Shown piece by piece: positions 1 to 24,585 of a stretch of 24,585 nt of DNA (position 1 is its first letter; each line of letters starts with the position of its first letter). The notes beneath the pieces are model-generated. The model was not told where the DNA came from. It worked only from the letters and a program-made list of their open reading frames with translations, and did not search any database. Origin of the DNA: a virus; the IMG/VR virus record IMGVR_UViG_3300023178_003305, positions 1 through 24,585 of that record; one strand, given 5' to 3'. The translations under genes were made by a program, and so were the position numbers.

Positions 1-2
1 CA

Positions 3-758
3 GGTTGTGTGTTGGAACGCTATGGTCAAAAATACAAAGAAAGCAATAAGATGGAACTGGTCCACGAGATGCGACTACGTATGGTAAAGTCGCCCGACTT
101 TACAAGCAAAAATATTTGGGCCGCAATACTTTACAAAGATACTGTGGAGCGTGGTATGGTTCCTGTGCTAAAAGCCAAAGGCATAGAAGCGTATCTAAAA
201 ATAGACAGCGGCTGTGAAGACAACGGATATCTAAAATACTTCCGTTGGAACGAAATGACAGACTTTGCAAAGGAACATGGCTGCACAGGAACTAAGATGC
301 GTAGTATTGTAAAGTCGGACAAAGACCTATCAATGATATTGGATCAGCAGTTTGCACTAGCCGAAGGCATATACGGTGAAGGACTGATGCCTATCGTTGA
401 ACCAGAAATACCTATTGAACATCCAGACAAAGAACTTTACGAATACAAACTTCGTGATGAACTTGCAGAAAGATTAGATGCTTTCCGAGGACGTTGTATA
501 TTGAAACTGACATTGCCTGAACAGGATGACTTTTATTCCGGTATAATCCCACACGATCGTGTTGAACGGGTTGTTGGATTGTCAGGTGGATACAGCACAG
601 AAGAAGCCTGTAGGAGATTGAGAAGACAGCGTGGAATGACAGCAAGTTTTTCAAGAGGATTGAGTGAAGGTTTGTTTGCATCACAAACTGATGAAGAGTT
701 CAATGAACATATAACTAAAAACATACACATGATAAGGGAGGCTGGCAATGGCATATAA
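3..758 (+). CDS. Fructose-bisphosphate aldolase class I, 5' end missing
   Basis: Glycolytic/gluconeogenic aldolase that cleaves or forms fructose 1,6-bisphosphate through a Schiff base. Numbering from the GTG at 9, the class I pattern of the bacterial Fda type is visible: LKID (K64), PIVEPEI (E131, E133), the ILKLTLP segment with the probable Schiff-base lysine K166, and the phosphate-binding LSGGYS at 191-196. Alignment from memory to the staphylococcal enzyme implies about 35 residues, including the N-terminal AALDQSGGS region, lie before the window. The frame is open to base 3, so the GTG at 9 is probably not the start. The C-terminus overlaps the next gene by 11 bases. Aldolase in a phage would be an auxiliary metabolic gene steering host carbon flux. 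Family call is firm; activity is inferred. Confidence 0.9.
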   Translation, partial: GCVLERYGQKYKESNKMELVHEMRLRMVKSPDFTSKNIWAAILYKDTVERGMVPVLKAKGIEAYLKIDSGCEDNGYLKYFRWNEMTDFAKEHGCTGTKMRSIVKSDKDLSMILDQQFALAEGIYGEGLMPIVEPEIPIEHPDKELYEYKLRDELAERLDAFRGRCILKLTLPEQDDFYSGIIPHDRVERVVGLSGGYSTEEACRRLRRQRGMTASFSRGLSEGLFASQTDEEFNEHITKNIHMIREAGNGI

Positions 759-1173
759 AACAAGCGCAAACCTATTTGAAGTAGGAGACTTTATCAGTCA
801 CGCAGGTAACAAACTACCATGGAAGATTGAATGTGATGCAATCCGTCCAGAGTGGTGGGATGGACTAGCACGTATGGTTATGGATTATCAAGAAAGACCA
901 TTTTACAAAGCAGTGGGTATTCCAAGAGGCGGAATACCATTTGCACAAGCTATGAACAAATATGCAAGTGGTGATCCCAATGATCAGATTATGATTTGTG
1001 ATGATGTGTTTACCACAGGCACAAGTTTTAAGGAGTTCATACGAGAAAACTATCCTGACTGGACAATGGGTCAGGGCTATCGTTGGGTGGTGTTTGCAAG
1101 GCAACCTTGTTATGAACATCCTCATCATGTGCGAGCCTTGTTTACAATGCCCAAGCCTCCATACAAACGGTAA
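748..1173 (+). CDS. Phosphoribosyltransferase-domain protein
   Basis: Type I phosphoribosyltransferase fold. The PRPP-binding signature lies at residues 82-93 (MICDDVFTTGTS: hydrophobic strand, two Asp, then TTGTS). GIPRGGIPFA at 57-66 matches the pyrophosphate-binding loop of orotate or uracil-type PRTases. At 141 aa it is shorter than OprT or Upp, so the substrate cannot be named; nucleotide salvage is the general expectation. The ATG at 748 has a strong GGGAGG upstream and overlaps the aldolase end by 11 bases, so the two are probably co-transcribed. Small PRTases of this kind occur in marine T4-like phages. Confidence 0.8.
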   Translation: MAYKTSANLFEVGDFISHAGNKLPWKIECDAIRPEWWDGLARMVMDYQERPFYKAVGIPRGGIPFAQAMNKYASGDPNDQIMICDDVFTTGTSFKEFIRENYPDWTMGQGYRWVVFARQPCYEHPHHVRALFTMPKPPYKR

Positions 1174-1190
1174 CTGCTACAATATAACAC

Positions 1191-1203
1191 ACCCTAGTAG
1201 GGT
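1191..1203. promoter_or_regulatory. 13-bp palindrome abutting a -35 box
   Basis: ACCCTAGTAGGGT is a perfect palindrome around a central G. Its last base is the first T of the TTGACT -35 box at 1203. The odd centre and short arms fit a protein-binding operator better than a terminator. No binding protein can be named. Confidence 0.4.
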
Positions 1204-1231
1204 TGACTTTACACTGCTAACCTGCTATATA
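1203..1231 (+). promoter_or_regulatory. Sigma70-type promoter, extended -10
   Basis: TTGACT (1203-1208), a 17-base spacer, then TATATA (1226-1231) preceded by TGC (extended -10). The CCTGCTATA core is shared with the promoter at 5215. It lies in the only long gap before the small-membrane-protein and pseudoazurin cluster and probably drives it using host RNA polymerase. Confidence 0.65.
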
Positions 1232-1258
1232 TTAATACATAGACACACGGAGAATGAT

Positions 1259-1618
1259 ATGAATCAGAAACCAAAGCCCATTGGTTGGGCAACAACTATC
1301 ACTTCACTTCGCAGCGAACTAGGACTTATGTGGACAAGTTTTATGACTATTGAAAACTCTCCACTACGTAAACTAGATCCAAGAGTATCACATATGATAT
1401 TCCAATGCCTAGCATTTATTTGGAGTGGATTATTTGCCATTATGATTGGCAGTTACATGGCATTTGGCATCAGTGCTATATTCCATGTATGTTTGATCGC
1501 AGGTATCTTTATCACAGCAGTGATAATGAACGAATCAGACAAGCGTCCACAAGTTGTTGATCGTTTTGTAAAAGACAATGTCATCAACAGCAGAGGCATT
1601 GGAGGTGAGCATGAGTGA
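1259..1618 (+). CDS. Small two-TM membrane protein, unknown
   Basis: Not recognised. The 119-aa product has a hydrophilic N-terminus (1-45), two adjacent membrane segments (about 47-68 and 70-90) and a charged C-terminus, so it is probably an inner-membrane hairpin protein. The frame extends upstream to 998, but ATG 1259 is chosen because GGAG stands 6 bases before it and a promoter lies just upstream; the earlier part is antisense-like shadow of the PRTase gene. First gene of the 1259-3516 run; overlaps the next by 8 bases. Confidence 0.75.
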   Translation: MNQKPKPIGWATTITSLRSELGLMWTSFMTIENSPLRKLDPRVSHMIFQCLAFIWSGLFAIMIGSYMAFGISAIFHVCLIAGIFITAVIMNESDKRPQVVDRFVKDNVINSRGIGGEHE

Positions 1619-1793
1619 ACAACATAACTATTGCACTACAAAAGGTTTAGGTTGGGCATTTTTGATTGTGGCGAGTTTTATTTTATTTGTTCCAATGGGC
1701 ATGACATATGCTATGGTTGGACATGATGATTATGCACGTTACTGTAAAATGACACCTATCCTGCCGTGCTTCGGAGCAGGCGATGACTTATAA
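1611..1793 (+). CDS. Small single-TM protein, unknown
   Basis: A 60-aa protein with one membrane segment (about 11-33) and three cysteines, one before and two after it. The ATG at 1611 is preceded by GGAGGTGAGC, an excellent ribosome binding site that lies inside the end of the previous gene. Function unknown. Its place before the pseudoazurin gene suggests an envelope role, but nothing in the sequence specifies one. Confidence 0.7.
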   Translation: MSEQHNYCTTKGLGWAFLIVASFILFVPMGMTYAMVGHDDYARYCKMTPILPCFGAGDDL

Positions 1794-1971
1794 CTTTTTG
1801 AACACTAACAATGGTGATGCTTTTAGTATGTCATTTGAAACTGACGAAAAGAAAAAGCAATATCTAAAAAACGCACCTAACATTGTTTGCCTAGGCGAAC
1901 AAGAATACACATTGCCTACAAGACACGTTAGGATGGCTAACAAAGAGGAGTTTGCAGGATGGGGAAGTTGA
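1783..1971 (+). CDS. Small soluble protein, unknown
   Basis: A 62-aa hydrophilic protein without recognisable motifs. The start at 1783 overlaps the previous gene by 11 bases, and GGAGCAGG at 1772-1779 can serve as ribosome binding site. Kept because it continues the tightly overlapping gene run and its codon use (ACA, GCA, CTA) matches its neighbours. Confidence 0.6.
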   Translation: MTYNFLNTNNGDAFSMSFETDEKKKQYLKNAPNIVCLGEQEYTLPTRHVRMANKEEFAGWGS

Positions 1972-2045
1972 ATCCAATATTAGATTATAAAACTCTTAGT
2001 CCTAAACTTGACTACAAAAAATGTAAGGTAACCTATGAATCCTAA
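1959..2045 (+). CDS. Candidate 28-aa small protein
   Basis: ATG at 1959 follows AGGAG (1946-1950) at a good distance and reads 28 codons to TAA at 2043-2045, overlapping the gene before by 13 bases and the gene after by 11. The product is basic (MGKLNPILDYK start), has one Cys and no recognised fold. It fills the otherwise non-coding gap between 1971 and 2035, which favours a real gene. Its size makes this uncertain. Confidence 0.45.
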   Translation: MGKLNPILDYKTLSPKLDYKKCKVTYES

Positions 2046-2247
2046 GGTAGAAGCACAAGCAGAAGCAGAACGCACATTCGAAATGTTTATGCTGTGGACA
2101 AAAAGAGTTACTATTGCAAGCATACTCTTTTTATTAACTGTCGTTGTTGGTTGCAACAGTGGAGTTGAAACAGGCAAGGGAAAAACGGGATCGCAATATA
2201 ATGGAGAACAATATTCTCCGAGTAATCTTAATGTAAAGGACAAATAA
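2035..2247 (+). CDS. Small membrane or lipoprotein, CoxIV-like N-terminus
   Basis: A 70-aa protein: acidic-basic helix 1-23, membrane segment about 24-39 ending in VVVGC (C40), then a hydrophilic Gly/Ser-rich tail. VVGC could act as a lipobox, though the 23-residue stretch before the segment is long for a signal peptide. The EAERTFEMFMLWTKR lead-in followed by a single TM also resembles the short subunit IV of alphaproteobacterial aa3 oxidases. The two readings are alternatives; neither is proven. It sits directly before the pseudoazurin gene, which makes a link to respiration attractive but inferential. Confidence 0.6.
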   Translation: MNPKVEAQAEAERTFEMFMLWTKRVTIASILFLLTVVVGCNSGVETGKGKTGSQYNGEQYSPSNLNVKDK

Positions 2248-2667
2248 ATGAAACTACTATCAATTACTATAGCAGTTTTAATGGCTATGTCTTTTCCTGT
2301 ATATGCAGGAGATATCGCTATTGAAATGCTAAACAAAAGAGACGATGGAGCCAAGATGGTTTATGGTACCGACATTGCAAGAGTAGAAGTTGGTACTACA
2401 ATTACATGGATTCCAACATCAAAAGGTCATAATGTAGAATTTATCGCAGGCCCAGATGATTGGGAAGCACCAAAGAAATCTAAATTAGGCAAAGAGTATG
2501 CATATACATTTGATACACCAGGTGTATATCTATATCAATGTACACCACATAAATCAATGGGCATGATTGCCGTTGTTGTTGTAGGTGATGGTGACAATGA
2601 TATCTCAGGTGCAAAAGTAAAAGGCAAGTCCAAGAAAAAACTAAAAGAGATCTTGGAGCAACTGTAA
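2248..2667 (+). CDS. Pseudoazurin-like blue copper protein
   Basis: Periplasmic type 1 copper electron carrier. Signal peptide 1-20 (cut after VYA). The mature protein keeps the pseudoazurin pattern: IEMLNK start, GHNVE with ligand H61, then YQCTPHKSMGM with C98, H101 and M106, giving the 3- and 5-residue Cys-His-Met spacing. The length (139 with signal) and the Lys-rich C-terminal helices also fit. Known pseudoazurins donate electrons to nitrite reductase, peroxidases or oxidases. It lies in a run with a DoxX-like gene starting right after its stop and a possible CoxIV-like gene before it. AAAGGA upstream sets the ATG. In a phage this would be an auxiliary electron-transfer gene. Confidence 0.92.
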   Translation: MKLLSITIAVLMAMSFPVYAGDIAIEMLNKRDDGAKMVYGTDIARVEVGTTITWIPTSKGHNVEFIAGPDDWEAPKKSKLGKEYAYTFDTPGVYLYQCTPHKSMGMIAVVVVGDGDNDISGAKVKGKSKKKLKEILEQL

Positions 2668-3084
2668 ATGACAACATTAGCACAGCGAATTACCTCCGCA
2701 ATTCCTGAATTCTGTATGAGCCATTGGCTCATACGGATACCACTTATCATTGTATTCTTACAGCAAGGCATCAGTAAACTACCATTCTCAGTAGAAGATG
2801 CTGAAGCAATGGACTTGCCAGCGTTGGTTTGGTGGTTTGTTGTATATGGTGAGATTGGTGCTGGTATTGGACTTGCAGTTGGTGGTATTGTTATTGTTAA
2901 AGCATTAAAAGAACTACAAGATCTAATCACACGTTTTTCAGGTATTGTGATTTGTAGTATCATGACAGGTGTTATTTGGACACTACAACCAGAAAACTTA
3001 TGGGAGTTTTTGCTATATGATCCATTCCATGTTATGTTGTGGGTTGGTGGTTTGTTCTTCGCACTAAGAGGAAACAGAACGTGA
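2668..3084 (+). CDS. DoxX-family membrane protein
   Basis: 138-aa, four-helix membrane protein (segments near 21-36, 53-77, 90-108 and 115-134). The LQQGISKLP motif at the end of helix 1 is typical of DoxX/DoxD-like proteins, which are associated with quinone or thiol redox steps in several bacteria. It starts at the base following the pseudoazurin stop, with GGAG at 2654, so it is translated from the same message. Family assignment is probable; substrate unknown. Confidence 0.75.
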   Translation: MTTLAQRITSAIPEFCMSHWLIRIPLIIVFLQQGISKLPFSVEDAEAMDLPALVWWFVVYGEIGAGIGLAVGGIVIVKALKELQDLITRFSGIVICSIMTGVIWTLQPENLWEFLLYDPFHVMLWVGGLFFALRGNRT

Positions 3085-3305
3085 AGTTTTTGATTATAGT
3101 TACAATGGCAGTAGCTGATCCGTTTATAGTTCCAATATTAGAGTTTGGATCAAAAGATGAATGCGTTAAATATGTTATGGATCCTAATAACAGTGACAGG
3201 CTTGCTGTTGAAGTTATTGCTAAGGCAGGATTCAATGATGAAATCACAGCAGTATTGTGTCTGCCAGAAACACAGGATTTAGTGGAGAGGGAAAATGAAG
3301 CCTAA
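3081..3305 (+). CDS. Small secreted two-Cys protein, GTG start
   Basis: The GTG at 3081 overlaps the previous stop (GTGA) with AGAGG upstream, giving 74 residues: a short hydrophobic leader (1-12), then a domain with Cys in ECVKYV and VLCLP that could form a disulfide. A further upstream start (3039) is possible but would overlap the DoxX gene by 46 bases. The layout (short leader, one Cys after about 30 residues, a second near the end) recurs in the small gene at 17981. Function unknown. Confidence 0.65.
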   Translation: MKFLIIVTMAVADPFIVPILEFGSKDECVKYVMDPNNSDRLAVEVIAKAGFNDEITAVLCLPETQDLVERENEA

Positions 3306-3516
3306 TACAAAATTTGAACTTAGTGTAAATGATATTGAGATTATAGAATCTGCACTTAGAGCAAAAGCAGGACGCCGTGGAATGAAAATACTCACAGGCG
3401 AAGGTGACTATAAGAGGCTCAAAGGAGAAGCAGAGGAAATAATGGATTTGCTTGGAAGACTACATCAACAAAAGATTTGGTATCGTCCTAAAGAGCAAAC
3501 TTATGTAGGTGGATAG
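3295..3516 (+). CDS. Small conserved-type phage protein, unknown
   Basis: A 73-aa hydrophilic, probably helical protein beginning KPNTKFELSVNDIEIIE. Proteins with this type of opening are common small unknowns in marine T4-like phages (from memory). The ATG lies inside the last codons of the preceding gene (11-base overlap). Last gene of the 1259-3516 run, followed by an inverted repeat. Confidence 0.65.
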   Translation: MKPNTKFELSVNDIEIIESALRAKAGRRGMKILTGEGDYKRLKGEAEEIMDLLGRLHQQKIWYRPKEQTYVGG

Positions 3517-3534
3517 TGTTGCATTTATGCAACA
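3517..3534 (+). terminator. Hairpin after the pseudoazurin operon
   Basis: TGTTGCAT and ATGCAACA form a perfect 8-bp stem around TT, starting one base after the stop codon of the previous gene. The following TTGTAATCTTT is only weakly T-rich, so it could be an inefficient terminator or an mRNA 3'-end stabiliser. Confidence 0.45.
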
Positions 3535-3580
3535 TTGTAATCTTTGTGCCTTCATTTTGTGCAGATGCAGTAACTTAAGG

Positions 3581-3588
3581 TATAAATA
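3581..3588 (+). promoter_or_regulatory. T4-type late promoter, perfect TATAAATA
   Basis: An exact match to the T4 late consensus octamer, in a 145-base non-coding gap upstream of the porin-like gene. T4 late transcripts begin roughly 6-8 bases after the octamer, so the message would start around 3594-3596, just before the hairpin at 3597. Confidence 0.75.
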
Positions 3589-3596
3589 AAACAGCG

Positions 3597-3626
3597 AAAG
3601 GGCAAGCGGTTAAAAACTTGCCCTTT
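3597..3626 (+). promoter_or_regulatory. 5'-terminal mRNA hairpin of the porin-like gene
   Basis: AAAGGGCAAG and CTTGCCCTTT make a perfect 10-bp stem with a 10-base loop. It begins at the predicted transcript start from the TATAAATA at 3581 and has no T-run after it, so a 5' stabiliser fits better than a terminator. Confidence 0.55.
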
Positions 3627-3661
3627 GCTTTATAAACACATAATAAAGAAGGAAAAATATT

Positions 3662-4444
3662 ATGCGCAAGGTATTTACCATTTTAGCAGCAACCCTGTTC
3701 GCAGGCGCTGCATTCGCAGAAGCACCGGCAATGGGTCCAGTGTTATCAGGCGAAGTAGAACTAAAGTTTACCCAAGACGCTAATGACGACTGGGGCGGAG
3801 CAATGGGTTTAGACCTAGGTGTTGACGCAGCAGGTCTAGCATCAGTAGACTTAGACTTCAGTGCAACTGACGGAAACGCAGTAGCACTTGATAACTGGAC
3901 AGTTGGTACAACTGTGAACAGCATTGGAATCGCAATTGGTGACGACAATGGTGTTATGCCAGACGCAGAAGGCAACCACACATTAGCAGCACCAGCAATG
4001 ACTGAATCAGTCAAAGTAACAGCAGGTTCTGCAAACGTAGCAGTTGGTTTCTCAAACTGGGGCAGCGATATCACAGACTTGAGCAACATTCAAGGTTCAT
4101 ATGATATTGATGCAGGTGTAGCACAAGTTACAGCAGGCTTAGACTACAACTTGGACAGTGAAAACACTGTACTAGGTGCAGGCGTAAGTGGATTTGGTGT
4201 AGGCTCAATGTCATTAGGTGGTGCAGCTACTTATGATATGGATGCTGAAAAATTTGCATACGAAGGCACACTTGGTTTAGCAGGTTTAACAGGTTATATG
4301 AACGGTGACCAAGATGACGCACTACAAAACATTGGTGGTGATTACACATATATGTTAGGTGGAGCAGAACTTAACGGTGGCGTTAACTATAACATGGATT
4401 CAGAAGAATTCACACCGCAAGTAACTGTTGGTTTTAGCTTCTAA
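3662..4444 (+). CDS. Porin-like outer-membrane beta-barrel protein
   Basis: Signal peptide 1-19 (cut after AFA). The rest is an acidic, Gly-rich succession of alternating strands (VELKFTQD, MGLDLGVD, VTAGLDYNL, VGFSF) typical of a Gram-negative porin. The final residue is Phe in VGFSF, the C-terminal aromatic signature recognised by the BAM complex. At 260 aa it could form a barrel of about 12-16 strands. It is monocistronic: late promoter 3581, 5' hairpin 3597, SD AAGGA before ATG 3662, and a strong terminator at 4465. That arrangement suggests high late expression. It could alter host permeability or mask phage receptors; the role is unknown. Codon use resembles its neighbours. Confidence 0.75.
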   Translation: MRKVFTILAATLFAGAAFAEAPAMGPVLSGEVELKFTQDANDDWGGAMGLDLGVDAAGLASVDLDFSATDGNAVALDNWTVGTTVNSIGIAIGDDNGVMPDAEGNHTLAAPAMTESVKVTAGSANVAVGFSNWGSDITDLSNIQGSYDIDAGVAQVTAGLDYNLDSENTVLGAGVSGFGVGSMSLGGAATYDMDAEKFAYEGTLGLAGLTGYMNGDQDDALQNIGGDYTYMLGGAELNGGVNYNMDSEEFTPQVTVGFSF

Positions 4445-4464
4445 GCAAAAAAACAATAACAAGG

Positions 4465-4488
4465 AAAGCACCTTCGGGTGCTTTTTTT
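4465..4488 (+). terminator. Rho-independent terminator with TTCG loop
   Basis: AAAGCACC-TTCG-GGTGCTTT forms an 8-bp stem with a UUCG tetraloop, and the T-run continues to 4488. It closes the porin-like gene unit. Confidence 0.93.
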
Positions 4489-4493
4489 ATGGC

Positions 4494-4499
4494 TAAATA
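4494..4499 (+). promoter_or_regulatory. Late promoter core (TAAATA)
   Basis: CTAAATA directly after the terminator and 31 bases before the thermonuclease ATG. It is followed by the leader element GGAGAGGGCAATG that is also found at 17806. It shares the TAAATA core of the T4 late octamer but not its first TA. Confidence 0.5.
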
Positions 4500-4524
4500 A
4501 TGTGGGCATATAAAGGAGAGGGCA

Positions 4525-4995
4525 ATGCAGCAGAACAAATATGACGTGACAGTCATTAAAGTAGTTGATGGAGATACAGTAGACGTAGATATAGATCTAG
4601 GTTTTGGCGTGACACTTAAAGATGAACGTGTTCGCATCATGGGCATTGATACACCAGAATCACGCACCAGAGATAAAGTAGAAGACTTATTTGGCGAAGC
4701 AGCCAAAGCAAGACTTAAAGAACTTATGAAAGATGGCGGTAAACTAATTACTACAGAAGATCGTAAAGGCGAGGACATGAAGGGTAAATTTGGCCGTATC
4801 TTGGGAGACTTTGAAGTAGGTGATAAACGTGTAACAGACATTATGATAGAAGAAGGTCATGCAGTAGCTTACTTTGGAGGTAGCAAAGAAGAAATTCAAA
4901 TGAAGCACATGGCCAATAGAGAGAAGTTGTTGCGTGAAGGAGTGGTAAGTAAAGAAGCATACGAAGAAGCTCAAAAACTTATGGAAGGAAAATAA
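4525..4995 (+). CDS. Thermonuclease (SNase-family) protein
   Basis: Staphylococcal-nuclease-like OB fold that hydrolyses DNA or RNA with calcium. The active-site set is complete by alignment: VDGDT (D17), RVRIMGIDTPES (R37, D42, E45) and GKFGRIL (R91), matching SNase D21, R35, D40, E43 and R87. There is no signal peptide, so it acts in the cytoplasm or is packaged. Length (156 aa) and the YDVTVIKVVDGDTVDV opening are typical of thermonucleases in marine T4-like phages. Strong AAAGGAGAGGG ribosome binding site. It is followed without a gap by the next gene (TAATG). Confidence 0.9.
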   Translation: MQQNKYDVTVIKVVDGDTVDVDIDLGFGVTLKDERVRIMGIDTPESRTRDKVEDLFGEAAKARLKELMKDGGKLITTEDRKGEDMKGKFGRILGDFEVGDKRVTDIMIEEGHAVAYFGGSKEEIQMKHMANREKLLREGVVSKEAYEEAQKLMEGK

Positions 4996-5228
4996 TGTTT
5001 AACACTCGACCAAGTACAATTAATGAAGTAAATGGTTGGGTATCGAAAAGATTAAGTGCAGCTCGAGATGAATTAAGTAGAACTGATAAAGACGATCCTT
5101 TGTATGAATACTTGTTAGAAAGAATAGCTTATCTAGAAAAATTTATAGATGCCCGCAGCAAACTAATTGGAAAAAAATTACCAGAATCAAAAAGAAATGC
5201 ATGGCTGAAAAAACTTGACAAACTATAA
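4995..5228 (+). CDS. Small helical protein, unknown
   Basis: A 77-aa charged, predicted all-helical protein (two long helices around 8-25 and 35-55) with a basic C-terminus. Its ATG shares one base with the thermonuclease stop, so it is translationally coupled to it. No motif is recognised. Its last codons carry the -35 box of the promoter at 5215. Confidence 0.7.
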   Translation: MFNTRPSTINEVNGWVSKRLSAARDELSRTDKDDPLYEYLLERIAYLEKFIDARSKLIGKKLPESKRNAWLKKLDKL

Positions 5229-5242
5229 ACTCCTGCTATACT
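5215..5242 (+). promoter_or_regulatory. Sigma70-type promoter, extended -10
   Basis: TTGACA (5215-5220), a 16-base spacer and TATACT (5237-5242), with TGC just before the -10. The same CCTGCTATA core appears at 1221. Drives the gene at 5273; predicted start near 5249. Confidence 0.7.
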
Positions 5243-5271
5243 AGTAAAGTAATAACAACACAGGAGTTTAT
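5225..5271 (+). repeat. 11-bp inverted repeat pairing with the ribosome binding site
   Basis: ATAAACTCCTG (5225-5235) and CAGGAGTTTAT (5261-5271) are exact reverse complements separated by 25 bases. The right arm contains the AGGAG Shine-Dalgarno of the gene at 5273. The left arm lies upstream of the -10 box, so it is present only in read-through RNA and absent from RNA started at the local promoter. Confidence 0.75.
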
Positions 5272-5272
5272 T

Positions 5273-5638
5273 ATGAGTATGCATCTTGTAGGTCCTTATA
5301 TGACCACAACTAACTACAAGAAACGCAAACAAAAAGGTCTCACCAAGAGAGACCGTCAAGCACAAATCGATCACGAGAAATGGCTAGTATCAATGGGTGT
5401 AGGCAAATCACCAAAGCAAGACTATCGTGCGCCTATGCCAGATTATTCTTCACCATCGGGCAACAAGATTCCAACTAGTGATCGCATTGATGGTCATGCA
5501 CCACAAAGAGAACGCAATGTATATTCAGGCGAACGCACATTGCTAGGTGTAGCTACAATGCACAAATCTAACATGGTACCAGTATTTGCGGACAAGAAAG
5601 AAGATGCAAAAGACATTGCCGCAATGCGCAGAAATTAA
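5273..5638 (+). CDS. Conserved-type marine phage protein, unknown
   Basis: A 121-aa basic, soluble protein opening MSMHLVGPYMTTTNYKKRK and rich in Pro and charged residues; probably partly disordered. Proteins with this opening recur in marine T4-like phages as unknowns (from memory). AGGAG at 5262 sets the start and lies in the arm of an inverted repeat, so translation may depend on which promoter made the RNA. The downstream hydrolase gene follows after 9 bases. Confidence 0.75.
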   Translation: MSMHLVGPYMTTTNYKKRKQKGLTKRDRQAQIDHEKWLVSMGVGKSPKQDYRAPMPDYSSPSGNKIPTSDRIDGHAPQRERNVYSGERTLLGVATMHKSNMVPVFADKKEDAKDIAAMRRN

Positions 5639-5647
5639 GAGGCAGCA

Positions 5648-6163
5648 ATGAAAAAACTACTAGCACTTCTGGTCGTATGGACTATGTGTTCTAGCGCAAC
5701 ACAGGCACAAGACGAACTTATCACAGAAGAAACTTATCCAGAGCATTACTGTATGGCTCTAAACATTTATTATGAAGCACGAGGTAGCAACCTTGCAGAC
5801 AAAGTAGCAGTCAGCGATGTTGTGCTCAATCGTGTAAATGATAATCGCTATCCTAATACAGTATGCAAAGTGGTAAAACAAGGCAAACAAAAGCCAAGTT
5901 GGAAAGATCCTAATGTAATGGTTATGGTGCGCAATGCGTGTCAGTTTAGTTGGTATTGTGATGGTAAGGCAGACAATCCACAAGAAGATGATCGTTGGGT
6001 TGAAGCACAAATGCTGGCTTGGAGTATTATGGAATATGAAAAATATCGTGGTATCACAGAAGGTGCAACACATTATCACGCTACATATGTAAGTCCAAAA
6101 TGGGCAAAAGATATGCAATTAGTAGGCAGAATAGGTGCGCATATATTCTACCGTTGGGAATAG
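5648..6163 (+). CDS. Cell-wall hydrolase, SleB/CwlJ (Hydrolase_2) type
   Basis: Exported peptidoglycan hydrolase, the likely endolysin. Signal peptide 1-20 (cut after TQA). The catalytic core has NIYYEARG with probable catalytic E43, DVVLNRV, ACQFSWYCDG and a late ATHYHA motif, the order seen in SleB-type lytic enzymes. At 171 aa it is a bare catalytic domain. Its own signal peptide implies Sec export, so it may not need a classical holin to reach the wall. Ribosome binding site AAGAGGCAGC before ATG 5648. SleB-like hydrolases are frequent in marine T4-like phages. Confidence 0.88.
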   Translation: MKKLLALLVVWTMCSSATQAQDELITEETYPEHYCMALNIYYEARGSNLADKVAVSDVVLNRVNDNRYPNTVCKVVKQGKQKPSWKDPNVMVMVRNACQFSWYCDGKADNPQEDDRWVEAQMLAWSIMEYEKYRGITEGATHYHATYVSPKWAKDMQLVGRIGAHIFYRWE

Positions 6164-6165
6164 GT

Positions 6166-6171
6166 TAAATA
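6166..6171 (+). promoter_or_regulatory. Late promoter core (TAAATA) close to ATG
   Basis: GGTTAAATA ends 7 bases before ATG 6179. There is no Shine-Dalgarno between them, so a transcript from here would begin at or next to the start codon. Confidence 0.45.
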
Positions 6172-6178
6172 TTATGTA

Positions 6179-8002
6179 ATGATATTAGGATTATTAGTAA
6201 TGATTACGGCGCTGTCGATCAGCGCCGTTGCTATCTATTATAGCGTAAGCGGATTAGTCGCTATTTTTGCGGCTGCCGCCCTTCCCATTATTATCATGGG
6301 TAGTGCATTGGAAATTGGTAAACTGGTCACAGCAGTTTGGTTGCACTGGTATTGGCACAAAGCAAAATGGTGGTTAAGAACCTATTTGAGTATAAGTGTG
6401 CTTGTGCTTATGTTTATTACCAGTATGGGTATATTTGGTTTCTTATCAAAAGCACATATTGAACAAACAGCAGCCGCTGAAGAAGGTGTAGCACAGATTG
6501 CTAGGATAAACGACGAACTAGGTAGACAAGAACTAATAATACAACGTGCTGAACAACGTATTGTAGAAGCAGAAGCTAGTGTGGGTAAAGGCAATGCAGA
6601 AATACAAGCACAGATAGACAAAGAACAAGAACGCATTGACACAGCATATGACAGGATACAACCTGCTATTGATGAACAAGCCACTATCATCCAAAATGCA
6701 CGTGAAAATGATAAAGATAGAACAAAGCCTTTTGAAGAACAACTTGTCAGCATACAAGAAGAAATAGTCCGTTTAGAAAACAGCGCACAAGAATATGAGT
6801 CAAAAATATTTGGACTTAAAGCAGACACTAGTGCAGTAGAGCCAATCCGTGCGCAAATACAAAGTATACAAAACAGTATTACAAAAGTAGAAGGACAAAT
6901 TGCCAGTGGCGAACGTGAGCAAATAAAACAAGCACAACAAACCATTGGTGCTAATCCAGACGGAGCAGCAGGTCCAAACACAAGACGTGCAGCGAATGCT
7001 TGGATAGGCGAACAAAAAAACATAGTAGAAAATTTAAATAAAGAAATTGCAGATTTACAAGCATCAGCTATCGCAACAGTTGACAACGAAAGAGCACGTT
7101 TAACAAACATAGTAGCAGGCATAAGAGAACGTCAAATACCAGCACTCAAAGATAGAGAGCAAAATATGTTGGCAAAAATTGAAGAAGTGCGCAGCACTGA
7201 ATCTCCTGTTATAGTAAATGCTAGAGAAGAAATCAACAACATAAGAGATGGTGCTGATAGACAAATAGCAGCAAGCAACAATTTAATTCAACAATTACGC
7301 AACAGTATTACAGTGGGGAAAGATCCACAAGTTGAAGCAGTAGTAGTTGAACAGACACAGAAAATAATAGAAGCAAATAATTCTATTGACAACTTAACAG
7401 AACAAAAGTATACTCTTCAAGCAGAGTACAGAAAATTAGAAGCAGAAGTAGGACCGATAAAGTATCTTGCAGAATTTATATATGGTGAAACAGATAAAGA
7501 TATACTTGAGGAAGCAGTTAGATGGGTAATCATCACTATTATATTTGTTTTCGATCCTTTAGCAGTTCTCCTGCTTATAGCAAGCCAAGCGACATTCGAA
7601 ATGCGCAGGGCGGAGGGAAAGAAAAATGGGAATGAGAGCAATGATAATCAGTATGCTGAATATGCACAATCCAGAAGTGAACACAGCACATCTGATGAAG
7701 ATACCACCAGCGATACCGCAACCGATCAAAAAAACACAAACAATGAGCATAGAAAGGATGAGAGAGATTCTGCCATCGATAGAACCAACGATGATGGAGG
7801 AAGCAATACCCCAATCCTTTCTCAACCCGAGCAAGAAGAAAGACGACAAGAATTAGAAACCAAGGAAGAAGATATCAAATACAGAGAACAAAAAATGCAA
7901 TGGAAAGAAAATAATCCAGATGATACTCTCAAGAGACATAAAGAAGCATATATAGTTGGTAAAATAGATAAACTTCCATGGGATTTAAATGACAAAAATT
8001 AA
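6179..8002 (+). CDS. Large membrane-anchored coiled-coil protein
   Basis: A 607-aa protein: three N-terminal membrane segments (about 1-20, 24-48 and 68-90), a long Glu/Gln/Ala-rich coiled coil (about 95-430), another membrane segment around 450-470 (VIITIIFVF, LAVLLLIAS), then a hydrophilic Asn/Ser/Asp/Thr-rich tail. A similar layout occurs in conserved unknowns of marine T4-like phages (from memory). The role may be organising or remodelling the inner membrane; that is inference. No Shine-Dalgarno precedes ATG 6179; TTAGGA before an internal ATG at 6200 offers an alternative start. In the tail (codons about 483-559) a +1 frame has more typical codon use than the main frame. Confidence 0.8.
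   Translation: MILGLLVMITALSISAVAIYYSVSGLVAIFAAAALPIIIMGSALEIGKLVTAVWLHWYWHKAKWWLRTYLSISVLVLMFITSMGIFGFLSKAHIEQTAAAEEGVAQIARINDELGRQELIIQRAEQRIVEAEASVGKGNAEIQAQIDKEQERIDTAYDRIQPAIDEQATIIQNARENDKDRTKPFEEQLVSIQEEIVRLENSAQEYESKIFGLKADTSAVEPIRAQIQSIQNSITKVEGQIASGEREQIKQAQQTIGANPDGAAGPNTRRAANAWIGEQKNIVENLNKEIADLQASAIATVDNERARLTNIVAGIRERQIPALKDREQNMLAKIEEVRSTESPVIVNAREEINNIRDGADRQIAASNNLIQQLRNSITVGKDPQVEAVVVEQTQKIIEANNSIDNLTEQKYTLQAEYRKLEAEVGPIKYLAEFIYGETDKDILEEAVRWVIITIIFVFDPLAVLLLIASQATFEMRRAEGKKNGNESNDNQYAEYAQSRSEHSTSDEDTTSDTATDQKNTNNEHRKDERDSAIDRTNDDGGSNTPILSQPEQEERRQELETKEEDIKYREQKMQWKENNPDDTLKRHKEAYIVGKIDKLPWDLNDKN
7626..7856 (+). other. Alternative reading frame inside the coiled-coil gene
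   Basis: A +1 frame of 76 codons begins at ATG 7626 after GAGGGAAAGAAAA, a good ribosome binding site. It uses codons usual for this genome (CCA, GCA, ATA, ACA), whereas the main frame here is rich in C-ending codons (ACC, AGC, ATC, GCC) and encodes a low-complexity N/S/D/T tract. It may be an overlapping gene, or a segment shifted by two compensating frameshifts. The main frame stays open throughout, so the case is not proven. Confidence 0.3.
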
Positions 8003-8372
8003 TGTAATTACACCTCCAGACATTTTACATAATCAAGCCAAAAGTTTTTTCCTTGTTCAACCTAGTAATGAAATAAGAAATCAGTTTCAAACAGTGTTAC
8101 AGGAAATTGATGAACCTTGTAATATATATTTGTATGATCCACAAGACAACGAGCGGATGTATGATTGGTTATTAAACATTGCTAAAATAGTAGATTGTGT
8201 GATAATTGATGTAGATAATTTAAGTACTATTGAGCGTAATTTGTGTAGTTATTTAATTAGTCTACCACACAGTTTTTACTTGACAAAAGACGATGTAACA
8301 CCGTATAATATGCTTAATGTTAATAGAATTTATGATTTAGATTGGTTAGCAGAAAAACTCAAAGAGGAATAA
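7989..8372 (+). CDS. Small soluble protein, unknown
   Basis: A 127-aa protein with alternating strand/helix pattern (FFLVQP, CNIYLYDP, VDCVIIDVDN, SFYLTKDD), reminiscent of a small alpha/beta nucleotide-binding or receiver-like fold, but no catalytic motif is recognised. Starts inside the last codons of the coiled-coil gene (14-base overlap) and is followed directly by the bS21 gene. Confidence 0.7.
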   Translation: MTKINVITPPDILHNQAKSFFLVQPSNEIRNQFQTVLQEIDEPCNIYLYDPQDNERMYDWLLNIAKIVDCVIIDVDNLSTIERNLCSYLISLPHSFYLTKDDVTPYNMLNVNRIYDLDWLAEKLKEE

Positions 8373-8609
8373 ATGAGTAGACATAACAAAAAAGAATCTA
8401 TTATGCAAGGACTTTACGTAGAAGTCCGTAATAATGATGTTAATAAAGCGTTACGTAAGTTTAAGAAAAAGGTTGCCGAAGATGGAATCTTACAAGACTT
8501 GCGTAAACGTGAATATTTTGAATCTAAAGGTACAAAACGCCGCTTAGAAAAACAAGCAGCGATCCGTAGATTCAAAAAAAAGCGTCTTAAAGAACAAGAC
8601 AATTGGTAA
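8373..8609 (+). CDS. rpsU: Ribosomal protein bS21
   Basis: Small-subunit ribosomal protein that sits near the mRNA exit channel and helps initiation. The typical sequence LYVEVRNNDVNKALRKFKK, then REYFESKG and a basic C-terminus (RRFKKKRLK), is intact at 78 aa. Start ATG 8373 follows GAGGA and the previous stop without a gap, giving a 10-residue extension before the usual MQGLYVEV start at 8403. bS21 is the ribosomal protein most often carried by phages, including pelagiphages. It may bias host ribosomes to viral mRNAs, together with the IF-1 encoded at 24263. Confidence 0.93.
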   Translation: MSRHNKKESIMQGLYVEVRNNDVNKALRKFKKKVAEDGILQDLRKREYFESKGTKRRLEKQAAIRRFKKKRLKEQDNW

Positions 8610-8612
8610 ATA
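8607..8612 (+). promoter_or_regulatory. Late promoter core embedded in a stop codon
   Basis: The TAA stop of rpsU is the first half of TAAATA. It would serve Hsp20, but the hairpin at 8615 follows immediately, so it could equally be chance. Confidence 0.3.
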
Positions 8613-8614
8613 AC

Positions 8615-8643
8615 AGTGGACGCCATAAAGGGTCCACTTTTAT
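8615..8643 (+). terminator. Probable terminator after rpsU
   Basis: AGTGGAC and GTCCACT form a 7-bp stem with a 10-base loop, followed by TTTAT. It separates rpsU from the Hsp20 gene. Confidence 0.7.
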
Positions 8644-8668
8644 ATCTTGCTTAATAAGGAGAAATGAA

Positions 8669-9115
8669 ATGACAAGATTAACAACTCTAGACTTACCTCA
8701 CTTTACACGTGCCACAATTGGCTTTGATAGACTGTTTGATGAAATGACACGTTCATTCGAAAACACAAAGTCAAATGGTTACCCTCCATACAACATTGAA
8801 CAAATCAACGACAACGAGTATATGATTACACTCGCAGTTGCAGGTTTTAGTATGGAAGATTTGGACATTACACTAGAAAAGAATGTTCTTACAATCGAAG
8901 GTAATACTACAAAAGCAGACGAGGAAATAAACTATCTACACAAAGGGATTGGCGGACGCAACTTCCGTAGATCATTTACACTAGCTGAACACATCGAAGT
9001 AGAAGATGCTGGATTGGATTTAGGTATGTTAAACATTCATTTGAAAAGAAACGTACCAGAGGCAGAACAGCCAAAGAAAATTCAAATCCGTTCATTGAAC
9101 ACAATCGAAGGCTAA
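8669..9115 (+). CDS. Small heat-shock protein, Hsp20 family
   Basis: Holdase chaperone of the alpha-crystallin type. The domain spans about residues 30-125: YNIEQINDNEYMITLAVAGF, the LEKNVLTIEGN strand and GGRNFRRSFTLAEHI. A C-terminal KIQIR carries the I-x-I motif that links subunits. The 148-aa start at 8669 is preferred over a frame start at 8603 because AAGGAG stands just before it and the terminator at 8615 lies between. Hsp20 genes are near-universal in T4-like cyanophages and pelagiphages. Set between terminators on both sides, so it is probably its own unit. Confidence 0.93.
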   Translation: MTRLTTLDLPHFTRATIGFDRLFDEMTRSFENTKSNGYPPYNIEQINDNEYMITLAVAGFSMEDLDITLEKNVLTIEGNTTKADEEINYLHKGIGGRNFRRSFTLAEHIEVEDAGLDLGMLNIHLKRNVPEAEQPKKIQIRSLNTIEG

Positions 9116-9122
9116 CAGTCTA

Positions 9123-9148
9123 GGGGGGAGTAACATCCCCCCATTTTA
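9123..9148 (+). terminator. Terminator after Hsp20
   Basis: GGGGGGA and TCCCCCC form a strong 7-bp GC stem with a 6-base loop, followed by ATTTT. The clpS ribosome binding site AGGAG lies just beyond it. Confidence 0.8.
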
Positions 9149-9157
9149 GGAGATAAA

Positions 9158-9463
9158 ATGAGTACAGATACCGAAATTGTATTAGACGAAAAAATCAGTT
9201 TAGATATTAAAGAACCAAAAAAGTACAAGGTTCTATTATTAAATGATGATACAACTCCTATGGACTTTGTTGTAGGAATCTTAATTGAAATCTTTAAACA
9301 TACAGCTAGTACAGCAGAAACAATAACAATGAAAATACACAATGAAGGCAGCGGAGTAGTTGGCATTTATTCTCACGAAATTGCAGAAATGAAAGCAGCA
9401 GAAACTGTTAACTCAGCTAGGAATCAAGGCTTTTCATTGCAGGTTAAAATAGAGGAAGAATGA
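9158..9463 (+). CDS. clpS: ClpS-like adaptor of the Clp protease
   Basis: ClpS binds N-degron substrates and hands them to ClpAP. Motifs match: YKVLLLNDDTTPMDFVV (the NDD-TPM loop of the N-end pocket), then SGVVGIYSHEIAEMKAAE, the helix and His region. 101 aa is normal length. In ClpS the NDD-T-M segment and the later HEKG-type loop make the binding pocket; here HNEGSGVVGIY retains the His. It shares ATGA with the heme oxygenase start, so it is the first gene of a three-gene operon with the bilin genes. Phage ClpS may redirect host proteolysis. Confidence 0.92.
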   Translation: MSTDTEIVLDEKISLDIKEPKKYKVLLLNDDTTPMDFVVGILIEIFKHTASTAETITMKIHNEGSGVVGIYSHEIAEMKAAETVNSARNQGFSLQVKIEEE

Positions 9464-9999
9464 GCAAACTTAAAGAATTAACTTGGGAGAATCACCAAAA
9501 AGCCGAGCGTACAGAACACGCTCGTAAGTTACTAAAAGGTATGTCACCAGAAGAATATCACAGATATCTTTACAATCAATATGTTCAATATGCAGCATTA
9601 GAAAGCATCGCAAACACAGAAGGTGTTTTAACGGGTATTGAACGTATTGTAAGAGCACAACATATTCTAAACGACATTAAAGAGATTGAAAACGAACACA
9701 GCATTGAACGCAAGACAGAAGACATTTGTCCTGTGGTTGGAGAATATGTTGCACACGTAATGGGCTTAGAAGCCACAGATGATATTTTAGCACACATCTA
9801 TGTAAGACACTTTGGAGATATGTATGGCGGACAAATGATTGCAAAACGCAATCCAGGATCAGGCTCAATGTATGTGTTTGAAGATGTAGAAGAACTAAAA
9901 ACCACAGTAAGAGCAAAACTAAATGACAATATGGCAGACGAAGCCAATAGATGTTTTGAGTTTGCTATGCAACTATTTGAGGAGTTAGGTGATGAGTGA
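9460..9999 (+). CDS. Heme oxygenase
   Basis: Opens heme to biliverdin, releasing CO and iron, using ferredoxin-derived electrons. H12 in ENHQKAE matches the proximal heme-ligand His. HFGDMYGGQ (118-125) matches the distal helix GDLSGGQ, with D120 as the proton-relay Asp. At 179 aa it is shorter than cyanobacterial Ho1 (about 240), lacking the C-terminal part. It overlaps clpS by 4 bases and the bilin reductase by 8, so heme oxygenase and reductase are translated together, as in viral bilin operons. Released iron could also be a benefit for the infected cell. Confidence 0.88.
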   Translation: MSKLKELTWENHQKAERTEHARKLLKGMSPEEYHRYLYNQYVQYAALESIANTEGVLTGIERIVRAQHILNDIKEIENEHSIERKTEDICPVVGEYVAHVMGLEATDDILAHIYVRHFGDMYGGQMIAKRNPGSGSMYVFEDVEELKTTVRAKLNDNMADEANRCFEFAMQLFEELGDE

Positions 10000-10678
10000 A
10001 GTTTGGGATACGCTGATTAAAATACAAGACAGATTGATTGAACGTTTTGATGCAACAGGCACTGAAGTTGAAGAACAAGGCATGGATAGATTCAATCAGC
10101 CAGGTTGGATCAACAGAGTTTGGAACAGCGACAAATATCGCAGAGCACACGTTGATGTTGTAGATGCAAGAGACACAAAAGGTTTGTGGATGATGCATTG
10201 TTGTGTGTTTCCACACTTAGACAATGACGGTCCTATCTTTGGACTAGATGTTATCGCAGGTAAAAACAAAATCACAGGTTACTTCCATGACTACTCACCA
10301 ACAACTAATCCTGCCAACGAAATGATTGAAGCATTTGGCGATGAAGTTGCAAAACTAGAATGGCGCAAACCACGTGAACTACCAGAATGGGCTAAAGCAA
10401 TCTTTACTGAACATATGGTTGCAGCAGGTAATGTAAACAGCACAGAAGAACTAGAACAACTACTAGAATTAAGTTTTGATAGCATTGACAACTATTTAGA
10501 ATACATTGATGCTTACAATGGTATAGGTAAAGAAGAAACGGGCAAGGAAGCACAAAACCGTTATGCTCACTTTCAAAAACAAAATCCTCACACGCCTCGC
10601 ACAATGACAAGTTTAGGACTTGACGAGGAAGATGTGCGTGTATTCGTACAGGAATGTTTATTCCCTGATATTGACTAA
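9992..10678 (+). CDS. pcyX: Ferredoxin-dependent bilin reductase, PcyX-like
   Basis: Reduces biliverdin using ferredoxin. The FDBR core is clear: MHCCVFPHLDNDGPIFGLDVIAG, GYFHDYSP, RELPEW and, near the end, NPHTPRTM...CLFPD. By alignment from memory with PcyA, H69 and D86 match catalytic H88 and D105, while PcyA E76 is replaced by D55 (AHVDV). That combination fits the PcyX clade from uncultured marine phages, whose members make phycoerythrobilin; the product here is inferred. ATG 9992 follows GAGGAG; a GTG one codon earlier is possible. No ferredoxin or biliprotein is encoded nearby, so electrons and any acceptor must come from the host or from elsewhere in the phage. Confidence 0.85.
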   Translation: MSEVWDTLIKIQDRLIERFDATGTEVEEQGMDRFNQPGWINRVWNSDKYRRAHVDVVDARDTKGLWMMHCCVFPHLDNDGPIFGLDVIAGKNKITGYFHDYSPTTNPANEMIEAFGDEVAKLEWRKPRELPEWAKAIFTEHMVAAGNVNSTEELEQLLELSFDSIDNYLEYIDAYNGIGKEETGKEAQNRYAHFQKQNPHTPRTMTSLGLDEEDVRVFVQECLFPDID

Positions 10679-10681
10679 ATA
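10676..10681 (+). promoter_or_regulatory. Late promoter core embedded in a stop codon
   Basis: The TAA stop of the bilin reductase begins CTAAATAC, the late core. It is followed by AGGAG and ATG 10700, a normal leader of about 12 bases. Confidence 0.5.
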
Positions 10682-10699
10682 CTATACCAGGAGTGAATA

Positions 10700-11770
10700 A
10701 TGCGTTATAAAGACCTTTTTGAATATGATGATTTAAACAAAGAAAAAGAACAGATTATATCAACTATATCTGGGTTGAGTGCTGATAATCAAGATGAAGC
10801 TAACTTGCTAGATAGAATTTGGAAAATTCTAAACAGTGGTACTATTAGTACAAATATTGACAGTGCATTTAACATTCCGTTATCAGATGAAAATATGGGC
10901 GATAAAGAAAAACTTATCGTACGTCAAGATATGACAAAAATATTTTCTACTATAGAAAGTGATTACAAGACAATGGATAATCTTCTCAAGCGTTTAGAGA
11001 AGGGAGGCATTGTCGATATTGCTGCACTATCAAAGCCAATGAACACATTTAGTGCAGTGTTTGGCGACGAAGCAGGCGGAGCAGCTTTTAGAAAATTAGC
11101 AGCGTATGGTGTTGGTAAAAAGCAAAAAGGTCCAGGCGAATATGGGTTAGCTTGTTTATCAAATAAAATTAGACTAGCAGCAGGCGAAGGCGATTTAGAA
11201 ATAGATGGCATTGGTAAAGTAGAACTAAAAGCAGCAATGAGTTCAAGTGGTGGACGTATCGGATACGGTGGTGGATCGCAAAAAGCAAAACGTGCTGTAT
11301 TAGAAAAATACAAAAATAAAATTCCTACTGTAATTGGTGCCATTGGTCAAAAAGGCGGCAGTTTAGGACTAGGTCCTTTTATGCAGGCATTGAACACAGA
11401 CTTGCCTACTAATGACCCTAACAATCAAAAAGTAAGAAAAGCATTGATGCTAGATTTATTACAAATGGATATGGAAGGATATGCCGATCCAGTTGCCGAA
11501 AAAATAGCAATCACAGAAGATACATCTCAAGTAGAACTTGCATATCTAGCAGCAAACTTTGAATGGTACAAAAACAGAGATGATTTTGATGCTTTGTTGC
11601 TGATGAGTATTCCTAATCAAAAAACAGCGTGTCTTAAAAACGTCAATGATCTACAAGCGTTTAGACAAGGCGGCCACGCAGGCGGATTGTCAATAAGTAT
11701 TATTCCAACACAAGCAGGCGCTGGACGTGAGCAATGGGCACAGCTTACATTAAATAAAGCAAAACTATAA
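10700..11770 (+). CDS. Unknown protein with a PD-(D/E)XK-like motif
   Basis: A 356-aa soluble protein starting MRYKDLFEYDD, an opening seen in several marine T4-like phage unknowns. The central GEGDLEIDGIGKVELKA has D165, E175 and K177 in the D-x9-E-x-K arrangement of PD-(D/E)XK nucleases, with a possible helper E147 in PGEYG before it. A Gly/Ser-rich, basic stretch (181-200) follows. N-terminal 1-100 is helical. A nuclease fold is a motif-based guess, not an established match. A normal SD (AGGAG) precedes ATG 10700. Its stop codon is part of the csgF late promoter. Confidence 0.65.
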   Translation: MRYKDLFEYDDLNKEKEQIISTISGLSADNQDEANLLDRIWKILNSGTISTNIDSAFNIPLSDENMGDKEKLIVRQDMTKIFSTIESDYKTMDNLLKRLEKGGIVDIAALSKPMNTFSAVFGDEAGGAAFRKLAAYGVGKKQKGPGEYGLACLSNKIRLAAGEGDLEIDGIGKVELKAAMSSSGGRIGYGGGSQKAKRAVLEKYKNKIPTVIGAIGQKGGSLGLGPFMQALNTDLPTNDPNNQKVRKALMLDLLQMDMEGYADPVAEKIAITEDTSQVELAYLAANFEWYKNRDDFDALLLMSIPNQKTACLKNVNDLQAFRQGGHAGGLSISIIPTQAGAGREQWAQLTLNKAKL

Positions 11771-11773
11771 ATA
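11766..11773 (+). promoter_or_regulatory. T4-type late promoter, perfect TATAAATA
   Basis: The exact octamer overlaps the stop codon at 11768-11770 and ends 5 bases before the csgF ATG. The usual T4 late start distance would put +1 at or beside that ATG, i.e. a leaderless transcript; no SD is present. Confidence 0.65.
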
Positions 11774-11778
11774 GCTGT

Positions 11779-12237
11779 ATGCGATACATACTATTATTAC
11801 TTTTCTTACCAACACTAGCCTCAGCGGATTTAGTACACAATTTTAAATCACCAGCATTTACAGGACAGGGTTACAGTGCCCATATGTTGAGTCTTGAACA
11901 ACTTACTTTTAATCGAAAAGAAGATATAGAAAAAGAAGCAGAACGTGAACAAGAACGGATAGAGCGTGAACTTGAAAACACAGTGCTTAACAAATTTATA
12001 CGCAACTTGGAATCACGTATCTATGCTACTCTATCAAAACAATTAGTAGATGGAATGTTCGCAGCCTGCGGTGAAGAAGATCAACCAGCGTGTGCTAATT
12101 CAGGTACCACAGAAGTAGAAGGTGCCCAAATTACGTGGACAAAGGACGAAACAACAGGAAGCATTACACTAATAGTAGATGGGCCTGACGGATACACAGA
12201 AATTACAATACCAGGTGCAGGAGAATTTAACTTTTGA
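11779..12237 (+). CDS. csgF: CsgF-like curli assembly protein
   Basis: CsgF caps the CsgG pore and couples secretion to fibre nucleation. Signal peptide 1-16 (cut after ASA). The mature start LVHNFKSPAFTGQGYSAHML matches the CsgF pattern (F-x-N/S-P-x-F-x-G) that inserts into CsgG. A charged helical stretch (45-85) and a beta C-terminus ending in Phe follow. The region of residues 95-110 with two Cys is not part of canonical CsgF. There is no Shine-Dalgarno; the ATG is 5 bases after a late promoter. It overlaps csgG by 4 bases. Confidence 0.8.
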   Translation: MRYILLLLFLPTLASADLVHNFKSPAFTGQGYSAHMLSLEQLTFNRKEDIEKEAEREQERIERELENTVLNKFIRNLESRIYATLSKQLVDGMFAACGEEDQPACANSGTTEVEGAQITWTKDETTGSITLIVDGPDGYTEITIPGAGEFNF

Positions 12238-13037
12238 AATATCTAGCATTGATATTATCGCTGGCAATCACAGGATGTGCAGCAAAAGGCAAAGTTCCTA
12301 GTGTATTGCAAAAACCGCCAAGTGTGCAAGAAAATCCAATGGTTACAGAACTTAACGACTTACCTGAATTAGATGGTCCTAGAATGACCGTGGGTGTATA
12401 TGAGTTTGTTGATAAAACTGGACAACGTAAGCCAGCAGACAATGTAGCTAACCTAAGTTCTGCTGTGACACAAGGTGCAGAGGTTTGGGTAATAGATGCA
12501 CTACTACAAGCAGGTGATGGAACCTATTTTGAAGTTGTAGAACGTGGCGGAATGGATCACGTTATTAAAGAACGTCAACTTATACGTAACACAAGAGAAA
12601 ACTATGAAAAAGACAATCCTACACCATTAGCAGCAATGAAGTTTGCAGGTGTGTTGGTCGAAGGCGGCATCGTAGGTTATGATAGCAATATTCAAACTGG
12701 CGGTAATGGTGCTATGTATTTGGGGGTAGGTACAGCAGTTGAATACAGAGTTGACACTGTAACAGTTGCTATGCGTCTTGTAAGTGTTAGCACAGGGCGT
12801 GTACTAGTAAGTGTAGCAGCAGAAAAATCAATAGCAAGTTACAGACAAGGTGCGAGCGCATTTAAGTTTTTTGATTTAGGCACAGAAGCATTGGAAATAG
12901 AAACTGGATATTCAGTAAATGAACCAACAAACTATGCAGTGCGTCAAGCCATAGAAGCAGCAATTATAGAATTAATTTATCAAGGCGCTGAACAAAAACT
13001 GTGGAAGTTTAAAGAAGACAATACTTCTTCATCTTAG
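12234..13037 (+). CDS. csgG: CsgG-like outer-membrane secretion lipoprotein, TTG start
   Basis: CsgG forms a nine-subunit outer-membrane channel that exports curlins. The lipobox ITGC puts the acylated cysteine at C15 (E. coli C16). CsgG features follow: VGVYEFVDKTGQRKP, VTQGAEVWVIDAL, FEVVERGGMDHVIKERQLIR, then the transmembrane hairpins around VEGGIVGYDSN and YLGVGTAVEYRVDTVTVAMRLVS. Length 267 is near E. coli's 277. The start must be TTG 12234 (CAGGAG upstream, overlapping the csgF stop), because no ATG precedes the lipobox in frame. Its last 29 bases overlap the end of the antisense Fis-like gene. Confidence 0.92.
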   Translation: MKYLALILSLAITGCAAKGKVPSVLQKPPSVQENPMVTELNDLPELDGPRMTVGVYEFVDKTGQRKPADNVANLSSAVTQGAEVWVIDALLQAGDGTYFEVVERGGMDHVIKERQLIRNTRENYEKDNPTPLAAMKFAGVLVEGGIVGYDSNIQTGGNGAMYLGVGTAVEYRVDTVTVAMRLVSVSTGRVLVSVAAEKSIASYRQGASAFKFFDLGTEALEIETGYSVNEPTNYAVRQAIEAAIIELIYQGAEQKLWKFKEDNTSSS

Positions 13038-13281
13038 CCAAAAGCGTTTCCCTTTTTATTCCTAATTTATCAGCAGTGTGTGTGCGATTGTGATTGCACT
13101 CTTTTAGAGCTGATGAAATCCTATCTATTATAAAATCATCTACTTCGTCGTGTAAGCATTTATCGTCATAGTGACGGTCTTGCACAGGCCAAATTTCGTC
13201 GAATGTATCCCAAAATTCTTGTTGTTCTTTGTGTATTTTTTCTGCTTTTTCTAATGCGCTCATAACTGTATTTATATTCAT
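13009..13281 (-). CDS. Fis-like helix-turn-helix regulator
   Basis: A 90-aa protein whose C-terminal third is the Fis/NtrC-type DNA-binding helix-turn-helix: ISSALKECNHNRTHTADKLGIKRETLLAKMKKY (residues 55-87 in two halves), with the conserved N-R-A/T and LGI-R-TL-KKL-K-Y pattern. Length resembles Fis (98). The acidic N-terminal part differs. ATG 13281 has TAGGTG upstream. It is the only leftward gene in this half of the window, tail to tail with csgG and divergent from the curlin gene, sharing a 106-base intergenic region that holds a palindrome. It may regulate the curli-like locus or itself. Confidence 0.8.
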   Translation of the reverse strand: MNINTVMSALEKAEKIHKEQQEFWDTFDEIWPVQDRHYDDKCLHDEVDDFIIDRISSALKECNHNRTHTADKLGIKRETLLAKMKKYCLL

Positions 13282-13297
13282 TAAACACCTACTTTAC

Positions 13298-13313
13298 TGT
13301 AAAAATATTTACA
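13298..13313. promoter_or_regulatory. Palindromic operator candidate
   Basis: TGTAAA-AATA-TTTACA, a 6-4-6 inverted repeat 17 bases upstream of the Fis-like start and 75 bases upstream of the first curlin gene. It would suit a dimeric regulator controlling both directions. It does not match the E. coli Fis consensus well. Confidence 0.45.
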
Positions 13314-13349
13314 CTAAATATCTTTGTATTTATGTGGCTGTGAGGGACG

Positions 13350-13357
13350 GATAAATA
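13350..13357 (+). promoter_or_regulatory. Late promoter, GATAAATA
   Basis: Seven of eight bases match TATAAATA, 30 bases before the curlin-1 ATG, leaving room for the GGAGG ribosome binding site at 13373. Another TAAATA core at 13315-13320 lies further upstream. Confidence 0.6.
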
Positions 13358-13387
13358 TGTTTGGCGTAAGCCGGAGGATGATATAAA

Positions 13388-14125
13388 ATGAGGGCAATAC
13401 TATACGGGGCTATCCTGTCATTGGTTCTCGCAAGTGCAGCGTATGCAAACGAGATTTACATCACACAAATTGGTGACACATTAGACTTGGATATTACCCA
13501 AGATGGAACAGATAACGAGTTTGGTGATTCAACCACCGATGTAACTCTGGACGGTGATGATATGACGTTCAGCATAACACAAACAGGTAACAGCAATATT
13601 ATTGATGCTAAAATAAAAGGTAATTCATATACTGGTACTTGGACTTTTACAGGCAACAACAATTTTGTTGATTTGGTCTGTGATGATACATCAGGTGTAA
13701 ACTGTGAAAACGTTACGCTGAATATTGCAACACAAGGCGATACCAACAAGTACTATCTAGAAATTGGTGAAACAGCAGATGCTGACGGAGCACAGGTAGA
13801 CTTTGAAGTAGACGGTGACGGAAACATATTGATCACTGAAGTAGATGGAACAAGCGCAGTAGTAAACATTACATTAGATAACAGTAACACCATAAGCACA
13901 GCAACAACATCAGATTCAACATCAACATACACATCAGGACAAGGTGGTACGGTAATCGAGATAGATCAAGATGGAGATGGCGACAGTGCAGGACACAGCG
14001 TTACCCTTGACATCACCGGCGGCGGCAGTAACTACTACATTAAACAAAGCGGTGTTAAAGACAACACAGTAGATGCTACATTCTCAGGTGACGAGCATGA
14101 TGTTGATATTACGCAGTCTGATTAG
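13388..14125 (+). CDS. Curlin-repeat (amyloid-like) secreted protein 1
   Basis: Signal peptide 1-20 (cut after AYA), then a protein made of imperfect curlin-type repeats with the Q-x-G-x-x-N core: ITQIGD, ITQDGTDN, ITQTGNSN, TFTGNNN, ATQGDTN, DQDGDGD and ITQSD at the very end. Repeats are irregular and very acidic, less Gln/Asn-regular than CsgA. It shares NEIYI-QIGD and ITQDG-NN-GD with the second curlin gene at 15142, so the two are paralogues. 245 aa is longer than CsgA (about 150). Late promoter 13350; GGAGG SD. Likely substrate or nucleator for the CsgG/CsgF-like pore. Confidence 0.78.
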   Translation: MRAILYGAILSLVLASAAYANEIYITQIGDTLDLDITQDGTDNEFGDSTTDVTLDGDDMTFSITQTGNSNIIDAKIKGNSYTGTWTFTGNNNFVDLVCDDTSGVNCENVTLNIATQGDTNKYYLEIGETADADGAQVDFEVDGDGNILITEVDGTSAVVNITLDNSNTISTATTSDSTSTYTSGQGGTVIEIDQDGDGDSAGHSVTLDITGGGSNYYIKQSGVKDNTVDATFSGDEHDVDITQSD

Positions 14126-15209
14126 TCTATTAATTTTAACCACACCTGTATACGCAAGCATTGGGGAAATAGCACAGCATAAAGGCAGCAGTGTTGTTGA
14201 ACGTGAACAACTCAAGTATGACGGCGAAGTAGGACTTGGGCTTGAGATGAACGATAGGATCATCACAGGCAAAGGCAGTTTACGTATGGACTTTGTGGAT
14301 GAGACCCGTGTTGATGTTACAGAACATTCACGTATGACCATAGACGAATTTATCTATGACCCAAACACAAAAACTGGCGCACTAAGTATGAAAGCCACAT
14401 TAGGAGCAGTGCGTTATGCGTCAGGACAAATAGCAAAGAACAGCAGACAACGTGTGAATATAAGAACACCAAGTGCTACAATCAACGTGCGAGGCACAGA
14501 CTTTATAATGATTATAGATGAAGTAGGTGGATCAATGATAACATTGTTACCAAGTTGTGATGCATCAGGACAATGTATTGTGGGCGAAATATCAGTTGAA
14601 TCAGATGTTGGACAGGTTATAATGAACCAAGCATATCAAACCACAGTGGTGCCACACAGCGGAGCGATACCTGGTCCTACAGTGATATTAGACTTGCCTG
14701 AAAATATGCTTACATCAATGTTAATAATAAGAAAAGTAGACCCATACACAGAAGAAATAGTAAAACGCTATCCAGAGACCAATCTGTTGGACATTGATTT
14801 CCTAAAGTTTGATGAACTGGATAAAGATCCATTGATAGAAGGCATCAAAAACATTTGGGTAACAGACTTAGACAATATGACCTACTTGAATCCTGTGTGG
14901 GTAGACGAAATGGAACGTCAACTACAGGAGATATTAGCACAGTGGATTGATGAACTTACAGTGCAAAACCAAGAATTATTAGATGTAAAGTTTTTAGGAC
15001 TTGATCCAGAAACAAATATTTTTTATGATGAACCATTTCCTAATTTTGTCGTGCGTAGACAAGAAGGTGATCAGCACATATTCCAACTTACATTGGATCA
15101 AGGTTATGGATACACTATAGATATGGAACAGGAGAGTTTTTATGAATACGGCTACCGTGTTGGCGTGGGCGGCGGGAATAGTATTACTATTACCCAACGT
15201 AACTTCTAG
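14097..15209 (+). CDS. FecR-domain periplasmic protein
   Basis: Signal peptide 1-20 (VYA). A FecR-type domain occupies about 21-170: a GLEMNDRIITGKGSLRMDF-like core, a TRVDVTEHSRM strand and a VNIRTPSATINVRGTDF repeat unit. The C-terminal half is acidic, with helical and beta parts. FecR domains in Proteobacteria act as periplasmic sensors or scaffold proteins; no sigma factor is encoded nearby, so classical FecI control is not indicated. Start ATG 14097 has AGGTG 7 bases before; it overlaps curlin-1 by 29 bases. The last 68 bases overlap curlin-2, and the C-terminal SITITQRNF echoes a curlin repeat. Confidence 0.82.
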   Translation: MMLILRSLISLLILTTPVYASIGEIAQHKGSSVVEREQLKYDGEVGLGLEMNDRIITGKGSLRMDFVDETRVDVTEHSRMTIDEFIYDPNTKTGALSMKATLGAVRYASGQIAKNSRQRVNIRTPSATINVRGTDFIMIIDEVGGSMITLLPSCDASGQCIVGEISVESDVGQVIMNQAYQTTVVPHSGAIPGPTVILDLPENMLTSMLIIRKVDPYTEEIVKRYPETNLLDIDFLKFDELDKDPLIEGIKNIWVTDLDNMTYLNPVWVDEMERQLQEILAQWIDELTVQNQELLDVKFLGLDPETNIFYDEPFPNFVVRRQEGDQHIFQLTLDQGYGYTIDMEQESFYEYGYRVGVGGGNSITITQRNF

Positions 15210-16200
15210 TAATGAAATCTATATTAATCAGATAGGTGACGATGTCACTGTGACTATCACTCAGGATGGAGAAAATAACAAGATTGGTGATTTGAATAAT
15301 CTATCAAACAAAGGTTTGTTAGGAAGTTATGGTCCTTCAACATACACTTATTCACAAACAGGCAACAACAATACGCTTGGATTTTACAATGCTGATATAG
15401 GAGATAGTAGTAGCACTCTAACACAGACTGGCGATAATAATGCGGCTGTGATAGACTGTCACGGTGAAGACTGCACAATGAGCGTTACACAACTAGGTGA
15501 CAACAATGATGCTCACGCCGAAACTGGCAGTAGTTACAGTGATGATGGCAATACAATCGTAATATATCAAAACGGTGATTACAACGAATCGTATGCAGAA
15601 GCCGACGGAGACAGCAATGACTTAGATAGTTATCAAGGATCAGACAATAACTTTAGCCGTGTTGTAGTATCGGGTAATTATAATGCTGTCAATGCTTGGC
15701 AAGGCAAGCATTCAGATAACACTGTAGACGGTGACGAAACTGGTGATCACGAAGTATACTGGACTGTTACAGGCGATAATAATATGCTAGACAGTTATCA
15801 AACAGACACCAACAGAGCCAGTGGTGGTGGTGCCGGACATCATATAGCAAATGTTGTAAATGGTGATGACAATTCAGTTACACATACACAAAAAGGCAAA
15901 GCAGGACACGATGGTTTTATAGAAATACAAGGCGACAGCAACACAGTAGAACTATATCAAAGAGGCAATGGTGGACAACAATGGGCAGACATAGTGCTTA
16001 CAGGTGATGATCATAGTGTTGATGCTAGTCAACGTGGAACTATGGCACATTCATTTGAAGTTGATCTTACAAACAGCGGCGGTGCTTACAGTGTAAATAG
16101 CAATCAAACAACTAACAACACAGCCACAAGCAAGACCTACAGCCTTACTGGTATTTGCACTAATGGTAATGGTTGCAACGTAACAGTGAGTCAAAACTAA
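15142..16200 (+). CDS. Curlin-repeat (amyloid-like) secreted protein 2
   Basis: A 352-aa secreted protein: signal peptide about 1-23, then at least ten curlin-like units, many with Q-x-G-x-N-N: INQIGDD, ITQDGENN, YSQTGNNN, LTQTGDNN, VTQLGDNN, IYQNGDYN, SYQGSDNN, VTGDNN, HTQKG, LYQRG and ASQRG. More regular than curlin-1 and the best candidate for the main fibre subunit. One Cys pair (CHGEDC) and a late pair (CTNGNGC) are unlike CsgA. AGGAGA precedes ATG 15142, which lies 68 bases inside the FecR gene. The stop shares a base with the next start. Confidence 0.85.
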   Translation: MNTATVLAWAAGIVLLLPNVTSSNEIYINQIGDDVTVTITQDGENNKIGDLNNLSNKGLLGSYGPSTYTYSQTGNNNTLGFYNADIGDSSSTLTQTGDNNAAVIDCHGEDCTMSVTQLGDNNDAHAETGSSYSDDGNTIVIYQNGDYNESYAEADGDSNDLDSYQGSDNNFSRVVVSGNYNAVNAWQGKHSDNTVDGDETGDHEVYWTVTGDNNMLDSYQTDTNRASGGGAGHHIANVVNGDDNSVTHTQKGKAGHDGFIEIQGDSNTVELYQRGNGGQQWADIVLTGDDHSVDASQRGTMAHSFEVDLTNSGGAYSVNSNQTTNNTATSKTYSLTGICTNGNGCNVTVSQN

Positions 16201-16556
16201 TGGAACCGATAATATTCTCTCTAGCGTTAAGCGCACACGTAGGACTAGCAGATAGTTATAACAATGTTCATCCACACGTAAGGTATATAGAGGATGGCGC
16301 TATAGCAGGAGCATACTACAACAGCGTTGATAGGCTTAGTGTGTATGTAGGACATAGGATGGAAATCACGGACAACATAGGTATAGAACTGGCAGGCGTT
16401 ACAGGGTATCCAGCATTTGGTCCAATTGCACCTTATGTAAGAGGCACATATGATTATGGTTCTGTAAGAGCATTCGTAGCACCATCATATGAAACTTGGC
16501 ACGATGACACAGTAAATGTAGGATTGGTTTTTGGAATAGAATATATAATAAACTAA
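16200..16556 (+). CDS. Small beta-rich protein, possible outer-membrane barrel
   Basis: A 118-aa protein of repeated amphipathic strands (AGAYYNS, LSVYVGHRM, IGIELAGVTGY, APYVRGTYDYG, VRAFVAPSYE, VNVGLVFGIEY) ending IIN, resembling a small 6-8-strand barrel. The N-terminus is weakly hydrophobic (IIFSLALSAHVGLA) and could be a signal peptide. The start shares base 16200 with the curlin-2 stop (TAATG). Its coupling to curlin-2 suggests an accessory of the fibre system, but that rests on position alone. Confidence 0.65.
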   Translation: MEPIIFSLALSAHVGLADSYNNVHPHVRYIEDGAIAGAYYNSVDRLSVYVGHRMEITDNIGIELAGVTGYPAFGPIAPYVRGTYDYGSVRAFVAPSYETWHDDTVNVGLVFGIEYIIN

Positions 16557-16574
16557 TACATAACCTCTTTTTTA

Positions 16575-16582
16575 TATAAATA
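16575..16582 (+). promoter_or_regulatory. T4-type late promoter, perfect TATAAATA
   Basis: Exact octamer in the 65-base gap after the curli-like locus. The transcript would start near 16588, where the hairpin at 16587-16606 begins, upstream of the gene at 16622. Confidence 0.75.
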
Positions 16583-16586
16583 TCAA

Positions 16587-16606
16587 TAGCAGAGGGCAAA
16601 CTGCTA
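16587..16606 (+). promoter_or_regulatory. 5'-terminal mRNA hairpin
   Basis: TAGCAG and CTGCTA form a 6-bp stem with the loop AGGGCAAA. It sits at the predicted 5' end of the late transcript, like the larger hairpin at 3597, and carries the same AGGGCAA sequence. Confidence 0.45.
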
Positions 16607-16621
16607 GAAAAGAGAGGGTGA

Positions 16622-17104
16622 ATGATTGATCCAGTATCAGCACTTGGTATGGCCACGGCAGCATACCGAGGAATAAAATCAGCTATTGACACAGGTAAAG
16701 AACTTAGCGATATGGCTGGCACACTTAACCAATGGGCAACATCTATCAGTGATTTAGATTTTGCACATAGACAGGCAGAAAATCCACCAATGTTTAAAAA
16801 GATATTTGGTCAAAGCCAAATAGAACAAAATGCATTGGAAGTCTGGGGACACAAGCAAAAAGCAAAAGAAATGCGTGATGAACTCAAAGGTTACATCAGT
16901 TTCTTCTATGGTCCTAGTGCTTGGGATGAAATAGTTGCTATTGAAGCAAAAATGCGCAAAGAACGCAAAGAAGCAATTTATGCAGCAGAAGAACGTAAGC
17001 AAGCAATATTAGAATTCGTTGTAGGTACACTTGCTGCTCTAACCGGTGCGTTAGTATTAGGAGTTATAATTTATGTGATTGGTGCTTTTAACGGAAATTG
17101 GTAA
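16622..17104 (+). CDS. Conserved-type phage protein with C-terminal membrane anchor
   Basis: A 160-aa protein: N-terminal helical domain starting MIDPVSALGMATAAYRGI, charged helices (75-130), and one C-terminal membrane segment (about 131-155). The MIDPVSALG start is recurrent among unknowns of marine T4-like phages (from memory). First gene of the late unit starting at 16575; ribosome binding site AGAGAGGG. The next gene begins in its stop codon (TAATG). Confidence 0.75.
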   Translation: MIDPVSALGMATAAYRGIKSAIDTGKELSDMAGTLNQWATSISDLDFAHRQAENPPMFKKIFGQSQIEQNALEVWGHKQKAKEMRDELKGYISFFYGPSAWDEIVAIEAKMRKERKEAIYAAEERKQAILEFVVGTLAALTGALVLGVIIYVIGAFNGNW

Positions 17105-17484
17105 TGCTGCGAAAATTATTGATGAGTATGTTAAAGCCATACGTTGAGGAACTAGTGGACCAAAGATTTAAGGAGAAAATGTATGAAAGGTATTATGAGT
17201 CAAAACAACAAAACCTCCAAGAACGAATCAAACGACTCCGAGAAAGTTTTTCTCCACCGACACCTAGGGTTCAAACTGAAACCAAGAGAGAGGAAGAGCC
17301 CAGTAGTGTATTGGAGGTATCCGGACCTGAAAAACCTCCAGTACGCAAGAAGAATGATAAGAAGGTAGACAACAGCAACTGGTATGAAGATACTATGAAA
17401 GAAGTTGAGAAAGCAAGAAAAAAACGAGAAGAAATGGATGCCCTTAAGAAAAAGTTAACGGCTAAAAACAATTGGAAGAAGTAA
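17104..17484 (+). CDS. Small charged coiled-coil protein, unknown
   Basis: A 126-aa, highly charged protein with helical N-terminus (1-45), a Pro-rich linker (50-80) and a Lys/Glu-rich C-terminal helix. No known domain. ATG 17104 overlaps the preceding TAA by one base; a TTG two codons earlier is in frame but less likely. Coupled to the membrane proteins on either side, so possibly a cytosolic partner of one of them. Confidence 0.65.
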   Translation: MLRKLLMSMLKPYVEELVDQRFKEKMYERYYESKQQNLQERIKRLRESFSPPTPRVQTETKREEEPSSVLEVSGPEKPPVRKKNDKKVDNSNWYEDTMKEVEKARKKREEMDALKKKLTAKNNWKK

Positions 17485-17796
17485 ATGTGGCAACGGATAA
17501 AAAAATGGTTCAATGTGGATCACATTGTGGACTTATCCGTAGACCTATTCTTGATACTGTTTGATGTACTCACATCTCCTATACTGATTGTTATGCGACT
17601 AGTGCGTTTTACTCTAAGTAACTTTTTTGCTGAAAGTATAAAAAAATATATAAAACGTGTTATACACTGGATTGAAAAGAAACCACGCTGGGTAAAAGCA
17701 ATATTAATCCCACTTACGATCGTTGCAGCACTTGTAGTAATGATATTCCTTATATTATTTGAAATGTTTTTTGACGTACTGGAAGAAGAAGAATAA
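17485..17796 (+). CDS. Small membrane protein, unknown
   Basis: A 103-aa protein with a long hydrophobic region (about 13-45), a basic amphipathic middle (KKYIKRVIHWIEKKPRW) and a strong membrane helix (about 70-96) ending in Glu-rich EEEE. Starts directly after the previous stop. Holin-like size and topology, but no family is recognised, so function stays open. Confidence 0.65.
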   Translation: MWQRIKKWFNVDHIVDLSVDLFLILFDVLTSPILIVMRLVRFTLSNFFAESIKKYIKRVIHWIEKKPRWVKAILIPLTIVAALVVMIFLILFEMFFDVLEEEE

Positions 17797-17799
17797 ATA
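17794..17799 (+). promoter_or_regulatory. Late promoter core embedded in a stop codon
   Basis: AATAAATACC: the TAA stop of the membrane-protein gene is the first half of the core. The leader GAGGAGAGGGCAATG downstream repeats that of the thermonuclease gene. Confidence 0.5.
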
Positions 17800-17816
17800 C
17801 CAGTGAGGAGAGGGCA

Positions 17817-17993
17817 ATGAAATTTGAAAAAACAATACCTGTGGCTGATCAGTTACCTGCAGACACAGAAATGATCGGAGAAGCAATGCCATTGGATACT
17901 AAAGAAAACAACGACCATATTAGAGATTTTCTCAACAAAAATGGCCAGCATTTGAAAAAAGAATTATTGGAGAAAGTTTTATGTGGGCATTAA
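17817..17993 (+). CDS. Small 58-aa protein, unknown
   Basis: ATG 17817 follows the strong GAGGAGAGGGCA leader and reads 58 codons to TAA 17991. The product (start MKFEKTIPVADQLP) is hydrophilic and acidic, with a helical C-terminus ending LCGH. It overlaps the next small gene by 13 bases. Kept because of the excellent ribosome binding site and its place between a late core and the coupled downstream genes. Confidence 0.65.
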   Translation: MKFEKTIPVADQLPADTEMIGEAMPLDTKENNDHIRDFLNKNGQHLKKELLEKVLCGH

Positions 17994-18151
17994 TATGGTT
18001 AGCTTTAACTAGCACACAACAAATGGAAACATATCATTTAGGCAACTATCCAGATAAAGATACTTGTGTCACAGCTATGAGCGCAGCAAGTGTGCTTGTT
18101 ACAGACAAAAATCAGACAGTAGATTGTGTATGGATTAATGTGAATAAATGA
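17981..18151 (+). CDS. Small secreted two-Cys protein
   Basis: ATG 17981 (GGAG at 17969) reads 56 codons: a short hydrophobic leader (MWALIWLALTS), then a polar domain with C29 and C49 that could form a disulfide. The TGA stop overlaps the cyclase ATG (ATGA), so it is coupled to the cyclase gene and may be a periplasmic partner of its CHASE2 domain. Layout resembles the small protein at 3081. Confidence 0.6.
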   Translation: MWALIWLALTSTQQMETYHLGNYPDKDTCVTAMSAASVLVTDKNQTVDCVWINVNK

Positions 18152-20193
18152 AAAAGATAATATTTTCCCCTATTTGGAGCATTATAGTTTTGGGCATTCT
18201 TGCGTGGGTGATGTACAGCAATCCACCGTTCTTAGAAAGTCTTAAACTACGATACTTTGATACACTGATAGTGAATCAGCAAGCCGTAGAAAACAACATC
18301 TACACTGTTAACATTGACGAATCAAGTTTAGAGGAATACGGGCAATGGCCTTGGCCAAGAGGTGATTATGGTAGCCTCATAGAGGAGTTGTATGCCAGAG
18401 GCGCTGGACTAGTTGTGTTTAACGTGTTGATGAGCGAAACAGACCGTCAAGGCGAGGATATCGATCTTGCCTTGACTATGTCACAACTTCCAGTTATTAT
18501 CACAATGCTGGGGGCAGAGGAAAATAAAAATGAACCAATCAATCCTGGTGCTACTATCGTTAACAGTGATTATCTTTACACTATTCCTAGTGTGCCAGGA
18601 ATCATTGCAAATGTCCCCGATATCGAAAATTCAGCAGTTGGGTCAGGCATTACAAACAGCTGGCCAGAAATAGATGGTGTAACTAGACGCATACCATTAG
18701 TGGTTGAATCCGGAGGCACATTGTATCCAAATGTTACTATGGAAGTGCTTCGTGTATTAGCAGGTGATCCAAGTTTCCAAATCAAACTATCTCCTATGGG
18801 TGTAGACAAGTTGCGTATACCACAGTTTGGTATTATACAAACATCACCAACAGGCGAAGTATGGATAGACTGGAGTCAAAAGTCAAAGTCTTACAGCGCA
18901 GTAGATTTACCAGATGATTTTGCTGGAGGTATAGTGTTTGTAGGACCTACAGCAGCAGGTGTAACACAGCCACTTGCAACAGCAGCAGGTTCAGTGTTTC
19001 CACATGAAATCCAAGCAGCAATGTTAGGTACAGTTTTTAATGAATCAAACATTGCAAGACAACCAGATGCAGAACAATGGGCAGAGTTAGCCGCCTTTGT
19101 AGCAGCAGGTATAATACTTATTTTAATCGCACGATGGACGTATTTCGGCATAGCCTTTTTTGTGTTGGCAGTTGGCGGTGGCCTATATGGTAGTTACTAT
19201 ATATTTGCACAGTACGGATTGCTCGTCGACGGGTTTATACCAGCAGCATTTTTAATTTTAGTAGGATTAAAACGCTATGTGCTCAAGTTCATAGATGAGT
19301 TCTTGCAAAAACAAGCAATAAAGAAACAATTCGAAGGTTATGCATCACCAGCAGTTGTAAAAATATTGCAAGAAAATCCTGCACTTATCAAACAAGGCAC
19401 TAAACGAGAAGTCAGTATTGTATTCTCAGACTTGCGTGGCTTTACTCCATTGGGTGAATCATTTGGCGATGACGTGCAAGGACTCACAAGAATAATGAAC
19501 GGCTATATGGATGCCATTACACAACCTGTGCTAGACGCAGACGGAATGATAATCAAGTATATTGGTGATGCTAGTATGCACATACATAATGCACCCGTAG
19601 ACGATCCTAATCACGCTCGCACAGCAGTACAGTGTGGATTAGATATGTTAAAAGCAGTGGAGAAGTTTAATGAAGACATTATTATACCAGAAGGAAGGCC
19701 GCCTGTTGGTATGGGCGCTGGGATCAATACTGGGCTTGGCTATATTGGTGAAATGGGTAGCACTAAGCGCCATAGTTATGATGTTCTCGGGGATGCTGTC
19801 AGCACAGCAGCACGAGTTGAATCCAAATGTAAAGAATACGGATGCTTATTACTTGTGGGAGAAAGCACATACGAAGCAATCAAAGACGACTTCTTTTGGC
19901 TCAAAGTAGATGACTTACAAGTAAAAGGTAAATCAGTAGGATTGAGTATTTACACTGTGCTAGATGACATAGGACCTGCCTGGGTATCTGCACAAAAGAA
20001 ACACGAACAAATGCACGAAGATTATCGTGCGCAAAGATTTGATGATGCTATAGATAAATGTCGTTTGCTACACGATCATTTTGATCACAAGATGGAAGGC
20101 TACTATGATATGTGGATTGAACGTTGTGAGTATATGAAAACACAAGATTTACCATCAGACTGGAATGGTGTGTTTATCGCAACAAGTAAATAA
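18148..20193 (+). CDS. CHASE2-domain class III adenylate cyclase
   Basis: Membrane receptor cyclase making cAMP. Order: TM1 (about 7-23); periplasmic CHASE2 domain (about 30-300) with the typical YTVNIDESSLEEYGQWPWPR start; three TM segments (about 312-375); linker; catalytic domain (about 415-600). Catalytic residues: metal-binding D428 (FSDLRGF) and D474 (YIGDA), and adenine-selective K470 with D545 (SYDVLGD). R556 of AARVES is kept, but the transition-state Asn position is Ser (S552 in DAVST), a variant I recall in some alphaproteobacterial CHASE2 cyclases. C-terminal 610-681 is helical. It follows a small secreted protein (ATGA overlap). The CHASE2 ligand is unknown; with FecR and curlin genes upstream, envelope sensing is a reasonable inference. 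Confidence 0.92.
   Translation: MKKIIFSPIWSIIVLGILAWVMYSNPPFLESLKLRYFDTLIVNQQAVENNIYTVNIDESSLEEYGQWPWPRGDYGSLIEELYARGAGLVVFNVLMSETDRQGEDIDLALTMSQLPVIITMLGAEENKNEPINPGATIVNSDYLYTIPSVPGIIANVPDIENSAVGSGITNSWPEIDGVTRRIPLVVESGGTLYPNVTMEVLRVLAGDPSFQIKLSPMGVDKLRIPQFGIIQTSPTGEVWIDWSQKSKSYSAVDLPDDFAGGIVFVGPTAAGVTQPLATAAGSVFPHEIQAAMLGTVFNESNIARQPDAEQWAELAAFVAAGIILILIARWTYFGIAFFVLAVGGGLYGSYYIFAQYGLLVDGFIPAAFLILVGLKRYVLKFIDEFLQKQAIKKQFEGYASPAVVKILQENPALIKQGTKREVSIVFSDLRGFTPLGESFGDDVQGLTRIMNGYMDAITQPVLDADGMIIKYIGDASMHIHNAPVDDPNHARTAVQCGLDMLKAVEKFNEDIIIPEGRPPVGMGAGINTGLGYIGEMGSTKRHSYDVLGDAVSTAARVESKCKEYGCLLLVGESTYEAIKDDFFWLKVDDLQVKGKSVGLSIYTVLDDIGPAWVSAQKKHEQMHEDYRAQRFDDAIDKCRLLHDHFDHKMEGYYDMWIERCEYMKTQDLPSDWNGVFIATSK
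20187..20192 (+). promoter_or_regulatory. Late promoter core 5 bases before an ATG
   Basis: TAAATA at the cyclase stop, followed by AGTGT and ATG 20198: the same spacing as TAAATA-GCTGT-ATG at csgF. No SD is present. Confidence 0.5.
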
Positions 20194-20197
20194 GTGT

Positions 20198-20857
20198 ATG
20201 CAACCACTTAGAGAATATGTTGCCAACTGGTTTGGTTTATATAAAACAGAAGAAAAGCGCACAACAGATGACATCAACGTCATCTGGTGTCATGGTGCTA
20301 ATCAGACAAGCCTTAGTTTTAAATATTTGCAAACAAAAACACAGTTTCCAAATGAGATAATGGTAAACTATTCTAGTATGAATCGTTTCTATGACAACTT
20401 GGAAATGATTGCTGACAACTGTAAAGGCAAAGGACCACACTTTGTAATAGGACATAGCATGGGTGGTTTGTATGCACTACATCTTACAAAATATGTGCGT
20501 GTTATTGGAGGCGTCAGCATTAGCACTCCATTCCGTGGTAGCAGTACAGCAGACTGGGCAAAGTATATTGTACCAAGTTATCCATTATTTAAAGATATTG
20601 GCAGACGCAGTGATCCTATACGTGAAGCAAATGAAATTGAATTAGACATACCATGGACACAAATAGTAAGCACAGCAGGGTCAGTGCCTTATCACAACGG
20701 ACCTAATGATGGTGTTTGTACTATTGAATCAATGCGTCATAGAACAGATATGGAACACATTGAAGTTGCTCATACACATTATGAAACTATGGTAAGTGAT
20801 AAGGTTGCTGAAGTTATTCAGACTTGTTACTCTCGTGCTTTAACAAAAGCGCATTAA
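20198..20857 (+). CDS. Alpha/beta hydrolase, lipase/esterase-like
   Basis: A 219-aa serine hydrolase. The nucleophile elbow GHSMGG gives S87, an oxyanion-side CHGAN motif lies at 31-35, and D171 (GPNDGVC) and H192 or H194 (VAHTHYE) can complete the triad. PFRGS after the fourth strand is common in lipase-like members (PGAP1/LipA type). No signal peptide is seen, so it would act in the cytoplasm or on the inner membrane leaflet; a lysis or lipid-remodelling role is possible. The start lacks an SD and is 5 bases after a late core. An upstream ATG at 20165 is an alternative. The last 44 bases overlap the convergent gene ending at 20814. Confidence 0.82.
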   Translation: MQPLREYVANWFGLYKTEEKRTTDDINVIWCHGANQTSLSFKYLQTKTQFPNEIMVNYSSMNRFYDNLEMIADNCKGKGPHFVIGHSMGGLYALHLTKYVRVIGGVSISTPFRGSSTADWAKYIVPSYPLFKDIGRRSDPIREANEIELDIPWTQIVSTAGSVPYHNGPNDGVCTIESMRHRTDMEHIEVAHTHYETMVSDKVAEVIQTCYSRALTKAH

Positions 20858-21035
20858 CTTCATCCGATTTTACAAGCCAACCGTTCTCATTTACAATGAA
20901 TACATCTCCAGGTTTATACAGGTAATGATCTTTTTGTGTGCCGTCTTGAGCTACGCCCATAACTTCGCCTTCCCAGTCTCCCATGACTTTGAAGTGAGGA
21001 CCTGCTTGATTTATTGTGTAATCCATCCACATCAT
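20814..21035 (-). CDS. Small soluble protein, unknown
   Basis: A 73-aa protein, strand-rich in the middle (GPHFKVMGDWEGEVMG, HYLYKPGDVFIVNENGW), possibly a small beta-barrel. No family is recognised. It is the last gene of the leftward operon; its ATG overlaps the upstream stop (ATGA) with AAGGAT before it. The 3' 44 bases overlap the convergent hydrolase gene. Confidence 0.6.
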   Translation of the reverse strand: MMWMDYTINQAGPHFKVMGDWEGEVMGVAQDGTQKDHYLYKPGDVFIVNENGWLVKSDEVNALLLKHESNKSE

Positions 21036-21304
21036 GCTAATTCTATCCTTTGCTTTCCATATTTAATTTCAAATAACAATGCTTTATCAGCATTGTCAAT
21101 ATCTACATATATATCGCAACGACAATATATATTTTCTACAATACCATTGCTACGTAATAACACAAGTTTGTAATCTTCTTCATTAATTTCTCGGTAAAGC
21201 TCTTCGCCTAGTTCTCTGCGTATCCAAATCTGTTCCATACGCTCGTTGCCTTGCTCGGCAGTATGCGACCATTTGTATTCGCATTGTCCTAAGAAGTATC
21301 TCAT
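21032..21304 (-). CDS. Small soluble protein, unknown
   Basis: A 90-aa protein with mixed charge, Trp and Tyr, and a central CRCDIYVDID segment; pattern YKLVLLRSNG-VENIYCRCDIYVDIDNADKALLFEIKYGK suggests an alpha/beta sheet fold. Not recognised. There is no SD; the ATG lies 9 bases after a TAAATA core that overlaps the stop of the Cys-rich gene upstream. Confidence 0.6.
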   Translation of the reverse strand: MRYFLGQCEYKWSHTAEQGNERMEQIWIRRELGEELYREINEEDYKLVLLRSNGIVENIYCRCDIYVDIDNADKALLFEIKYGKQRIELA

Positions 21305-21313
21305 GTAGATACT

Positions 21314-21319
21314 TATTTA
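21314..21319 (-). promoter_or_regulatory. Late promoter core on the minus strand
   Basis: Read leftward, GTTAAATAAG: the TAA stop of the Cys-rich gene starts the core, which ends 9 bases before ATG 21304. Confidence 0.4.
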
Positions 21320-21418
21320 ACTGCACTTCTCACATTTGCAGTTTTGACATACATCATTTCTACAGTTTGGACATTCACAATCACAGTGACTATCACATTT
21401 ACAATTTTCACATTTCAT
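21317..21418 (-). CDS. Metallothionein-like Cys-rich mini-protein
   Basis: A 33-codon gene. The product has 11 cysteines in 33 residues, arranged as CxxC and CxC pairs: MKCENCKC, HCDCECPNC, VCQNCKCEKC. This is what a metal-chelating metallothionein-type peptide looks like; Asp, Glu, Asn and Lys fill the gaps, with no aromatic residue. The ATG overlaps the upstream TGA (ATGA) and has AAAGGA 7 bases before, so it is translated as part of the leftward operon. Zinc or copper binding is inferred from composition; homology to a named metallothionein family was not established. Confidence 0.7.
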   Translation of the reverse strand: MKCENCKCDSHCDCECPNCRNDVCQNCKCEKCS

Positions 21419-21780
21419 CTACTTGTCCTTTTCTTTAGTGGTTGGGGTTTAGTTGCTTCTTTTTCACCCGTGCTATCAAATGCCTTTTGTGTAGATTTAT
21501 ATTCATCCACAAGCCTTTGTAATTCATCTTGTCTTTGTGGATTTAATTTTGATCTATATTCTAGCACCATTGATAGCTTTTGATTTAATCTAATCATATC
21601 ATTATCAAGCATACGCACACGATCAACAAGTTTGATCAGCGTACCCATTGTTTCACCAATCACAGGATCTATGGTTTCGGTAACCCATTTCCATATAAAA
21701 TAGATAAAATATCCTAAGCCCATAGCAGCAATAATAGGAAAACCGTATTCGCTAACCGCTTGTGCTAGATCAAATTCCAT
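21415..21780 (-). CDS. Membrane-anchored coiled-coil protein
   Basis: 121 aa: an N-terminal membrane helix (about 13-33, GFPIIAAMGLGYFIYFIW), an amphipathic coiled coil (45-85, with VDRVRMLDNDMIRLNQKL), then a charged tail ending in RTSR. It aligns with the product at 21959-22237 over GFPI, the membrane segment and L-x-x-RV-M-NDM, so the two are diverged tandem paralogues. CGGAGAATAA precedes the ATG. Similar small anchored proteins occur in marine T4-like phages, sometimes considered holin candidates; no proof here. Confidence 0.72.
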   Translation of the reverse strand: MEFDLAQAVSEYGFPIIAAMGLGYFIYFIWKWVTETIDPVIGETMGTLIKLVDRVRMLDNDMIRLNQKLSMVLEYRSKLNPQRQDELQRLVDEYKSTQKAFDSTGEKEATKPQPLKKRTSR

Positions 21781-21975
21781 TTATTCTCCGAACATACTCA
21801 TTAATTGTGGACCAAATTCTCCAGCAGCCCATCCTAATGCTACAATTGCAATTACACCTACTACTAACCATTTCATTTTGAAATCGTCTACGTCCATTCT
21901 AAGTGCAACTAGTTCGTTTCCTAGTATTCTTACACTTACTTCTAATTTACCTTTATCATCAGTCGCGTCTGGCAT
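21781..21975 (-). CDS. Small single-TM protein
   Basis: 64 aa from ATG 21975: a charged N-terminal helix (KLEVSVRILGNELVALRMDVDDFKMK in two parts), then one membrane segment (about 37-55, LVVGVIAIVALGWAAG). The frame opens further up at a TTG, but AAGGA lies at the right distance before 21975. It stands between the two paralogous anchored proteins, overlapping the upstream gene by 17 bases; the three may form one membrane complex. Confidence 0.7.
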   Translation of the reverse strand: MPDATDDKGKLEVSVRILGNELVALRMDVDDFKMKWLVVGVIAIVALGWAAGEFGPQLMSMFGE

Positions 21976-22237
21976 CTTCTTTTCCTTCATTAGCTGCAAT
22001 CCTGTCTACGTTTGGCCTTATATTAAGTGTATAACTTAATAAAGCATCAATTTTAACAAGATCATTATTCATTGTTTGTACTCGATTATCTAACTGTCCA
22101 ATAATATTCTTTAATGTAGTTACCGAGCCTGTAACACCTGCAAGTATAAATTTGAGAGTAAGAAATACAAAACCTCCAGCTGCTAATGCCCCTGCTATTG
22201 GAAAACCTACATCTCCTACTAGAGTTAAAAAATCCAT
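21959..22237 (-). CDS. Membrane-anchored coiled-coil protein, paralogue
   Basis: 92 aa: membrane helix 11-33 (GFPIAGALAAGGFVFLTL), then helix with LDNRVQTMNNDLVKIDALL and a basic-acidic tail. Paralogue of the product at 21415-21780, with shared GFPI, RV-x-x-M-x-NDL-x-x-I and the following L-x-Y/E. AAAGGAGCG precedes the ATG, and a late core lies 28 bases upstream. Unknown function; the phage-holin-like size is only suggestive. Confidence 0.72.
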   Translation of the reverse strand: MDFLTLVGDVGFPIAGALAAGGFVFLTLKFILAGVTGSVTTLKNIIGQLDNRVQTMNNDLVKIDALLSYTLNIRPNVDRIAANEGKEDARRD

Positions 22238-22265
22238 GCGCCCTCACGCTCCTTTATTCTATAGG

Positions 22266-22271
22266 TATTTA
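22266..22271 (-). promoter_or_regulatory. Late promoter core on the minus strand
   Basis: Read leftward, AATAAATACC directly after the TAA stop of the glycosyltransferase gene, 28 bases before ATG 22237. Same AATAAATACC string as at 17793 on the plus strand. Confidence 0.5.
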
Positions 22272-23180
22272 TTAAAACGGACTCGAAACTGTTTGGGGTA
22301 AAATAAAATCTATACCTAAATGTTTTAATAATATTTCTACATCTTGAAGTGTTAGGAAATCATCTACCTTTTTATGTATACCACTTACCAGAATACCATC
22401 GTTTCGTTTTTTGGCCACAATTTCTGAAAGTCCTTTTGGTGTGTGTGAGTGTTTAAGTGTATGGAACCATATTGTGCAATAATTTACTTTTGGATGTTTT
22501 ATATCTTGCAATAGATCATCTCTAACTCCAGATTTTAATTCAAAAATTTCATACAATAAAAATTCAGCAGGAGCAAGTTCTGGAATCATTGCAGTATCAA
22601 CAATAAATTTATAAAAGTCTATATTGTTATTCCATTTTTTTACTAATCTTTTGCAGAATCTTGTCTTAATAATATATGGAGTAATGTTTGGTCGCAATCT
22701 CATTTCTTCGCCACCGTATGGATAATCTAGTAATTTGCAACAGTGTTCTACATATTTTTCTAAACGTGGGCGTCTCCAATAATTATGTGGATGACTGTAT
22801 TGAATGTCATCTAAAGAACAAGGAGCCATAAAAAAGTTTTTACTATCCATTGTAACAAATTCAAGCGTGTTTACTAAACTATACGCAAGTAATTTTAATG
22901 CTTGTTGTCTTACCCAGCCATCATCTTTGCAATAAATAAAATTATCTATACCAACAAGATCAGGACCAGAATATGTTCTTACAGAAAACTTTTTTAATAT
23001 TTTTTCTTTGAGCAAATTAAACCATTCAAGCCATTCAGTATATTTTTCAGAACTTTCATTATAAATTATTACTATGTCACACGGTTCTAAAAAAGCAAAA
23101 ATACTTCTACACAACATTTCTAATTTATATTTGTCTTTAAGGCAAGTTACAATAACAAGACTGCGTTTTCTGGTTGACAT
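22272..23180 (-). CDS. Glycosyltransferase-like protein (DUF6492-like)
   Basis: A 302-aa soluble protein with a Rossmann-like start (SLVIVTCLKDKYKLEML), then CDIVIIYNE, and the DUF6492-type signature DDGWVRQQALKLLAY (87-100) followed by LEFVTMDSKNFFM, where MDSKN replaces the usual DxD metal motif. Distal half carries helices and WFHTLKH. It probably transfers a sugar to a surface or DNA acceptor; the acceptor is unknown and the altered DxD may reduce or change metal use. More AT-rich in codon choice (AAA, TTT, ATA) than most neighbours. Weak SD AGGAAAG precedes ATG 23180. The start codon overlaps the divergent -35 box. Confidence 0.72.
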   Translation of the reverse strand: MSTRKRSLVIVTCLKDKYKLEMLCRSIFAFLEPCDIVIIYNESSEKYTEWLEWFNLLKEKILKKFSVRTYSGPDLVGIDNFIYCKDDGWVRQQALKLLAYSLVNTLEFVTMDSKNFFMAPCSLDDIQYSHPHNYWRRPRLEKYVEHCCKLLDYPYGGEEMRLRPNITPYIIKTRFCKRLVKKWNNNIDFYKFIVDTAMIPELAPAEFLLYEIFELKSGVRDDLLQDIKHPKVNYCTIWFHTLKHSHTPKGLSEIVAKKRNDGILVSGIHKKVDDFLTLQDVEILLKHLGIDFILPQTVSSPF

Positions 23181-23202
23181 TATCTTTCCTATCTAGTAAA
23201 CT
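23174..23202 (+). promoter_or_regulatory. Sigma70-type promoter, divergent
   Basis: TTGACA (23174-23179), a 17-base spacer, TAAACT (23197-23202). The -35 overlaps the start codon of the leftward glycosyltransferase gene. Drives the 23227-24481 run. Confidence 0.6.
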
Positions 23203-23226
23203 ATTTAACATAAAGGAGGATCGTCT

Positions 23227-23718
23227 ATGGATTATGATGGTGTTACAGAAATAAAAATTGGCGAAACATATGCAGTAAGTGCATATACAAAAAAGTCTAT
23301 GATTGAAATCGAACAGTTTAAAAATGAAGAAACTGGTAAAATGCTTAATACTGAAATAGGCTGGCGTAATGGCACGTTTATTGTCCGTGTTGAAAACGAA
23401 GATGAAAAAGAAAGTTTAGAAAACTCTATCGGCGAAGACGGTGACGAATGGGACTTTGAAGACTATTCGAATATTGAAATGGATTCAACGTTTGATGGTT
23501 GCTGGGAGGACTTTATCTTTTATGGTAATCATTTTACAGAAGAAGAACAGGAAGCTCTTAACGAAGAGTATGAAGCACAACTTGAAAGTGACAATTGGCA
23601 AAGCCGTTATGAGTTCTTAGAAGAACGAGGTTATGACAGTTGGGGTTGTAACTGGATGATTGTAAACGGCACTTATGTTGAAGTTACAGAAAACAAGTTG
23701 GAACCATACGAAGAATGA
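23227..23718 (+). CDS. Acidic protein, unknown
   Basis: A 163-aa, very acidic protein (Asp/Glu throughout; EDGDEWDFEDYS, EEEQEALNEEYEAQLE) with several Trp and two Cys. DNA-mimic or anti-defence proteins often look like this, but no family is recognised. Strong AGGAGGA ribosome binding site before ATG 23227. First gene of the run and coupled to the next by ATGA. Early expression is suggested by the sigma70-type promoter. Confidence 0.75.
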   Translation: MDYDGVTEIKIGETYAVSAYTKKSMIEIEQFKNEETGKMLNTEIGWRNGTFIVRVENEDEKESLENSIGEDGDEWDFEDYSNIEMDSTFDGCWEDFIFYGNHFTEEEQEALNEEYEAQLESDNWQSRYEFLEERGYDSWGCNWMIVNGTYVEVTENKLEPYEE

Positions 23719-23900
23719 GTTCAATGAAAGCATATACCATTACTGGTATGTTTAGACAGCCTTATAGGACTACAGGGCTGTTATGGGAAGCAATCGAAAC
23801 AGCAAGCATTTGCGATGAAATGGCGGAACTTGAAAGTCAACTTCGCACAACAGCACTTGCAGAACGTATGCTTAATGATATTGGAGTAAAGACCAAATGA
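23715..23900 (+). CDS. Small soluble protein, unknown
   Basis: 61 aa: short strand-rich start (KAYTITGMFRQPYRTTG) and a long helix (22-57). ATGA overlap with the previous gene; an internal ATG at 23724 is also possible. No motif recognised. Confidence 0.6.
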   Translation: MSSMKAYTITGMFRQPYRTTGLLWEAIETASICDEMAELESQLRTTALAERMLNDIGVKTK

Positions 23901-24088
23901 TGGTTATTGGGTACAAACCAAATGCTAATTTTACAGAAGCACACAATGTTTTAAAAAAACATACAGCATTTAGCATCACAGATATTAAACATATGCTTGA
24001 GCATATCCGTGAAGGTCAAGGTGTAAAACTACCAGATGACTTTGTGTTGCGCGAAGACTTAGAAGACCTTAACTTTTTGGTGGATTGA
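23897..24088 (+). CDS. Small soluble protein, unknown
   Basis: 63 aa, with helical AHNVLKKHTAF and ITDIKHMLEHIREG and an acidic end (LREDLEDLNFLVD). ATGA overlap with the previous gene, so translated in series. No family recognised. Confidence 0.6.
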   Translation: MMVIGYKPNANFTEAHNVLKKHTAFSITDIKHMLEHIREGQGVKLPDDFVLREDLEDLNFLVD

Positions 24089-24279
24089 TGGTAAATATGA
24101 TTGAATACAAAGTAGAAGACATTTTCGAGGATGATCCGGACAATCCTGATAATGTGCTAATGAAGATCCCAGACGAAATTGCAGAGCAAATGGGATGGAA
24201 ACCAGGAGATGTTTTGAAAATAAAAACTGAAAACAAAATCATGTCCATTACGAAAGTGGATAATGCCGAAAAACAATGA
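24088..24279 (+). CDS. AbrB/SpoVT-like domain protein
   Basis: 63 aa. The C-terminal part KIPDEIAEQMGWKPGDVLKIKTENKIMSITKV matches the swapped-hairpin AbrB/MazE fold (IP-x-x-h-x-x-x-h-G-h-x-x-G-D-x-h-x-h), used in DNA-binding regulators and antitoxins. No toxin gene is adjacent. Start ATG 24088 overlaps the previous stop; ATG 24097 (MIEYKVEDIF) is an equally plausible start. It ends within the IF-1 gene (17-base overlap), and may tune this early operon. Confidence 0.7.
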   Translation: MVNMIEYKVEDIFEDDPDNPDNVLMKIPDEIAEQMGWKPGDVLKIKTENKIMSITKVDNAEKQ

Positions 24280-24481
24280 TATTATAGAAGTAGAAGGCAG
24301 CATTATAGACGTGCTGCCTAATCAAATGTTTAAGGTAAAGTTAGATAATGATCACATAGTCGTATGTTATACAGGCGGAAAGATGCGCCAGTTTAAGATC
24401 AGACTAGTAGCAGGCGATAGAGTGCGTATAGAAATGACGCCATATGATTTAGAAAAAGGTCGTATAACTCGCAGATTATAG
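24263..24481 (+). CDS. infA: Translation initiation factor IF-1
   Basis: IF-1 binds the ribosomal A site during initiation with IF-2 and IF-3. The 72-aa product has the full S1-type OB fold pattern: IIEVEGSIIDVLPNQMFKV, then GGKMRQFKIRLVAGDRVRIE and the diagnostic TPYDLEKGRITRR. Bacterial IF-1 has the same length. Unusual in a phage; together with bS21 at 8373 it points to viral steering of host translation initiation. Ribosome binding site is modest (GTGGA). If the window were bacterial, infA would sit near other translation genes; here its neighbours are phage-type small genes. Confidence 0.93.
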   Translation: MPKNNDIIEVEGSIIDVLPNQMFKVKLDNDHIVVCYTGGKMRQFKIRLVAGDRVRIEMTPYDLEKGRITRRL

Positions 24482-24510
24482 TTGACAGCAAATGCATCCT
24501 ATGCTATAAA
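24482..24510 (+). promoter_or_regulatory. Sigma70-type promoter, near consensus
   Basis: TTGACA (24482-24487), a 17-base spacer, TATAAA (24505-24510), with TGC before the -10. TCCTAT (24497-24502) upstream of the -10 is complementary to ATAGGA (24517-24522) in the ribosome binding site of the next gene. Confidence 0.8.
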
Positions 24511-24529
24511 ATAAGTATAGGAGGGCAAT

Positions 24530-24585
24530 ATGACTGTATTAGCATATAAAAGTTTCAAACCTAAACAAGTTTTAGATGGTACACA
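24530..24585 (+). CDS. Truncated gene at window end
   Basis: ATG 24530 follows AGGAGGG and the promoter at 24482. Only 18 full codons are visible (MTVLAYKSFKP start), too few to identify. Probably an early gene. Confidence 0.6.
   Translation, partial: MTVLAYKSFKPKQVLDGT

Follow-up and report, generated by a model that had tools for sequence, protein, structure and literature searches.

Bilin-synthesis genes have been described in phages (Dammeyer, 2008, as cited in PMC3037559), and why they are present there is a 'mystery' to one study (PMC3037559) and 'enigmatic' to another (PMC11480375). In marine phages, published cassettes pair a haem oxygenase (HemO) with PcyX, a ferredoxin-dependent bilin reductase (FDBR), with sequences resembling those of the SAR11 phage Mosig (PMC11480375). 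The presence of hemO and pcyX in a phage of a heterotroph, including an isolate that infects SAR11, is therefore already known. Like Mosig (Pelagibacter phage Mosig EXVC030M) and PcyX_EBK42635, the locus examined here has adjacent hemO and pcyX genes, an aspartate at position 55 of the reductase and a place in the same clade of the reductase tree, and it is 47% identical to Mosig in the FDBR and 37% in HemO. The settings differ, however: in Mosig the cassette lies among structural genes, with no clpS beside it and no tail repeats of the kind described below, whereas here it stands behind hsp20 and clpS in a jumbo-phage backbone, with no valaS seen adjoining it. That backbone is best compared with the jumbo isolates PA5oct, Phosso and Vibrio phage 2.275, which are 65-72% identical in the capsid and 43-56% in TerL to three large contigs carrying PcyX. 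They share clpS with the PcyX clade, with hsp20 near clpS in PA5oct and Phosso, but have neither hemO nor an FDBR at the clpS locus and no tail repeats with a CxRD motif. T4-like cyanophages (S-PM2, S-CAM1 and others) do resemble the PcyX jumbo phages in having giant tail proteins with CxRD repeats of predicted phycobiliprotein fold and bilin-related genes (cpeT, pcyA), but they have another backbone, carry cpeT either in place of a PcyA/PebS-type enzyme or along with one, and have fewer repeats, with the motif arginine present in 29 of 40.

The stretch of DNA analysed, here called the window, is an entire IMG/VR fragment of 24,585 bases, the rest of its own genome lying beyond reach. On its + strand runs a conserved series, hsp20-clpS-hemO-pcyX. 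The series opens with hsp20 (8668..9115, with its ATG at 8668), which encodes a small heat-shock protein (Pfam HSP20, E=2.3e-17), and continues with clpS (9158..9463; Pfam ClpS, E=2e-28), for an adaptor of the host ClpAP protease, hemO (9460..9999; Pfam Heme_oxygenase, E=4.4e-16), for the enzyme that converts haem to biliverdin, Fe2+ and CO, and pcyX (9992..10678; Pfam Fe_bilin_red, E=1e-16), for an FDBR of the phycoerythrobilin-synthase type. The clpS/hemO junction is an ATGA overlap, and hemO overlaps the reductase gene by exactly 8 bases when the latter begins at the ATG at 9992, the start from which the numbering of D55, H69 and D86 is correct; the list of open reading frames begins it at an upstream GTG, at 9989. 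Open reading frames and Pfam matches thus agree with the preliminary description, in which clpS, hemO and the FDBR overlap as one operon at these positions. Beyond its family match, ClpS has N29, D30, T33 and H61 invariant across 53 homologues, residues that we take to match the N-degron pocket of E. coli ClpS. In HemO, H12 is invariant and the RHFGDxxGG motif retained across 59 homologues, so that the axial histidine and the distal GDxxGG of the haem oxygenase family are both present. Promoter, terminator and T4-late-promoter patterns occurred at chance level only.

Among solved structures, the window reductase is closest to PcyX_EBK42635 (PDB 5owg; E=7e-67), with PcyA at 3.5e-13. Aligned to PcyX_EBK42635 and Synechocystis PcyA, it keeps H69 and D86, and its D55 pairs with an aspartate in the former and with the glutamate in the RKMHLEL stretch of the latter. 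Asp55 has been named as PcyX-specific (PMC11480375), and all three residues are invariant in 59 of 59 distinct relatives. In a tree of 71 sequences including PcyA, PebS and PcyX, with a bootstrap not fully settled and a very long PebS branch, the window group falls with Mosig and PcyX_EBK42635 on one side (97/94), while cyanophage and Synechocystis PcyA stand apart (100/98), placing the reductase outside cyanobacterial PcyA. Sequence, catalytic residue and tree together identify the enzyme as a PcyX, as had been proposed from its residues at these positions, and its product in this phage would be the pink, light-absorbing phycoerythrobilin, judging from family membership. We also scanned bacteria and archaea, with about 85,000 species represented by a single genome each, in a search that reaches close relatives only, and obtained one PcyX relative, on a 3.3-kb contig of a Flavobacteriaceae MAG. 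The genes of this contig match the phage locus, and we read it as a stray phage fragment and rejected a bacterial home for this PcyX.

How constant this arrangement is can be judged from the relatives. Scanning with the FDBR yielded 160 relatives, from which 80 loci were retained, 59 of them with distinct FDBRs. In these loci the genes recur on one strand in the order hsp20 (52/59), clpS (53/59), hemO (59/59) and FDBR (59/59), with the hsp20 homologue directly upstream of clpS in all 52, clpS and hemO translationally coupled in 35, hemO following the FDBR in two, and clpS far off in one. Because these loci had been picked by their FDBR, the survey was repeated from clpS, requiring at least 2.5 kb of downstream sequence. 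Here, hemO and the FDBR were present in 44 of 44 distinct loci, hsp20 directly upstream of clpS in 43, and dnaK was present in 29, counts that are valid for this clade since only the 80 most query-like of at least 568 clpS genes were taken. The clpS-hemO-FDBR arrangement is far beyond chance. Upstream of hsp20-clpS-hemO-pcyX, 32 of the 59 FDBR-chosen loci (L078, L064, L035 and others) encode a phage DnaK of about 625 aa, and the window has no dnaK. Some loci have varied genes inserted between hemO and pcyX, with no obvious bilin gene shared among these insertions. Curli genes were considered as a constant partner of the cassette and rejected, csgF/csgG following in only 22-26 of the 59 loci. 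The kind of cassette is known, but its setting is new and constant, as a core feature of an uncultured clade of T4-superfamily jumbo phages of 280-400 kb, and this constancy makes it look like a core function rather than a passing accessory gene.

The part that deserves follow-up is a candidate biliprotein in the same phages. Two related records have open frames exceeding 4,100 aa with Pfam Phycobilisome matches above the cut-off, which fall within a tandem repeat unit of about 135 aa that makes up giant tail-like proteins of the jumbo relatives; some repeats pass the cut-off and others do not, and the window itself contains none. The most copies per genome, 41, were found on one 399.8-kb contig, while a second profile found 35 copies in a single protein of 6,682 aa, and the PHROG matches of the repeats are to tail-fibre and virion structural proteins. 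We built two template-free AlphaFold2 models, one from a 70-row alignment and one from a 22-row alignment of repeats from three cassette-bearing contigs only, with mean pLDDT of 95 and 92. Among the best 50 Foldseek matches in the PDB, 49 and 50, respectively, were phycobiliproteins, with a probability of 1.00 and query TM-scores of about 0.6-0.8 at E-values of only about 1e-3 to 1e-2. A repeat profile matched 27 PDB sequences, almost exclusively phycobiliproteins, with a best E of 0.014 and the alignment covering the helix that bears CxRD. When this motif was hidden from the search profile to avoid circularity, it was still conserved in the repeats at cysteine (762/776, 98%), arginine (705/776, 91%) and aspartate (767/776, 99%). 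CxRD is the chromophore motif of phycobiliproteins and of some bilin-biosynthesis-associated globins (BBAGs), and CxRD-bearing BBAGs of heterotrophs bind bilins without lyases (PMC10151467). The tail repeats share with these proteins the motif and a predicted globin-like fold, but are arranged in tandem within phage proteins of 750-6,700 aa and are only about 15-20% identical to them. The models thus predict a phycobiliprotein fold for the tail repeats and make them candidates for binding bilin. In a literature search of incomplete coverage, we found no earlier work linking phage tails to this fold.

Among the jumbo phages, the repeat occurs in 8 of 8 cassette contigs longer than 200 kb, as opposed to none of the three related isolates that have no cassette (Phosso, PA5oct and Vibrio 2.275), and it is also absent from Mosig, HTVC008M and T4. 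It also occurs in 11 of 12 cyanophages tested, weakly in P-SSM4, with P-SSM2 lacking it, and when 50,697 phage records were searched twice with single repeats, all matches were to cyanophages apart from one single-cell marine virus record. The backbones of cyanophages and PcyX jumbo phages are far apart, and common descent of whole genomes therefore does not explain the repeat in both. In the five cyanophages opened (S-PM2, S-CAM1, ACG-2014j, S-RIM32 and Sf-FP1), a CpeT-like gene lies shortly upstream of the giant repeat gene. In Sf-FP1 (L359, record 19469-34753), a 12,972-bp virion structural gene bearing the repeat is immediately preceded by cpeT, a 2OG-Fe(II) oxygenase gene and an FDBR gene, the last of these 37 bp upstream of it. 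In P-HM2 the repeat is located in gp7, with no cpeT in the surrounding 18 kb that were viewed. Of the other repeat-bearing contigs, 35 of 36 have no FDBR; because the same contigs also lack clpS and are mostly fragments, they count neither for nor against a tight link between repeat and PcyX. One of them, 249 kb long, has CpeT.

The reading that we favour, at a little below even confidence, is that the window carries the hsp20-clpS-hemO-pcyX operon of a T4-superfamily jumbo phage and that its bilin serves as a chromophore for the phage's own tail proteins. In the infected cell, HemO would cleave host haem to biliverdin, which PcyX, drawing on host ferredoxin, would reduce to phycoerythrobilin, as the family membership of the enzyme suggests. 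Phycoerythrobilin would then be the chromophore of the giant tail-like proteins with their strings of CxRD repeats, attaching while tails are made inside the cell, either spontaneously or via some lyase. The analysis establishes the cassette, how well it is conserved, its PcyX type, and the motif, predicted fold and co-occurrence of the repeats; from these we infer the product in this phage, the binding of bilin, the loading of tails and a function in the virion. Extended further, and here our view is tentative and leans slightly toward doubt, cyanophages and the PcyX jumbo phages of heterotrophs may both build tail-fibre or baseplate proteins from tandem, bilin-loaded domains of the phycobiliprotein type, making the virion a biliprotein that hemO, pcyX, pebS, pcyA and cpeT would at least partly serve. 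If true, the repeats would represent a phycobiliprotein relative of a new kind, found outside photosynthesis and perhaps absorbing light as part of the virion. The biliprotein-like domain also gives future work something definite to test, for which cyanophage isolates are already at hand. Several findings count against tail proteins as the destination of the bilin. Mosig has hemO and pcyX yet lacks the repeat, and P-SSM2, which carries bilin genes, lacks it as well. To these are added the 35 repeat contigs without an FDBR, the modest Foldseek E-values, the repeat-free window, P-HM2 without a nearby cpeT, and the finding of no CpeT-family lyase in the PcyX jumbo phages.

A cassette without the repeat, as in Mosig, also agrees with a role in haem salvage or redox protection, where HemO would free iron for phage iron enzymes and remove toxic haem, PcyX would only clear or detoxify biliverdin, and the CxRD repeats would be an unrelated structural module. 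Iron supply has already been proposed for such cassettes (PMC11480375), hsp20 and, in many loci, dnaK place the cassette next to stress genes, ribonucleotide reductase is encoded by related jumbo phages, and one PcyX jumbo contig (G007, IMGVR_UViG_3300047510_001118) encodes a ferrochelatase homologous to that of Mosig at 162241-162864. HemO alone, however, would free the iron, and a four-electron reductase of the PEB type in 59 of 59 loci points to a product that is wanted. Salvage also leaves the co-occurrence with the CxRD repeats unexplained, and we regard it as rather unlikely.

The linkage of clpS to the bilin genes had suggested an angle in proteolysis. This linkage is real and conserved, but the isolates place it in another light: the Phosso locus reads hsp20-tdk-clpS, that of PA5oct has a heat-shock gene followed by clpS, and in Vibrio phage 2.275 clpS adjoins an S21 gene, all without hemO or an FDBR there. 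Because clpS stands at these loci without bilin genes, it is probably older than the cassette, an old backbone gene behind which the bilin genes were added, and a functional link between haem and proteolysis is possible but not needed. In plastids, turnover of GluTR is Clp-dependent and involves ClpS binding, and in Salmonella the proteolysis of HemA is regulated by haem (PMC7966870). Phage ClpS could direct host ClpAP against HemA, whether this is a glutamyl-tRNA reductase or an ALA synthase, with HemO and PcyX depleting haem at the same time, and the operon would in this way rewire the haem economy of the host. The coupling of clpS and hemO in 35 of 59 loci and the cassette beside clpS in 44 of 44 would suit such a switch, but with clpS present without the cassette in three isolates, and the cassette without clpS in Mosig, we consider it improbable.

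The use of the bilin in tails, as favoured above, concerns phages whose host is likely a heterotrophic bacterium. Lacking capsid and TerL genes, the window was assigned to the jumbo clade by gene order and by where its FDBR falls in the tree, and the earlier view of it as a non-cyanobacterial phage is upheld indirectly, through relatives of up to 400 kb. The capsid, TerL, portal and polymerase of three large PcyX contigs most resemble those of PA5oct (Pseudomonas), Phosso (Sinorhizobium) and Vibrio phage 2.275. Trees of TerL and capsid group them with these isolates at 100/100, far from S-PM2, Mosig and T4, and they have 59-86 genes in common with the isolates as against 25-31 with S-PM2. Neither psbA nor psbD was found in 30 related records (up to 400 kb), and the backbone of the relatives is not of the cyanophage type. 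A heterotrophic host is likely for the clade, as far as genomes can tell, because the backbone groups with jumbo phages of Pseudomonas, Sinorhizobium and Vibrio and because psbA and psbD are absent from these 30 records. That the jumbo phages infect cyanobacteria after all, their cassette topping up the phycobilisome pigment of the host as proposed for cyanophages, would accord with tail repeats known, among isolates, from cyanophages and with a protein of the plastocyanin/azurin family at 2248-2667 of the window; against the backbone, the lack of psbA and psbD, and a PcyX that stands apart from cyanophage PcyA, we find this very improbable. The preliminary description had stated that the window contains no photosynthesis gene or phycobiliprotein, which is correct; for phycobiliproteins it is true of the window only, as the genomes of its relatives have many CxRD tail repeats of predicted phycobiliprotein fold. 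The search that it had proposed for ferredoxin and biliprotein genes, run on the relatives, found no Fer2 (2Fe-2S) ferredoxin in 30 records and, on the biliprotein side, many of these tail repeats. Least probable of all is a bilin serving as chromophore for a photoreceptor of host or phage, for although a viral PcyA product can load phytochrome (PMC11480375) and a CHASE2-cyclase gene lies nearby (18148-20193), no phytochrome PHY domain was found in 30 related records and the window cyclase consists of CHASE2 and the cyclase domain only.

This cyclase, a membrane protein that combines CHASE2 with an adenylate/guanylate cyclase domain, is conserved in several relatives and may provide a phage-encoded cyclic-nucleotide signal. 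The copper protein of the plastocyanin/azurin family is followed by a membrane protein of the DoxX family, the two together spanning 2248-3084. Downstream of the cassette, a curli-type cluster (11779-16200) comprises csgF, csgG, a FecR-domain protein and two curlin-repeat proteins (13388-14125 and 15142-16200). The gene for a small protein with a Fis-type helix-turn-helix (13009-13281, - strand) runs opposite to the cluster and separates csgG from the first curlin gene. In pelagimyophages, csgF and csgG have been reported with CsgA and CsgB called missing (PMC7029224), whereas the window contains curlin-repeat candidates.
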